DNA of 59,800 nucleotides from Vicinamibacteria bacterium (lineage in GTDB: Bacteria > Acidobacteriota > Vicinamibacteria > Fen-336): contig JAMPXO010000015.1 of NCBI GenBank assembly GCA_023701125.1, positions 1-59,800 on the forward strand, in the 5' to 3' direction. Within the stretch, counting starts at the first letter, position 1. Each line of letters opens with the position of its first letter. Positions 1 through 59,800 of this stretch are shown piece by piece. The translations under genes and the position numbers were made by a program. The notes under the pieces were generated by a model. The model was not told the origin of the DNA, made no database searches, and saw nothing but the letters and a program-made list of their open reading frames with translations.

Positions 1-1695
<1,695 letters not shown>

Positions 1696-1702
1696 GCCCG
1701 GC

Positions 1703-3682
1703 TCAGCGGCTCGTCTCGACGTCCAGGCGCACCCGCTCCCGCACCCGCTGCTGCCAGTAGCCGGCCGGCAGCGCGAGCCGCTCGAACTGGGCCAGCACCT
1801 CGGCCAGCGGTTCGCCGGCCGACTGACGGGCCTTGAAGTACTGGAGCGCTCCGATCGCGAAGAAGAAGGCGCACATCACGGACAGGCCCGCGAAGGCCGC
1901 GGCCGCGATCGCCAGCCGCAGGCCCGGGCCCGCGCCGTCCTCCGCAAACGTCGCGAGCCCCGAGCCCACGCCCAGTCCGACGCCGAGGCCAGCCACCAGC
2001 AGCACGGCGCGGACCCGCTCGAAGCCCCGCAGGTCGCGCTTGGCGGCCGCGGCCAGCGCCCGCGAGCGCTCCATCGCGGCGCTCGCGTCGAGACCTTCCA
2101 TCAGGATCGCGGCCGCCGCGAAGCCGAGGTCGCCCAGGCGCACCGCCCAGATCGCCGTCAGCGCCCAGGCCGGCACCATCGCCCCGATGATCAGGACGCC
2201 GCGCCACGGGCGGGGCACGACGTCGCGCAGCGCGAAGATCGCCGCGGCGGACCCGAACGGGGGCAAGAGCACCCACTTCACGTATCCCCAGAAGAACGTG
2301 GCCACCAGCCGCGCGAACGCGCGGAAGCGCTGGCCCAGCGCCCGCACCAGCGGGCGCAGCACGATCGGCCGCAGCGGCATCGCCAGCGCCTGCGCGACGA
2401 CCGGGAGCAGCAGGGCGCTGCCGGCCTGCAACCCCGTGAAGAACAACAGCAGCCCTGGCAGCGCAACCGCCAACCCGAGGCCGACGCGCGCGAGCGGCGC
2501 CTGCGCTTCGGGGGTGAGCGCGTTGCCGGCGAGCAGCCACAGCAGGCAGGGCAGCAGGGCCACCGCCGGCACGCCGAAGAAGAGGCGCGGATGGTCGATC
2601 AGCAGGCCCAGCACCTGGCGCAGGGTGGTGCCGGCACCTTCGGCCCGGGCGGCGAACGAAGCGCCGAACGCAGCCGCGCTCGGAGGCCGATCGGCGGGCA
2701 CCTTGGCCAGCGCCCGGGTGACGAGCGTGGCGAGGGCCGGGGGCACCGTCGACGGCAGCGCGGGGGGCGGCGTCTCCAGGTGCCCGCGGCGCAGGTCGCC
2801 GCCCGGGACGGGGAACGGCGGGCTCCCGGCCAGGAGCTGCCACGCGATCACGCCGAGGCTGTAGACGTCGGAGCCGGGACCGGCCGGCTCGCCGCGCCAC
2901 TGCTCGGGCGACATGTAGAGCGGGGTACCGAGCGCGGTGCCGAGTCGGGTGAGATGCGGCGCGTCCGTCGCGCCGGGCGGCACTGTCGTGTCGGGGCGCA
3001 CCCGCGTCTCCGCGGCGTCCGCTTCCGGGTCGGCGTCGGCGACGCCTCGCACGAGGGTGGCGGCCTCTTCGTCCGCGCTCTCCGCCGTCGGGTTCGGGGT
3101 GGGCTTTGCGGTGGTGGCGGGGCCGGCCGGCAGCGAGAGGCCGGCCTCCGACTCGGCCACCCGTGCCAGACCGAAGTCGAGCACCTTGACCGTATAGCCG
3201 CCGCGCCGGTCCGGCTCCAGCCACAGGTTGGAGGGCTTCAGGTCGCGGTGGACGATGCCGCGCTTGTGGGCCTCGGCCACCGCCGAGCAGGCCTGCTCGA
3301 GCACGTCCGCCACCCAGCGCAGCGGCAGCGTCTTCTCTTCGCGCAGCACCTCGTCGAGCGTGCAGCCGTCGAGGAACTCCATCACCAGGTAGGCGAGCCG
3401 CACGCCGTCCGCCTCGCCGAAGCCGAAGTCCGTGACGTCGACGACGTTGGGGTGCCGCAACCGCCCGGCCGCCTCGGCCTCGCGCCGGAAGCGCTCGACG
3501 AACTCGGGGTCGCTCAGGAACCGCGGCGCGATCACCTTCAGGGCGACGGTGCGGCGGGTGCCGAGGTGGGTCGCCTGGTAGACGACGCCCATGCCGCCGC
3601 AGCCGAGCACGCCGACGAGCCGGTACTTGCCGTCGAGCGTCGCGCCGACGAGCCGCGACAGTCCGCCCGCATCCTCCTGCAT
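1703..3682 (-). CDS. Ser/Thr protein kinase with membrane-embedded C-terminus
   Basis: Start is the ATG at 3680-3682, giving 659 residues that begin MQEDAGGLSRL. The kinase domain is complete: glycine loop GCGGMG (27-32), ATP-binding Lys49 in VALKV, HRD at 145-147 followed by LKPSN, and DFG at 169-171. The SPE motif (the APE equivalent) is only at 258-260, so the activation segment is about 90 residues, far longer than usual, and holds an acidic, Thr- and Pro-rich insert. After the kinase domain come about six hydrophobic segments (roughly 360-600) and a short Arg-rich tail. It is the last gene of the exporter operon, 38 bases after the permease stop. The role is probably signalling linked to that exporter; substrates are unknown. 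Confidence 0.92.
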   Translation of the reverse strand: MQEDAGGLSRLVGATLDGKYRLVGVLGCGGMGVVYQATHLGTRRTVALKVIAPRFLSDPEFVERFRREAEAAGRLRHPNVVDVTDFGFGEADGVRLAYLVMEFLDGCTLDEVLREEKTLPLRWVADVLEQACSAVAEAHKRGIVHRDLKPSNLWLEPDRRGGYTVKVLDFGLARVAESEAGLSLPAGPATTAKPTPNPTAESADEEAATLVRGVADADPEADAAETRVRPDTTVPPGATDAPHLTRLGTALGTPLYMSPEQWRGEPAGPGSDVYSLGVIAWQLLAGSPPFPVPGGDLRRGHLETPPPALPSTVPPALATLVTRALAKVPADRPPSAAAFGASFAARAEGAGTTLRQVLGLLIDHPRLFFGVPAVALLPCLLWLLAGNALTPEAQAPLARVGLGLAVALPGLLLFFTGLQAGSALLLPVVAQALAMPLRPIVLRPLVRALGQRFRAFARLVATFFWGYVKWVLLPPFGSAAAIFALRDVVPRPWRGVLIIGAMVPAWALTAIWAVRLGDLGFAAAAILMEGLDASAAMERSRALAAAAKRDLRGFERVRAVLLVAGLGVGLGVGSGLATFAEDGAGPGLRLAIAAAAFAGLSVMCAFFFAIGALQYFKARQSAGEPLAEVLAQFERLALPAGYWQQRVRERVRLDVETSR

Positions 3683-3720
3683 GGATGGGCCGTAACCTAC
3701 TGCAGGTCGCGGTCTGCCCG

Positions 3721-4959
3721 CTACTCGTAGCGGAGCGATTCGATCGGGTCGAGCGAGGCGGCGCGGGTCGCGGGGTAGATGCCGGAGACGAGGCCGACCG
3801 CGATCGAGACCAGGGTGGCGAGCAGGATCGAAGACAGCGTCACCACCGTCTCCCAGCCCGCCCACAGCGCGACGCCCTTGGAGATGAACAGGCCCATGGC
3901 GACGCCGAGCAGGCCGCCGGTCGCGGCCAGGGTGAAGGCCTCGATCACGAACTGGTTGCGGATGTCCTTGCGGGTGGCGCCGATCGCGCGCCGGATGCCG
4001 ATCTCGCGGGTCCGCTCCATCACCGTCGCCAGCATGATGTTCATGATGCCGATGCCGCCGACCAGCAGCGAGATGCCGGCGATCGAGCCCATCACCAGGT
4101 CGAACAGGCGCTGGGTGCGGCGGCTCTGCTCGAGCAGCGCCTCGGGCACCACCAGCGCGAAGTCCTTCGCCCCGCCGTGCAGTCGCAGCAGCAGCGTCTC
4201 GATCGCGGTGGCGGCCAGTTGCGGGCCCTGGCCCGGCTCCATCTCGACCACCAGCTCGTCGAGCGCGCTCTTCAGCGGCGGCGCTCCGAACTTGCGCTGC
4301 GCCGTCGTCACCGGCAGGTAGACGTCGTCGGCATTGGAGGCGAGCCGCACGCCCTGCACCTCGCGGCCCGCGCCGCGGGCCGGGGCCAGCACGCCGACCA
4401 CCGTCAGCCAACGCTCGTTGACCTTCAGCGCGCGGCCGAGCGCCGGACCGTAGCCGAACAGCTCGCGCCGCGCGCCTTCGCCGATCACGCACACCTGGGC
4501 GAACTCCGCCTCGTCGCGCTCGTCGAGGAAGCGGCCCTCGAGCAGCGCCAGACGCTGCAGCTCGAAGTAGACGGGCGACACGCCGTACACCCGGGGCTTG
4601 GCGCGGCCCGCGTCGCCCATCACCTTGTAGGTCTCGACCACCGCCTTCTGGGCGACTCGCGCGACGCCCGGCACCGCCTCGGAGATCGCCCGCGCGTCGC
4701 GCTCCGACAGCCCGACCGACGAGCGGCGCAGCTCGAGCAGCTCGTTGTCGCGCGCCGGCTCGCGGACCTGGACCACGACGTTGCGCACGCCCATGGCGTC
4801 GATCAGCAGCAGCGCCTGGGCCTCGGCGCCGGCGCCGATCGACAGCATCGCGATCACCGCGCCGACGCCGAAGATCATGCCGAGCATGGTCAGGAACGCG
4901 CGCAGGCGCTGGGCGCGCAGGCTGTCGAGGCCGCTCTGGACGGCTTCGCGCAGGTCCAT
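3721..4959 (-). CDS. MacB-like ABC transporter permease, no ATPase domain
   Basis: 412 residues. It starts with a MacB-like N-terminal helix (SLRAQRLRAFLTMLGMIFG), followed by a large periplasmic MacB_PCD-like region (about 45-270) and three C-terminal membrane segments. The diagnostic block GGIGIMNIMLATVMERTREI and the following GIRRAIGA stretch are present, as is the terminal LDPIESLRYE. Full-length MacB carries an N-terminal ATPase of about 230 residues; it is absent here and no stand-alone partner ATPase is encoded within the window. Its ATG overlaps the TGA of the upstream adaptor (ATGA), so translation is probably coupled. It likely moves a lipid, peptide or small molecule outward with the adaptors; the substrate is unknown. 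Confidence 0.9.
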   Translation of the reverse strand: MDLREAVQSGLDSLRAQRLRAFLTMLGMIFGVGAVIAMLSIGAGAEAQALLLIDAMGVRNVVVQVREPARDNELLELRRSSVGLSERDARAISEAVPGVARVAQKAVVETYKVMGDAGRAKPRVYGVSPVYFELQRLALLEGRFLDERDEAEFAQVCVIGEGARRELFGYGPALGRALKVNERWLTVVGVLAPARGAGREVQGVRLASNADDVYLPVTTAQRKFGAPPLKSALDELVVEMEPGQGPQLAATAIETLLLRLHGGAKDFALVVPEALLEQSRRTQRLFDLVMGSIAGISLLVGGIGIMNIMLATVMERTREIGIRRAIGATRKDIRNQFVIEAFTLAATGGLLGVAMGLFISKGVALWAGWETVVTLSSILLATLVSIAVGLVSGIYPATRAASLDPIESLRYE

Positions 4960-6227
4960 CAGCGGCCCCCGTTGCCCGGGGCTCCCGGGTTCGCGGCGCC
5001 ACCGCCGCCGTCGGCGGGTTGAGTGGCGGCGCGGTTCGGGTCGGCGAGCGCGACTCGGTCGCCCGCGGCCAGGCCGTCGACGACCTGGACACGACCGAGG
5101 CTGCCGCCGCCCACCTTGACGTCGACCTCGCGCAGCCCGCCGCCTTCGACCTTCAGCACGTAGCGCCGCCCGTCCTTCTGGAACAGCGCCCCGCGCGGCA
5201 CCCACACCGCGTCGGCGATTTCGCCGAGCAGGACCCGGGCCCGCACGCGCTGGCCCGGCTTGACGCGCTGGCCGGCCTCGGGCGGCAGGTCGAGCCAGGT
5301 CTCGAAGTACTTGACGGGCGAGCCGCGCTCGCGCGGCTTGGCCAGCGCGTCGACGCGCTTGACCTTGGCGTCGTAGCCGAGCCCCGGCTGGCCCTCGATC
5401 TCGATCCGCGCCGTGCGTCCGGTCTCGAGCCCCGACGCGTCGCCCTCGAGCACGAACACGCGGGCCTCGAGCTGCGAGAGGTCGGGCAGCTCGGCGATCA
5501 TCTGGCCAGGCCACAGCGTGTCGCCGATGTTGATCGAGTCGCCGCGCCAGGTCGTGGGGAAGACCAGGATGCCGTCGTGCGGCGCTCGCACCCGCAACGC
5601 GCCCAGTCCCTTCTCGGCCTGGCGCAACTTCAGTTCGGCCTTGCGCCGCTCGATCGCCGCCAGCTCCAGGTCCGCGGCGGTGAGCAGCCGGTTGCCGTCC
5701 TTCTTCTCGGTGTTCGCCTGCAGCCGCTTCTCGAGCAGGCCGCGGTCGAGCTGGCCCTCGACGATCTGGTTGCGCGAGAACACGCGCTCGTCGTCGGGGG
5801 CGACGTCGCGGGCCCGCTGCAGCTCGTCGGACGCCACGCCGTGGTCGAGGTCGAGGTCGCGGTCCTTGTGGGTGCCTTCGGTCCGGGCCTTGTCGAGCTT
5901 GCTGTCGGCCGTGCTGCGGTCGGCGCGGCCGTCGAGGGCGTCCTTCTCCAGGTCGGCGGGATCGAACGAGATCACCACGTCGCCCGCGCGCACGGGGCCC
6001 GGCGCCGCCAGCCACGCCACCCGCATCGCGCTGTCGAGGTCGCCCGGCACGTTGATCGGGGTCTTGAGCACGGCGTCGAGCAGGCCCGAGGCCACGATCT
6101 CGTTGCGCAGCGTGCCGCGCTCCACGACGTGCAGCGGCACCTGCGGAGCTCGCGTGGCGCGGGCGGCCAGCGCGGCGCCACCCGCCAGGGTCACCACGGC
6201 CAGTGCCAGCAGCGCGCCGCGCCTCAC
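4959..6227 (-). CDS. HlyD/MacA-type periplasmic adaptor (third of three)
   Basis: Start chosen as GTG at 6225-6227, which overlaps the TGA of the upstream adaptor as GTGA and opens directly on an N-terminal membrane segment (LLALAVVTLAGGAALAA); 422 residues. A lipoyl-like half site (LLDAVLKTPINVPGDL) precedes a long charged helical hairpin (about 110-230), then LGALRVRAPHDGILVF, a beta-barrel domain and a Pro/Gly-rich tail. It is membrane-anchored and would link the permease to an outer-membrane channel. The gene sits immediately before the permease with a 1-base overlap. No outer-membrane TolC homologue is encoded in the window. Confidence 0.88.
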   Translation of the reverse strand: MRRGALLALAVVTLAGGAALAARATRAPQVPLHVVERGTLRNEIVASGLLDAVLKTPINVPGDLDSAMRVAWLAAPGPVRAGDVVISFDPADLEKDALDGRADRSTADSKLDKARTEGTHKDRDLDLDHGVASDELQRARDVAPDDERVFSRNQIVEGQLDRGLLEKRLQANTEKKDGNRLLTAADLELAAIERRKAELKLRQAEKGLGALRVRAPHDGILVFPTTWRGDSINIGDTLWPGQMIAELPDLSQLEARVFVLEGDASGLETGRTARIEIEGQPGLGYDAKVKRVDALAKPRERGSPVKYFETWLDLPPEAGQRVKPGQRVRARVLLGEIADAVWVPRGALFQKDGRRYVLKVEGGGLREVDVKVGGGSLGRVQVVDGLAAGDRVALADPNRAATQPADGGGGAANPGAPGNGGR

Positions 6228-7468
6228 CGCGCGGCCTCCGGTTCGAGCAGGGCGACCACGTCGCCGGCCGCGAGCCCCGCCAGCACCTCGACCCGGCCGC
6301 GGCCGATTCTCCCCAGCTCGACCGGCACGGTGTTGTAGCCGCGCCAGCCACGGACGTGGACGACGGGACCCGCGGCGCGCAGGAAGACCGCCTCGCGCGG
6401 CACCTGCAGCACGCCTTCGTGGCGGGCGGTCTCGATCTCGCCGCGGAAGCGCATCGCCGGCCGCAGCGCGGGGTCGTGGGAGGCGAACGCCAGCTCGACG
6501 CGGAACACCCGCGACGGCACCCGCGGCGACTTGCGGCGCACGGCGCGGCCGATGCGGGTGACGCGGGCCTCGAAGTCGCGGTCGGGCAGCGCCTCCAGCC
6601 GCAGCGTGACGGGCTGGCCGGCCGCGATCGCGCCGCCGTCGGCCTCGTCGACGTCGCCTTCGCCGCGCAGCCGCGACAGGTCGGGCAGCGCCACCAGCTT
6701 CTCCCCCCACCACACCGAGTCGCCGACCTTGCGCTTCTGGTCGCGCCAGCCGGTCTTGTAGATGACGATGCCGGCCTGTGGCGCGCGCACGGTCATCCGC
6801 TCGATCGACGTCTCCAGCGCGGCGACCCGTGCCGCGGCGCGGTCGCGCTGGCTGATCAGCGAGCGCAGCGAGGCGGTCTCCGCCGCGTCGACCGCGGCCC
6901 GGCGCTCCTGCAGGCTCGCCACTTCCTTGTGCGCCAGCTCCAGCTCCAGCGCTGCGGCCTGCGCCTCGTTGCGCGAGCGCAGCTCGTCCGGCACGTCCGC
7001 CTTCATCTGCGCCTTCTGCAGCCGCGAGCGGGCCTCGGCGAGCTGCAGGTCCAGCTCGCGGCGCTTGTCCTGCGACTCCAGCCGGCCGCGCTCGATCTTT
7101 TGCGCCGCCTCGTCGAACTCGGCCTGCTTCTGGTCGAGCTGGCGCTGCAGCGGCGCCGGGTCGAAGCGCACGACGGGCTCGCCGTCCTTGACGGCGGTGC
7201 CCTCCGCGGCGAGGAACGCGATCTTGTACTCCCAGACGTCGGGCACCGCGGGCGGCCCGAGGTCGAGGCTGGCCGCGGAGGCGATCTCGCCTTCCACGTC
7301 CGCGGTCTGCACCAGCACGCCGCGGGCGACCACGGCGGTCGGCAGCTCGCGCGCGGGCGAGCCGTTGGCCCAGGCGACCGCGGCCAGCAGCGACGCCGCG
7401 GCCAGCGCCGCTGCCGTCTCGCGGGGGCGGGAGCGCAGCAGCGCCAGGGCGTCAGCGAAGCGCGACAC
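6224..7468 (-). CDS. HlyD/MacA-type periplasmic adaptor (second of three)
   Basis: 414 residues from an ATG at 7466-7468 that lies inside the end of the upstream adaptor gene (17-base overlap). An N-terminal membrane anchor (AALAAASLLAAVAWA, about 18-34) is followed by a barrel strand region, a long coiled-coil hairpin rich in Glu, Gln, Arg and Ala (about 105-230), the lipoyl-type sequence ERMTVRAPQAGIVIY, and a barrel/membrane-proximal domain ending in VLAGLAAGDVVALLEPE. The sequence is clearly divergent from its two neighbours, so the three are not recent copies. Translation is coupled at both ends. It is the same general adaptor role as its neighbours; why three are needed is not known. 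Confidence 0.88.
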   Translation of the reverse strand: MSRFADALALLRSRPRETAAALAAASLLAAVAWANGSPARELPTAVVARGVLVQTADVEGEIASAASLDLGPPAVPDVWEYKIAFLAAEGTAVKDGEPVVRFDPAPLQRQLDQKQAEFDEAAQKIERGRLESQDKRRELDLQLAEARSRLQKAQMKADVPDELRSRNEAQAAALELELAHKEVASLQERRAAVDAAETASLRSLISQRDRAAARVAALETSIERMTVRAPQAGIVIYKTGWRDQKRKVGDSVWWGEKLVALPDLSRLRGEGDVDEADGGAIAAGQPVTLRLEALPDRDFEARVTRIGRAVRRKSPRVPSRVFRVELAFASHDPALRPAMRFRGEIETARHEGVLQVPREAVFLRAAGPVVHVRGWRGYNTVPVELGRIGRGRVEVLAGLAAGDVVALLEPEAAR

Positions 7469-8636
7469 GGTCGCCCTCCTCCAGGCCGCCGCCCAGCACG
7501 CACTCGAGCGCGAGGCAGGCCGTCACCGTCACCGCGGACGCGTCGCCGCCGGGGCGTCGCACGCGGGCGTGTGGGCCCTCCCAGGTGACGGCGGCGCGCG
7601 GTACGACCAGGGCGTTCTCGAACACGCGGCGCACGACCTCGACCCGGGCCGAGAGGCCGGGCCGCATCGCGTCCGGGTCGGTCTTCACGAGCGAGACCCG
7701 CACCTTGAAGCCGGCGGCGAAGCGCGCGTCCTGGGCGACCGCCGCGACGGTCTCCACCCGTCCCGCGTGGACGCGGCCGAGCGCCGAGTCGAGGATCACC
7801 CGCGCGGCCTGGCCCGGCGCCACCCGCCCGTCGTCGACCTCGGGCAGGTAGGCCTGCACCTCCAGCTCCGAGAGGTCCGGCAGCGAGGCGGCGCGCCAGC
7901 CGGGCCACAAGTTGTCGGCCGCCTGCACGGGGCGGTCCTCGTTCGGGGTGCGGCCGAGCAGGACGACCCCGGGCCGCGGCGCCCGCAACTGCAGCCCGCG
8001 CAGCGAGTCCTCGGCCTGGGCGACCTCGCGCAGCGCCTTGTCGAGCGTGATGCGGAGCACGCGCAGGTCGGCCTCCGCCGTGCGGGCGTGGGCCTCGACC
8101 GCAAGCCGTGCCTTCTCGAAGTCGGCCTCGGCCCGGACCAGCGCCTGCTGCTTCTCGTGCCACTCCTTGCGCGCGCGCAGCTCCAGCGGCACCGCTGCCT
8201 CCACCCGGGCCTGCTCCCGCTCCACCGTCGTCCGCTCCAGCTCGAACGCCTTCTGCGAGCGCTCGGCCTGCAGTGCCGACTCGCGCTGTTCCAGCGCGAT
8301 CGCAGCCTGGATCGCCCGCGAGCGGCGCTCGTCGAGGGTGCCGCTGATGCGGGTGTTGTCGAGCTCGACGACGACGTCGCCCGCCTTCACCTCGGCCCCA
8401 TCTTCGGCGATCCACTTGACCTGCACGCCGCCGCCCGCGCCGGGGATGCGGGGGACCGCCAGCTCGATGGAGCGCACCGCGGCCAGTTCGCCGGTCAGCA
8501 GGAACACGTCCTCGACGGTGCGACGCTCGACGCGCCCCTCGCTCTGCGGGTCAGCGGCCCGCGCCGCGCCGCAGGCGAGGCCCGCCGCCGTCAGCGCGGC
8601 GAGGATGGCGCGTTCAGCGAATTGGATCGAAGTCAT
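7452..8636 (-). CDS. HlyD/MacA-type periplasmic adaptor (first of three, cleavable signal)
   Basis: Start chosen as the ATG at 8634-8636 (MTSIQFAERAILAAL) rather than an upstream in-frame codon at 8675, because it opens directly on a signal peptide ending near ARA-AD (residues 25-29); 394 residues. The cysteine at 22 is not in a good lipobox. A long hairpin (about 95-215) is followed by LRGLQLRAPRPGVVLLG and a barrel domain. Unlike the two downstream adaptors, which keep an N-terminal anchor, this one appears to be released into the periplasm. It is the promoter-proximal gene of the operon; a TACTCT hexamer lies at 8650-8655. Confidence 0.86.
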   Translation of the reverse strand: MTSIQFAERAILAALTAAGLACGAARAADPQSEGRVERRTVEDVFLLTGELAAVRSIELAVPRIPGAGGGVQVKWIAEDGAEVKAGDVVVELDNTRISGTLDERRSRAIQAAIALEQRESALQAERSQKAFELERTTVEREQARVEAAVPLELRARKEWHEKQQALVRAEADFEKARLAVEAHARTAEADLRVLRITLDKALREVAQAEDSLRGLQLRAPRPGVVLLGRTPNEDRPVQAADNLWPGWRAASLPDLSELEVQAYLPEVDDGRVAPGQAARVILDSALGRVHAGRVETVAAVAQDARFAAGFKVRVSLVKTDPDAMRPGLSARVEVVRRVFENALVVPRAAVTWEGPHARVRRPGGDASAVTVTACLALECVLGGGLEEGDRVALR

Positions 8637-8649
8637 GGGCCCAGCCGCA

Positions 8650-8655
8650 AGAGTA
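8650..8655 (-). promoter_or_regulatory. Candidate -10 element of the three-adaptor exporter operon
   Basis: On the minus strand the hexamer reads TACTCT (TAnnnT). It ends 13 bases before the ATG of the first adaptor gene, so the predicted leader is only about six bases, and no Shine-Dalgarno sequence is visible. A -35 element is not clear. It belongs to the recurring start architecture described in the findings. Confidence 0.35.
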
Positions 8656-8684
8656 GACGCTGGACGGTGCCGCAAGGTTGGGAA

Positions 8685-9983
8685 TCACAGCCCGAGCCCC
8701 AGCCGCGGCTCCTCCGGTCGCTCGATCGGAGCGGTCTCCGGGCGCAGCGGCAGGCCGCGCACCGCGGCCCACGCGAGCAGGCCCGCCACCGCGTGCGGGA
8801 TCAGCTCCAGACGGCCGCCGAGCCAGAGCGGAATGCCGAGCGCGAAGGCCCCGAGCAGCGGTGCCGCCAGCGTCCACAACGCCGATTGACGGTCCCACGC
8901 GTAGGCGGCGAGGAACAGCGGCAGCGCCACGTGAGCGCCCAGCGGCGACGGCGACCACCAGGCGGTCGCCGCCAGCGACAACAGCAGCGCGAACACCGCC
9001 CCGCGGATCGCGTCGAGCGCCACCAGCGCGCGCGAGTACAGGTACGGCAGCAGGCCGGCGGCGGCGAGTGCCGCCAGCGACAGTGGTGCCGGCACGTGGG
9101 GCAGCGAGAACGCGTCGCGCACCGCCGGCTCGAACAGCATCAGGAACACGACGGGCGAGGCGTTGCGCACCCACTTCACGATCCGCCGCTGCGGGATCAC
9201 GAAGTGGTCGGCCAGCAGGTAGACGAGGTAGGCGTAGGCCGGCGCCACGATCGTCCACGAGCGCGTCTTCCAGAACAGCAGCGTCGCCAGCAGCAGCGGC
9301 GGCACGCTCTCGTAGAAGCGCGGCCACGGCGCTTCCTTGCGGTACACGACGTTGAGGCGCAGGTCGGCCTTGACGCCCGGCAGCAGCGAGCGCTCCACCC
9401 GGCGCCGCAATTCCGCGGTCATCGCGTCGACCGCCGCCTCGTGGTCGAGGGCGGCGAACGCCTTCGGGTCGATCGGCTCGTGGAAGCGGACCTTGATCCG
9501 GCCCGGCTTCGGCAGCGGGCGGAAGTGGGGCCAGGCGCGGAAGGCGCCCGTGATCGTGGCCGGCACCAGCGGCGCGCCGGTTTCCAGCGCCAGCCGCGCC
9601 GCGCCCTCGCGCAGCCGCGGCTCCATCCAGCCCGCGCGCGAGCGCTGGCCCTCGGGGAAGATGCCGACCAGGTGGCCGGCTTCGACGATGGCGCGCGCCC
9701 GCTGGTAGGCGGCGGCACCCTGTCCCTTGCGGACGTCGACCGGGAACGCACCGAACGCGCGCAGCGCGGGACCCAGCAGCGGGACCCGGAACAGCGCGTC
9801 CCAGGCCATGAAGTGGATCGGCCGGTGCACGCCGAGCGAGAGCAGGACCGGGTCGAGGTACGAGGGGTGGTTGGCGGCGACGACCGCCGGACCGTCCTGC
9901 GGAACCTGTTCTTCGCCCTCGTACTCGTAAACGAAGAGCACCTTGAACAGCGCGTGCAGCAGCGACGAGAAGATGGCGCGCAT
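8685..9983 (-). CDS. PlsC-like acyltransferase with extra C-terminal membrane domain
   Basis: 432 residues. The N-terminal half is a 1-acyl-glycerol-3-phosphate acyltransferase fold: NHPSYLD (catalytic His39, Asp44), and FPEGQRSR (Glu111) for phosphate binding, with GAPLVPATITG after it. Such enzymes transfer an acyl chain to lysophosphatidate at the inner membrane. Standard PlsC is about 240 residues; this protein has some 200 extra residues forming about six hydrophobic segments. It follows the MFS gene by six bases and is probably co-transcribed with it. The active-site motifs are intact; the role of the C-terminal membrane part is unknown, and the acceptor could be a lipid other than lysophosphatidate. 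Confidence 0.88.
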   Translation of the reverse strand: MRAIFSSLLHALFKVLFVYEYEGEEQVPQDGPAVVAANHPSYLDPVLLSLGVHRPIHFMAWDALFRVPLLGPALRAFGAFPVDVRKGQGAAAYQRARAIVEAGHLVGIFPEGQRSRAGWMEPRLREGAARLALETGAPLVPATITGAFRAWPHFRPLPKPGRIKVRFHEPIDPKAFAALDHEAAVDAMTAELRRRVERSLLPGVKADLRLNVVYRKEAPWPRFYESVPPLLLATLLFWKTRSWTIVAPAYAYLVYLLADHFVIPQRRIVKWVRNASPVVFLMLFEPAVRDAFSLPHVPAPLSLAALAAAGLLPYLYSRALVALDAIRGAVFALLLSLAATAWWSPSPLGAHVALPLFLAAYAWDRQSALWTLAAPLLGAFALGIPLWLGGRLELIPHAVAGLLAWAAVRGLPLRPETAPIERPEEPRLGLGL

Positions 9984-9989
9984 CGGCCC

Positions 9990-11270
9990 CTAGCCGGCGG
10001 CCGATGCGAGGGGACCGCTGCCCGCCTCGCGCTCACGACGGGCCACCGTCGCCAGCACGTGATCCTGGTCGGCCGCCAGCGTGCGCATGCCCGCGAGGTA
10101 CAGCACGCCGGAGATCGTCATCGCCCCGAGACACAGCGCCTGCATGGCGGTACCGAGGTCGGAGCGGTCGGACAGCCAGCCGATCAGGATCGGCGACGGC
10201 ACGTCGCCCAGCAGGTGGTAGACGAAGATCGCGAGCGCGATCGCCGTGGCCCGGATCTCGGGCATCACCACGTTGACGAGCACCGCGTTGGCCGGGCCGG
10301 TGTTGAGGAACAGCAGCACCTCGGCCATGAAGAACGCGGGCGCGTACACGGCTTGCGAGTCCGCGGTCAGGCCCAGCCAGCAGAACGGGACGCCGAGCAG
10401 CATGCCGACGCCGGAGACCAGCAGGTAGGAGGCGCGGGTGCGCTTCTGCAACACGTCGCCGAGCCAGCCGCCGAGGAAGGTGCCGACCAGGCCGGCGCCG
10501 ACCGTGATGGCGCCGAACAAGGTGTTGGCCTCGTCGAGCTCGAGCCCCTTGGCGCGCACGAGGTAGGTGGGCATCCAGCTCGCCATGCCGCCCAGCGCGA
10601 ACGTCATCGCCGCCATGCCCAGCGTGGTCAGCACCAGCGAGCGGTTCTTGACCAGGCCGAGTGCCGCGTGCTTGTCGAACTTCGCCACCGAGTGGCTCAC
10701 GCCGTCGCCCGCGCCGCGCGCCGGCTCGTACATGCGCATGGCCAGGAAGGCCAGCAGCAGGCCCGGCGCGCCGGCCAGGAAGAACGCGCTGCGCCAGCCG
10801 AAGTGTTCGCCCATCCAGCCGCCGAGCAGGAAGCCGAGCGCGCTGCCGACCGGGATCGCCACGTAGAAGTAGGCGAGCATCCGGCCCCGCCGTTCCTTGG
10901 GGTAGAGGTCGCTGATCAACGTCGGCGACACGGCGCCGAAGCCGGCCTCGCCGATGCCGATGAATGAGCGGGCGACGAGCAGTTGGCGGAAGCTCGAGGC
11001 GAGCCCCGAGGCCGCGGTCGCCAGGCTCCACAGGCCGACCCCCGCGGCGACCAGGTAGCGGCGGGGCAGCCGGTCGCCGAGCACGCCCGTGAAGGGCGAG
11101 GCGACCATGTACGCGACCATGAAGATCGAGACCACGAGGCCCGCGGCGGTGTCGCTGACGTGGAACTCGGCCTGGATCAGCGGCAGCACCGCCGAGGCGA
11201 CGTAGCGGTCGATGTAGTTGACGAAGTTGATGGCGAACAGCAGCGCGACCGCGTACGTGGCCCGGTTCAT
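9990..11270 (-). CDS. Major facilitator superfamily transporter, spinster-like
   Basis: 426 residues with about 12 membrane segments. The opening FAINFVNYIDRYVASAVLPL, the loop GDRLPRRY (MFS motif A) and IGIGEAGFGAVSPTLISDLY are typical of the spinster-type MFS branch, members of which move lipids such as sphingosine phosphate or lysophospholipids, or organic acids. The neighbouring PlsC-like acyltransferase makes a lysophospholipid or related lipid a reasonable guess for the substrate, but this is inference. The start ATG at 11268-11270 has no Shine-Dalgarno sequence and a TACAAT hexamer seven bases upstream. The last residues are short and polar, with no extra domain. Confidence 0.9.
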   Translation of the reverse strand: MNRATYAVALLFAINFVNYIDRYVASAVLPLIQAEFHVSDTAAGLVVSIFMVAYMVASPFTGVLGDRLPRRYLVAAGVGLWSLATAASGLASSFRQLLVARSFIGIGEAGFGAVSPTLISDLYPKERRGRMLAYFYVAIPVGSALGFLLGGWMGEHFGWRSAFFLAGAPGLLLAFLAMRMYEPARGAGDGVSHSVAKFDKHAALGLVKNRSLVLTTLGMAAMTFALGGMASWMPTYLVRAKGLELDEANTLFGAITVGAGLVGTFLGGWLGDVLQKRTRASYLLVSGVGMLLGVPFCWLGLTADSQAVYAPAFFMAEVLLFLNTGPANAVLVNVVMPEIRATAIALAIFVYHLLGDVPSPILIGWLSDRSDLGTAMQALCLGAMTISGVLYLAGMRTLAADQDHVLATVARREREAGSGPLASAAG

Positions 11271-11277
11271 GCGCCCG

Positions 11278-11283
11278 ATTGTA
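11278..11283 (-). promoter_or_regulatory. Candidate -10 element (TACAAT) of the MFS-acyltransferase operon
   Basis: The minus strand reads TACAAT, one base from the TATAAT consensus, ending seven bases before the ATG at 11270. The first transcribed base would be at or next to the start codon, so the mRNA would be leaderless. The position 17 bases further upstream reads CCATCC, not a sigma-70 -35. Confidence 0.5.
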
Positions 11284-11340
11284 TGCGGGTGATCGCCGGC
11301 GGATGGAGGGCGGGGACGCTTCCCTCCGTGTCACACGGGC

Positions 11341-11688
11341 TCAATACCCGTATCGGCGACCGGTCATCGGGTTGATGGCGAGCGAGTTGCCGGTGCCCGC
11401 GCCGGCGAACAGGCGCAGTGGCGGGGCGTCGACGCCCGTGTCGGGGTAGCCGAAGGCGCCGTAGCCACCGAGGCCGAAGACGCCGTCGGCGTTCGCGAGC
11501 CGGCGCGAGGAGTCGTCGCGCAGGAACTCCGGCAACCGGCGGACCACCGCGGTCTCCACGCTCGTGCGCAGCGAGCGGGCCTGGGGTGCCTTCGGCAGGT
11601 CCTGCAGGCCCTCGCCCCCCGCGCAGGTCGGCGACAGCAGCCCGACGAGCACGCCAGTCCCGATCAGGAACGCGCGTCGGTATCCCAC
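11341..11688 (-). CDS. Small exported protein of unknown function
   Basis: 115 residues from a GTG start at 11686-11688. The N-terminus MGYRRAFLIGTGVLVGLLSP looks like a signal peptide or anchor; the rest is low in recognisable features, with a Gly/Tyr/Phe-rich stretch (GVFGLGGYGAFGYPDTG) and a tail NPMTGRRYGY. I do not recognise a family. A TAGATT hexamer lies six bases before the start, the same arrangement as at neighbouring genes, which supports that it is a real gene. Function unknown. Confidence 0.55.
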   Translation of the reverse strand: MGYRRAFLIGTGVLVGLLSPTCAGGEGLQDLPKAPQARSLRTSVETAVVRRLPEFLRDDSSRRLANADGVFGLGGYGAFGYPDTGVDAPPLRLFAGAGTGNSLAINPMTGRRYGY

Positions 11689-11694
11689 GTCTCC

Positions 11695-11700
11695 AATCTA
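11695..11700 (-). promoter_or_regulatory. Candidate -10 element (TAGATT) of the small exported gene
   Basis: The minus strand reads TAGATT, ending six bases before the GTG start at 11688, which implies a leaderless message. No convincing -35 element is seen 16-18 bases upstream. Confidence 0.4.
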
Positions 11701-11752
11701 TGCCCGGAGTCCGGTCGCGGCGAGGATTTTTTCTGCGGACGCGCGGGGACGG

Positions 11753-12394
11753 CTACGTCAGCCAGGGCCGACGAGCCGCCCAGTTCGCGATCGCCGCCTG
11801 GTACTCGTCGAGGCGGCCGTCGAAGAAGTGGCTGGCCCCCTCGACGACGACCAGTTCGTGGGGCGGCGGCAGTTGCGCGACCTGGGCGCGGATCGCGTCG
11901 CCGTTGCCGAACTCGTCCGCGCCGCCCTGCACGAACAGCCGCGGCCGGGCGACGGCGGGGAACGCGTCGCCGACGTACTCGCGGCGCAGCGGCACCGCGC
12001 ACGCGATCACGGCTCGCACCCGGGCCTCGCGGGCGGCGACCCGCAAGGCGACGATCGAGCCGAACGAGAAGCCGCCGATCAACAGCGGCAGGCCGGGGAA
12101 GCGGCGCGCCATCTCGTCGAGGGCCGCGCGGGCGTCGTCCTGCTCGCCCACGCCGTGCGCGTGCACGCCCTCGCTGCGGCCGACGCCGCGGAAGTTGAAG
12201 CGCAGCGCGGCGACGTCGTGCTCTTGCAGGGCGCGAGCGGCGCGGAACACGGGCTTGAAGTGCATCACGCCGCCGAACAGCGGGTGGGCGTGGCAGAACA
12301 CCGCCGCGGCGACAGGCGGTGCGTCGGGCGTCATCAGCACGGCCTCGAGGCGGCCGACCGGCCCGGCAAGATCGAAGTTCTCGGTCTGCGGCAT
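11753..12394 (-). CDS. Alpha/beta hydrolase (COG2945-like)
   Basis: Start chosen as the ATG at 12392-12394 (MPQTENFDL) because a TACGAT hexamer lies eight bases upstream and the longer reading upstream is Arg/Cys-rich and unlike protein; 213 residues. HAHPLFGGVMHFKPVFRAAR and LRFNFRGVGRSEG are typical of the predicted hydrolases of COG2945; the nucleophile elbow is GFSFGS, the acid is probably in VQGGADEFG and the His in GASHFFDG. The fold is a compact cytosolic serine hydrolase, probably an esterase or thioesterase of unknown substrate. It is monocistronic. Confidence 0.85.
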   Translation of the reverse strand: MPQTENFDLAGPVGRLEAVLMTPDAPPVAAAVFCHAHPLFGGVMHFKPVFRAARALQEHDVAALRFNFRGVGRSEGVHAHGVGEQDDARAALDEMARRFPGLPLLIGGFSFGSIVALRVAAREARVRAVIACAVPLRREYVGDAFPAVARPRLFVQGGADEFGNGDAIRAQVAQLPPPHELVVVEGASHFFDGRLDEYQAAIANWAARRPWLT

Positions 12395-12402
12395 CCCACC
12401 GC

Positions 12403-12408
12403 ATCGTA
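12403..12408 (-). promoter_or_regulatory. Candidate -10 element (TACGAT) of the alpha/beta hydrolase gene
   Basis: The minus strand reads TACGAT, ending eight bases before the ATG at 12394. There is no Shine-Dalgarno sequence between them, consistent with a leaderless message. Confidence 0.45.
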
Positions 12409-12502
12409 ACCGGCAACACCGGGGGCCGACGCCGGGTGCGTCCCGGCGCCGGTCCCCGTCCATCCCAAGGAGGAGGAGAGATCCCTTTCTATTCGACGCC
12501 GA

Positions 12503-12997
12503 TCACGCTGCGGCGGTCGCCGGAGCGCGATGGCGGTGCGGGGGCGGAGCCGCGTCCGTTCGCGGCGTGAGCCCCCGCGGGACCGGCGCCGGGTTCCCGG
12601 CGCCGGAACCCAATCTGGCAGCCGGCCGCGGCGACGGGGTGCCTTCGTTGGCGTGCTGCACGATGCGGACGGCGCCGAGCTTGCGGGCCTGGCCCACCGT
12701 CTCGCGGCGCAGCTTGCGATCGGCGCTCTTGGCGTGCGGACCGGGCAGGATCGCCAGCTCGTCGAGGCTGGCGACGATGCCGCCGACGCCGAGCTGGTAG
12801 CGCATGGCCAGCGAGGCCATGCCGACGATCCGCCCGTCGTCCGACTCCGCGATGCGGAGGATGAAGTTGCGATCGTGAAGCGTGCGACGGTAGGTCTCCG
12901 CGAAGCCGATCGGCTCGGGGTAGTAACCGACGCCCTCGAGCAACGAGAGCACCGCGATGCCGTCCTGCAGCGACGCCGGTCGAATGCGAACGCCCAT
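12503..12997 (-). pseudogene. Decayed GNAT acetyltransferase whose C-terminus is a palindromic repeat
   Basis: Open frame of 164 codons from the ATG at 12995-12997, with a GGAGG about ten bases upstream. Residues 1-125 follow a GNAT fold (MGVRIRPASLQDG, then IVASLDELAILP and ARKLGAVRI), but the acetyl-CoA loop, normally R/QxxGxG/A after the VLP strand, reads GPHAKSAD and is lost. The final strands of the fold are missing: from about residue 131 the frame runs through the palindromic repeat at 12535-12607, giving a Pro/Arg-rich tail (NPAPVPRGLTP). Both changes argue that it is no longer an acetyltransferase. It may still be translated. Confidence 0.6.
12535..12607 (+). repeat. Solo copy of a GC-rich palindromic repeat
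   Basis: This stretch matches the tandem units at 59544-59800 almost base for base, apart from a four-base shortening near its end. It folds as two hairpins: an outer stem GCGGGGGC / GCCCCCGC enclosing GCCGC / GCGGC, and a second hairpin of 11-bp perfect arms (CCGGCGCCGGG / CCCGGCGCCGG, 12583-12606) with a TT tip. It forms the 3' end of the decayed acetyltransferase frame. Confidence 0.85.
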
Positions 12998-13296
12998 GTG
13001 TTTGTCTGCCTCCGCTTTCCGTGGCGCCGGAGCCACGCTCCGTGTGCCCCCGACCACGCGCCCCGCCTTGACTACAGTCGCTGTGATTTCAGCGACTTGC
13101 GGCCGCGTGCCGGCTCTGGCCCCGGCGTCCGCAGCGGACAGGAGCAAGCCCGGTGCCAGTCGTTCGGTCACGTCTCCCTCCGACCGCCTGGACCGGCGGC
13201 ACGGGGCGGGGGTTGAGCGGAGGGCGGCGCATGACGGTCGTCATGGCCAGACGGCGCGCCGTCTGTCATCGTCACTACACAAGGAGTGTGAGTTCC
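12998..13296. other. Non-coding gap with an inverted repeat
   Basis: About 300 bases between the divergent acetyltransferase remnant and the DUF6448 gene. I see no credible gene in it. It contains a perfect 8-bp inverted repeat, AGTCGCTG (13076-13083) and CAGCGACT (13090-13097), separated by TGATTT, just downstream of a TTGACT (13068-13073). This could be an operator for either flanking gene. Confidence 0.5.
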
Positions 13297-13911
13297 ATGA
13301 AGCTTCGCCTGCTCTTCGCCGCGTCGGTCGCGACCCTGGTCGCGCTCAGTCCGCTGCCGGCCGCTGCCCACTGCGACACGGTCGACGGCCCCGTCGTCAA
13401 GGACGCGCGCGCCGCGCTCGAGGCGAAAGACGTCACCCCGGTGCTCAAGTGGGTGAGCGCGGAGAAGGAGGGCGAGATCAAGATCGCCTTTGCCCACGCC
13501 GTCGCCGTGCGGGGGCTCGGCGTGGACGCCCAGGCGCTGGCCGACCGCTTCTTCTTCGAGACGCTGGTCCGCGTCCACCGCGAAGGCGAAGGCGCGCCGT
13601 ACACCGGCCTGCGGCCCGCGGGCGCCGAGGTCGAGCCCGGCATCGCGGCCGCCGATCACGCCCTGGAGACCGGGGCGGCCGACACTCTCGTCTCCCATCT
13701 CACCCGCGAAGTCGAGCACGGCCTGCGCGCCCGTTTCACGCGGGTGATGGAGACCCGCAAGCACGCGACCCACGACGTGGCCCACGGCCGCGAGTTCGTG
13801 GCCGCCTACGTCGACTTCATCCACTACGCCGAGGGCCTCGTCACTGCCGCGAAGGGGCCAGCCTCCCACGCTGCGCACGTGGCCAAGCCCGCGGCGGCGC
13901 ACGCCCACTGA
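13297..13911 (+). CDS. Exported DUF6448 family protein with His-rich tail
   Basis: 204 residues. Start is the ATG at 13297, preceded by AAGGAG at 13281-13286. A signal peptide (MKLRLLFAASVATLVALSPL, cleavage near AAA-HC) leads into the DUF6448 signature HCDTVDGPVVKDARAALE and VLKWVSAEKEGEIKIAFA; FFETLVRVHREGEGAPYTGL and FVAAYVDFIHYAEGL are further family blocks. The mature protein starts with His-Cys and ends with several spaced histidines (HAAHVAKPAAAHAH), which could bind metal. It is helical, probably periplasmic, of unknown function. A stem-loop follows the stop. Confidence 0.88.
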   Translation: MKLRLLFAASVATLVALSPLPAAAHCDTVDGPVVKDARAALEAKDVTPVLKWVSAEKEGEIKIAFAHAVAVRGLGVDAQALADRFFFETLVRVHREGEGAPYTGLRPAGAEVEPGIAAADHALETGAADTLVSHLTREVEHGLRARFTRVMETRKHATHDVAHGREFVAAYVDFIHYAEGLVTAAKGPASHAAHVAKPAAAHAH

Positions 13912-13926
13912 CCGCGGCCCCGGGGC

Positions 13927-13956
13927 GACGAGCGCGCGCGACCGCGGGCGCTCGTC
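13927..13956 (+). terminator. Possible terminator stem-loop after the DUF6448 gene
   Basis: A 9-bp perfect stem GACGAGCGC / GCGCTCGTC encloses 12 bases. It is followed by TATCAT, not a T-run, so it may be a weak terminator or only a 3'-end stabiliser. It overlaps the probable promoter region of the next gene. Confidence 0.35.
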
Positions 13957-13962
13957 TATCAT
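13957..13962 (+). promoter_or_regulatory. Candidate -10 element (TATCAT) of the Uup-type gene
   Basis: TATCAT ends 12 bases before the ATG at 13975, predicting a leader of about five bases. No Shine-Dalgarno sequence is present. The -35 region is GC-rich and unlike consensus. Confidence 0.35.
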
Positions 13963-13974
13963 CCCCGCCCCGCG

Positions 13975-15819
<1,845 letters not shown>

Positions 15820-15826
15820 CGGGCGG

Positions 15827-16786
15827 CTACCGCTTGTCCCGATCCAGCCAGACCTCCAGGCCCTGGGCGTTGAGGTCGACGTCGAGCGCCAGCAGCGCAT
15901 CGAGTGCTGTGCCGCGGATCGGGCATCCGAGCGCGTCCGCGCGGGCGCGGAACTGGTCCGCGATCGCGGCCCGCAGGTAGGCGCCGCGATCCGCTCGCCC
16001 CGCGGCGCTGCGGCCGAGCGCGACCTGGGCGTCGATCTGCTCGTGCAGCGAGGCGGCCAGCGGCTCGAGGTCCGTGACCCGCGAGTAGTGGGTCAGGAAC
16101 ATGGCCGCGGGCTGGAACGACATCAGCCGTCGGATCGAGGCGTGCAACGCGTCGGGCTCGAACTGGACCGGGGTCGTGGTCGGGATCAGGAACGGCCCCT
16201 TGTCGCCCGTCAGCTCCGGATAGGCGAGGCCGAACGTGTCGCCGGTGAAGAACGCGTGCGAGGCCTCGTCCCACACGCAGAAGTGGTGGCGGGCGTGGCC
16301 CGGGGTGTCGAGGAAGCGCAGGGGCCGTCCCGCCAGCGAGAGCGTGAACTCGTCCGGCGCCTCGATCACGCGCTCGGCGGGCACCGGCACCAGCGTGCCG
16401 TAGGAGCGCCGCATCTCCTCTTCGCCGTAGACCGCGGTGGCGCCCGCGATCAGCTTCGAGGGGTCGATCATGTGCCGCGCGCCGCGCGGGTGGACCACCA
16501 GCTTCGCCTGCGGCAGGTGCTGCATCAGCGCGCCCGCGCCACCGGCGTGGTCGAGGTGGACGTGGGTCAGGATCACGTAGTCGACTGCGTCCTTCGCGAT
16601 GCCGAGCCGCTCCAGAGCCGCGAGCAGCCGGGGCAGGGAGTGGTTGGTGCCGACGTCGACGAAGGCGGCGCGTCCGCCCTCGACGACCAGGTGGCTGGCG
16701 TCGAAGCGGGGCCGCACGAAGCCGGTGTCGATCGCGTGGATGCCGTGGCCGTGGGCGACGACGTCTTCGGGGGCGAGCGGGGGCAT
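15827..16786 (-). CDS. MBL-fold metallo-hydrolase
   Basis: 319 residues. The metal site THVHLDHAGG is intact, with further ligands likely in FFTGDTFG (Asp) and FLTHYSRV (His). The C-terminal 90 residues are helical. Start is the ATG at 16784-16786, one base after the stop of the acetyltransferase gene upstream, so the two are co-transcribed. Family members hydrolyse thioesters, lactones or other esters; the substrate here is unknown. Confidence 0.9.
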   Translation of the reverse strand: MPPLAPEDVVAHGHGIHAIDTGFVRPRFDASHLVVEGGRAAFVDVGTNHSLPRLLAALERLGIAKDAVDYVILTHVHLDHAGGAGALMQHLPQAKLVVHPRGARHMIDPSKLIAGATAVYGEEEMRRSYGTLVPVPAERVIEAPDEFTLSLAGRPLRFLDTPGHARHHFCVWDEASHAFFTGDTFGLAYPELTGDKGPFLIPTTTPVQFEPDALHASIRRLMSFQPAAMFLTHYSRVTDLEPLAASLHEQIDAQVALGRSAAGRADRGAYLRAAIADQFRARADALGCPIRGTALDALLALDVDLNAQGLEVWLDRDKR

Positions 16787-16787
16787 C

Positions 16788-17279
16788 TCAGAGCTCCAGG
16801 AACATCACGTGGGCGCCCACGTAGCCGTGGACGTCGTGGCGGAACACGCCGGGCAGGGTGGCGAGGATGCGGAAGCCGAGCTTCTGCCACAGCTTCACCG
16901 CCGCCGTGTTGGTCTCGACGACGAGGTTGAACTGCATCGCGCGGAAGCCGAGCCGGCGGGCTTCCGCGATCGAGTGGCGGCCGAGGGCTTCGCCGACGCC
17001 GTGGCCGCGGACCGCGTTCGCGACGGCATAGGAGGCGGTGGCGACGTGCGCGCCGCGGCCCATCCACTGCGGCTTCATCAGGTACACGCCGGCGACCTGG
17101 CCGCCCAGTTCCGCCGTGACGACGTGCGCCTTCGGCTGGAACCAGTAGGCGACCAGCTCCTCGTCGGTCATCTCGGCGGTGTGCGGGTAGACGCCGCCGT
17201 CGGCGATCAGCTCGCGGGTGATCGCGACGATCGCGGGCGCGTCGTCGCGGGTCGCGGCGCGCAGCAGGGTGTCGGCCAT
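16788..17279 (-). CDS. GNAT family N-acetyltransferase
   Basis: 163 residues from the ATG at 17277-17279. The acetyl-CoA loop RGHGVGEALGRHSIAEARR and the later block ETNTAAVKLWQKLGFRILAT are intact, in contrast to the decayed copy at 12503-12997. It opens with LLRAATRDDAPAIVAI, the usual first strand and helix. Small GNATs of this shape acetylate amino acids, amines or antibiotics; the acceptor cannot be read from the sequence. It is the first gene of a two-gene operon with the MBL hydrolase. Confidence 0.9.
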   Translation of the reverse strand: MADTLLRAATRDDAPAIVAITRELIADGGVYPHTAEMTDEELVAYWFQPKAHVVTAELGGQVAGVYLMKPQWMGRGAHVATASYAVANAVRGHGVGEALGRHSIAEARRLGFRAMQFNLVVETNTAAVKLWQKLGFRILATLPGVFRHDVHGYVGAHVMFLEL

Positions 17280-17322
17280 GCCCCGCCATCTTCGCCCCGA
17301 CCGGCCGCCGGCGCGAAGCGCC

Positions 17323-17351
17323 TTGACCCCCGGTTGCGGGGAGCGTAGCTT
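17323..17351 (+). promoter_or_regulatory. Sigma-70-like promoter of the GT39-like gene
   Basis: TTGACC (17323-17328) and TAGCTT (17346-17351) are exactly 17 bases apart. The ATG at 17361 is nine bases after the -10, so transcription should start within a few bases of the start codon. This is the clearest -35/-10 pair in the window. Confidence 0.7.
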
Positions 17352-17360
17352 CCCGCCTCC

Positions 17361-19178
17361 ATGCCGAGCGGTGCTGTCCCCGGTTCGCCCGTGCCCCGCG
17401 AGCGGGCGAGCTGGGCGCTGCTGCTGGTGATCCTCGGGCTGGCCGCGGCGCTGCGTTTCACCGGCCTCGGCTGGGGGCTGCGCCACGAGCCCCACATCGA
17501 CGAGCGGGTGTTCGTCGAGGCGGTCGAGCAGATGCTCGTCGAGCGCGATCTCGACCACCGCTTCTACCAGTACCCGGGCCTGATGTTCTACCTGCTGGCG
17601 CCCGTGCTGGCGCTGTTCGATCCGCCCCCGTTCGGCGCGACGGCGTACCTCGCCGCCCGCGGCCTGATCGCCGCCTTCGGCGTGCTCGGCGTGTTCCTCG
17701 GCTACCGGCTCGGCCGCACCCTCGGCGGCGAGCGCGCGGGGCTGTTCGCGGCGCTCGTGCTCGCGGTCTCGCCCGCGGACGTGCACTCGGCCCACATGCT
17801 GCGCCCCGACGTGGCGCTGCAGGTGCTGGCGACGGCCACCCTGCTGGCCTGCTGTCGCCTCGGTGCTCGCGTGGGCGACGACGTGCGGGCCGGCGCGTGG
17901 CTGGGGGCGGCGCTGGCGCTCAAGTTCTCCGCGGTCTTCCTGGTGCCGGCCTACCTGGCCGCGCGCGCCCTGCGGCCCGGGCCGCGGGTGAAAGGTGTCC
18001 TCGCAGCCGGCGTGACCGCTGCCGTCGCCTTCGCCCTGCTCAGCCCGTACGCGCTGCTGCACCTGTTCGACTTCGTCGGCGGCGTGCGCGAGCAGGTCGT
18101 CCACCACTACCAGGGTGACCAGACCTCGACCTCGACGCTCGGCTTCTACCTCGGCCACCTCGCGCGCACGCTGGGACCACTCGCCGCCGCGCTCGCCGCC
18201 GTCGGCGCGTGGCAGCGCCGGCGCGACCCGCTGACCGCGGCCGTGCTCGTCCAGGTCGGCGCGACGGTGGCCGTGCTCTCGACGGCGGACACCCGTTTCA
18301 TGCGACACCTCGTGCCCTCGCTGGGCGGGCTGGCGGCGCTCGCCGGCGTCGGCTTCGTGGCCGTGAGCGAGCGCTTCCAGCGCCTGGCACTGCCGCTGGC
18401 GCTGGCGGCGACGCTGCTGCCGCTGTCGCACGCGGTCGCGTACGTCCGCGACGTGGCCCGGCCGAGCACGTGGGACCGCAGCGCCGACTGGATCGCCGCC
18501 CACGTCCCCGAGGGCTCGAGGGTGCTGACCAGCCAGCCGCTGGGTCTGGAGTCGGGCCGCCACGAGGCGTTGCGCGCCACGGGCGACGCCCGCCTCGACC
18601 GCCTGCTGGCCCTCGAGGTCGAGCTCGTCGTGTGGGACGAGGGGTCGGCGCCTTCGGTGGTCGCCGGTTTCGAGACCCGCCAGGTGGTCGACCCGTTGGG
18701 AGCGGCCAACGGCCGGCGGATGACGTTGCTGGCGGCTCCCGCCGCGCTGCGTCCCCGCTACGAGCGGCTGAAGCTGGGCGTGGACGCGCTCAGCAGCTCG
18801 GAGCCCGGTCTCGCCCTGGAGCCGCTCGTCGACGGCGCCCCGGCCTCGTTCGTGCTCTTCCCGCCGCAGCCGACGACCCGCTGGGTCCAGGTCGAACTCG
18901 GAGCGGCGCACCGCGTCGCGCGGGTGGAGCTGGGCCTGGGGGCGAAGGCGCGCACGGCGCGCAGCGGCGTCGAGCTGCAGGTGCGACGGCCGGAAGGCGG
19001 CTGGCGCAAGGTCGAGGTGGTCGACGCGCGGCCGCACCCGGCGCTCCAGGCGCGCGCGCGCGGGCTCTCGCGGCTGATGCTGCTGGAGCCGACCGAGACG
19101 ACCGCGCTGCGACTCGTCTACGACGGGCGCAAGGGCTGGCCGCTGGCGGAAGTCCTCGTCGACGTCGTCTCGGAGTAG
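17361..19178 (+). CDS. GT39-like membrane glycosyltransferase with C-terminal discoidin-like domain
   Basis: 605 residues. About ten membrane segments span residues 15-380. The first periplasmic loop carries the Asp-Glu pair typical of GT39/ArnT-type enzymes (HIDERVF, Asp47-Glu48), followed by FYQYPGLMFYLLAPVLALF. Such enzymes transfer sugars from lipid-phosphate donors to proteins or lipids on the outer face of the inner membrane. The last 150 residues are soluble; RWVQVELGAAHRVARVELGL suggests a beta-sandwich of the discoidin (F5/8) kind, which could bind sugar. The gene has its own promoter and converges on feoB. Confidence 0.85.
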   Translation: MPSGAVPGSPVPRERASWALLLVILGLAAALRFTGLGWGLRHEPHIDERVFVEAVEQMLVERDLDHRFYQYPGLMFYLLAPVLALFDPPPFGATAYLAARGLIAAFGVLGVFLGYRLGRTLGGERAGLFAALVLAVSPADVHSAHMLRPDVALQVLATATLLACCRLGARVGDDVRAGAWLGAALALKFSAVFLVPAYLAARALRPGPRVKGVLAAGVTAAVAFALLSPYALLHLFDFVGGVREQVVHHYQGDQTSTSTLGFYLGHLARTLGPLAAALAAVGAWQRRRDPLTAAVLVQVGATVAVLSTADTRFMRHLVPSLGGLAALAGVGFVAVSERFQRLALPLALAATLLPLSHAVAYVRDVARPSTWDRSADWIAAHVPEGSRVLTSQPLGLESGRHEALRATGDARLDRLLALEVELVVWDEGSAPSVVAGFETRQVVDPLGAANGRRMTLLAAPAALRPRYERLKLGVDALSSSEPGLALEPLVDGAPASFVLFPPQPTTRWVQVELGAAHRVARVELGLGAKARTARSGVELQVRRPEGGWRKVEVVDARPHPALQARARGLSRLMLLEPTETTALRLVYDGRKGWPLAEVLVDVVSE

Positions 19179-19191
19179 CGGCGCCGCCAGC

Positions 19192-21228
19192 TCAACCGAG
19201 CACCCGACTGAGCCCCTGATAGGTGACGAAGGCGGCGCTCCACGCCAGCGCCGTCATGTACACGAACTGGAAGGCCGCGAAGGCCCACGAGCCCGTCTCG
19301 CGGCGGGTCACGGCCTGGGTCGGCAGGCACTGCATCGCGAGCGCGAAGAAGACCAGCAGCGACGCGGCCGTCGCGGTGTCGAACAACGGCCGGCCGTCGG
19401 GCCGGCGCTGGGCGCGCAGCGCCTCGCGCAGGCTGGCCGACTCCGCCTCGTCTTCGCCGACGGCGAACACGACGGCCAGCGTGGACACCAGCGTCTCGCG
19501 CGCCGCGAACGAGCTGAGCACGCCGATGTCGATCCGCCAGTCGAAGCCGAGCGGTGCGAACAGCGGCTCGATCGCCTTGCCGACGCGGCCGGCCGCCGCG
19601 TGCTCGAGCCGGGTGGGCGCTTCCAGCGTGGCCGCCCGCGCGTTGCCCTCCGCGGAGCCCGTGGCGCGGGCCGCCGCCGCTTCTTCGCGGGCGGCCGCGG
19701 GCATCGCCGCCGCCAGCTCCGCGTCGGACAGCTTGGGGTAGGTCGACAGCGCCCACATCCCGATCGAGATCAGCAGGATCACCGTGCCTGCCTTCTGCAG
19801 GAACACTGCCCCGCGGTCGAAGGCGGCCATCGCCGCGTCGCGCAGGCTCGGCATCTTGTAGGTCGGCAGCTCCAGCACCAGCGGCTGGCTCTCGCCCTTG
19901 AGCAGGCTGCGCTTGAAGACGAAGGCCATCGTCAGCGCCGCGACGATGCCGAGCGCGTAGGCGCCCGCGAACATCGCGCCGCCCAGCAGCGGCTGGCCGG
20001 CGAACAGCAGCGCCGCGATCATCGCGTAGACCGGCAGCCGCGCCGAGCAGGTCAGCAGCGGCAGCACCAGGATGGTGACCAGGCGGTCGCGGCGGTCCTC
20101 GATCACCCGCGTCGACATCAGCGCCGGGATCGCGCAGGCGTGGGCGGAGAGCATCGGCACGAACGCCTTGCCGGGCAGCCCGACCTTGCCCATCAGGCGG
20201 TCCATCACGAACGCCGCCCGCGCGAGGTAGCCGCTGTCCTCGAGCAGCGAGAGCAGGAAGAAGAGCAGGCAGATCTGGGGCAGGAAGACGAGCACGCCGC
20301 CGACGCCGCCGATCACGCCGTCGACCACGAAGCTGCGCAGGTCGCCGTCGGGCAGCCGCGCGCCGATGCCGTCGCCGAACGCGGCCACCGCCCTTTCGAT
20401 CGCGCCCATCGGCAGCTCGGCGAGGCCGAACAGGATGACGAACAGCGCGGCCATCACGACCGTGAACGCGACGAGCCCGGCGACCGGGTGGGCCAGCACG
20501 CGGTCGAGGGCGGCGGTGCGGCGGGCGGAGAGGTGCGGCGCACCTTCGCTGGCGCGGGTGGCGACATCCTCGGCCCAGTCGAAGCGGGCGGCGTTGTGGG
20601 CGCAGCCGGCGCAGTTGGAGCAACTGCCCTGGGCCAGCGCGGGTGGCAGCGGCGCGGTGGTGGCCGTGCCGGCGAGCAGCGGCTCCAGCGCCTCCACCAG
20701 CGCGGGGATGCCCGTGCCCGCTCGGGCGCTGATCGCCACGACCGGCGCACCCAGCTCGCGCTCGAGGGTCGCGGTGTCGACGCGCAGGCCCTCGGCCCCG
20801 GCCAGGTCGCTCATGTTGAGCGCGATCACCAGCGGCACGCCCAGCTCGCGGACCTGGCCGACGAGGTAGAGGTTGCGCGCGAGGTGGGTCTGGTCGACGA
20901 CGACGATCGCCGCCGTCGGCTTGCGGTGGCCGTCGTTGCCGAGCAGCGCGTCGCGGCTGACCCGCTCCTCGAGCGAGCCGGCGTTGAGGCCGTAGAGGCC
21001 GGGCAGGTCCAGCACGTCGACCCGGCGGCCGCCGGCGATCAGCGTGCCCATCCGGCGCTCGAGCGTCGTGCCGGGGAAGTTGGCGGTCTTCGCGCGCAGG
21101 CCGGTCAGCCGGTTGAACAGCGTGGTCTTGCCGGTGTTCGGGTTGCCGATCAGCGCGATCATCGGCCGGGCGTGTGGCGCGGAGGGGTGCGGAGCGGGCA
21201 GCGAGGAAGAAGTGGACAGGGGACCCAC
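19192..21228 (-). CDS. feoB: Ferrous iron transporter FeoB
   Basis: Start taken as GTG at 21226-21228, three bases after the feoA stop; an internal ATG at 21160-21162 is an alternative (678 or 656 residues). The G domain has GNPNTGKTTLFN (G1), DLPGLYGL (G3), NMSD (G4) and ISARAG (G5). The membrane part includes LEDSGYLARAAFVMD and SAHACAIPALMSTRVI, the two Gate-type blocks. Between the G domain and the first membrane segment lies a Cys cluster CSNCAGC (CX2CX2C). It imports Fe2+ across the inner membrane with FeoA. Confidence 0.96.
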   Translation of the reverse strand: MGPLSTSSSLPAPHPSAPHARPMIALIGNPNTGKTTLFNRLTGLRAKTANFPGTTLERRMGTLIAGGRRVDVLDLPGLYGLNAGSLEERVSRDALLGNDGHRKPTAAIVVVDQTHLARNLYLVGQVRELGVPLVIALNMSDLAGAEGLRVDTATLERELGAPVVAISARAGTGIPALVEALEPLLAGTATTAPLPPALAQGSCSNCAGCAHNAARFDWAEDVATRASEGAPHLSARRTAALDRVLAHPVAGLVAFTVVMAALFVILFGLAELPMGAIERAVAAFGDGIGARLPDGDLRSFVVDGVIGGVGGVLVFLPQICLLFFLLSLLEDSGYLARAAFVMDRLMGKVGLPGKAFVPMLSAHACAIPALMSTRVIEDRRDRLVTILVLPLLTCSARLPVYAMIAALLFAGQPLLGGAMFAGAYALGIVAALTMAFVFKRSLLKGESQPLVLELPTYKMPSLRDAAMAAFDRGAVFLQKAGTVILLISIGMWALSTYPKLSDAELAAAMPAAAREEAAAARATGSAEGNARAATLEAPTRLEHAAAGRVGKAIEPLFAPLGFDWRIDIGVLSSFAARETLVSTLAVVFAVGEDEAESASLREALRAQRRPDGRPLFDTATAASLLVFFALAMQCLPTQAVTRRETGSWAFAAFQFVYMTALAWSAAFVTYQGLSRVLG

Positions 21229-21231
21229 GGG

Positions 21232-21468
21232 TCAGTCTCCGGTGCGGACGCGGATGGCGCGCGCCAGCGAGGCGGCGAGGCCGATGCGCGTGCCGAGCAC
21301 GCGCACGATCAGCGGGTCGCCGGTCTTGGCGACCTCGACGGTGCGGCCTGCGCACAGGCCCATCACCTCCAGCCGGGCCAGGTCGAGGTCGCGGGCGTCG
21401 ATCGCCTCGATCCGCGCCGGCTGGCCCTCGGGGAGGGTCGCGAGGTCGCAAGTGAAATCGACTTTCAT
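21232..21468 (-). CDS. feoA: FeoA domain protein
   Basis: 78 residues, the typical FeoA size: LEVMGLCAGRTVEVAKTGDP and VRVLGTRIGLAASLARAI match the SH3-like fold of FeoA. It is a small cytosolic partner thought to act on the FeoB G domain. It is directly upstream of feoB with a three-base gap. A TAATGT hexamer ends six bases before the ATG. I looked for a Fur box or similar dyad upstream and saw none with confidence. Confidence 0.93.
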   Translation of the reverse strand: MKVDFTCDLATLPEGQPARIEAIDARDLDLARLEVMGLCAGRTVEVAKTGDPLIVRVLGTRIGLAASLARAIRVRTGD

Positions 21469-21673
21469 CTTCCAACATTAAAGCAAACCTCGGGCCAGGA
21501 TGGGAGAGGGTCCGAGTTGCCCGCTGCGATCGCGTTAAAATATTGAAAAGATTGCAGTTAATGGGGCCGTGTGCTCGGGGCGACGAACGCGCGAACCATA
21601 CCGTGGCGCTGCGCGACCGCAGCGCTTTCGCGGCGGGGCGGCGAGGGTTGTGGCTTTTGCGCGCCCTGGCGGC
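21469..21673. other. AT-rich non-coding stretch upstream of feoAB
   Basis: This 205-base gap separates the S9 peptidase gene from feoA on the same strand. Its part at 21534-21562 is strikingly AT-rich for this window and includes TTAAAATATTG and AAAAGATTG. This, with the proximal TAATGT element, marks it as the probable regulatory region for iron uptake. I see no gene in it. Confidence 0.5.
21475..21480 (-). promoter_or_regulatory. Candidate -10 element (TAATGT) of feoAB
   Basis: The minus strand reads TAATGT, ending six bases before the feoA ATG at 21468, predicting a leaderless feoAB message. The more AT-rich DNA further upstream could hold a second promoter or a regulator site. Confidence 0.45.
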
Positions 21674-23743
21674 CTACTTCGCCGGCTCCGGCGCCGCCGC
21701 CTTCTCTGGGACCGCAGGGTTCGCGAAGGCCGGGGCCGGGCCGCCGAAGAGGTGGTGGTCGAAGAAGTCGAGGTTGTGGCGGATCACCGCCCGCATCGCC
21801 TTCGGCTTGGTGATGCCGTGGCCGAAACCCTTGTACACGACCAGCGACGCCGGCACTCCGCGATCCTCGAGCCCCTGCCGCAGCTCGTAGGCGTTGGCGA
21901 TCGGCACCCGGCGGTCGTTCTCGCCGTGCTGGATCAGGGTCGGCGTCTTCGCGCCCTTGATGAAGGACATCGGCGACGTCTTGCGGTAGACCTCGGGGTC
22001 GTCCGCGGGATCGTCGCCGAGGTAGTGGATCGTGAACGGCGTGATGTCGGTGTTGTAGTAGTAGGTCGCCCAGTTGGAGATGCCGGCGCCGACGGAGATC
22101 GCCTTGAAGCGGGTCGTCGTGGTGGTCAGGAACGCCGAGATGTAGCCGCCCTGGCTCCAGCCCATCGAGCCCAGTCGCTCCGGGTCGACGAAACCCTGCT
22201 CGACGAGATGATCGATGCCGGACAGCACGTCCCAGGCATCGCCCACGCCGAGGTTCTTCTCGTTCAGGCGCCGGAAGCGCTCGCCGTAGCCCGCGCTGCC
22301 GCGGTAGTTGACCTTCAGCACCAGTGCTCCCTTCGCGGCGAACAGGTCGCTCGGGTAATAGCGCAGGTCGGGCTGCAGCAGCACGGGGCGATCGGTCCCG
22401 GTCGGGCCGCCGTGGATGACGGTGACCAGCGCGTACTTGCGCTTCGGGTCGAAGTCGGCGGGCTTGATCAGCACGCCTTCGATCTCCTCGCCGTCCTGGC
22501 TCTTCCAGCGCACCAGCTCGCGGGTACCCAGCCGGAAGCCCTTCGCTTCTTCGCCGATCGCCGTCACGGCCCGCGGCGTGAACGGCGCGAGTGCCGTGAC
22601 GTGGACCTCGGGCAACGATGTCGGCGAGCCGGAGACGAACGCGACCTTCTTCGCGTCCTTCGACAGCGAGTACGAGAAGCCGATGCGGTCCGCCGGCTCG
22701 CTCAGGCGCACGGCCTTGCCGGTGGCCGCGTCGAGCCGGAACAGGTGCGAGGCGGTGCGCTGCGAGGCCTGGAACCAGAGCCCGGCCGCGTTCCACTCCA
22801 GCAGGTTGGGGTCCTCGTCGAAGGCGTCGGTCAGCGAACGTGGCGTGCCGCCGCCCGCATCGACGACCGCGATCCGGGTGTTGGCCGCCCACGTCACCTC
22901 GCGGCCCATCGTCGTCTCGAACGCGAGCTGCTTGCCGTCCGGCGACCACACCGGCCCGGCGTCGGGCCCCGGCCACGACACGATCGCCTTCACGCCGTCG
23001 TCCTTCAGGTCGAGCACCCAGACGTCGCTGGTGTGGCCCTGGACCAGGTCGGGCTTGCGGGTCGCGGCGAAGGCGATGCGCTGGCCATCGGGCGCCCACG
23101 AGAACGACGCCACGCTGCGCTCGTGACCCCTCGTGCGCGCGGCGCCCGCGACCGGCGCCTTCAGTGCCGCGGCCACGTCGAAGGTGGAGAGCTGGACGAA
23201 CGCGTCATCGCCGCGCACGACCTCGAAGTCGCCGTAGTGGTCCTTGCGCGCCTTCTTCTCCTTGCTCTCGGGCTCGGCTGCCGTGAACGCGATCTTGGTC
23301 CCGTCCGGTGACCACTCGAACGCGCTGACCGCGGTCTCCGACTTCGTGAGCTGGATCGCCTCGCCGCCGTCGGCGCGCAGGGCGAAGACCTGGTTCTTGT
23401 CGCCCGCCCGCGGCGACAGGAACGCGATCCACTGCCCGTCCGGAGACCACGCGGGCGCGGTCGAAGACTTCTCGCCACGGGTGAGCTGGACCGCGCTGCC
23501 CGCGGGTGCTTCGGCCCTGGCCAGGAACAACTGGGTGACGAAGGCGTCCTTCTCGAAGTCGGCGCGGGTCACGCCGTACACGACCCGGGTGCCGTCCGGC
23601 GAGAGCGCGACCGCGCCGAGGGTGGGGAAGCGCACGAGCTCGTCGACCTCGGGTACGCGGCGCTCGGGCGCGGCGGGCGGTGCGGCCAGCGCCGGCAGCG
23701 GGGCCAGGGCGCCGGCGAGGGCGAGCGACAGGGCGATGCGCAT
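21674..23743 (-). CDS. Exported S9 family peptidase (prolyl oligopeptidase/DPP-like)
   Basis: 689 residues from the ATG at 23741-23743. A signal peptide (MRIALSLALAGALAPLPALA) is followed by a WD40-like beta-propeller (about 35-400; repeated SPDG and SWAPDG blades) and a C-terminal alpha/beta-hydrolase domain. The nucleophile is Ser530 in GWSQGG; the acid is in HGENDRRVP and the base in GFGHGITKPKA. Such periplasmic enzymes release dipeptides or acyl-amino acids from short peptides. The ATG overlaps the stop of the upstream esterase gene (ATGA), so both are made together. The tail is Ala/Pro-rich. Confidence 0.94.
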   Translation of the reverse strand: MRIALSLALAGALAPLPALAAPPAAPERRVPEVDELVRFPTLGAVALSPDGTRVVYGVTRADFEKDAFVTQLFLARAEAPAGSAVQLTRGEKSSTAPAWSPDGQWIAFLSPRAGDKNQVFALRADGGEAIQLTKSETAVSAFEWSPDGTKIAFTAAEPESKEKKARKDHYGDFEVVRGDDAFVQLSTFDVAAALKAPVAGAARTRGHERSVASFSWAPDGQRIAFAATRKPDLVQGHTSDVWVLDLKDDGVKAIVSWPGPDAGPVWSPDGKQLAFETTMGREVTWAANTRIAVVDAGGGTPRSLTDAFDEDPNLLEWNAAGLWFQASQRTASHLFRLDAATGKAVRLSEPADRIGFSYSLSKDAKKVAFVSGSPTSLPEVHVTALAPFTPRAVTAIGEEAKGFRLGTRELVRWKSQDGEEIEGVLIKPADFDPKRKYALVTVIHGGPTGTDRPVLLQPDLRYYPSDLFAAKGALVLKVNYRGSAGYGERFRRLNEKNLGVGDAWDVLSGIDHLVEQGFVDPERLGSMGWSQGGYISAFLTTTTTRFKAISVGAGISNWATYYYNTDITPFTIHYLGDDPADDPEVYRKTSPMSFIKGAKTPTLIQHGENDRRVPIANAYELRQGLEDRGVPASLVVYKGFGHGITKPKAMRAVIRHNLDFFDHHLFGGPAPAFANPAVPEKAAAPEPAK

Positions 23744-25479
23744 CAATACCTCCAGCTCGTCAGGTCGGCGCCTGCGGGGGCGCTCTTCAGGATCCGCTCG
23801 ACGATCTTCGGCGCGAACATCTGGTGGTAGCGCAGCCGCGAGAGCGCGTTGGGGCGGGCGGGATCGCCGTTCCAGCAGTGTTCCGCGCGGTCGCCGTAGG
23901 CCACCTCGCCGCCGTACGGCGGGTTCTTCGTCGACACCAGGAACTCCTCGGCCGTGTAGACCGCGTTGTTCAGGTAGTAGTTGTCCATGTCGCCGACGTA
24001 GAGGTGGACCTTGCCGGCGAGCTTCGCGCCGAGCCCCTTCTCCCAGTCCCGCTTCATGATGTGGACGAGGTCGAAGTTCTCGCGCCAGTGGTGCGCGACC
24101 TCGCGGTCGATCACGCCCGTGCGCTTGTCGAAGATCGGCTTCGGGTAGCCGTCGGGCCCGACCGGCGAGTAGACCGCCTGCCAGATGTCGAACTGGCCGC
24201 CCGAGCGGCTGTTCGGGCCGAGCACCAGCTCCATCCGGTTCATCTGCTCCATCGTCGCGCTCACGTGGCCGAGCCAGTTGCGGTGCGCCGGCCGGGCCAC
24301 GGTCTTCCACGGGCCGCGCGCGAAGAACGCGTTCTCGTCTGCGTAGATGTCGGTCGTGACGTAGTGGCGGAAGTCGATCGGGTCGGGGCAGGCCGCGTAG
24401 CAGCCGTTGAACTCGTCGGGGTAGAGCACCTGGGCGGCCAGCGCTTCCCAGCCGCCGGTCGAGCCGCCGTACATGAACCGCGCCCAGCCCTGGCCGAGGC
24501 CGCGGTACGTCTTCTCGATGTGCGGGATCAGCTCGCGCACGATCGCGTCGCCGTAGGGGCCCAGGTTCTGCGAGTTCACCGCGTACGAGTCGTCGTAGTA
24601 CGGGTTCGCGTGCTGGATCTCGATCAGCAGGAAGCGCGGGAAGCCCGGGCCCGTCCAGTCCTTGTAGAACTGGTGCGCCGCCTCCTGCTCGATGCGGTTG
24701 TAGCCGGCGAGCTTGAAGCGCGCCGAGTAGTCGGGCTTCAGGTCGGGGTCGGGCGGCTGCTCGCGGAAGCCCTCGAGGTCGTGCGAGAAGTGGCCGTGGT
24801 TGATCACCAGCGGGTAGCGCGCGCCCGGGTGCTCGTCGAAGCCGGCCGGCAGCAGCACGTGGGCGCCGAGGTACATGTCGCGGCCCCAGAACTTCGACAG
24901 CAGCTCGCTGCGGATCCGCACGTGCTTGATCCACTTCGTGTCGGCCGGCGGCTCGATCACGGGGATCACCTGGTCGAGCGCGATCCGCAGTGTCTCCGGT
25001 TTCGCGGGATCGATCAGGACCTTGCGCGGCGTGCTGTACAGGTTGCCGGGCGCCCGGCTCCACTGCTGGCCCTCGCCGCGGTCCATCGGCAGCTTCACGA
25101 CGTGACCGTCGCTGCGGCGGAAGGTCTCGTAGCGGTGGAGCAGGGCCTGCACGTTGTAGGTGCCCTTCGGCACCTGGGCGAGGCTGTCCAGCGGGTAGCC
25201 GAGCACGGCGGCGTCGAACATCGCCTCGGCCCCGGGCTTCCAGCCGTCGACGTCGATCCCGAACACCTGCTGGCTGTGCAGCGACGTGTCGCTGACCTGG
25301 AAGCGCGGCTCCGACGAGTCGTCGGTGGAGAGCAGCAGCAACAGCCGGCCATCGGCCGAGTCCGCCGCGAGCGACGCGGGAAAGCTCACCGCAACCCGTG
25401 GTCCGGCGCTCCCGGCGTCGGCGTGCGCGCCCCAGACGAGTCCCGCCACGACCAGCGCCCGGCTTACCTCGCGTCGCAT
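23743..25479 (-). CDS. Exported esterase-like alpha/beta hydrolase
   Basis: 578 residues with a signal peptide (MRREVSRALVVAGLVWGAHA) and a Shine-Dalgarno GGAGGAGG upstream of the ATG at 25477-25479. After an N-terminal beta-rich part comes an alpha/beta-hydrolase core of the putative-esterase type: YPLVINHGHFSHD, and the elbow YGGSTGGWEALAAQVLYPDE, in which the serine precedes Thr-Gly-Gly. It continues with FNGCYAACPDPIDFRHYV. The substrate is unknown; the similarity to feruloyl or enterobactin-type esterases is only at the fold level. It is the first gene of the operon with the S9 peptidase. Confidence 0.8.
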   Translation of the reverse strand: MRREVSRALVVAGLVWGAHADAGSAGPRVAVSFPASLAADSADGRLLLLLSTDDSSEPRFQVSDTSLHSQQVFGIDVDGWKPGAEAMFDAAVLGYPLDSLAQVPKGTYNVQALLHRYETFRRSDGHVVKLPMDRGEGQQWSRAPGNLYSTPRKVLIDPAKPETLRIALDQVIPVIEPPADTKWIKHVRIRSELLSKFWGRDMYLGAHVLLPAGFDEHPGARYPLVINHGHFSHDLEGFREQPPDPDLKPDYSARFKLAGYNRIEQEAAHQFYKDWTGPGFPRFLLIEIQHANPYYDDSYAVNSQNLGPYGDAIVRELIPHIEKTYRGLGQGWARFMYGGSTGGWEALAAQVLYPDEFNGCYAACPDPIDFRHYVTTDIYADENAFFARGPWKTVARPAHRNWLGHVSATMEQMNRMELVLGPNSRSGGQFDIWQAVYSPVGPDGYPKPIFDKRTGVIDREVAHHWRENFDLVHIMKRDWEKGLGAKLAGKVHLYVGDMDNYYLNNAVYTAEEFLVSTKNPPYGGEVAYGDRAEHCWNGDPARPNALSRLRYHQMFAPKIVERILKSAPAGADLTSWRY

Positions 25480-25561
25480 CGCCCCTCCTCCAGAACCGCC
25501 CGTTCCGTCGCCCCGATCCTACGCCTCGCGCCCCGCGAGATACTCGACGCGGAGGTTGCCG

Positions 25562-25990
25562 ATGACCGCGACGGCTCCTTGTCTGGCCGACTTCCCGCTG
25601 CGGGCGCACGAAAAACTGCGTTACGCCGACACCGACCGCCAGGGGCACGTCAACAACGCCGTGTTCGCGACGATGCTGGAGACGGGCCGCGTCGAGCTGC
25701 TGCTGGCCTCCGGCGAGCTGCTGTGCGAGCCGGGCTGCGCGTTCGTCATCGCCAGCCTGCAGGTCGACTTCCGTGGCGAGATCACCTGGCCGGGCCGGGT
25801 CGAAATCGGCACGCGGGTGGCCGTGGTGGGCCGCAGCTCCGTGACGCTCGAGCAGGCGCTGTTCCAGCACGAGCGCTGCGTCGCCACGGCCCGCAGCGTG
25901 ATCGTGCAGGTGAGTGAGGCGACGCGCCGCTCGGAGCCGCTGGGCGCGGCCGCGGCGCGGCGGCTCGGCGAACTCGGCCCGGCCCGCTGA
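25562..25990 (+). CDS. 4HBT family acyl-CoA thioesterase
   Basis: 142 residues. Start is the ATG at 25562, seven bases after GGAGG. The hot-dog active site YADTDRQGHVNNAVFATMLE is intact (Asp25 the probable catalytic acid), with VDFRGEITWPGRVEIGTRV after it. It hydrolyses acyl-CoA thioesters in the cytosol; the chain preference is not readable. It is divergent from the esterase operon and converges on the amidohydrolase gene, with a hairpin between them. Confidence 0.92.
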   Translation: MTATAPCLADFPLRAHEKLRYADTDRQGHVNNAVFATMLETGRVELLLASGELLCEPGCAFVIASLQVDFRGEITWPGRVEIGTRVAVVGRSSVTLEQALFQHERCVATARSVIVQVSEATRRSEPLGAAAARRLGELGPAR

Positions 25991-26024
25991 GAGCGTCTCC
26001 ACAGCCCGGCCGTGACACGAGTTC

Positions 26025-26046
26025 GCCGGGCGCTCAGCCGCCCGGC
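26025..26046. terminator. Bidirectional terminator-like hairpin
   Basis: GCCGGGCG (26025-26032) and CGCCCGGC (26039-26046) form an 8-bp perfect stem with the loop CTCAGC. It lies between the convergent thioesterase and amidohydrolase genes, two bases from the latter's stop. There is no T-run on either side. Confidence 0.45.
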
Positions 26047-26048
26047 CT

Positions 26049-27782
26049 TCAGTGCCCCGTCGGCCCGCCGTTGGGGGCGCGCTCGTAGACAACGCGTCCA
26101 CCGACCACGGTCGTCTCCACCTTCACGGAACCGATCCTGTGCGCGGGAATCGCGAAGACGTCCTCCGACAGGACGACGAAGTCGGCGAGGCGGCCGGGTG
26201 CGAGGCGTCCTTTCTCGTGCTCCTGGAACTCCGCGTAGGCGGAGCCCTCGGTGTAGGCCGCGATCGCCTCCGCCACCGTGATCTTCTGCTCGGGAATCCA
26301 GCCCTGCGGATGGCGGCCGTCGAGCGTCGCCCGCGTCACCGCGGCCTGCAGCGTCTGCATCGGGTCGAGGTCGGCGACGAACCAGTCGGTGCCGATCGCC
26401 AGCCGGGCGCCGGCGTCGAGCAGCGAGCGGAATGCGTAGGTCGTGCGGGCGCGTTCGGCGCCGATGCGAGCGTCCGCCCAGCGCCCGTCGTCGACCGCGT
26501 GGTAGGGCTGGACCGAGGCGATCACCGGCAGCCGCGCGAAGCGGGCGAAGTCGGCGGCGGCGATGTGCTGCGCGTGCTCGATCCGCAGCCGGCGATCGCG
26601 CGGCCCGTTCTGCGCGATCAGCGCCTCGTAGAGGTCGAGCACCGTCGCGATCGCGCGGTCGCCGATCGCGTGGGTACACAACTGGAGCCCGGCGGCGTCG
26701 GCCTTCTGCAGCCGCTCGCCAGCCGCGTCGAGCGACTGGAACTCGTCGGCGAACAGGCCCCGGGTCGAGCGATCGTCGGCGTAGGGCTCGAAGAACAGCG
26801 CGGTGGTGGAGCCGAGCGAGCCATCGGCGAAGCCCTTGACCGCGCCCAGCCGCAGCCACGGCGAGCCGAAGGCGCGGCCGAGGCCGACCTGGGCGAGCTG
26901 TTCCCAGCGCAACTGCGAGGCCACCGCGTGAATGCGGAGCGTCAGCTCGCCGCGCTCGAGCAGCTCGGCGTAGGCCGCAACGTCTTCGGCCGACGAGCCC
27001 ATGTCCTGCACGCTGGTGACGCCCTTCGAGGCGGCGTAGCGCAGGCCCTCGCGCAGCGCACGCAGGCGCCCCTCGCGGCCGAGCGGCGGCACCTTCGCCT
27101 GCACCAGGCCCATGGCGGCGTCCTTCAGCACGCCCGTCGGCTCGCCGCGCGCGTCGCGCACGATCAGGCCGCCGGCGGGGTCGGGCGTCGACGCCGAGAC
27201 GCCCGCGGCGCGCAACGCGGCGGAGTTGGCCAGCGCCATGTGGCCGTCGTAGCGGTGGACGAACACCGGGTGCGCCGGGGTCAGCGCGTCGACGTCCTGG
27301 CGCGTGGGCAGCCGTGGCGCTGCGAAGGCCTGGTCGTCCCAGTCGCCCCCGAGGATCCACTCGCCCGCGGGCAACGCCTGGGCCTGCGCAGCAATGCGGC
27401 GCGCGAACTCCGCCGGCGAGTCCGCGTCCTTCAGCTTGACCTGTGTGAGGCGCTGGCTGCCGTCGACCAGGTGCACGTGGGCGTCGTCGAAGCCGGGCAG
27501 CACGCGCCGGCCGCCGGCCTCCAGGGCGCGCGTGGCGGGCCCGCGCCAGGCAGCGATCTCGTCGTTCGAGCCCACCGCGACGATGCGCTCGCCGATGACG
27601 GCGAAGGCCTCGGCCTGCGGGCGCGCGGGGTCGTTGGTCCAGACCCGGGCGTGGGTCACGACCAGGTCGGCGCCGGGCCGTGAGTCGGCGTGAGCCGGGG
27701 CGCTGGCCGCGAAGGCGCCGGCGACGATCCAGGCGACCAGGACCAGGCAGGACGGAGCAACGGGAGCGGTGGCGTCGAGCAT
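26049..27782 (-). CDS. Exported amidohydrolase (YtcJ-like)
   Basis: 577 residues from the ATG at 27780-27782 (a GTG one codon upstream is the alternative). A signal peptide (about 1-34, ending PAHA-DS) precedes a family 3 amidohydrolase: DLVVTHARVWTNDP, the metal motif GFDDAHVHLVDG, then the TIM barrel with LCTHAIGDRAI and IEHAQHI, and LAIGTDWFVADLDP near the end. YtcJ-type proteins hydrolyse N-acyl or amide substrates, often poorly defined. It follows the M20 peptidase gene on the same strand and is probably co-transcribed or closely spaced with it. Confidence 0.93.
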   Translation of the reverse strand: MLDATAPVAPSCLVLVAWIVAGAFAASAPAHADSRPGADLVVTHARVWTNDPARPQAEAFAVIGERIVAVGSNDEIAAWRGPATRALEAGGRRVLPGFDDAHVHLVDGSQRLTQVKLKDADSPAEFARRIAAQAQALPAGEWILGGDWDDQAFAAPRLPTRQDVDALTPAHPVFVHRYDGHMALANSAALRAAGVSASTPDPAGGLIVRDARGEPTGVLKDAAMGLVQAKVPPLGREGRLRALREGLRYAASKGVTSVQDMGSSAEDVAAYAELLERGELTLRIHAVASQLRWEQLAQVGLGRAFGSPWLRLGAVKGFADGSLGSTTALFFEPYADDRSTRGLFADEFQSLDAAGERLQKADAAGLQLCTHAIGDRAIATVLDLYEALIAQNGPRDRRLRIEHAQHIAAADFARFARLPVIASVQPYHAVDDGRWADARIGAERARTTYAFRSLLDAGARLAIGTDWFVADLDPMQTLQAAVTRATLDGRHPQGWIPEQKITVAEAIAAYTEGSAYAEFQEHEKGRLAPGRLADFVVLSEDVFAIPAHRIGSVKVETTVVGGRVVYERAPNGGPTGH

Positions 27783-27839
27783 CACGGCGCATTGTCGCCC
27801 CGTCGGCGGTCCGCGGCGAGCGTTTCGCGTGCGTGCGGG

Positions 27840-29234
27840 CTATGGCTTGCGCGCGCCGCCCAGTTCGACCGCCAGCCGATAGATGTGGTCCAGCCCCTCG
27901 TAGAACGACGTCACGGGCAGGCGCTCGTTGAGGCCGTGGGCGTACATCTCCGACGCCTTCGCGAACAGTCCGGAGCTCGCGAACGTCGGGATGCCCGCGG
28001 TGCGGTAGACCTTGCCGTCCGTCCCGCCCGACTCGAGGTAAGGCACGACCGGCACACCGGGGTGGTCGTGATGCACCGCCCGCTCGATCGCGGCCATCAC
28101 GTCCGGCCGCATCTCCGACACCGGGCTGGCCTCGGGCTTGTCGAGCGTCGTGATCTTCACGCCTTCGTCCGCGATCGCCGTCGCCAGCGCCTGGCGCACG
28201 TCCTCCACCGGCACGCCCGGGAAGATGCGGCAATTGACCGTCGCCTTCGCGGTCTGGGGCAGCGCGTTCTCGGCGTGGCCGGCCGCGAGCATCGTCGCCA
28301 CGCACGTGGTGCGGGTGGTGCCCACGAACTCGGGCGACTTCGCGAGCGCCGCGGCGGCCGCGGCGTCGTTCGGATTCGCCGCGAACCGGCGCAGGGCGGC
28401 GCCCAGCTCGCCCTCCTGCGCCTGGCCCACGGCGCCCAGGTAGGCGCGGGTCAGGTCGTTCGACATGACGGGGAACCGGTAGGCCTCGACCCGGCCCAGC
28501 GCGCGCGCGAGCAGGTAGATCGCGTTGTCCGCGCGGGGGCGCGAGCTGTGGCCGCCGGGATTGGTCACCGTCAGCTCGAACGACGCGTAGGTCTTCTCGG
28601 CGCCCTGCACGAGATAGATGAGCGGCCGGCCGGTCGTCTCGTCGAGCAGACCGCCGCCGGCATCGGTGTTGATGGCGAACAGGGCGCCACGCACCCACTC
28701 GTGATCGGCGATCAGCCTGGTGGTTTCCATGGCCGTCTCCTCGTCGGCGACGAAGCCGAACACGAGGTCGCGCGCGGGCTGCAGCCCCTCGGCGCGCAGG
28801 CGCAGGATCGTGGAGACCAGCGCGACGACGCCGGCCTTGTTGTCGGTCGTGCCGCGGCCGTAGAAGTTGCCGTCCGCCTCGTCGAGCTGGAACGGGTTGC
28901 GCTCCCACTCCTCGGGGCGTGCGTCGACGACGTCCATGTGCGCGGAGAACAGGATCGACCTGCCGCGCTCGCGGCCGGGCACGCGAACGATCATCGCCCG
29001 CGCCTCGCCGTGATCGAGCGTCGCGATGTCGGCGGCCGGCACCCCGGCCTTCGTCAGCAGCTCGTGGAGAGAGGCCACCAGCGCCGGCGTCTGGGCGTGA
29101 CCCGCGGACGTGCGGAAGGCGATGACTCGTGCGTAGATCTCGCGGGCCGCGGCGTCCTGGGGAGCCGCAGTCGCCAGGACCGGCGCGAAAGTGAACGCGA
29201 GCGCCAGGGCCGGCGGAATCAGTCGATCGAGCAT
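27840..29234 (-). CDS. Exported M20 family metallopeptidase
   Basis: 464 residues. Start is the ATG at 29232-29234, preceded by AAAGGAG. A signal peptide (MLDRLIPPALALAFTFAPVL) leads into a complete M20 fold: SAHMDVVD (metal His and catalytic Asp), YGRGTTDNKAG (bridging Asp), ADEETAME (catalytic and metal Glu), NTDAGGG, and YAHGLNERLPV (final His). The lid domain has NPGGHSSRPRADNAIY. M20 enzymes release C-terminal or acylated amino acids from small peptides using two zinc ions. It is divergent from truB. Confidence 0.95.
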   Translation of the reverse strand: MLDRLIPPALALAFTFAPVLATAAPQDAAAREIYARVIAFRTSAGHAQTPALVASLHELLTKAGVPAADIATLDHGEARAMIVRVPGRERGRSILFSAHMDVVDARPEEWERNPFQLDEADGNFYGRGTTDNKAGVVALVSTILRLRAEGLQPARDLVFGFVADEETAMETTRLIADHEWVRGALFAINTDAGGGLLDETTGRPLIYLVQGAEKTYASFELTVTNPGGHSSRPRADNAIYLLARALGRVEAYRFPVMSNDLTRAYLGAVGQAQEGELGAALRRFAANPNDAAAAAALAKSPEFVGTTRTTCVATMLAAGHAENALPQTAKATVNCRIFPGVPVEDVRQALATAIADEGVKITTLDKPEASPVSEMRPDVMAAIERAVHHDHPGVPVVPYLESGGTDGKVYRTAGIPTFASSGLFAKASEMYAHGLNERLPVTSFYEGLDHIYRLAVELGGARKP

Positions 29235-29286
29235 GGGTCTCCTTTGGGTTGGCGCCGAGCATACCGGAGCCGCCACAATCGGGGAC

Positions 29287-30195
29287 GTGGTCCCACTCGC
29301 GCCGGGTCTGCTGTTGCTGCACAAGCCGGTCGGTCCGACGAGCGCGTCGCTGGTGCGCGAGCTCGCCGCGCGGGCGACCGCCGCAGGCGGGCCGAAGCGG
29401 CCCCTGTGCCACGGCGGCACCCTCGACCCGTTCGCGCGCGGGCTGCTGATCGTCGCGGTCGGCCAGGCGACGCGGGTGGTGGACCTCGTCCACGACGTGC
29501 CCAAGGAGTACGAGGCGGTCGTCGCCTGGGGCGCGGAGACCGACAATGGCGACCCGCTGGGCGCCGTCGTCGCGACGGGCGAGGCCTCGGGCCTGGTGCC
29601 GGACGCGCTGGACGCGGCCCTCGTGGACCACGTCGGCTGGCGCGAGCAGGTGCCGCCGGCGACCTCGGCCCAGCGCGTCGACGGCGAGTACGCGTATCGC
29701 AAGGCGCACCGCGGCGAGGTGTTCGAGCTGCCGCCCCGCCGCGTGTTCCTGCACGAGGCGCACTGGCTCGAGCACGACCTGCCGCGGGCGACGAGCCGGC
29801 TGTTCCTGCGCTGCGGCCGCGGCTACTACGTCCGCTCCCTGGTCCGCGACCTGGGGCGCGCGCTCGGCTGCCGCGCCCACGTGGCCGCGCTCCATCGCAC
29901 GGCGATCGGCCCCTGGCGCGACCCGGGTCCCGGCCCCGGTGTCGCGGTCAGCGGCGAGGCGCTCTTCCCCTGGCTGGCGGCACGCCCGCTGGCCGACGAC
30001 GAGGCGCGCCACGTCGCGCAGGGCCAACCGATCGCACTCGGGGATCTCGTGACTCCGGCCTGGCAGGTCCCCGCGGGCTTCCCGGAGCCGGCCGGCCCGG
30101 TGCGAGCCCTCGCGGCCGGTCGGCTCGTCGCGCTGCTGCGGCGAGCCGACGACGGCCGCCTGGCGCCGTTCGCGAACCTGCGCGGCGGGCTGTAA
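29287..30195 (+). CDS. truB: tRNA pseudouridine-55 synthase TruB
   Basis: 302 residues from a GTG at 29287-29289; this start gives the usual TruB opening (LAPGLLLLHKPVGPTSASLV). The catalytic block is CHGGTLDPFARGLLIVAVG with Asp47. EVFELPPRRVFLHE and CGRGYYVRSLVRDLGRALGC match the RNA-binding elements of TruB. It converts U55 in the T arm of tRNAs. The gene is followed after 12 bases by the PRPP synthase-like gene. The usual bacterial rbfA-truB-rpsO neighbours are absent. Confidence 0.94.
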   Translation: MVPLAPGLLLLHKPVGPTSASLVRELAARATAAGGPKRPLCHGGTLDPFARGLLIVAVGQATRVVDLVHDVPKEYEAVVAWGAETDNGDPLGAVVATGEASGLVPDALDAALVDHVGWREQVPPATSAQRVDGEYAYRKAHRGEVFELPPRRVFLHEAHWLEHDLPRATSRLFLRCGRGYYVRSLVRDLGRALGCRAHVAALHRTAIGPWRDPGPGPGVAVSGEALFPWLAARPLADDEARHVAQGQPIALGDLVTPAWQVPAGFPEPAGPVRALAAGRLVALLRRADDGRLAPFANLRGGL

Positions 30196-30198
30196 CTT
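30193..30198 (+). promoter_or_regulatory. Candidate -10 element (TAACTT) of the PRPP synthase-like gene
   Basis: TAACTT includes the TAA stop of truB and ends nine bases before the ATG at 30208. No Shine-Dalgarno sequence lies in between, so the gene may have its own near-leaderless message besides read-through from truB. Confidence 0.4.
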
Positions 30199-30207
30199 CG
30201 TCACGCC

Positions 30208-31128
30208 ATGCACGAGTCCCTGGTCTTCTCGATCCCCGCCTACGACGACCTCGCCGATGCCATCGCCGCGGCCGGCGGCTGGGAGCGCGGCGCCATCGAG
30301 CGCAGGCGCTTCCCGGACGGCGAGCACTACCGGCGGATCGAGACCAACCCTGCCGACCGCGACGTGATCCTGGTCGGTGGCACCGTCGACGACGAGGCGA
30401 CGCTCGAGCTCTACGACCTCGCCTGCGGGCTCGTCACCTACGGCGCGTATCGCATGCGCCTCGTGATGCCGTTCTACGGCCACTCGACCATGGAGCGGTC
30501 GACGCGTCCCGGCGAGATCGTGACGGCGAAGACGCGCGCGCGCCTGCTGTCGTCGATCCCGGCCGCGAGCCGCGGCACCCAGGTCTTCCTGCTCGACCTC
30601 CACGTCGAGGCGGTCGCCCACTATTTCGAGGGTGGCATCCGCCCGATCCACGTCCACGGCAAGAAGCTGACCACCGCCGCGGCGCGCCGGCTGGGCGGCG
30701 ACGATTTCGTGCTGGCGTCGACGGACGCCGGCCGCGCGAAATGGGTCGAGTCGCTGGCCGAGGACCTGGATGTCGACGCCGCGTTCGTCTACAAGCGGCG
30801 CACGTCGGGCCGCGCGACCGAGATCACCGGCGTGTCGGCGAACGTCGTGGGCCGCCGGGTGGTGATCTACGACGACATGATTCGCACCGGCGGTTCCCTG
30901 CTGGCGGCGGCGAAGGTCTACCGCGACGCGGGCGCCGTCTCGATCGACGTCGTCGCGACCCACGGCGTGCTGCCGGGGGACTCGCTGGCGAAGATCCGCA
31001 GCGCCGGCCTGCTCGGACGGATCGTGACGACCGACAGCCACCCGCGAGCCCGCGCGCTGGCCTCCGACTTCCTGCAGGTCGACAGCACGGCCGACCTGCT
31101 CACGGAGCACCTGAAGTCGAACGGGTAG
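30208..31128 (+). CDS. Ribose-phosphate pyrophosphokinase-like protein with altered PRPP loop
   Basis: 306 residues, close to the usual length. It keeps the overall Prs layout: [46 protein letters not shown] (His132), the flexible loop with [11 protein letters not shown] (Lys196), and [14 protein letters not shown] (222-231). In standard Prs the last motif reads DDMIDTGGT; here the second Asp is Arg226, and the DLH block lacks the usual QGFF. It may still make PRPP from ribose 5-phosphate and ATP, or be a paralogue with a different task. No second Prs is in the window. Confidence 0.8.
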
Positions 31129-31169
31129 GGTCCGCGGTGGGTGGAGAATCCAGTCGCAGAGGGGGCGCG

Positions 31170-34151
31170 ATGAGAGCAGTCGGTTGGCGCGAGACCTTGC
31201 GGTCTTCGGCTGTCCTGGTGGGGCTGGCGGCGGGTGGGGGGACGGCGCTGGCTCAGGGTCCCGCGGGTGCCGCCGGGCAGTCCGCGGCTCCGCCGCAGGA
31301 AGCGGCGCTCGACCTGGCGCACGCCCAGGCGGGCGGCGTCACGCGGCTCACCGTCCCTCGCGGCCAGTTCCTGCTCCTGGTTTCACACCGCGCGCCGAGT
31401 GCGACCTACCGCGTCCGATCGAGCGGTCCCGAGGCCACGGAGAACAGCTTCTTCGGCGTCGACCCGGCGCAGTTCCGGTTCGACGAGTCGCCGGCCGGCT
31501 GTGCGGCGTGGGCCGAGGTCCTGCAGGCGTTCCTGCGCGAGGGCGACGAGGCCGGCATGCCCGCGCGGATCGCCCAGGTCGACCGCGCCAGCGGCGAGTC
31601 GGCGTGTCCGACGGCGCGCCCGATGGCGGGCATCACGACCCTCGCCGCGGCCCAGTTCGGTCCCCTGACCGTGGCGGTGGGAGGGCGCACCTCCCTGACC
31701 GTCGAGCGTCTCGATGCCGCGCAGGGGGTCGTCAAGGCCTGGCAGGTCGAGGTGGAGGGACCGGCGCGCGAGCCCGACTGGAGCCGGGGAAGCGAAAGCG
31801 AGTGGCTGGTGGCCGAAGTGCTGAGCGACGTGGCCCGGCTGGTCGAGTTCGCGAAGCGCGGCACGCTGGGCACCGGCGCGCTCGAGGCGCGGCCGGTCGA
31901 CGGGGTCGACCAGCCACCCCGCTTCAGCGTGCGGTGGCGTTCCGAGACGCTGCGACTGTCCCCGGCCGAGTTGGCGATCGACGGCCACATCTGGGCGCCA
32001 CGGACCTACTCGAAAGTGGCGGCCGGCTGGCTCGCCGAGGCCCGGCTGCGACCGCGGCTCGCCGGGGAGTGGCCTCCGCTGGTGCCCCGGATGACGGACC
32101 TGAGGCCGGGGACGCTGGCGGAGGAGAACGCACGCCTGTCGGGCCGACTGGCTGACGCGCCGCTCGATCCCCGCGGTCACGAGCAGGCGGCCTTCCTGTT
32201 GGGCGTGGCGGCCTGGCGCGAGCAGGCGGGCCGCTACCAGGACCTGCGACCGGCCCTGTCCGCGATGACCGCCCACCTGGCCCTGGCCACCGCCTTGCGG
32301 GGCCAGGCGGGGAGCCCGAGCGCGGAGGGGCTGCTGGCCGAAGCGATGATCGAGGTGCTGGCGGAACGACTGGTCCCCGCGCGCGCCGTCCTCGAAAGCC
32401 TCGGCCGTTCGCTGAACCAGCCCGCCGAGCGCTCGTGGCTCCGGGCGCTTGCGTTGCGCGCCCAGGTCGCGCCCGTAGCGCTCGCGCCCCCCGCGGACGA
32501 CAGCGTGCTGGTGCAGGTGGAGTTCGCCCGCAGGCTGCGGGTCGATGCCGGCGGATCGGCGCTGCTCGGCTTCGTCGCGGACCACGAACGTGCGCCCGCC
32601 ACGGCCTGGCCGCGGGTCGTGCTGGCCGCCTACGGTGGCGGTGTGGAGGCGGGCAATCGTTTCGCCGAGACCGGTGTCCAACTGGAGTTGGAAGAGGCGC
32701 GAACGCTGCTCGGCGTGCTCTCCGACGAGCCGCCCGCGGTGGTCACCGCGATCCGACAGGCGCTGGACGCCGCGGGTGGGCGACTGGGCCCTGGCCCGCG
32801 GCCGCAGGTGGCCTCGCGCGCGTTCTGGGCGGCCGGCGCCGAACGCCAACTCCTGGAGATGGTCGGTGCGCACTGGGGCCACCTCCGACACGTGCTCGGC
32901 CTGGAGGCCGAGGCTCGCGCCGTGGCGCGGCAGTACGCGCAGTGGCTGGAGCCCCTGCCGCTGTTCCCGCTGCTGGCGCTCCAGGTGGCCGAGGAGCGGC
33001 AGGAGGCCCGACCCTGCGAGGCCGTGCAGCAGCGCCTGCTGGCGCGGCGGCCGGAGCTCGTCTCGGCGGCCCACTGGGTCCGCTCCGTCGGCCGCTGCCT
33101 GGCGCTGGCGGCGGCGGGCCAGGCGACGCTACCCACGGCCTGGTTCGCACCCGCGTTGCCGCCGGGGACGGCCTTCGACAACGAACCCCGGCTGCGGAGC
33201 CGGGAGCTCGCCCTTCGCCTGGCACCGGAGTCGGTGGCCCGCCTGCGCGAGCTGGCGCCGCGGTCTACGGCCGTCATCGAAGCGCAGGCCCGGCGCGTCC
33301 TGGGCCGGGCTCCCACCGCGGCCGACATCCGCGAGGCCTGGGGAGAGGCGACGGATCGAAGTCGCCCCGCACTGCTGGCCCTGTTGGCGCTCGACCCGCA
33401 GGACGGCGAGAGGCTGCGCCTGGGGGCCCGGCTCTGCGACCTGGAAGCGGAGCAATGCCTGACCTACGGCAACGAGCTGGCGCGCAGCGATCCGGACGCC
33501 GCTGCGGTGGCGCTCGAGCGCGGGCTGGCCACGGCGCGCGACCGGATCCAGGTGGCCAACAGCACCTGGTGGCTGGTGGATTACTACCTCGACAACGGGC
33601 GCGAGAGCGACGCGTTGCGGGTCGCGGCCGAGTCCGCCGAGACCTGGTCGGGCCAGGGCCTGCTGACCCAGGCGCGCGTGTTCGAGCGGCTGGGCCGCCT
33701 CGAGCAGGCCCAGGCAGTCTATCGCCGGCTCCAGGAACGCTACCCGACGGAACGGGCCCTCGACTGTTTCCACGTCCGCCAGGCCCAGCGTTCGCCCGCG
33801 GGACCCTACGCGCAGGCGGGTCTTCAGGCTCGGCAGGCCCTGTTCCCGAAGGGGCTCGAGTCGAAGCCCATCGCCGCCTTCGCCGTGATCCCGAGCCCGC
33901 GTCGCAACCAGAATTTCTTCCTCGACGCCGAGCGGTTCAAGGAGGGCTACAGGCCGCTGGGGGCGCAGGTGGGAGACGTGGTCCGCGCGGTCCACGGCTA
34001 CGAGATCTGGAACGCCGAGCAGTACGCCTGTGCGCGCTCCCTGCAGGACTCGGACGTCCTGCGGTTGGTGGTGCAGCGCGGCAGGAACCTGCTCGAACTG
34101 CAGGCTCCATTCCTGCGGGTGAAGTACGGGCCGGTGACGCCGCGGAGGTGA
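31170..34151 (+). CDS. Large exported protein with helical repeats and PDZ-like C-terminus
   Basis: 993 residues from the ATG at 31170, with a purine-rich GAGGGGG upstream. A signal peptide (about 1-28, GGGTALA-QG) precedes a beta-rich N-terminal third (to about 250), a long Ala/Leu-rich helical region that looks like degenerate TPR repeats (about 300-880; clearest at ARVFERLGRLEQAQAVYRRL), and a C-terminal stretch GDVVRAVHGYEIWNAEQYAC with VLRLVVQRG after it, which looks like a PDZ-type module. I do not recognise a named family. It probably works in the periplasm as a scaffold. Confidence 0.7.
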   Translation: MRAVGWRETLRSSAVLVGLAAGGGTALAQGPAGAAGQSAAPPQEAALDLAHAQAGGVTRLTVPRGQFLLLVSHRAPSATYRVRSSGPEATENSFFGVDPAQFRFDESPAGCAAWAEVLQAFLREGDEAGMPARIAQVDRASGESACPTARPMAGITTLAAAQFGPLTVAVGGRTSLTVERLDAAQGVVKAWQVEVEGPAREPDWSRGSESEWLVAEVLSDVARLVEFAKRGTLGTGALEARPVDGVDQPPRFSVRWRSETLRLSPAELAIDGHIWAPRTYSKVAAGWLAEARLRPRLAGEWPPLVPRMTDLRPGTLAEENARLSGRLADAPLDPRGHEQAAFLLGVAAWREQAGRYQDLRPALSAMTAHLALATALRGQAGSPSAEGLLAEAMIEVLAERLVPARAVLESLGRSLNQPAERSWLRALALRAQVAPVALAPPADDSVLVQVEFARRLRVDAGGSALLGFVADHERAPATAWPRVVLAAYGGGVEAGNRFAETGVQLELEEARTLLGVLSDEPPAVVTAIRQALDAAGGRLGPGPRPQVASRAFWAAGAERQLLEMVGAHWGHLRHVLGLEAEARAVARQYAQWLEPLPLFPLLALQVAEERQEARPCEAVQQRLLARRPELVSAAHWVRSVGRCLALAAAGQATLPTAWFAPALPPGTAFDNEPRLRSRELALRLAPESVARLRELAPRSTAVIEAQARRVLGRAPTAADIREAWGEATDRSRPALLALLALDPQDGERLRLGARLCDLEAEQCLTYGNELARSDPDAAAVALERGLATARDRIQVANSTWWLVDYYLDNGRESDALRVAAESAETWSGQGLLTQARVFERLGRLEQAQAVYRRLQERYPTERALDCFHVRQAQRSPAGPYAQAGLQARQALFPKGLESKPIAAFAVIPSPRRNQNFFLDAERFKEGYRPLGAQVGDVVRAVHGYEIWNAEQYACARSLQDSDVLRLVVQRGRNLLELQAPFLRVKYGPVTPRR

Positions 34152-34164
34152 ACGGGGCCGCGCG

Positions 34165-35349
34165 CTACCCGGCCAGCGCCGCCTGCAGCGCCGCGGCCGC
34201 GGCGCCGCGGTCGAGCCTGCGGCCGAGATCGATCAGCGCGGCCTCGATCGCGTCGACCGTGCGGACGAGCATCTCCGGCCGGGTGATCGCGTAGCCCATG
34301 TGGCCGACGCGGAAGTACTCGCTGCGGCGCAGCGGGTGGAGACCGCCGGCGACGACCACGCCGTGCTCGAGCACCTTGCCGACCAGCGCCGCGTCGACGC
34401 CCTCGGGGTAGAGCAGCGCCGACAGCGTGCTCGCGCGCAGCTCGGGCTTCGCGACCAGCGAGCGCAGGCCGAGCGCGTCCCAGGCCGCGGCCAGCGCGCA
34501 AGCCGCGCGGCCGTGCGCGGCCCAGCGCGCTTCCATGCCGCCCTCCAGGACCTCGCCGAGGCCCGCGTCGAGGGCGAGGATCAGCGACGTGGCGGGGGTC
34601 GCGAAGTAGGCCGGACGGCCCCCCTCGTAGGCCTTCATCACCGGCATCCACTCGTGCCAGTCGAGGCTCATCGGCACCGGCGTCGCGAGGGCCGCGCGGC
34701 GCTCCAGCGCGCGCGGGCCGGCCACCAGCAGTGCCAGGCCGGGCGGCAGGCCGATCGCCTTCTGCGAGGCGGTCAGGTACACGTCGGCGTCCCACTCCTG
34801 CATCCGGAAGCGCTCGCCGGCCGTTGCGCACACGCCGTCGAAGACCGAGAGCGCGCCGCGCTCGCGGGCCAGCCGCGCAAGCGGTTGCGGGTCGACGCGC
34901 ACGCCCGTCGAGGTGTCGACGTGGGTGACGAACACGGCGCGCGCGGGCGTGCCCGCCGCGGCCAGATCGTCGAGGGCCGCGGCCACCGCCGCCGTGCAGG
35001 GCGCATCCCCGGGCTCGGCCGTGACGCTGGCGAGGCTCGCGCCACGCCGGCGCAGCATCTCGGCCATGCGGTCGGAGAAGTAGCCCGTGTGGACCACCAC
35101 CACCGCGTCGCCGGGAGCGACCAGGTTGGCGACGGCCATGTCCATCGCCGTGGTGCCCGAGCCGGCCACGACGAACGGCTGGCTGTCGTCGGACGCGCAC
35201 CACACCGCGCGCATCCGCGTGAGCGCCCTTCCGAACGCGGCCATCACGGGCTTCGAGAGGTGGCCGGGAGGCGGCCCGGAGGCCGCGGCTCGCACGGCGG
35301 GGGAGATCTCGATCGGGCCGGGGATCATCAACAGCGGCGAGTCACTCAT
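34165..35349 (-). CDS. Class V aminotransferase (alanine-glyoxylate/serine-pyruvate type)
   Basis: 394 residues. The opening MIPGPIEISPAVRAA is characteristic; VAGSGTTAMDMAVANL binds the cofactor phosphate, FDGVCATAGE carries the Asp/Cys of the PLP ring site, and Lys197 in LTASQKAIGLPPGLALL is the Schiff-base lysine. The C-terminal domain ends RVGHMGYAITRPEML. Typical members transfer the amino group between alanine or serine and glyoxylate or pyruvate. It is divergent from vapBC, with a TGGTAGAGT extended -10 upstream. Whether alanine or serine is the donor cannot be told here. Confidence 0.92.
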   Translation of the reverse strand: MSDSPLLMIPGPIEISPAVRAAASGPPPGHLSKPVMAAFGRALTRMRAVWCASDDSQPFVVAGSGTTAMDMAVANLVAPGDAVVVVHTGYFSDRMAEMLRRRGASLASVTAEPGDAPCTAAVAAALDDLAAAGTPARAVFVTHVDTSTGVRVDPQPLARLARERGALSVFDGVCATAGERFRMQEWDADVYLTASQKAIGLPPGLALLVAGPRALERRAALATPVPMSLDWHEWMPVMKAYEGGRPAYFATPATSLILALDAGLGEVLEGGMEARWAAHGRAACALAAAWDALGLRSLVAKPELRASTLSALLYPEGVDAALVGKVLEHGVVVAGGLHPLRRSEYFRVGHMGYAITRPEMLVRTVDAIEAALIDLGRRLDRGAAAAALQAALAG

Positions 35350-35358
35350 GGCGCGCCG

Positions 35359-35364
35359 ACTCTA
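35359..35364 (-). promoter_or_regulatory. Candidate extended -10 (TAGAGT) of the aminotransferase gene
   Basis: The minus strand reads TGGTAGAGT; the TG one base before the hexamer is the extended -10 feature. It ends nine bases before the ATG at 35349. It lies back to back with the vapBC control region. Confidence 0.5.
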
Positions 35365-35399
35365 CCAGCGCCGGCGAAAACGGGGTCCGATGGCCCGTG

Positions 35400-35415
35400 A
35401 TATGGTGACCCATAT
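35400..35415 (+). promoter_or_regulatory. Operator-like dyad over the vapB start codon
   Basis: ATATGG, TGAC, CCATAT form a perfect 6-bp inverted repeat that covers the first two bases of the vapB ATG (35414). Inside it TATGGT (35401-35406) fits a -10 element seven bases before the ATG. A dyad here would let the VapBC complex block both RNA polymerase and, on a leaderless message, initiation itself. Confidence 0.55.
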
Positions 35416-35656
35416 GAAGACGACCATCGAGATTGCCGACACCCTGCTGGCGGAGGCGCGGCAGGTGGCCGAGCGGGACGGCACGACGCTGCGCGAGCTG
35501 GTCGAGTCCGGCCTGCGGGCCTGTCTCGAGCAGCGCCAGCGCCCGCCCGCCCGCGTGCGGCTGGTCACCTTCAAGGGCAAGGGGCTGCACCCCGACGTGG
35601 TCGAGGGCGGCTGGGAGCGGATTCGCGAGAAGGCCTACGAGGGCCACGGCGCGTGA
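35414..35656 (+). CDS. vapB: VapB-type antitoxin (ribbon-helix-helix)
   Basis: 80 residues from ATG at 35414; upstream in-frame codons at 35390 and 35402 are possible but less typical. MKTTIEIADTLLAEARQVAE and TTLRELVESGLRACLEQ match the VapB family whose N-terminal strand and helices bind DNA as a dimer; the C-terminal segment (GGWERIREKAYEGHGA) would wrap the toxin. Its stop overlaps the toxin's GTG (GTGA). It neutralises VapC and probably represses the operon through the dyad at 35400-35415. Confidence 0.88.
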   Translation: MKTTIEIADTLLAEARQVAERDGTTLRELVESGLRACLEQRQRPPARVRLVTFKGKGLHPDVVEGGWERIREKAYEGHGA

Positions 35657-36102
35657 TCGCGGTCGACACCAACCTGCTGGTCTACGCCCACCGCCAGGAC
35701 TCGCCGTGGCATGCGGAGGCGCATGCCGTGCTGAGCGAGCTGGCCGGCGGCACGGCGCCGTGGGGCATTCCGTGGCCCTGCCTGCACGAGTTCCTGGCCG
35801 TCGTTACCCATCTCCGCATCTACCAGCCGCCGACGCCGCTGGCGACCGCGTGCAAGGCCGTCGACGCGCTGCTCGCCTCCTCGAGCGTCGTCCTGCTTGC
35901 CGAGGGCCCCGGCTACTGGCCGGCCCTGCAGAAACTGCTGCTGGCGGCCCGGACCTCCGGGCCCCAGGTCCACGATGCGCGGATCGCGGCGCTGTGCCTC
36001 AGCCACGGCGTGCGCGAGCTGTGGACGGCCGATCGCGACTTCGGCCGCTTCCCGACCCTGCGCACCCGCAACCCCCTCGCCGAAAGGACGGACCGTTCGT
36101 GA
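35653..36102 (+). CDS. vapC: VapC-type PIN-domain toxin
   Basis: 149 residues from a GTG at 35653-35655. The PIN acidic residues are all present: Asp5 (VDTNLL), Glu46 (CLHEFLAV), Asp108 (VHDARIAAL) and Asp127/Asp129 (TADRDFGRF). VapC enzymes are Mg2+-dependent ribonucleases that cut tRNA or rRNA. It is translationally coupled to vapB at its start and to the ABC-F gene at its end. Confidence 0.92.
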   Translation: MIAVDTNLLVYAHRQDSPWHAEAHAVLSELAGGTAPWGIPWPCLHEFLAVVTHLRIYQPPTPLATACKAVDALLASSSVVLLAEGPGYWPALQKLLLAARTSGPQVHDARIAALCLSHGVRELWTADRDFGRFPTLRTRNPLAERTDRS

Positions 36103-37736
36103 TCTCGCTCGCTCGTGTCTCCAAGCAGTACGGCCGGCAGCTCCTGTTCGTCGACGCCTCGTTCCAGTTGAACCCCGGCGAGAAGGTGGGCCTGGTCGGC
36201 CCCAACGGCGCCGGCAAGACGACGATCTTCCGCGTGATCGTCGGCGAAGAAGGCGTCGACGAGGGCGAGGTCTCGGTCCCGAAGAAGCTGACCATCGGCT
36301 ACTTCAAGCAGGACGTCGAGGAGATGAAGGGCCGCAGCGTGCTCGACGAGGCGATCGCGGGCAGCGGCCGCGTCGGCGACCTCCACCACGAGCTGGAGGA
36401 GCTCCAGCAGGCGATGGGGGACCCCGACCGCGCGGACGAGATGGACAAGATCCTCGAGCGCTTCGGCCACGTCCAGGAGGAGTACGACCACCTCGGCGGC
36501 TACGCGCTCGAGGCGCAGGCGCGCGAGATCCTGCTCGGGCTCGGCTTCGACGAAGAGCGCATCGAGGGCGACGTCGGCGCGCTGTCGGGCGGCTGGAAGA
36601 TGCGGGTGGCGATGGCCCGCGTGCTGCTCGGCAAGCCCGACGTGCTGCTGATGGACGAGCCCACCAACCACCTCGACCTGGAGTCGATCCTGTGGCTGGA
36701 GAACTTCCTCAAGAACCACCCGGGCGCCTTGCTGATGACGTCGCACGACCGCGACTTCATGAACCGGATCGTGACCAAGATCGCGGAGATCGACGCCGGC
36801 GAGATCACCGTCTACTCGGGCGATTACGAGTTCTACGTGCGCGAGCGCCAGATCCGCGAGCAGAACCAGGAGGCGGCGTTCGCGCGGCAGCAGGCGATGT
36901 TCGCCAAGGAGCAGCGCTTCATCGACCGCTTCGCGGCTCACGCCGCCAAGGCCGCCCAGGTCCAGAGCCGGGTCAAGGCGCTGGACAAGATCGAGAAGGT
37001 GGAGCCGCCGCGCAAGCGGGTCGTGGTCAGCTTCGACTTCCGGACCCCGCCGCGCTCGGGCGAGGAGGTGCTGACGCTCGCGGGCGTCGGCAAGGCCTAC
37101 GGCAAGCGGGTCGTGCACGAGGACCTGAGCCTGGTCATCCGCCGCGGCGAGCGCTGGTGCGTGATGGGCAAGAACGGCGCGGGCAAGACGACGCTGCTGA
37201 AGATGGTGGCGGGGGCGCTGGCGCCGGACCAGGGCGAGGTCAAGATCGGCGCCTCGGTCAAGATGGGCTACTTCGCGCAGCAGTCGCTGGAGCTGCTGAA
37301 CCCGGAGCTGACGATCTGGGAGCAGTTCCAGCAGGACTTCCCGAGAGACACGATCGGCGCGCTGCGCGGCCTGCTGGGGGCCTTCCAGTTCAGCGGCGAC
37401 GACGTGGAGAAGAAGGTGCGGTCCCTCTCCGGCGGCGAGCGCTCGCGACTGGTGATGGCGCGGATGCTGTTCGACCCGCCCAACTTCCTGGTCCTCGACG
37501 AGCCCACCAACCACCTCGACCTGGCCACCAAGGAGATGCTGGTGGAGGCGCTGAAGGACTTCGAGGGCACGATGCTGTTCGTGTCCCACGACCGCGCCTT
37601 CCTGCGCGGCCTCAGCAACCGGGTGATCGAGCTGGGCGGCGAGAGCGGCACGGAGGTCGCGCCCCACCTCTACCCGGGCAGCTACGTGGAGTACGTCGCC
37701 CGCAGCGGCCACGAGGCCCCTGGCGTCCACGCCTAG
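36099..37736 (+). CDS. ABC-F ATPase coupled to vapBC
   Basis: 545 residues from a GTG at 36099-36101 that overlaps the vapC stop (GTGA); AAAGGA lies 12-16 bases upstream. Two cassettes: Walker A GPNGAGKTT and GKNGAGKTT, signatures LSGGWKMRVAMARVL and LSGGERSRLVMARML, Walker B LLMDEPTNHLD and LVLDEPTNHLD. The linker between them (about 235-320) is long, charged and helical, as expected for ribosome-binding ABC-F proteins; there is no Uup-type C-terminal coiled coil, so it is a different subfamily from the gene at 13975. It probably acts at the ribosomal E site as a translation factor. Confidence 0.92.
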   Translation: MISLARVSKQYGRQLLFVDASFQLNPGEKVGLVGPNGAGKTTIFRVIVGEEGVDEGEVSVPKKLTIGYFKQDVEEMKGRSVLDEAIAGSGRVGDLHHELEELQQAMGDPDRADEMDKILERFGHVQEEYDHLGGYALEAQAREILLGLGFDEERIEGDVGALSGGWKMRVAMARVLLGKPDVLLMDEPTNHLDLESILWLENFLKNHPGALLMTSHDRDFMNRIVTKIAEIDAGEITVYSGDYEFYVRERQIREQNQEAAFARQQAMFAKEQRFIDRFAAHAAKAAQVQSRVKALDKIEKVEPPRKRVVVSFDFRTPPRSGEEVLTLAGVGKAYGKRVVHEDLSLVIRRGERWCVMGKNGAGKTTLLKMVAGALAPDQGEVKIGASVKMGYFAQQSLELLNPELTIWEQFQQDFPRDTIGALRGLLGAFQFSGDDVEKKVRSLSGGERSRLVMARMLFDPPNFLVLDEPTNHLDLATKEMLVEALKDFEGTMLFVSHDRAFLRGLSNRVIELGGESGTEVAPHLYPGSYVEYVARSGHEAPGVHA

Positions 37737-37748
37737 CCACGAACGGGA

Positions 37749-37793
37749 TTGACACCTCCGCTCTCCGACCCGAGATTGGTACCAACTGGTACC
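37749..37793 (+). promoter_or_regulatory. Promoter and repeated GGTACC site before the beta-barrel gene
   Basis: A perfect TTGACA lies at 37749-37754; 17 bases on, GAGATT (37772-37777) is a weak -10. It is followed at once by GGTACC, AACT, GGTACC (37778-37793), two copies of a palindromic hexamer that could be an operator placed at the transcription start. Confidence 0.45.
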
Positions 37794-37806
37794 GATGGAG
37801 GTGCAC

Positions 37807-38415
37807 ATGAAGTCCTGGGTACGTATCGCCAGTCTGGGAGCGGCCGTCCTCCTGCTCGCGAGCCCGGCCCTGGCCGGGGAGGCGCGGAGCCACGACGGCG
37901 GATTCTTCCTGCGGCTCACCCTCGGTGGCGGCTACAGCCAGACCGAGATCGTGGAAGGCGGCGACAAGGTCACCTTCAAGGGCACGAGCGGCAGCTTCGA
38001 CGTCGCGCTCGGCGCGGTGGTGACCCGGAACCTCGCCGTCCACGCCACCCTGGGCGGGTGGGGGCTCGTCGACCCCGACGCCGAGTTCAACGGCTTCGAG
38101 GAGACGCTCGACGACACCTCCATCACGGTCGCAATGTACGGCGGCGGCCTGACTTACTACTTCGGGGACTCCAACGCCTACATCACCGGATCGGTCGGCG
38201 CTGCCCAGTTGCGGATGGAGTACGACGGCGGCGACGGAGACTCGGACACCGGCGTGGCCGCCGATTTCGGGATCGGCAAGGAGTGGTGGGTGAGTGACAG
38301 CTGGGGGCTGGGAGTGTCAGCGACGGTCGGCTTCCACTCGATCCCGCCCGGTGAAGGCTCCGACAACTTCAAGGGGACGAGCTTCGCCGTGCGCTTCTCC
38401 GCGACCCACAACTGA
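37807..38415 (+). CDS. Outer-membrane beta-barrel protein
   Basis: 202 residues. Start chosen at ATG 37807 because GGAGG is five bases upstream; an ATG at 37795 overlaps that site. The signal peptide (MKSWVRIASLGAAVLLLASP, cleavage near ALA-GE) is followed by alternating strands rich in Gly and aromatic residues (FFLRLTLGGGYSQTE, VAMYGGGLTYYFGDSNAYIT, WWVSDSWGLGVSATVGFHS) and the chain ends on a strand (SFAVRFSATHN), as in eight-stranded OmpA/OmpX-like barrels. The partner or ligand is unknown. Confidence 0.8.
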   Translation: MKSWVRIASLGAAVLLLASPALAGEARSHDGGFFLRLTLGGGYSQTEIVEGGDKVTFKGTSGSFDVALGAVVTRNLAVHATLGGWGLVDPDAEFNGFEETLDDTSITVAMYGGGLTYYFGDSNAYITGSVGAAQLRMEYDGGDGDSDTGVAADFGIGKEWWVSDSWGLGVSATVGFHSIPPGEGSDNFKGTSFAVRFSATHN

Positions 38416-38442
38416 CCTCGGCGAACGTCCGGGGCCGGGCGA

Positions 38443-39114
38443 TCACGGGAACGCGGGCAGCGGCTGGACCCCTTCGGCCAGGGAGAGGATTCCGCGGCGC
38501 AGCGCTTCGTCGCGGAAGTCGGCTGGCACGGGCGCGGCCACGCGCAGCGGCTGGTTCGTCAGCGGATGGGTCATCTCGAGTTCCGCCGCGTGCAGCATCG
38601 GCCGCGCGGCGTTGCGCTCCCCGTAGAGCCAGTCGCCGGCCAGCGGGTGGCCGATGGCGGCGAGGTGGACGCGGATCTGATGCGTCCTTCCGGTCTCGAG
38701 CCGGAGGGCGACGAGCGACCCGGCCGGGTGCGCCTCGATCGGTTCGAGGTGCGTGATCGCGCGCTTGCCACCGTCGCGCACGCCGAACTGGATCGCGCCG
38801 ACCCGGGCGAGCGGCAGGTCGATCGTCCGCGCCTCCGTGATTTCGCCCTCGGCAATGGCGAGGTAGAGCTTGCGAATCCGCTTGCGCACGAACTGGCGCG
38901 TCAGCCGGACGTTGAGCTCGCTCCGCTTCGAGAAGAAGATCGCACCGCTGGTCCCGCGATCGAGCCGCTGCAGCAGGGACACCGGCCCGGCTTGCCTCGC
39001 AACCAGGTCGTGAAGAAACGGCTCGTCGGGCGCGTGCATGCGCTGCTGCACGACGAGCCCGGCGGGCTTGTTGACGAAGATGAGGCTCTCGTCCTCGAAC
39101 AGCACCTCGACCAT
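38443..39114 (-). CDS. RluA family pseudouridine synthase
   Basis: 223 residues, without an S4 domain. The catalytic motif is LLQRLDRGTSGAIFFSKR with Asp52; the first position, usually His, is Gln. IFVNKPAGLVVQ, LETGRTHQIRVHLAAIGHPLAGD and LHAAELEMTHPLT are standard RluA blocks. The enzyme isomerises uridines in rRNA or tRNA; short RluA proteins of this type include the RluA and TruC branches, so the exact site is open. It follows the S1-domain gene by 23 bases on the same strand. Confidence 0.92.
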   Translation of the reverse strand: MVEVLFEDESLIFVNKPAGLVVQQRMHAPDEPFLHDLVARQAGPVSLLQRLDRGTSGAIFFSKRSELNVRLTRQFVRKRIRKLYLAIAEGEITEARTIDLPLARVGAIQFGVRDGGKRAITHLEPIEAHPAGSLVALRLETGRTHQIRVHLAAIGHPLAGDWLYGERNAARPMLHAAELEMTHPLTNQPLRVAAPVPADFRDEALRRGILSLAEGVQPLPAFP

Positions 39115-39137
39115 GGCGGCCTCCGGCGGCGGCCGGA

Positions 39138-40619
39138 TTACTTCTTCCGGGGCTCCAGGGCGCCGCGCAGCTTGTCGGCCAGCGAGCCGAAGCTCTGCGA
39201 CTGGGCGGCCGTCGCGCGCGCCGTGTAGTCGCCGACCTCGGCCCGCTCGGCGGCCTCCGCGATCGCCTTCACGCTGAGGCGCACGCGGCGGCGGGCGGCG
39301 TCGGCGTCGAGCACGACCACCTCGAGGTCGGAGCCGACCGGGAACACGTTGCGCAGCTCGGCTTCACGGGCGACGCCGGTCTCGCTCGTCGGCACCAGGC
39401 CGGTGACGCCGGGGGCCAGGAACACGAACACGCCGATCTTGTCGTGGCGCTCCACCTTGCCGGTCAGGCGCGCTCCCGACACGATCGCGGAGGTCGCGGT
39501 CCGCGCCGAGGCCGCGCGCGACGAGCCCTCTTCGACGAGGACCACGCCGATCCGCTTCTTGTCGGGCTCGACGCTCAGGATCTCGAAGGCGCCCGTCATC
39601 CCCGCCTTCACGGACTTCGCCCAGCCGCCCGCCTTGCCGGTCGGCGCGAAGGTCGAGGCGTGGGCGAGGGCTTCGACCCCGGGCTCGAGCTCGACGAACG
39701 CGCCGAACTCGGCGAGGCGCGTGATGCGGCCGGTGAGCACCTTGCCGACCTCGTAATTCGCCGCCACCGTCGTCCACGGGTCGGCGGTCAACTGCTTCAG
39801 GCCGAGCGCGATCTTGCCGTCCTCGACCCGGAGCACCTTGACCGTGACCTCTTCTCCGGGACTGACCAGCTTCGACGGCTCCGCGTCGCGCGCCCAGCTC
39901 ATCTCCGAAACGTGGAGCAGCCCCTGCACGCCGCCGCCGAGATCGACGAAGGCGCCGAAGTCGCGCACCGAGACGACGCGGCCGGTGAGCACGGCGTCGG
40001 GGACGATCTGCTGGCGGACTTCTTCGGCGCGCGCCTGTTGCTCTTCCTCCAGAAGGCGGCGGCGAGAGACGACGAACTTGCGGCCACCCTCCCTGTACTC
40101 GACGATCTTGAAGGCGTAGACGTGACCGACGTGGACCGAAGGGTCGGACTCGCGGACGTCGCCGATCTGCGACTGCGGGCAGAACGCGCGCTGGCCCGCC
40201 ATGCTCACCTCGTAGCCGGCCTTGACGGCCCGCTCGACCTTGCCCTCCACGGGCAGGCCGGAGTGGAACGCGTCCTCGAGCTGCCGGGAGGTGGCGGCGC
40301 CGCGCTGGAGTCGCCGCGACAGCGTGATGCCGCCGGTCATCGACACGACGGTGGCGTGGATGCGGTCGCCGACCTTGGCCTCGATCCGACCGTCGTCGTC
40401 CTTCAGCTCGCTGACGGCGAGCGTGGCTTCTCCCTTGCCGCCCACGTCGACCAGCGCCATCTCCGGGCCGAGGGCCACCAGGGTGCCCTCGACCGCCTCG
40501 CCGACCGCCAGTCGCTGCGCGCGACTGGAAGCGAAGGACGCCTCCAGCAGCCGCGCGAACTCCCCGCTGTCGCCCGCGCCGTCGCCCGCCGTCTCGGTGT
40601 CGAACTCGTCGTCGCTCAA
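39138..40619 (-). CDS. S1-domain RNA-binding protein (ribosomal protein S1-like)
   Basis: 493 residues from a TTG start at 40617-40619, with GGAGAG upstream. After an acidic N-terminus there are about five S1 modules (near 40-105, 120-195, 205-285, 290-360, 380-455); the clearest are LTGRVVSVRDFGAFVDLGGG and LTGRITRLAEFGAFVELEPG. The first and last are weaker. It ends in a basic tail LEPRKK. Ribosomal protein S1 carries mRNA to the 30S subunit; this protein could be S1 itself or a paralogue. It is co-directional with the RluA gene. Confidence 0.85.
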   Translation of the reverse strand: MSDDEFDTETAGDGAGDSGEFARLLEASFASSRAQRLAVGEAVEGTLVALGPEMALVDVGGKGEATLAVSELKDDDGRIEAKVGDRIHATVVSMTGGITLSRRLQRGAATSRQLEDAFHSGLPVEGKVERAVKAGYEVSMAGQRAFCPQSQIGDVRESDPSVHVGHVYAFKIVEYREGGRKFVVSRRRLLEEEQQARAEEVRQQIVPDAVLTGRVVSVRDFGAFVDLGGGVQGLLHVSEMSWARDAEPSKLVSPGEEVTVKVLRVEDGKIALGLKQLTADPWTTVAANYEVGKVLTGRITRLAEFGAFVELEPGVEALAHASTFAPTGKAGGWAKSVKAGMTGAFEILSVEPDKKRIGVVLVEEGSSRAASARTATSAIVSGARLTGKVERHDKIGVFVFLAPGVTGLVPTSETGVAREAELRNVFPVGSDLEVVVLDADAARRRVRLSVKAIAEAAERAEVGDYTARATAAQSQSFGSLADKLRGALEPRKK

Positions 40620-40660
40620 GCGCTCACTCTCCAGGAACCCCTAGAGACTACCCTGCGCGG

Positions 40661-41848
40661 TCACGGACGCGGGCGAGGGGGTGATGACGGCGCTTCGCGG
40701 AACAGGTTGGCGAGCGTGACCGCGAGCGGAGGCACGCCCTTCGCGAACGTCACGTTGGCCACGACCGCTACCGCCACCCCGTCGTCCGGGAGCAGGCGCA
40801 GCGACGCCGTCGTGCCCACGGCAGTGCCGTCGCGCCAGACGGTGCGCCGTCCGGCGGCGTGCCCCACCGACCAGCCGAGCCCGCGGACGCCGTCCTCGGC
40901 GCCGGGCACCTGGATGGCGAGTGGCGTGTGGAGCAGCGCGATCGTCTCGGGCCGGGCGGCCTCGCCGGCGAGCACGGCCGCCCCGAAGCGGACGAGATCC
41001 CGCGGCGTGGAGGCCAGGGCGCCCGCGCCCGCGAAGCAGGCGTAGTCGACCGGGTCGGCCACCTCCAGCCCGAAGTGGGTGTCCGCGGCCATTCGCGGCC
41101 AGTAGGCCACCACCCGCCCGCGCTCGGCGTCGAGGTCCGTCTCGGTCAGCGCGAGCGGCGCGAACAACTCGCGGCGCAGCAGTTCGCCGAACGGAACGCC
41201 CGCGACGGCCTCCGCCACCGCGCCCGCCAGCACGTAGTCCCACGCGGAGTACGCCCACTGCGAGCCGGGCGCGAAGCGCAGCGGCTCGGCGGCGATCGCG
41301 CCCAGTCCCCGCGCGATCTCGGCGCAGCGCCACAGGCGGATTCCTTCGTCCTGCCCGCGGTGGCGGCGCACGCCCGAGACGTGGGCCAGGAGCTGACGGG
41401 TCGTCACCGCGGCCGCCGGCCCGCTGGCGAGCGCCGGCAGGTGACGGCCGATCGGGGCGTCGAGGTCGAGTTCACCGCGCTCCGCGAGCCGGCCGATGGC
41501 GACGGCCGTCAGGGCCTCGGTGATGCCCCCGATCCGCATCCACGACTCGGGCGACAGCGGCACGCGGCGTTCGACGTCTGCCCAGCCGATGGCCTCGGCC
41601 CACACGATCCGGCCGCCGACCGCCACGGCGGCCGACGCCCCCGGCAGGTTCTCCCCGGTCACCAGCGCGCGGAGCAGGCGCTGGGCCGTGGCGACCTTCG
41701 CGGCTGGCGCGCCGGGCACGGGGTCGCCCTGGGCGGGCGGCGGCACCGAATGGACGGACGCCGACGACATCACCCAGCCGGCCACGTGGAGAGCGGCCAG
41801 CGCCGCGAGCGCGACCACGACCCCGACGATCAGGATCTTCTGCTTCAT
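40661..41848 (-). CDS. Beta-lactamase/class C PBP-fold protein lacking catalytic Ser and Lys
   Basis: 395 residues from the ATG at 41846-41848, with an N-terminal membrane anchor (ILIVGVVVALAALAALHVAG). The fold is that of serine hydrolases of the beta-lactamase family (VGGRIVWAEAIGWAD, PLRFAPGSQWAYSAWDYVLA, GLGWSVGH), but where active members have RIGSxTK this one reads RIGGITE: Ser is Gly108 and Lys is Glu111. The Tyr of the second motif (Tyr200) remains. It should not be able to form an acyl-enzyme by the usual route and is probably a binding protein or inactive. It is coupled to the upstream membrane-protein gene (ATGA). Confidence 0.85.
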   Translation of the reverse strand: MKQKILIVGVVVALAALAALHVAGWVMSSASVHSVPPPAQGDPVPGAPAAKVATAQRLLRALVTGENLPGASAAVAVGGRIVWAEAIGWADVERRVPLSPESWMRIGGITEALTAVAIGRLAERGELDLDAPIGRHLPALASGPAAAVTTRQLLAHVSGVRRHRGQDEGIRLWRCAEIARGLGAIAAEPLRFAPGSQWAYSAWDYVLAGAVAEAVAGVPFGELLRRELFAPLALTETDLDAERGRVVAYWPRMAADTHFGLEVADPVDYACFAGAGALASTPRDLVRFGAAVLAGEAARPETIALLHTPLAIQVPGAEDGVRGLGWSVGHAAGRRTVWRDGTAVGTTASLRLLPDDGVAVAVVANVTFAKGVPPLAVTLANLFREAPSSPPRPRP

Positions 41849-42387
41849 GGATGTGGATGGACGGCCGCCGCGTTGCGGAAGAGCCGGGCCGAGATCAGCC
41901 ACGCCGCGACCAGGAACCCCGTCAGCACGAACGTCCGGGCGTGGCCGGTGGCCAGGGCGATCACGGCGACCAGGACCTGGGCGATCGCCATGGCGTGCAG
42001 CGCGCGCGCCATCCCGCCCGCCTCGAAGCGCGCCACGAGGGCGCCGCAGACGCCCAGCGCGAGCACCCCGAAGTACATCAGGTTGGCCGGGTTCCCTTCG
42101 TCGCCGATCAGGCCGACGGCGAGGTTGGCCCAGGTCATCATGAAAGCCGTCCCGACCGCCAGCCCGAAGCCGGCGCGGTACGCGTGGTGGGTGGACATCC
42201 GGGTGGCCAGCTCGACGCTGGCGCAAGCGAGCGACAGCAGGGTCCCGAAGAGCACGAAGTCGAACAGGTCCCACCCTCCGGTCCCCGTCACCCGCATGGC
42301 CACCCACGGCGTCAGCAGGGCGAGCGCCGCGCCGCCCCACATCGCCATCCGCCATCGGCTCCCGCCCCGGTCTTCGGTCGAAGTCAT
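41845..42387 (-). CDS. Small polytopic membrane protein
   Basis: 180 residues from the ATG at 42385-42387, eight bases after GGGAGG. Five hydrophobic segments can be drawn, for instance WGGAALALLTPWVAMRV, FVLFGTLLSLACASVELA, AGFGLAVGTAFMMTWANLAV and AIAQVLVAVIALATGH. The phrase GDEGNPANLMYF lies in a loop. I do not know a named function. Its stop overlaps the start of the PBP-like gene, so the two proteins are probably made together. Confidence 0.75.
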   Translation of the reverse strand: MTSTEDRGGSRWRMAMWGGAALALLTPWVAMRVTGTGGWDLFDFVLFGTLLSLACASVELATRMSTHHAYRAGFGLAVGTAFMMTWANLAVGLIGDEGNPANLMYFGVLALGVCGALVARFEAGGMARALHAMAIAQVLVAVIALATGHARTFVLTGFLVAAWLISARLFRNAAAVHPHP

Positions 42388-42480
42388 CGCGTTGCCTCCC
42401 TGCAATCGTGAGGCCTTCAACCTAGTCCCGGCGTGGGGTGAGCAGCCTGACCGAATTCTGAGGCTTGGCTGATCCCCCGG

Positions 42481-45081
42481 TCATTGAGCGAGTTGCCCGA
42501 CCATCGGCGCGGTCACCCGCTGTCGCACGCTGCGGTAGCGGGCCCAGGGGTCGCTACCGCGGCCGGCGGCCTGCTCCAGGTGGCGCAGCGGGACTTCCGC
42601 GACCGTGAAGTCCGTGGGACCGGAGAGGCGGTCGAGCTCGTCCCAGTCGACCGGGACCGAGACCGGGGCGCCGGCGCGGGCCCGCGTCGAGTAGGGGCCG
42701 ACCGCGTTCGCGCCGCGAACGTTGCGCAGGTAGTCGACGTAGATCTTGCCCTTGCGCTGGGCCTTGGCGATGTTGGCGGTGAACATCGCGGGCTCGTCGC
42801 GGGCGAGGCGCTGGGCGACCGCCCGCGTGAAGGCCTCCAGCGGCTCCCAGCCGAGGTCCGGCTCGAGTGGCACGCACACGTGCAGGCCCTTGCCGCCCGT
42901 GGTCTTGACGAAGCTCTCGAGCCCCAGCTCCGTCAGCAACGCGCGCACGCGACGAGCCGCCGCCGTGACCCGCGAGAAGGGCAGCGCCTCGTCGGGGTCG
43001 AGGTCGAAGATCACCTGGTCCGGCTGCTCGAGATGGCCGACCCGCGAGTTCCACGGGTGAACCTCGAGGATGCCGGCCTGCGCGAGCGCCACCAGCCCGG
43101 GCACGGAGTCGACGAACAGGACCTCCTCGTTCCGGCCCGACGGCGCGAAGCGCTTGATCTGGGGCGGCGTCCAGAAGCCCGACTTCTTCTGGTAGAAGCT
43201 CTCGCCGTCGATCCCGTCGGGGCAGCGGACGAGCGTGAGCGGCCGGCCCTCGAGGTGCGGCAGCACCACGTCGGCGATGGTGACGTAGTACAGCGCCAGG
43301 TCGAGCTTGGTGAAGCCGAGGTCCGGGTAGTAGATGCGGTCGGGGTGGGTCAGGCGCACGCCCAGCAGCTCGACGATCTCGTCGCCGCCCGCGGTGCGGG
43401 TGCGCGTGGCGTGGCCGCGCAGCGCCTCCCACGGCCGGCCGGCCGCGACGGTGTCGACGCCGCCGCCTTCCACCGCGCCCGGCCGCTCGCGCACGACGTG
43501 GCGCGCGAAGCGGTCGTCGCGCAGGCCGAGGAAGACGGGGTGGCGCATCCGGCCCTCGTCCGTCCACTGCGCGAACTCGACCTGGCAGACCAGGTCCGGC
43601 TCGGCCCAGAAGCTGCCGCGGGCCATGTCGGCGGGCACCGCGGCGAACGGGCAGGCGTCCCGTCGCCGTGCCTCGAGCCGGCGCAGCAGGTCTTCGAGCA
43701 GCCGCTCGCTGAAGCCGGAGCCGACCTTGCCGGCGTACAGGAGCTGCCCGTCCTCCCAGAAGCCCACGTGCAACGCGCCGATCGAGTTGCGGCCGTCCGA
43801 CGGCCGCGTCCAGCCGCCGATCACCATTTCCTGGCTCAGCCGGCACTTGACCTTCAGCCAGTCGCCGCCGCGACCCGCCCGATACGGGGCGTCGGCGCGC
43901 TTGCTGACCAGGCCCTCGAGGCCCGCCTGCCGGACCTGGGCGAAGAACTCCGGGCCGTGGCCCTGCACGTGGTCGCCGAAGCGCAGGCCGTCGGGCGCGG
44001 ATGCGAGCAGGCGCCGCAGAACCCGCTTGCGCTCCGCGAGGCTCACGTCGTGCAGGTTCCAGCCGTCGAGGTGGAGCAGGTCGAAGACGAAGTAGACGAG
44101 CGGCACCGCGCCGTCCGCGCGCCGCTGCAGCGCCTCGAAGCTGGTCGTCCCGTTCGGCAGCACGGCCGCCACCTCGCCGTCGAGCAGCGCGGTGCCCGCG
44201 GGCAGCCGGTTCACCGCGCGGGCCACCTGCGGAAACTCCTTCGTCCAGTCCTTGCCGTTGCGGGAGACGAGTTGCACGTCGCCCTCGTGGAGTCGGGCCA
44301 CGATCCGATAGCCGTCGTACTTGATCTCGTGCAGCCACTCGTCGCCGGCCGGGGGCGTCTCGGCGATCGTGGCCAGGGCGAGGGCTTGCGTCCGCGGCAG
44401 CGTCCCGCGCACCGCGCCGACCAGCTCGGCGAGGCGCAGCCGCGCGCCGCCTTCGCCCGGGGCGGGGCCGCCCGGGCCCACCTCGACCCCCGGCCGCACC
44501 GGCTTCGAGTGCCACAGGCGGTCGCGCTCGGCGGCGACCTCGGCGAGGCCGCGCCCGCTGAGCACGCTCTCCGGGTGCGCCGCGACCACGTCGAAGTCGA
44601 CCAGGCTGCGCGCGTGCTCGTCGTTGTCCTTGACCAGCAGCCATGCCTTCGGGTCGTCGCCCTTGATGCGGACCAGCGCCCACTTGCCCTGCAGCTTCTC
44701 GCCGTGCAGCAGGAACTTCAGCTCGCCCTTGCGCATCGCCGGGCCGGGTTCGATCACGGGCGTCCAGGTCCCGCGGTCCCACAGCACCACGGTGCCGGCG
44801 CCGTACTCGCCGGAGGGAATCACGCCCTCGAACGACCCGTACTCGACGGGGTGGTCCTCCACGTGCATCGCCAGCCGCTTCTCGCGCGGGTCGAAGGCCG
44901 GGCCCTTGGGCACGGCCCAGCTCAACAGCACGCCGTCCAGCTCCAGCCGGAAGTCGTAGTGCAGCCGCGACGCCGCGTGTTTCTGGATGCAGTAGGAGAA
45001 CCCGCCCGCGGGCCGCGCCTCGCCCGGTGGCTCGGGCGTCTTCGAGAAATCGCGCTTCTTGTTGTATTCCTCGAGCGGCAT
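42481..45081 (-). CDS. ligD: ATP-dependent DNA ligase D (PE-LIG-POL)
   Basis: 866 residues from the ATG at 45079-45081 (MPLEEYNKKRDFSKT). Domain order: phosphoesterase (about 20-165; His35, His41, Asp43 in IQKHAASRLHYDFRLEL), ligase (about 225-530; adenylated Lys254 in HEIKYDGYR) and polymerase/primase (about 565-850; metal Asp pair in VIFDLDPDE). This is the order known from Pseudomonas, not the mycobacterial POL-PE-LIG. LigD trims, fills and seals double-strand breaks with Ku in non-homologous end joining. No ku gene is encoded here. The TAAGCT hexamer eight bases upstream suggests a leaderless message. Confidence 0.96.
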   Translation of the reverse strand: MPLEEYNKKRDFSKTPEPPGEARPAGGFSYCIQKHAASRLHYDFRLELDGVLLSWAVPKGPAFDPREKRLAMHVEDHPVEYGSFEGVIPSGEYGAGTVVLWDRGTWTPVIEPGPAMRKGELKFLLHGEKLQGKWALVRIKGDDPKAWLLVKDNDEHARSLVDFDVVAAHPESVLSGRGLAEVAAERDRLWHSKPVRPGVEVGPGGPAPGEGGARLRLAELVGAVRGTLPRTQALALATIAETPPAGDEWLHEIKYDGYRIVARLHEGDVQLVSRNGKDWTKEFPQVARAVNRLPAGTALLDGEVAAVLPNGTTSFEALQRRADGAVPLVYFVFDLLHLDGWNLHDVSLAERKRVLRRLLASAPDGLRFGDHVQGHGPEFFAQVRQAGLEGLVSKRADAPYRAGRGGDWLKVKCRLSQEMVIGGWTRPSDGRNSIGALHVGFWEDGQLLYAGKVGSGFSERLLEDLLRRLEARRRDACPFAAVPADMARGSFWAEPDLVCQVEFAQWTDEGRMRHPVFLGLRDDRFARHVVRERPGAVEGGGVDTVAAGRPWEALRGHATRTRTAGGDEIVELLGVRLTHPDRIYYPDLGFTKLDLALYYVTIADVVLPHLEGRPLTLVRCPDGIDGESFYQKKSGFWTPPQIKRFAPSGRNEEVLFVDSVPGLVALAQAGILEVHPWNSRVGHLEQPDQVIFDLDPDEALPFSRVTAAARRVRALLTELGLESFVKTTGGKGLHVCVPLEPDLGWEPLEAFTRAVAQRLARDEPAMFTANIAKAQRKGKIYVDYLRNVRGANAVGPYSTRARAGAPVSVPVDWDELDRLSGPTDFTVAEVPLRHLEQAAGRGSDPWARYRSVRQRVTAPMVGQLAQ

Positions 45082-45089
45082 CGAGACAG

Positions 45090-45095
45090 AGCTTA
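45090..45095 (-). promoter_or_regulatory. Candidate -10 element (TAAGCT) of ligD
   Basis: The minus strand reads TAAGCT, ending eight bases before the ligD ATG. Just upstream, GACCGG/CCGGTC (45104-45117) could form a small hairpin that ends the preceding gene. Confidence 0.45.
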
Positions 45096-45124
45096 CCGGG
45101 GCCGACCGGAGCCGGTCAGGGTGA

Positions 45125-45685
45125 TCACCCGCCCCAGTGGAACTCCCACGTGCACTCGCCGTCGCCACGGGCACCACAGGTCTTGTGGGCGACGCGGGCG
45201 TTCGTGGTCGAGCGCTCGGCGATCAGCGTGAACCAGCCGGTGATGCGGCCGCAGCCGGCGGGGTCGGGCACGAACTGGCGGACGTGGATGACGGCGCTCT
45301 GCTCGGTCGCCTCGACGACGACCTCGCCCGAGTCGTAGACCTTCTTCCACATCAGCGGCGCCGCGCGCAGCACCGACTGCGGCGACATCAGGGCGAGGAT
45401 GAACTTGTAGACCGTCTTCAGCCCCAGCTCGCCGCCGAAGCGCCCGGCCCGGATCGCGAAGTCGGTCACCGGCTCGCCCTTCTGCGCGGCCGCCGCCTTG
45501 GTGAAGGCGTTGAGCGCCCCCAGCGGGACCATCGCGCTGGCGATCAACTCGCCGCTGAAGTGGCGCGCCTGCTCCGGCGGCAGCGCGGCCAGCACGGCCG
45601 CGAACTGCTGCGGCGAGAGCTCGCCGCGGACGAACGAGACCAGGCCGTTGACAGGCGTCGCCTTGACGTTCGGTTCGGTGCTCAT
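45125..45685 (-). CDS. V4R/TIGR02265-like (DUF2378-type) protein
   Basis: 186 residues from the ATG at 45683-45685. The pattern VNGLVSFVRGELSPQQFAAV, then ALMSPQSVLRAAPLMWKKVY, and the closing HKTCGARGDGECTWEFHW (Cys and Gly-Asp spacing) match the TIGR02265/V4R group, small-molecule-binding alpha/beta proteins related to the heme-NO-binding fold and common in deltaproteobacteria. No heme-ligating His is obvious. It is probably a cytosolic sensor. It precedes ligD on the same strand and is divergent from sppA. Confidence 0.65.
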   Translation of the reverse strand: MSTEPNVKATPVNGLVSFVRGELSPQQFAAVLAALPPEQARHFSGELIASAMVPLGALNAFTKAAAAQKGEPVTDFAIRAGRFGGELGLKTVYKFILALMSPQSVLRAAPLMWKKVYDSGEVVVEATEQSAVIHVRQFVPDPAGCGRITGWFTLIAERSTTNARVAHKTCGARGDGECTWEFHWGG

Positions 45686-45699
45686 GGGGGATGGGGAAC

Positions 45700-45705
45700 A
45701 CCATA
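45700..45705 (-). promoter_or_regulatory. Candidate -10 element (TATGGT) of the TIGR02265-like gene
   Basis: The minus strand reads TATGGT, the same hexamer as at vapB. It ends 14 bases before the ATG at 45685, predicting a leader of about seven bases with no Shine-Dalgarno sequence. Confidence 0.35.
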
Positions 45706-45776
45706 GCACCGGGCGCCCCGGTCGCTCGCAGACATTTTTCGCCGTAGAGTCGTTCCCGAAAAGAGGAGTTCCTCCG

Positions 45777-47651
45777 ATGAACGACGATCGCCCGCGCTCG
45801 CTGCCCCGTCGCGTCTTTTCGGCCGTCGGCCGCGGCATCGACCAGTCCCGCCGCCTGTTCGTGAACGTGCTGTTCCTGGTGCTCGTGATCGGCGTCGTCG
45901 CGATCGCCCTGGCGGGGCGGCCGAAGGTCGAAAAGGGAGCGGCGCTGGTGGTGGCCCCGAAAGGCGAGCTCGTCGAGCAGCTCTCCGCCCGCTCGCCCCA
46001 GGACCTGGTCGCCGGGCTGGCCGGCGGCGGCGGGCCGCAGACGCTGCTGCGCGACGTGCTCGACGTGCTGGCGGCGGCGAAGGACGACGCCCGCATCTCC
46101 GCCGTCTACCTGGACCTCGACGAGATGGGCGGGGCCGGGATGACGGTGCTGCAGGACGTCGCGGCCGCGCTCCAGGACTTCCGCAAGTCGGGCAAGAAGG
46201 TGATCGCCGCCGGCGACCAGTTCGACATGCGGCGCTACTACCTCGCCGCCCACGCGGACGAGGTCCTGCTCAACCCGGACGGGATGGTGCTGATCGAGGG
46301 CTTCGGCCGCTACCGCACGTATTACCGCGACGCGATCGACCGCCTCGGCATCACCTGGAACGTGTTCCGGGTCGGCGAGTACAAGTCAGCCGTCGAGCCC
46401 TACCTGCGCAACGACATGTCGCCCGAGGCGAAGGAAGCCGACCTGGAGTGGATGGGCGACATCTGGCGGGCCTACCTCGCGGACGTCGCGCGCGCCCGCA
46501 AGATCACGCCCGAAGAACTCGCCGCGCTCGTCGAGCAGTTCCCGGCGCGGCTGAAGGCCGCCGGCGGCGATCCCGCGAAGATGGCGAAGGACGCGAAGCT
46601 GGTCGACCGGCTGACGGCGCGGGACGAGGTGCGGAAGCGGATGATCGAGCTCGCCGGCCAGGACGAGAAGACGAAGTCGTTCAGGCAGGTGGCGATGGCG
46701 ACCTACCTCGAGGCGCTCGGCGACGACCGCCCCAGCACGAAGGGCGAAGGCGACGCGGTCGCGGTCGTGGTCGCGAAGGGCACGATCGTCGACGGCAAGG
46801 CGGCCCCCGGGCGCATCGGCGGCGACTCGACCGCCGCCCTGATCCGCACCGCCCGCGAGGACGACAAGGTGAAGGCGATCGTGCTCCGCGTCGACAGCGG
46901 CGGCGGCAGCGCATTCGCCTCCGAGGTGATCCGCCGCGAGCTGCAACTCGCCCGCGACGCCAAGAAGCCCGTCGTCATCTCGATGGGATCGGTGGCCGCC
47001 TCGGGCGGCTACTGGATCGCGACCTCGTCCGACGAGATCTGGGCGAGCCCGGAGACGATCACCGGGTCGATCGGCATCTTCGGCATGGTCCCCACGTTCG
47101 AGAAGCCGCTCGCCAGGCACCTCGGCATGCGCGTCGACGGCGTGGGCACGACCCCGTGGGCAGGCGTCCGCCTCGATCGCGCGCTGCCGCCGGAGGTGGG
47201 CCAGGCCATTCAGGCGCTGATCGATCGCGGCTACGAGGACTTCCTCGAGCGGGTGGGCCAGGCCCGCAAGATGAGCCGCGACGAGGTGGACAAGATCGCC
47301 CGTGGTCGGGTCTGGAGCGGGGCCGACGCCAAGGATCGCGGCCTGGTCGACAAGCTCGGCGGCCTGTCCGACGCGATCGCCTCGGCAGCGCAGAGGGCGA
47401 AGCTCGGGGACAAGTACCACGTGACCTGGGTCGAGAAGGAGCGCTCGCTGCGCGAGAAGCTGATGGCGGGCTTCTCGGCCCGGGCGTCACGCGTCGCCGC
47501 CCTGTTCGGCTACAGCCTGGTGCCGGACGAAGACGCGGCCGGCGGGCCGGGCGCGGCCGTGCTGCGCGCCGTCGCCGATGAAGCGGACCGGCTGTCGATC
47601 TGGAACGACCCGCGCGGCGCCTACGCCCACTGCCTCTGCGAGTTGAGGTAG
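45777..47651 (+). CDS. sppA: Signal peptide peptidase SppA, 67-kDa type
   Basis: 624 residues from the ATG at 45777, with AGAGGAG upstream. One N-terminal membrane segment (LFVNVLFLVLVIGVVAIALA) is followed by two repeated ClpP-like domains. The catalytic Lys is Lys203 (GEYKSAVEPYLRND, first domain) and the Ser is Ser409 (GSVAASGGYWIA, second domain), matching the split dyad of Escherichia coli SppA. ETITGSIGIFGMVPTFEK is another strong block. It degrades cleaved signal peptides in the inner membrane. The C-terminus has a short Cys-containing tail. It converges on the acyltransferase gene one base beyond its stop. Confidence 0.95.
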   Translation: MNDDRPRSLPRRVFSAVGRGIDQSRRLFVNVLFLVLVIGVVAIALAGRPKVEKGAALVVAPKGELVEQLSARSPQDLVAGLAGGGGPQTLLRDVLDVLAAAKDDARISAVYLDLDEMGGAGMTVLQDVAAALQDFRKSGKKVIAAGDQFDMRRYYLAAHADEVLLNPDGMVLIEGFGRYRTYYRDAIDRLGITWNVFRVGEYKSAVEPYLRNDMSPEAKEADLEWMGDIWRAYLADVARARKITPEELAALVEQFPARLKAAGGDPAKMAKDAKLVDRLTARDEVRKRMIELAGQDEKTKSFRQVAMATYLEALGDDRPSTKGEGDAVAVVVAKGTIVDGKAAPGRIGGDSTAALIRTAREDDKVKAIVLRVDSGGGSAFASEVIRRELQLARDAKKPVVISMGSVAASGGYWIATSSDEIWASPETITGSIGIFGMVPTFEKPLARHLGMRVDGVGTTPWAGVRLDRALPPEVGQAIQALIDRGYEDFLERVGQARKMSRDEVDKIARGRVWSGADAKDRGLVDKLGGLSDAIASAAQRAKLGDKYHVTWVEKERSLREKLMAGFSARASRVAALFGYSLVPDEDAAGGPGAAVLRAVADEADRLSIWNDPRGAYAHCLCELR

Positions 47652-47652
47652 C

Positions 47653-48306
47653 TCAGCCCTCGCTCGGGGTGGACGCTGCGGCGGGGAGCGGGCGGATCGG
47701 GGACATCAGCGCCGGGTACTTCGGCGTGATGTTCGCGTAGGCCTGCACGAACAGCGGGAAGTCCCGCTCCATGTCGCCGCTGGGATGGATCACCCCGGGC
47801 AGGATGCCGCCGGTCCTGGTGCCGTAGTCGATGAACGCGCAGACGATCGGCACCTTCGCTTCCATCGCGATCCAGTAGAAGCCGGACTTCCAGCCCTCGG
47901 TCAGCTTGCGGGTGCCCTCGGGCGCCACGCCGAGCAGGAACGCGTCGGCCGAGCGGAACCACTCGGCGGCCTGCTGCACGACGTTGCGCCGCTCCGAGCG
48001 GTACACGGGCACCGCACCCAGGCCCCGCATCAGCCAGCCCAGCGGGAACTTGAACATCTGGTGCTTGCCCAGGAAGCGCAGGTCGAGGCCGAGCAGCGAG
48101 GCGCAGCCGAGCATCCAGAAGCCGTCCCAGTAGGACGTGTGCGGCGCGCAGATCATCACGTACTTCGGCACGCCGGCCGGGGGACCGCCCACGGCTTTCC
48201 AGCCCGTGAGCGCGAACACCAGCTTCGACAGGCCGCGGATCAGCGCCGTCTGGATCAGCGGGTTGCGCGGGATCTCCCGCGCGGGAGGCGTGGGCTCGGC
48301 GCTCAC
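47653..48306 (-). CDS. PlsC-like acyltransferase (short)
   Basis: 217 residues from a GTG at 48304-48306 that overlaps the stop of the racemase gene (GTGA). The acyltransferase motifs are CAPHTSYWDGFWM (His and Asp of HX4D) and VAPEGTRKLTEGWKSGFYWI; LGKHQMFKFPLGWLMRGLGA lies between them. This is the short form related to 1-acyl-glycerol-3-phosphate acyltransferases and to phospholipid/glycerol acyltransferases of unknown acceptor. It is translationally coupled to the exported racemase gene, which is unusual company. Confidence 0.88.
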   Translation of the reverse strand: MSAEPTPPAREIPRNPLIQTALIRGLSKLVFALTGWKAVGGPPAGVPKYVMICAPHTSYWDGFWMLGCASLLGLDLRFLGKHQMFKFPLGWLMRGLGAVPVYRSERRNVVQQAAEWFRSADAFLLGVAPEGTRKLTEGWKSGFYWIAMEAKVPIVCAFIDYGTRTGGILPGVIHPSGDMERDFPLFVQAYANITPKYPALMSPIRPLPAAASTPSEG

Positions 48307-49331
48307 TTGAGTTCGAGCTCCACGTGGAAGAGATCGGGGACGCGCGAGTAGTTCGCCAGCGCGTCGGCCGTGGCGGGCGAGGTCGTGCGCAGCAGGCCGC
48401 CGAGGGCCGCCTGCACGTCGGGCGTGATCGGCGTCTTCGAGACGACTTCGACGGTCACCTTCGTCTCCGGGTAGCGACGCGCGCCGCCCTCGCGCAGCAC
48501 GAGGTCGGTCATCAGCGGGTTGGGGTCGACGACCTTCACCCCCGGGTAACCGACGCGCTCGAACGACCGCTCCCACAGCGGTCCGGCGTAGCCGAAGTGG
48601 GTGCAGTTGAGGCTGGCGACGAGCGGGCCCTTCTTCGCCGGCAGCTTCGCCACCGCCTCCTCCACGAAGGCCTGGATGCGGGCCGCGGTGTCTTCGCTCG
48701 CGGCATCGCGCTCGATGGCGCCCGTCAGCTTCGGGCAGGCCTGGCCCACGATCTGCGCGTCCGCCACCCCGCCGGCGACCAGCAGCCGCTTGTGGGTGCC
48801 CGCGTCGATCGTGCCCTGGGTCCCGAACACCACCGCGGTCGCGCCCGGGGTCTCGGCCAGCGCCTGCTCGATCAGCGAGACGCCCATCGGCACGATGCTG
48901 ACGGTCTGCGTTCCCGCCCGGCGGGCGTGCTCGGTCTGGTCGTAGAAGACCGACAGCGTGTTGCAGGCGATCAGGATCAGGTCGGGCTGGTAGCGGCTCT
49001 CCATCGCCGCCAGCGCGGCATCGAAGACGCGCACCTTGTCGGCCACCTTCGGGATGTCGTTGTAGCCGATGGCGTCGTCGAGCAGCGCGTTGACGAACAC
49101 GACCCGCGCCGTGCGCGCGATGCCGCTGGCCGGCAGCCGCGCGGCGAGGTCGGCGACGACCGACAGGCCGCCGAGCCCCGAGTCGGTGACCACGATCGTG
49201 ACGTCGGGCCGCGCCGCCACCGCGGCGGCGAAGTTCGAGGCCCTGGCCTGCGACTCGTCCGCCGCCGCGGGCACGGCCGCGGTCAGCGCCGCCAGCGCGA
49301 CCGATGCGAGGACCCTGCGGAAGTTCGTCAT
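48303..49331 (-). CDS. Exported Asp/Glu racemase-like protein
   Basis: 342 residues. Start is ATG 49329-49331, preceded by GAGGAGG. An N-terminal signal peptide (FRRVLASVALAALTAAVPAA, cut near AAA-DE) precedes a complete racemase fold: VTDSGLGGLSVVADL (Asp50, Ser51), IACNTLSVFYD (Cys123) and LNCTHFGYAGPLWE (Cys243), the two catalytic cysteines of MurI-type enzymes. MurI normally supplies D-glutamate in the cytosol; a periplasmic copy is unexpected. About 25 residues of leader separate it from its unexported paralogue at 50164. Confidence 0.88.
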   Translation of the reverse strand: MTNFRRVLASVALAALTAAVPAAADESQARASNFAAAVAARPDVTIVVTDSGLGGLSVVADLAARLPASGIARTARVVFVNALLDDAIGYNDIPKVADKVRVFDAALAAMESRYQPDLILIACNTLSVFYDQTEHARRAGTQTVSIVPMGVSLIEQALAETPGATAVVFGTQGTIDAGTHKRLLVAGGVADAQIVGQACPKLTGAIERDAASEDTAARIQAFVEEAVAKLPAKKGPLVASLNCTHFGYAGPLWERSFERVGYPGVKVVDPNPLMTDLVLREGGARRYPETKVTVEVVSKTPITPDVQAALGGLLRTTSPATADALANYSRVPDLFHVELELK

Positions 49332-49435
49332 GCTGCCTCCTCTGCTGCCCGCCATCGTACGACAGCGGGCCCCGCCGACACGACGCGACCGCGAAGTGCG
49401 ACCATGTGGGCCAACGAAAGCAGGAGATCGAAAGA

Positions 49436-50152
49436 ATGAGCAGCAGCGCGTCGGTCGTTTCGGGCGAGCCGAAGAAGGGTCTGGCCATCGCGTCGCTGGT
49501 GGTGGGGATCCTCAGCATCCTCACCCTCGGATGCCTGGGCGTGGGCGCGCTGACGGGCCTGGTCCTGGGCATCGTCGCGCTGCGCCGAGCCACCGGCTCG
49601 CCGCAGCAGTACAGCGGCAAGGGACTGGCCATCGGCGGCATCGTGACCAGCGGGCTCAGCCTGCTGCTGCTGATCCCCTTCTTCGGCATCGTCGCCGCCA
49701 TCGCGATTCCCAGCTTCCTGCGCGCGCGGATCAGTGCCAACGAGGCCAGCGCCATGGGCGACGTGCGCACCGTCATCTCCGCCGAGGCGGCCTACCAGTC
49801 GCAGAACGGCGCGTACTACGGCAGCCTGGAGTGCCTGAGCGCACCGGCCGGCTGCATCCCCGGGTACACGGGCCCCGCCTTCCTGCTCGGTCCGCCGCTC
49901 GCAGGGGACAAGGCTGGCTATCGTCGGACCTTCCACCCGGGCCCGGCCGTGCAACCGGGCGAGGACGAGGTCGGACGAGTCTCGCCCTCGAGCCTGCAGG
50001 GCTTCGCCTTCACGGCGGTGCCCCTCCAGCCCGGAACGACGGGGACGCGGAGCTTCTGCGGTGACGCGACCGGCGTCGTCTGCTCCGTCAACGGCGCAAC
50101 CGTCGAGGTCGTCGACGGCGCCTGCGGCAGCTCCTGCATTCCCCAGCAATAG
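49436..50152 (+). CDS. DUF4190-pilin-like fusion membrane protein
   Basis: 238 residues from the ATG at 49436, with AGGAG upstream. Residues 13-90 form a DUF4190 hairpin of two membrane helices (GLAIASLVVGILSIL; GLAIGGIVTSGLSLLLL). This leads directly into a type IV pilin-like N-terminal helix, VAAIAIPSFLRARISANEAS, and a pilin-like head (VISAEAAYQSQNGAYYG, disulfide-type Cys pairs near the end). There is no type III prepilin signal before the helix. It may be a membrane-held pseudopilin-like protein. It lies between two racemase genes and points the other way. Confidence 0.75.
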   Translation: MSSSASVVSGEPKKGLAIASLVVGILSILTLGCLGVGALTGLVLGIVALRRATGSPQQYSGKGLAIGGIVTSGLSLLLLIPFFGIVAAIAIPSFLRARISANEASAMGDVRTVISAEAAYQSQNGAYYGSLECLSAPAGCIPGYTGPAFLLGPPLAGDKAGYRRTFHPGPAVQPGEDEVGRVSPSSLQGFAFTAVPLQPGTTGTRSFCGDATGVVCSVNGATVEVVDGACGSSCIPQQ

Positions 50153-50163
50153 CGGGCTGAAAG

Positions 50164-51072
50164 CTAGCGGGCGATGTCCACGTGGAAGAGGTCCGGCACG
50201 CGCTCGTAGTGCGCGAGCGCGTCCGCCGTGGCTTGCGAGGTGCCGCGCAGCAGGTTGCCGAGCGACGCGCGCACGTCCGCCGGGAGTTCGGTCTTGGAGA
50301 CGATCTCCACCCGGGTCCGCGTCTTCGCGAAACGGCGCGGGCCGCAGGCGTCGAGCACGACGTCGGTCATCCGCGGGTTCGGGTCGAGCACGCGGACGCC
50401 GGGAAAGCCGAGTTCCGCGAACGCCCGCGCCCAGAGCGGTCCGGCGTAGCCGAAGTGGGTGCAGTTGAGGCTGGCGATGAGTCGGGTGGCTCCGCCGGGG
50501 AGCTGGGCGACGGCCTCCGCCACGAACGCGCGGATGCGCGCCGCCGTCTCCGCTCCGCGCGGGTCGTGCTCGATGGCCGTGCTCAGCCGGGGGCAGGCCT
50601 GGCCGACGATCCGCTCCTCCGGCACGCCGTGGCGGGCGAGCTCGCGGCGGTGGGCGCCCGAGTCGATCGTGCCCTTCGTCGCCAACAGGATCGCGGTCGC
50701 GTCCGGCGCCTCCCGCAGCGCCTGCTCGATCAGCGCGACCCCGATCGGGATGATGCTGACGGCCGGCGTGGTCGCCTGTCGCGCGTGCTGCGTCCTGTCG
50801 TAGAAGACCGACAGCGTGTTGCAGGCGATCAGGATGCGGTCGGGCCGGTAGCGGCGCTCGGTGGCCGCGAGCGCGGCATCGAAGACGCGGGCCTTCTCGG
50901 CCTCGCTCGGCAAGTCGTTGTACCAGAGCGCGTCGTCGAACAGCGCGTTGACGAACACGACGCGGGCTTCGCGGGCGATCCCGCTCGCGGGCAGCCGCGC
51001 GGCCAGGTCGGCGACGACCGAGAGCCCGCCGAGGCCCGAGTCGGTCACGGCGATCGTGAGCTCGTCGTTCAT
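50164..51072 (-). CDS. Cytosolic Asp/Glu racemase-like protein
   Basis: 302 residues, close relative of the exported protein at 48303 but without its signal peptide. It starts MNDELTIAVTDSGLGGLSVV; the catalytic cysteines are Cys84 (IACNTLSVF) and Cys204 (LNCTHFGYA). Long stretches are shared with its paralogue, as are both C-terminal blocks (VPDLFHV). It may serve as MurI (D-glutamate for peptidoglycan) or act on another amino acid. Its ATG overlaps the stop of the small membrane-protein gene upstream (ATGA). Confidence 0.9.
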   Translation of the reverse strand: MNDELTIAVTDSGLGGLSVVADLAARLPASGIAREARVVFVNALFDDALWYNDLPSEAEKARVFDAALAATERRYRPDRILIACNTLSVFYDRTQHARQATTPAVSIIPIGVALIEQALREAPDATAILLATKGTIDSGAHRRELARHGVPEERIVGQACPRLSTAIEHDPRGAETAARIRAFVAEAVAQLPGGATRLIASLNCTHFGYAGPLWARAFAELGFPGVRVLDPNPRMTDVVLDACGPRRFAKTRTRVEIVSKTELPADVRASLGNLLRGTSQATADALAHYERVPDLFHVDIAR

Positions 51073-51509
51073 GCGCCCGGTGTCCCCACGCGGCCCGCGC
51101 GCCAGGCCTCCAGCCGCCACGCCATCGTCCCCGCGACGACCGCGCCGGTCGCCGCGCCGCTCGCCGCCAGCAGCGCCAGGCCGGCCTCCAGCACCGAGGC
51201 GGGGATCGCTCCGACCGCCGCACCGGCGACAGCGCCGCCCGCGGCCCAGCGCCCCGCGGACCACGGCGCCCCCTTCAGGCGGGCCACGGCCAGCAGCGCC
51301 AGACCGCCCAGCAGGCCGCAGGGCAGCGCGAACACGGCGCAGTAGAGCGGGACCGCAAGCGAGATGAACACGACGCCGAGCACGCCGCTCCACGCCCCGC
51401 CAGCGAGGAAGTCCTCGCCGATCCCGATCAGCAGTCCCAGTTCGGCAAGGATCGAGACCACGAGCCACGACGTGGCCGTCGCGCGCACCAGCAGTCGCTG
51501 CGCGGACAT
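51069..51509 (-). CDS. Small membrane protein of unknown function
   Basis: 146 residues with four hydrophobic segments, such as WLVVSILAELGLLIGI, VLGVVFISLAVPLYCAVFAL and GGAVAGAAVGAIPASVLEAG. I recognise no family. It begins two bases after the stop of the GGDEF-EAL gene and overlaps the racemase start, so GGDEF-EAL, this gene and the racemase form one transcription unit. The Gly/Ala-rich third and fourth segments could pack closely. Confidence 0.7.
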   Translation of the reverse strand: MSAQRLLVRATATSWLVVSILAELGLLIGIGEDFLAGGAWSGVLGVVFISLAVPLYCAVFALPCGLLGGLALLAVARLKGAPWSAGRWAAGGAVAGAAVGAIPASVLEAGLALLAASGAATGAVVAGTMAWRLEAWRAGRVGTPGA

Positions 51510-51511
51510 GG

Positions 51512-53587
51512 TCAGGCCACCGCACCCGGCTGCGCGCGCACGAAGCGGGCGAGTTCCGCGGGCGGCAGGGCGCGGGCGAAGTAGAAACCCTGCGCCTCGT
51601 GGCAGCCGCGCTCCTGCAGGAACTCGACCTGGCGCAGCGTCTCCGCTCCCTCGGCCAGCACCCGCAGGCCCAGGGCGCGGCCCATCTCGATCACGACCCC
51701 GGCGATCGCGCTGTCGTCGCCGTCGTCGGGCAGGCCGCGGACGAAGGACTGGTCGAGCTTGACGCGGTCGAGCGGCAGCCGCTTCAACTGGCTGAGGCTC
51801 GAGTAGCCGGTCCCGAAGTCGTCGAGGGACAGCCGCACGCCGGCCGCCTGCAACGCGCGCATGGTGCGGATCACCTCGTCCGTGCCGTCCATCGTCGTGC
51901 TCTCGGTGACCTCCAGCTCCAGCGCGCCGGGCGCCAGGTCGTGCGTGCGCAGGCACCGCTTCGCCTCTTCGACGAGGTCGCCTTGCGCGAACTGGCGCGG
52001 CGAGACGTTGACCGCCACCGGGATCGCGGGCAGCCCCTCGTCGCGCCAGGCGCGGTGCTGGCGGCAGGCCTCCTCGAGCACCCAGTTGCCGAGCGGCACG
52101 ATCAGGCCGCGCTCCTCCGCGATCGGGATGAACTGGATCGGCGCGATCGAGCCGAGGTCCGCGTGCTGCCAGCGGATCAGCGCCTCGACGCCGACCAGGC
52201 GGCCCGTGCCCAGCTCCAGTTGCGGCTGGTAATGGAGCCGGAAGTCGTGGCGCTCGAGGGCCTCGCGCAGCCGGTGCTCGGTCGCCAGCAGGTCCAGCAC
52301 CCGCGAGTTCATCTCGGCGGCGTGGAACTGGCAGGGCCGCGCCGACAGCCGTCGGGCCTGGTGCAGCGCCGCGCTGGCGCTCTGGATCATCTCGGCGGCG
52401 TCCGTGCCGTCCTCGGGAGAGACCGCAGCGCCGATGCTCGCGGAGAGCGCGTGGGGGCCGGAGGCGACCGCGAAGCGCTCTCCGAACACCTCGCGCTGGA
52501 CCTTCTCCGCCACGTGGGTGACCGCCTCCACGCCCGCGACCCCGGGCAGCCCGATCAGGAACTCGTCGCCCACGGCGCGGGCCGCGAGGTCGCCGACGCG
52601 GATGCACTTGCGGAGCCGCCCCGCGACCTCACGCAGCAACTCGTCGGCAGTGGCGTGGCCGTACGAGTCGTTGATGTCCTTGAAGCGCTCGACGTCGACG
52701 GCCAGCACCGCGCAGCGCGCGCCCGAGCGTTGCGCCGTGCGCAGCTCGCGGTCCATCGCCTCGGCGAAGGCGAGCCGCACCGGCAGGCCGGTCAGCGGGT
52801 CGTGGCGGGCCTGGTACCGCAGCAGGCTCTCGTGGGCCGCGCTCACCTGCCGGGCCTGGCGGCGGATCAGCGCCTCGGCCCGGCGGGCCGACAGGAAGAA
52901 GAAGGTGAACAGCAGGCCCAACCCGCCTGTCGCGGCTGCCAGGATCTGCCACTGGGTGGCCTCGAGCTTGGCCACGTAAGGCGTGACGTCCGAGTAGACC
53001 TCCAGCACGCCTTCGATCGGCGCCCCGAGGCTGCGCCGCAGCGGCACGTAGCTGGCGACCAGGTTGCGATCCGCGACCTCGCCCTCGAAGGAGCTGAACT
53101 GCTCGTGGAAGACGATCTGGGACGCGGGACGACCACCACGAGCGGCCTGGAAGCCCGCGTTGTCGCCGCGAAGCTGGCCGATCTGCGAGGCCTCGGTCGA
53201 GAACACGGTCAGGCCGGAGAGGTCGTAGAGCTTGACCCGGGCGACGTTCAGCCCGCGCATTCTCCGCGCCAGGTCGGCGCGGAGCGCGGCGATCTCGGGC
53301 CGCCGCGCCAGTACCCCGGGCGACAGCGCTCTCGCCTCGCGGACGAAGTCGGCGTAGGCGGTCCAGGCCATCGAGTTGGCGAACAGCTGGGTCAGCGCCA
53401 CGTTGTCGTGGATCTGCTGCTCCTCCAGCGCGTGGAAGCTGATGTGGCGAGAGAAGCCGACCAGCGCCGGCAGCAGCACCAGGACCCCGACCAGGCCGGT
53501 CAGCGCCAGGTGGCGGACGAGGGGGAATGGTGCGGGGCTCCGGGCGACCGGAGGTTCGGCGGCGATCGCCTCGGGAAGGAGAGCCAT
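51512..53587 (-). CDS. Membrane GGDEF-EAL protein with degenerate GGDEF
   Basis: 691 residues from the ATG at 53585-53587 (in-frame codons upstream at 53617 and 53635 are alternatives). Two membrane helices (about 25-46 and 215-237) flank a periplasmic sensor domain. The cyclase motif reads RAVGDEF, with Val for the first Gly, so diguanylate cyclase activity is doubtful. The EAL domain looks complete: VEALIRW, NVSPRQFAQ, LEVTEST, SLDDFGTGYSSLSQLK, VKLDQSF and AEGAET. It should hydrolyse cyclic di-GMP, with the GGDEF half perhaps sensing GTP. Confidence 0.92.
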   Translation of the reverse strand: MALLPEAIAAEPPVARSPAPFPLVRHLALTGLVGVLVLLPALVGFSRHISFHALEEQQIHDNVALTQLFANSMAWTAYADFVREARALSPGVLARRPEIAALRADLARRMRGLNVARVKLYDLSGLTVFSTEASQIGQLRGDNAGFQAARGGRPASQIVFHEQFSSFEGEVADRNLVASYVPLRRSLGAPIEGVLEVYSDVTPYVAKLEATQWQILAAATGGLGLLFTFFFLSARRAEALIRRQARQVSAAHESLLRYQARHDPLTGLPVRLAFAEAMDRELRTAQRSGARCAVLAVDVERFKDINDSYGHATADELLREVAGRLRKCIRVGDLAARAVGDEFLIGLPGVAGVEAVTHVAEKVQREVFGERFAVASGPHALSASIGAAVSPEDGTDAAEMIQSASAALHQARRLSARPCQFHAAEMNSRVLDLLATEHRLREALERHDFRLHYQPQLELGTGRLVGVEALIRWQHADLGSIAPIQFIPIAEERGLIVPLGNWVLEEACRQHRAWRDEGLPAIPVAVNVSPRQFAQGDLVEEAKRCLRTHDLAPGALELEVTESTTMDGTDEVIRTMRALQAAGVRLSLDDFGTGYSSLSQLKRLPLDRVKLDQSFVRGLPDDGDDSAIAGVVIEMGRALGLRVLAEGAETLRQVEFLQERGCHEAQGFYFARALPPAELARFVRAQPGAVA

Positions 53588-53666
53588 CCAGGTGATTCCA
53601 GTTCTTCCGGGCCGCATCGCGGGGCCCGGTCCCAAGTGTGCCGGCGATCATACGCCCCGCGTCGAG

Positions 53667-55745
53667 TCACTTCGGCGTGCGCGCCCCCGGGGCGAGGCCC
53701 ACGACCGTGAACGGGACCTCGCGCACCGCCTCGGCCTTGTCGCGCCGGGAGCGGGCCGCGATCTTCAGCACGTAGGTGCCGTCGGCGAGGTCGGGTAGCG
53801 GCAGGTTGACCGTGACGCCCACCTTGCGCTCCTTCATCGAGGCCGACGCGTGCTCCTCGGTGCTGCGCAGGACGACCGAGCCGTCCTCCAGGTTGGTGAC
53901 CGTGGTCGTGACCTCGATCGTGTGCGGCGCCTTCTCGGTGTCGTAGATCTCCGCGTAGGCCATGGCCTGATCGTTGCGCAGGAACTCGCGGGTGGCGACG
54001 GGCGACCCTGGCAGCACGGCCGACAGCAGCGCGTCCGGCCGCGCCGTCGGCAGCGCGAGCGACATCGCCGAGGTGAGCGCCACGCCGCTGATCGACAGCG
54101 ACTCCTTCTCGAAGTTGGGGATCGTCAGGTCGAGGATCACGGAACCGGTGCGGCCGTTGCCCGCGTCGTGGCCGGCGACCCGCAACTGGTGGCGGCCCGG
54201 AGGCAAGTCGAAGCGGCTGAGCACGCGCAGGCCCGTCTGCGCGATGCGGGCCCGGGTCTCGGGCTTGAGTGCCAGCGACACCGACTCCGTCGTGCCGCCG
54301 CGGATCTCGCCCTTGGCGTCGATCGCCATCGAGGAGAGCTCGAGCTTGCCGGCGCCGTCGAGGTTCATGTCGCGGCCGCGGACCTCGGTGCCGAGCAGCA
54401 CCGAGGCCTTGCCGCCGGTGCCACGGAACGGCGCGGCGAAGACCGTGAGCGTGAGGCCGCTCGCCGGCAGTGGGCTGTGCAGTGCCGCCTGGACCTCGGC
54501 CGAGCTGGTCCCGGTCGGCTTCGGCGGCTCGGGCGCCTTGCCCCGCGGCGAGGCGTAGCCCTTGCGGGCCTGCACCTTCAGCCCGGGCCGGTTCACCTTG
54601 ACCTCGATCGCGTGGAACTTGCCGTCGCGCTTGTGGTCCGGCGGGTCGTAGGCCAGCACGTAGTAGCTGCTGTTCTCGCGGACGATGCGGTCGAACGCGC
54701 CGGTGAAGTCGTTCTGGTTGATCACCGCGAAGCCGCCCGTGTCCTCGGCCAGCACCTGCAGGCTCTGGTGCTGCAGCCGCAGCTCGTCCATCAGCGACGT
54801 GCTGCTCAGGCCCAGGCTCGGGTCGTCGGGGTAGGAGCCGATCTCGATGTCCTCGTCGCCCAGCGAGGTCAGGCCCCGCGGGTCGATGCCGTAGAAGGCC
54901 ACGTTGGATCGCGCGGCCGCCGCGATCGTGTCCCGCATCTCGTCGAGCACGATCGACGCCGAGCGGTTGTTGAACATGTCGTAGAAGTCGTAGCCGATGC
55001 CCTCGCTCAGGAACAGGATCGCCTTGCGGCGCCCGCGCACGCTGGCCAGGAACTCGGCCACGCTGCGCAGGGTGTCCAGCGTGTTGCGGGCGGTGTGCGC
55101 GCGCTCGGCCTCGTTCGGGTCCTCGACCCGGGTGTCGGGCTCGCGGAACTCGCGGGTGTTGTTGTACTCGTCGAGACGGGAGGCGGTCGTCGAGCGCATC
55201 GCGCGCCCGGCCGTGCGGTCCACCGCGGCCAGCAGGAGCTGCTTGTCGGAGGTGAACTCCTGGTTGGAGTCCCGCGAGCCGAACGTGTGGACCACCGCCA
55301 TCAGGTCGTTGGCGCCCAGTTGTTTCTCGATGAACTGGCGGGCGGCCTTGCGGGCTCGCGCCGTGCGATTGAAGCGGGTGTGGTTCTCGTCGATCACCAT
55401 CACGTAGATGCGCCCGTCGAACGGCCGCAGGTTGCTGCGCACGTCGGGAGGAGGCGCGTTCACGATCCCGGGCAGCCCGGTCTCGGTCTTCTCCACGGGG
55501 ATGTCGACGAACGAGAAGGCAGCGACGGCCTGCGGCTTGCCATCCTCCAGGATCTGGAAATCCTCGGGCCGCAGGTCACGCACGAACTGGCCGCGCTCGT
55601 CGGTGACGCGGACGTCCACCTCGATGTAGTTGACCTCCGACTTGAAGGTGGGCACCGGGGCCTGGGACGGCGCCTGGGCGGCGGCGAGAGCCGCGGCGGC
55701 GAGCGGCAGCAGCAGGAGGGCGAGCGGACGTCGAGACCGGATCAT
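53667..55745 (-). CDS. Exported VWFA-related protein (acidobacterial type)
   Basis: 692 residues. Start chosen as the ATG at 55743-55745 because GGAG lies eight bases upstream; an ATG at 55757 would add four residues. The signal peptide (SRRPLALLLLPLAAAALAAA) is followed by the typical block YIEVDVRVTDERGQFVRDLR plus PEDFQILEDGKPQ, then a VWA domain (IYVMVIDENHTRFNRTAR, AILFLSEGIGYDFYDM; MIDAS-like residues degenerate), and a beta-sandwich C-terminal region. This family (TIGR03436) is a marker of Acidobacteriota; it acts in the periplasm or at the cell surface, probably by protein binding. Exact role unknown. Confidence 0.92.
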   Translation of the reverse strand: MIRSRRPLALLLLPLAAAALAAAQAPSQAPVPTFKSEVNYIEVDVRVTDERGQFVRDLRPEDFQILEDGKPQAVAAFSFVDIPVEKTETGLPGIVNAPPPDVRSNLRPFDGRIYVMVIDENHTRFNRTARARKAARQFIEKQLGANDLMAVVHTFGSRDSNQEFTSDKQLLLAAVDRTAGRAMRSTTASRLDEYNNTREFREPDTRVEDPNEAERAHTARNTLDTLRSVAEFLASVRGRRKAILFLSEGIGYDFYDMFNNRSASIVLDEMRDTIAAAARSNVAFYGIDPRGLTSLGDEDIEIGSYPDDPSLGLSSTSLMDELRLQHQSLQVLAEDTGGFAVINQNDFTGAFDRIVRENSSYYVLAYDPPDHKRDGKFHAIEVKVNRPGLKVQARKGYASPRGKAPEPPKPTGTSSAEVQAALHSPLPASGLTLTVFAAPFRGTGGKASVLLGTEVRGRDMNLDGAGKLELSSMAIDAKGEIRGGTTESVSLALKPETRARIAQTGLRVLSRFDLPPGRHQLRVAGHDAGNGRTGSVILDLTIPNFEKESLSISGVALTSAMSLALPTARPDALLSAVLPGSPVATREFLRNDQAMAYAEIYDTEKAPHTIEVTTTVTNLEDGSVVLRSTEEHASASMKERKVGVTVNLPLPDLADGTYVLKIAARSRRDKAEAVREVPFTVVGLAPGARTPK

Positions 55746-55785
55746 CGAGGACTCCATGGAAAGCGTGACGGTAGCACCATCCCGG

Positions 55786-56373
55786 CTACGGCTTCGCCGC
55801 GGCGCCGTCGGTGAAGAAGACGCCGAGGACGATCGTGTCCCGGGTCGCGGGCTCGAGCCGGACGACTCCGGCGGGAGCCTCCACGATCGCCGTCGCACCG
55901 GGGGCCAGCGTGGCTTCGCCGCTGGCCGAGCAGATCGTCACCCGGCCCGAGTGGCCGTGGAAGAGCGCGGTCGCGGTCCCCGCGTCCACGACGGCCGTCG
56001 TCTCGTCCCGACAGACCTCGAGCCGGGCCTGCACGACGCCGCGCCGGGCCATCACGTTGAAGTCGCGGATCGGCCCGCCGACCAGGCGGCCCGTCGTCTC
56101 GTCGTCGCCGGAGAAGGCGCAGGGCTCGAGCGGCCCGAGCCGGGTCTGGCCGCCATCGGCACGTTCGAGCAGCAGTCCGTCTCCGACCAGCACGAGCAGG
56201 ATGCGGTCGATGCCGGGGAAGCACGAAAACGGGCCGTCGCGATCGACGCTCGCGATGCTGACCCGCCAGTCGAAGCGGTCCCCGTCCGCGGGGAAGCGGG
56301 CGATCTCGGTCGTCACGCCGAGGCCGTTCTTCCACGGCATGCGCCGGTACTGGTCCGGGCCGATCAGCCGCAC
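55786..56373 (-). CDS. HutD/Ves family protein
   Basis: 195 residues from a GTG at 56371-56373, with a TATCGT hexamer six bases upstream. The family block is MPWKNGLGVTTEIARFPADG and FDWRVSIASVDRDGPFSCFP, followed by GIDRILLVLVGDGLLL and the second cupin barrel (PIRDFNVMARRG). HutD proteins are bicupins found with histidine-use genes; the reaction is unclear. No hut genes are in this window, so the link to histidine use is not supported here. It is divergent from padR. Confidence 0.88.
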   Translation of the reverse strand: MRLIGPDQYRRMPWKNGLGVTTEIARFPADGDRFDWRVSIASVDRDGPFSCFPGIDRILLVLVGDGLLLERADGGQTRLGPLEPCAFSGDDETTGRLVGGPIRDFNVMARRGVVQARLEVCRDETTAVVDAGTATALFHGHSGRVTICSASGEATLAPGATAIVEAPAGVVRLEPATRDTIVLGVFFTDGAAAKP

Positions 56374-56379
56374 GGGGCA

Positions 56380-56385
56380 ACGATA
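56380..56385 (-). promoter_or_regulatory. Candidate -10 element (TATCGT) of the HutD gene
   Basis: The minus strand reads TATCGT, ending six bases before the GTG start. At a spacer of 16 bases TGGACG is a possible -35. A leaderless GTG start is implied. Confidence 0.5.
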
Positions 56386-56425
56386 ACGCCGCGCGCACCG
56401 GCGTCCACGCGGCTGGACGCAGGCG

Positions 56426-56465
56426 TTGACGGAACTCGGGGCCGCCACATATCGTCTGACGACAT
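56426..56465 (+). promoter_or_regulatory. PadR-ADOP promoter with an operator dyad
   Basis: TTGACG (56426-56431) and TATCGT (56450-56455) are 18 bases apart. The inverted repeat CGTC-T-GACG (56453-56461) with flanking ACATAT on both sides overlaps the -10 and the predicted start of transcription. This is a good candidate PadR autoregulatory operator. The ATG is ten bases after the -10. Confidence 0.65.
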
Positions 56466-56813
56466 ATGGCGACCACGAAGCTGCTGGAGCGGGAACTGAA
56501 GCGGGGCAGCGCCGAGCTGCTGATCCTGGCGCTGGTCGAGGAGCGGGCGCGGCACGGCTACGAGATCGCCCAGCTGATCGACAGCCGCTCCGACGGCGGC
56601 ATCCGCTATCACGTGGCGTCGCTGTACCCGACCCTGTACCGGCTCGAGGACCGCGGCCTGATCGAGGGCCGCTGGGTCGAGCAGGCGGGGGTGCGCCGCC
56701 GTCGCTACTACAAGTTGACGAAGGAGGGCCGCAAGGTGCTGAAGAGCCAGCGCAACGTGTGGGAGAGCTTCTTCGCCGCCCTCGACCGCGTGGCCCGGGT
56801 GCGCCATGCGTGA
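56466..56813 (+). CDS. PadR family transcriptional regulator
   Basis: 115 residues. LLILALVEERARHGYEIAQL and YHVASLYPTLYRLEDRGLIE form the winged helix-turn-helix; the end RRRYYKLTKEGRKVLKSQ is the wing and a C-terminal dimer helix follows. PadR-type repressors bind dyads like the one at its own start and release them upon binding a small molecule or a toxic compound. The gene overlaps the permease start by eight bases, so regulator and transporter share one message, the common arrangement for ADOP permeases. Confidence 0.95.
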   Translation: MATTKLLERELKRGSAELLILALVEERARHGYEIAQLIDSRSDGGIRYHVASLYPTLYRLEDRGLIEGRWVEQAGVRRRRYYKLTKEGRKVLKSQRNVWESFFAALDRVARVRHA

Positions 56814-59538
56814 CGCGAGTCCCGCCGTCGACTGGACCGTCCGCGTGCGCGAGGCGCTGGCCGCCGCCGGCGAGGCGCCCGACGATGGCGTCGTCGAAGA
56901 GCTGGCGCAGCACGCCGCGGCCCGTTGCGAGGCGTTGCGGGCCGAAGGCGCGTCCGCGGTGGAGGCCGCGGCGACGGTCGGCGCCGAGTTGCTCACGGCC
57001 TGGCGCGCGGAGGCGCGGAGCCTGCGCCATGCCCGTGGCCGTGCCGCGGCCGTGGCCGCCCCGCCGACGGGAGGCGCGTGGCTCGACGGCCTGTGGCAGG
57101 ACACGCGCTACGCCTTGCGCCTGCTGGCCCGTGCTCCCGGCCACACGGCGCTGACGCTGTCGACGCTGGCGCTCGGCATCGGCGTCGTCACCCTGCTCGC
57201 CAGCCTGGTGCACGGGGTACTGCTGCAGCCGTTGCCGTGGGCGGACTCCGAGCGCGTCGTGCGCTTCGCCGAGACCCGCCAGGGCGCGACCCGCAACTGG
57301 CCGTGGATGTTCACCAACGCCAGCTACCACCAGTGGCGCCTCCGGCACGAGACGCTGGAGCTGATGGCCGCGTACGACGGCGGCGGCGACACCCCGGTGA
57401 TGGAGCAGGGCGGCGAGGCCACGCGGGTCGAGACCATGGCCGTCACCGCCTCGCTGTTCGAGTTGCTGCGCGCGCGCCCGGCGCTGGGCCACGTCTTCGC
57501 CGCCGCGGACGAGGAGCCCGGGGGCGTGGTCGTGCTCTCCCACGCGCTGTGGTCGCGCGCCTTCGGCGCCGACCCGCGGGTCCTCGGGGCCAGCCTGAAG
57601 CTGGACGGCACGCCTCACCGCGTCGTCGGCGTGATGCCCGCGAGCTTCGCGTTCCCGGGGCCCGAGACGCAGGCGTGGACGCCGCTGCACGTGCCGCCGT
57701 CGACGGGCCCGGGCGAGGGCCAGGTCAACCTGGCGTTGTTCTCGGCGCTGGCCCGGCTGAAGCCCGGCGTGACCCCCGAGCAGGCCGCCGCGGAAGGCAC
57801 CGCGCGCGGGCGATCGGCCCCGAACGCGGGAATGGTGACGCAGGCGCTGTTCGGCGGCTCGGGCGTGGTCCACGTCAGCGCCACGCCCGTGCTGGAGTCG
57901 ATCACCGCCGAGGTTCGGCCCGCGTTGTTGCTGCTGCTCGGTGCCGGCGTGCTGCTGCTGGCGACGGCGACGGCCAACGTCGCCAGCCTGCAACTCGCCC
58001 GCGCCACCGCCCGCCGCCGCGAGCTCGCGGTCCGTGGCGCGCTCGGCGCCGGCACCGGCCGCATCGCCCGCCAGCTCGTCGTCGAGAGCCTGCTGCTCTC
58101 CTGCGCCGGCGGCGCGCTCGGCCTGCTGCTGGCCGCCGCCCTGCACCGCGCGCTGCCGAAGCTGCTGCCCGACGGCTTCCCGCGCGCGCTCGAGTTGTCG
58201 CTGGGCTTGCCCGCCGCGGCCTTCGCGTTTGCGGTCGCGCTGCTGGCCGGGCTCGGCTTCGCCCTGCTCCCGGCGCTGATGATGCGTCGGCTCGACGTCG
58301 CCCGTGCGCTGGCCGACGACTCCGCGGGCTCGGTCGGTGCCGGCCGCTCCGCCGTGGCCCGCGCCCGGGCCCTGATCCTGACCGGTCAGGTCGCGGTGGC
58401 CTCGCTGCTGCTGGTCGGCGCGATCCAGCTCGGGCGCAGCCTGACGACGCTGATGACGACCGAGCTCGGCTTCCAGCCCGCCAACGTGCTGGTGGCGACG
58501 CTGCCGATGCCCGCCCCGGCGTGGACCCCGCAGCGCCGCGCCCAGGTGCTCGACGCCGCGCTCGAGCGGCTGGCCACACTGCCCGGCGTCAGCCGCGCGT
58601 CGTTCTCGAGCATCGCACCGCTGTCCGCCAGCGAGGCGATGGCCTCGTTCGTGATGCCCCCTCGAACGCCCGGAGCGGAAGGCGTGCAGGCCAACGCCTC
58701 GATGCGCACGGTCAGCCGCGGCTACTTCGAGGCGCTGGGCCGCCCGATCGTCAGTGGCCGCGGCTTCGACGAGCGCGACGTCGTCGGCGCAGCGCCCGCG
58801 CTGGTCGTCAACCGCACGTTCGCGCAGCGTTACCTCGGGCCCGCGCCGCTGGGCCAGGTCGTGCCCGTCGGCGCCGATCAGCGCCACGACTGGGTGGTGG
58901 TCGGCGTGGTCGAGGACTCCCGGCAGCGCGGGCCGCTCGACCCGGTGCAACCCGAGGTGTTCGTGCCCCACTCCCAGCTCGGCGGCGGCGTGCGGCCGTC
59001 GGTGGTGTCGCTGCTGCTGCGCACCAGCGGCGACCCGGCGGCGCTGGCGCCCGCCGTCCGCGCGGCCTTGCGCGAGATCGACCCCGGCCTGGTCCCGGGC
59101 GAGGTCGCGACCCTGCGCGAGCGGCTGCTGCGTAACCTGTCCCGCCCGCGGCTGTATGCCCTGCTGGTCGGCGCCTTCGCCGCCGCGGCGCTGGGCATCG
59201 CCGGCATCGGCCTGTTCGGCGTGCTGTCGTACATGGTGGCCCTGCGCACCCGCGAGGTCGGCGTGCGCATGGCGCTCGGCGCGCGGCCCGGCCAGGTCGT
59301 CGCGCTGGTCGCCCGCGGTGGCCTGCGGCTGGCACTGGCGGGCGCGGCGGTCGGGGTGCTGGCCGCGCTCGCGGCCGGCTCGCTGCTGCAGGGCCTGCTC
59401 CACGGCGTCGCCCCGGTCGACGCGACCGTGGCCATGTTGGTGCCGCTGCTGGTCGCTGCGGTCGCGGTGCTGGCCTGCGCCGGACCCGCCTGGCGGGCGG
59501 CCCGTATCGACCCCCAGCAGGCCCTGCGCACGAGCTGA
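56806..59538 (+). CDS. ADOP family (duplicated orphan) permease
   Basis: 910 residues. A cytosolic N-terminal region (about 1-95, helical) precedes a MacB-like double unit: first membrane segment with LTLSTLALGIGVVTLLASLV, periplasmic domain (about 140-345), three segments including VRPALLLLLGAGVLLLATAT with ELAVRGALGAGTGRI, then a second copy with its own periplasmic domain (about 600-730) and closing MVALRTREVGVRMALGARPG. ADOP proteins are acidobacterial permeases not usually paired with an ATPase in the same operon. It probably exports a compound that PadR senses. The tandem palindromic repeats begin six bases after its stop. Confidence 0.94.
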   Translation: MRDASPAVDWTVRVREALAAAGEAPDDGVVEELAQHAAARCEALRAEGASAVEAAATVGAELLTAWRAEARSLRHARGRAAAVAAPPTGGAWLDGLWQDTRYALRLLARAPGHTALTLSTLALGIGVVTLLASLVHGVLLQPLPWADSERVVRFAETRQGATRNWPWMFTNASYHQWRLRHETLELMAAYDGGGDTPVMEQGGEATRVETMAVTASLFELLRARPALGHVFAAADEEPGGVVVLSHALWSRAFGADPRVLGASLKLDGTPHRVVGVMPASFAFPGPETQAWTPLHVPPSTGPGEGQVNLALFSALARLKPGVTPEQAAAEGTARGRSAPNAGMVTQALFGGSGVVHVSATPVLESITAEVRPALLLLLGAGVLLLATATANVASLQLARATARRRELAVRGALGAGTGRIARQLVVESLLLSCAGGALGLLLAAALHRALPKLLPDGFPRALELSLGLPAAAFAFAVALLAGLGFALLPALMMRRLDVARALADDSAGSVGAGRSAVARARALILTGQVAVASLLLVGAIQLGRSLTTLMTTELGFQPANVLVATLPMPAPAWTPQRRAQVLDAALERLATLPGVSRASFSSIAPLSASEAMASFVMPPRTPGAEGVQANASMRTVSRGYFEALGRPIVSGRGFDERDVVGAAPALVVNRTFAQRYLGPAPLGQVVPVGADQRHDWVVVGVVEDSRQRGPLDPVQPEVFVPHSQLGGGVRPSVVSLLLRTSGDPAALAPAVRAALREIDPGLVPGEVATLRERLLRNLSRPRLYALLVGAFAAAALGIAGIGLFGVLSYMVALRTREVGVRMALGARPGQVVALVARGGLRLALAGAAVGVLAALAAGSLLQGLLHGVAPVDATVAMLVPLLVAAVAVLACAGPAWRAARIDPQQALRTS

Positions 59539-59543
59539 GCGGA

Positions 59544-59800
59544 ACCCGACGCGGGGTGCGGGGGCGGAGCCGGGTCCGTTGCGGCGTGAGCCCCCGCGGG
59601 ACCGGGGCCGGGTTCATCCTGGCGCCGGCACCCGACGCGGGGTGCGGGGGCGGAGCCGCGTCCGTTTGCGACGTGAGCCCCCGCGGGACCGGCGCCGGGT
59701 TCATCCTGGCGCCGGCACCCGACGCGGGGTGCGGGGGCGGAGCCGCGTCCGTTTGCGGCGTGAGCCCCCGCGGGACCGGCGCCGGGGTCATCCCGGCGCC
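59544..59800 (+). repeat. Three tandem 86-87 bp palindromic repeat units
   Basis: Units start at 59544, 59630 and 59717, each opening ACCCGACGCGG; the third runs to or past the window edge. They differ by only a few substitutions and one base of length. Each carries the stem GCGGGGGC / GCCCCCGC and a second GGCGCC-based hairpin. The reading frame on the minus strand gives repeated VPRGLTP and AAPPPHP, but nothing suggests it is a gene. Confidence 0.9.

Follow-up and report, generated by a model that had tools for sequence, protein, structure and literature searches.

The stretch of DNA analysed here (the window) is one complete MAG contig of 59,800 bp, C123 of genome G000, and carries a palindromic repeat both as a tandem array behind a permease gene at its right end and as a solo copy within a GNAT-like gene. 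The features concerned are as follows.

12503 to 12997, minus strand: GNAT-like gene of 164 aa with an insertion (sister species: 137 aa), its C-terminal end and stop unchanged
12533 to 12611 (about), plus strand: solo copy, antisense to the GNAT gene and within its 3′ part
56806 to 59538, plus strand: ADOP/MacB-FtsX-type permease gene, with one base between its stop codon and the array
59540 to 59625, plus strand: repeat unit 1, beginning directly behind the ADOP permease stop codon
59626 to 59712, plus strand: repeat unit 2, the reference unit
59644 to 59684, plus strand: hairpin 1 of unit 2, with outer stem GCGGGGGC/GCCCCCGC, a GGA / GTGA internal loop and an inner hairpin
59685 to 59720, plus strand: hairpin 2 of unit 2, GGG-a-CCGGCGCCGGG ttcat CCTGGCGCCGG-ca-CCC
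59713 to 59800, plus strand: repeat unit 3, truncated where the contig ends, with the array going on at the start of contig C176

Tandem Repeats Finder delimits the array at 59540-59800 (period 87, 3.0 copies, 95% matches) with all units head-to-tail, in agreement with the initial annotation, which had described three near-identical tandem units at the right edge, a fourth copy near 12535-12607 on the plus strand and two hairpins per unit; the fourth copy was recovered at about 12533-12611, and both hairpins are present as described. In the intergenic gap 122 nt from the solo copy, at 12437-12460, lies a 15-nt perfect inverse of its hairpin 2 (CCCGGCGCCGGTCCC), possibly a decayed copy on the opposite strand. 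An ADOP permease adjoining the array is in keeping with the phylum Acidobacteriota, and the EttA protein of the window is closest to those of Acidobacteriota/Vicinamibacteria MAGs (76-83%). ADOP/FtsX-type permeases form a large paralogous family, with 34 genome matches to a query that includes the ADOP C-terminal part. Two contigs of public MAGs (L050 and L055), titled Bifidobacterium breve and Acidimicrobiia, encode an Acidobacteriota-like EttA (81% and 76%) and are possibly mislabelled bins.

The window array stops at the contig end, as arrays do on several other contigs, and local misassembly had been named at the outset as what would undo the observation. However, C176 opens inside the same kind of array and runs from it into the gene that both sister species have next after the ADOP gene, making C123 and C176 neighbours across the array by sister-species synteny (L298/L299). 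Since synteny anchors both of its sides, the window array is real, and since C176 begins within it, the true array has at least four units. With 130-151 copies in the genome, most of them distant from contig ends, an assembly artefact is refuted as the source of the repeats and has practically no probability left, the exact number of units beyond those four alone staying uncertain. Many other contigs also start or finish in arrays; the repeats thus break assembly.

Distribution and fold of the repeat family

The repeat recurs throughout the 5.4-Mb genome. BLAST returned 58 matches, and a degenerate 27-mer allowing 3 mismatches at most gave 130, of which 69 were forward and 61 reverse, where the pattern read backwards gave 0, so that the window repeats are not due to chance. 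A covariance model built from 33 copies raised the count to at least 151 copies in this genome, with at least 67 in G002 and at least 45 in G001, all three numbers being minima (150 candidates scored). Across the class, the family is present in 3 of the 119 genomes and 1 of the 76 genera sampled, all of the genomes being MAGs or drafts; the three are all three species of the genus, and the other 75 genera sampled yielded no copy. The further copies in the genome and its relatives that the initial annotation had proposed to look for were thus found in number, in this genome and in the sister species. Weak single matches in two other genera (G010 and G011; 42 and 21 bases, E about 1e-4 to 1e-3) were unconfirmed by the covariance model and were rejected. 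An exact 24-mer had no match in GTDB contigs, and the repeat had none in phage, plasmid and viral collections. At gathering scores the window had no Rfam match, at E up to 0.5 none overlapped an element in loci L156 or L226, and the open-access literature held no report of such repeats for Acidobacteriota.

Each element spans GGGGG(T/C)NN to GGAACCC, mostly over 80-85 nt with a tandem period of 85-87 nt, and contains two hairpins in fixed order. In hairpin 1, the outer stem varies as GC...GC, TT...AT or TC...GA beside GGGGGC/GCCCCC, while in the inner stem two C-G pairs alternate with tandem G.A/A.G (22 versus 120 copies at the first pair). The stem of hairpin 2 varies, its loop is TTCAY or shorter, and across the window units the hairpin reads CCGGCGCCGGG-ttcat-CC(C/T)GGCGCCGG. 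An assignment of the variant loops as UNCG tetraloops was ruled out, as the closing pair is wrong and the loops are triloops. One subfamily, found at L203, L215, L151, L137 and other loci and often in genes, departs from the rest in its 3′ half (GAGGGCCCGAGCG...GCGAGCCGCC): it has hairpin 1 in common and no GGAACCC end.

Both hairpins covary strongly. Among 149 distinct copies, double-sided change occurs at 21 of 28 pairs, with 225 double-sided changes observed against 65 expected from shuffles, which upholds the early impression that sequence differences tend to leave the outer stem intact. The covariation score of 0.180, from an alignment that was fitted to the same structure and hence leans towards it, compares with 0.084 in shuffles and was reached by 0 of 500 of them; slid controls scored far lower. 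Wobble in the stems is asymmetric, with 117 G.T against 20 A.C (78 against 8 in hairpin 2 alone), and the ratio still stands at 76 to 19 once the single richest pair is dropped, although the counts are not independent between related copies and p-values overstate their independence. Because G.T exceeds A.C, whereas a DNA cruciform would treat both alike, the fold appears to be needed on one strand.

Placement, in-frame copies and empty sites

Genes were called by a self-trained codon-model caller on 106 fetched regions and the window. The 160 copies placed fall into 148 clusters, with 46 between co-directional genes, 32 in convergent gaps, 10 in divergent gaps, 18 at contig edges and 42 inside ORFs. 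In-ORF clusters thus make up 42 of the 130 that can be placed, or about a third, a count that is if anything low: the window GNAT copy was scored as divergent after the retrained caller dropped the short gene, and the sister species show it to be in-gene. Among the 88 intergenic clusters, convergent gaps hold more than their share (32 clusters, in 14% of gap length) and divergent gaps less (10, in 31%), and the median distance of intergenic copies is 13 nt to stop codons versus 56.5 to starts. Copies are oriented at random with respect to genes (same/anti 23/23 between co-directional genes, 16/16 in convergent gaps and 18/24 in genes). Tandem clusters are always head-to-tail, and no cluster mixes strands.

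All 42 in-ORF clusters are read through in frame, and their copies encode recurring peptides in few frames, such as GFQRRDEPGAGPMGATSQTELLRPQTP (antisense) and GGLGAEELRSRRSPHGTGDGLRPAPEP (sense). The carriers include HisF, TrpD, MoeA, an acyl-CoA synthetase and a DUF2332 protein, as well as a Ser/Thr kinase, an amidohydrolase, an amino-acid permease, DnaX, RecQ and an ABC exporter. In the first five, the repeat forms clean insertions of 27-37 aa, which are absent from sister-species or same-family orthologues in 5 of 5 genes compared; solved homologues of HisF, TrpD and MoeA match both flanks without the inserted stretch. The solo copy of the window is likewise a net in-frame insertion of 81 nt, or 27 aa, into the GNAT gene, and is absent from both sister species. 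Element lengths are divisible by three in 26 of 33 in-gene copies against 27 of 85 intergenic ones (Fisher p = 4e-6), the 7 exceptions of the 33 being measured under fixed anchors, and this bias is what a purge of frame-breaking insertions would be expected to leave behind. In an AlphaFold model of the carrying HisF (mean pLDDT 71.6, from a shallow alignment of five sequences), insert residues 134-173 have pLDDT below 50 while the rest is a folded barrel; the insert is probably a disordered loop. The carrier genes look working and unbroken by the repeat. The hisF and trpD genes lie about 3.5 kb apart on contig C239 of G000 (L226, 2098-6703), each with its own insertion, of different subtypes and in opposite orientation.

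Seven of the seven sites compared are empty in relatives: those in the five aligned genes and both window sites, GNAT and downstream of ADOP, where the array is absent in both sister species. Since all seven are empty, the copies have either recently moved in or been lost elsewhere, and we favour insertion over loss because the in-frame boundaries are precise, movement being read from the empty sites and not observed directly. Copies of G001 and G002 at L240 4938 and L231 1494 have nearly identical 3′ flanks. Some insertions probably predate the split of these two species, which would mean vertical inheritance as well.

Probable mobility and relation to known elements

The repeats are in all likelihood a genus-specific family of short, non-autonomous mobile palindromic elements with two stem-loops, working like Rickettsia palindromic elements (RPEs). 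Copies would insert as single units, sometimes then being amplified in tandem at a period of 85-87 nt; most would persist by gene 3′ ends and about a third within ORFs, where the element together with a short flanking duplication would keep the frame and add a probably disordered peptide of about 27-30 aa. The two flanks share 4-nt identity in 26 cases against 8.6 expected from shuffles, a signal found after re-anchoring on the hairpin, an early fixed-offset scan having given little, and the acyl-CoA synthetase site fits an 81-nt element with a 3-nt duplication. The match weakens (p about 0.05) without copies that have a possible neighbouring-unit relic, and such relics may explain part of it. 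The fold would be required on one strand of a single-stranded mobility intermediate (ssDNA or RNA), on which an enzyme may act in trans. Against this reading counts that searches for a mobiliser (Y1, DDE_Tnp_1, reverse transcriptase and IS110-like genes, detailed below) brought up none linked to the repeats. Since the fold is strand-specific and gene orientation is random, selection probably acts on this intermediate rather than on the flanking mRNA.

RPEs are described as dispersed palindromes of about 150 bp, many of them in frame within unrelated protein genes, with conserved encoded peptides and no known dedicated transposase (Ogata 2000, 2002, via PMC10969869). The present family shares the dispersal, the recurrent peptides, the in-frame position inside ORFs of unrelated genes (42 clusters, with five aligned genes and the window GNAT) and the want of a known dedicated transposase. 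It differs in its host, GC-rich Acidobacteriota MAGs of one genus within the class sample, and in its length (81-85 nt), its two separate hairpins and its additional head-to-tail tandem arrays; its sequence is presumably unrelated.

A derivation from a DDE-transposase insertion sequence, which would make the element a MITE ending in short terminal repeats (GGGTT.../...AACCC) and flanked by a 3-bp target duplication, is the best placed of the alternatives and still improbable. Bacterial MITEs with coding ability, such as those in Coxiella, ERIC and BOX, are short, non-autonomous and can fuse in frame with genes (PMC10969869; PMC5896051), and the present elements do the same. Their ends, GGGGGTT and GGAACCC, are weakly inverted, and their flanks tend to match over 3-4 nt, with the reservation given above. 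However, the elements have short, imperfect terminal repeats and lack clear long inverted ones, and no parent insertion sequence was found, the one DDE family searched for, DDE_Tnp_1, being absent from the three genus genomes. Among other candidate mobilisers, IS110-like genes number 1, 1 and 2 per genome with no repeat within 1.5 kb, and reverse transcriptase, absent from two of the three genomes, occurs at a single locus in G001 that is not linked to the repeats; both were rejected. Of the IS110-like transposase genes (L313, L314 and L315), the G001 and G002 copies stand in the same gene setting.

Membership in a classical REP/BIME family that a RAYT (Y1 tyrosine) transposase disperses is already contradicted, and we give it little credence. 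REPs are units of 20-40 nt that bear an unpaired GTAG or CGTC tag at one end and often pair in opposite orientation; GTAG/CGTC REPs of Opitutus terrae, Thauera and R. conorii are mostly intergenic near 3′ ends, with a subset in ORFs that encodes 20-30 aa, and the CGTC families are without a dedicated transposase (PMC3733652). The present repeats are likewise palindromic and dispersed, prefer gene 3′ ends and convergent gaps (PMC3733652) and have an in-ORF subset, and they resemble the CGTC families in being without a dedicated transposase. In contrast, their units are longer (81-85 nt), with two hairpins in fixed order between GGGGGTT and GGAACCC and no GTAG or CGTC tag or GTAG-tagged 20-40 nt unit, and their tandem copies are invariably head-to-tail, with mixed-strand clusters absent. 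PF01797, the Y1/RAYT transposase domain, was found in 0 of the 3 genus genomes and in 5 of 14 control genomes, so the linked RayT-type enzyme suggested as a check did not turn up. The initial description of an uncharacterised REP/MITE-like family therefore stands in part: the family is uncharacterised, lineage-restricted and structured, but has no RAYT/Y1 and is not simply extragenic, with 42 of 130 clusters in ORFs.

A functional RNA or DNA element selected at gene ends, such as a terminator, an mRNA 3′-end stabiliser or a supercoiling site, would account for the strong compensatory change, the strand-asymmetric wobble and the preference for gene 3′ ends, but is rated slightly lower still, given the random orientation to genes, the lack of an Rfam match, the location of about a third of clusters within ORFs and the seven of seven compared sites that are empty in sister species.

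Returning to the mobile, RPE-like reading, a stronger form of it is that the hairpin has a length (81 nt plus a 3-nt duplication) and a sequence tuned for translation wherever it lands, and that some enzyme other than a Y1 or an IS4/IS5-type DDE transposase moves it via a folded single strand. We hold this form to be speculative and on balance doubtful; if true, it would make the hairpin a selfish, gene-tolerant element that relies on a new mobiliser and plants disordered peptides in core enzymes.

In-frame coding palindromes have so far been seen largely as a Rickettsia oddity, and the GC-rich Acidobacteriota genus described here provides another family. For annotation and repeat-masking pipelines that assume repeats to be extragenic, about a third of its copies would be misread. 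The family also offers a way to ask what moves RPE-like elements when a transposase is not in sight, and its scale, with 42 ORF clusters in one genome, together with the recency indicated by empty sister sites, makes it possible to test by what route core enzymes such as HisF and TrpD gain new peptide segments.
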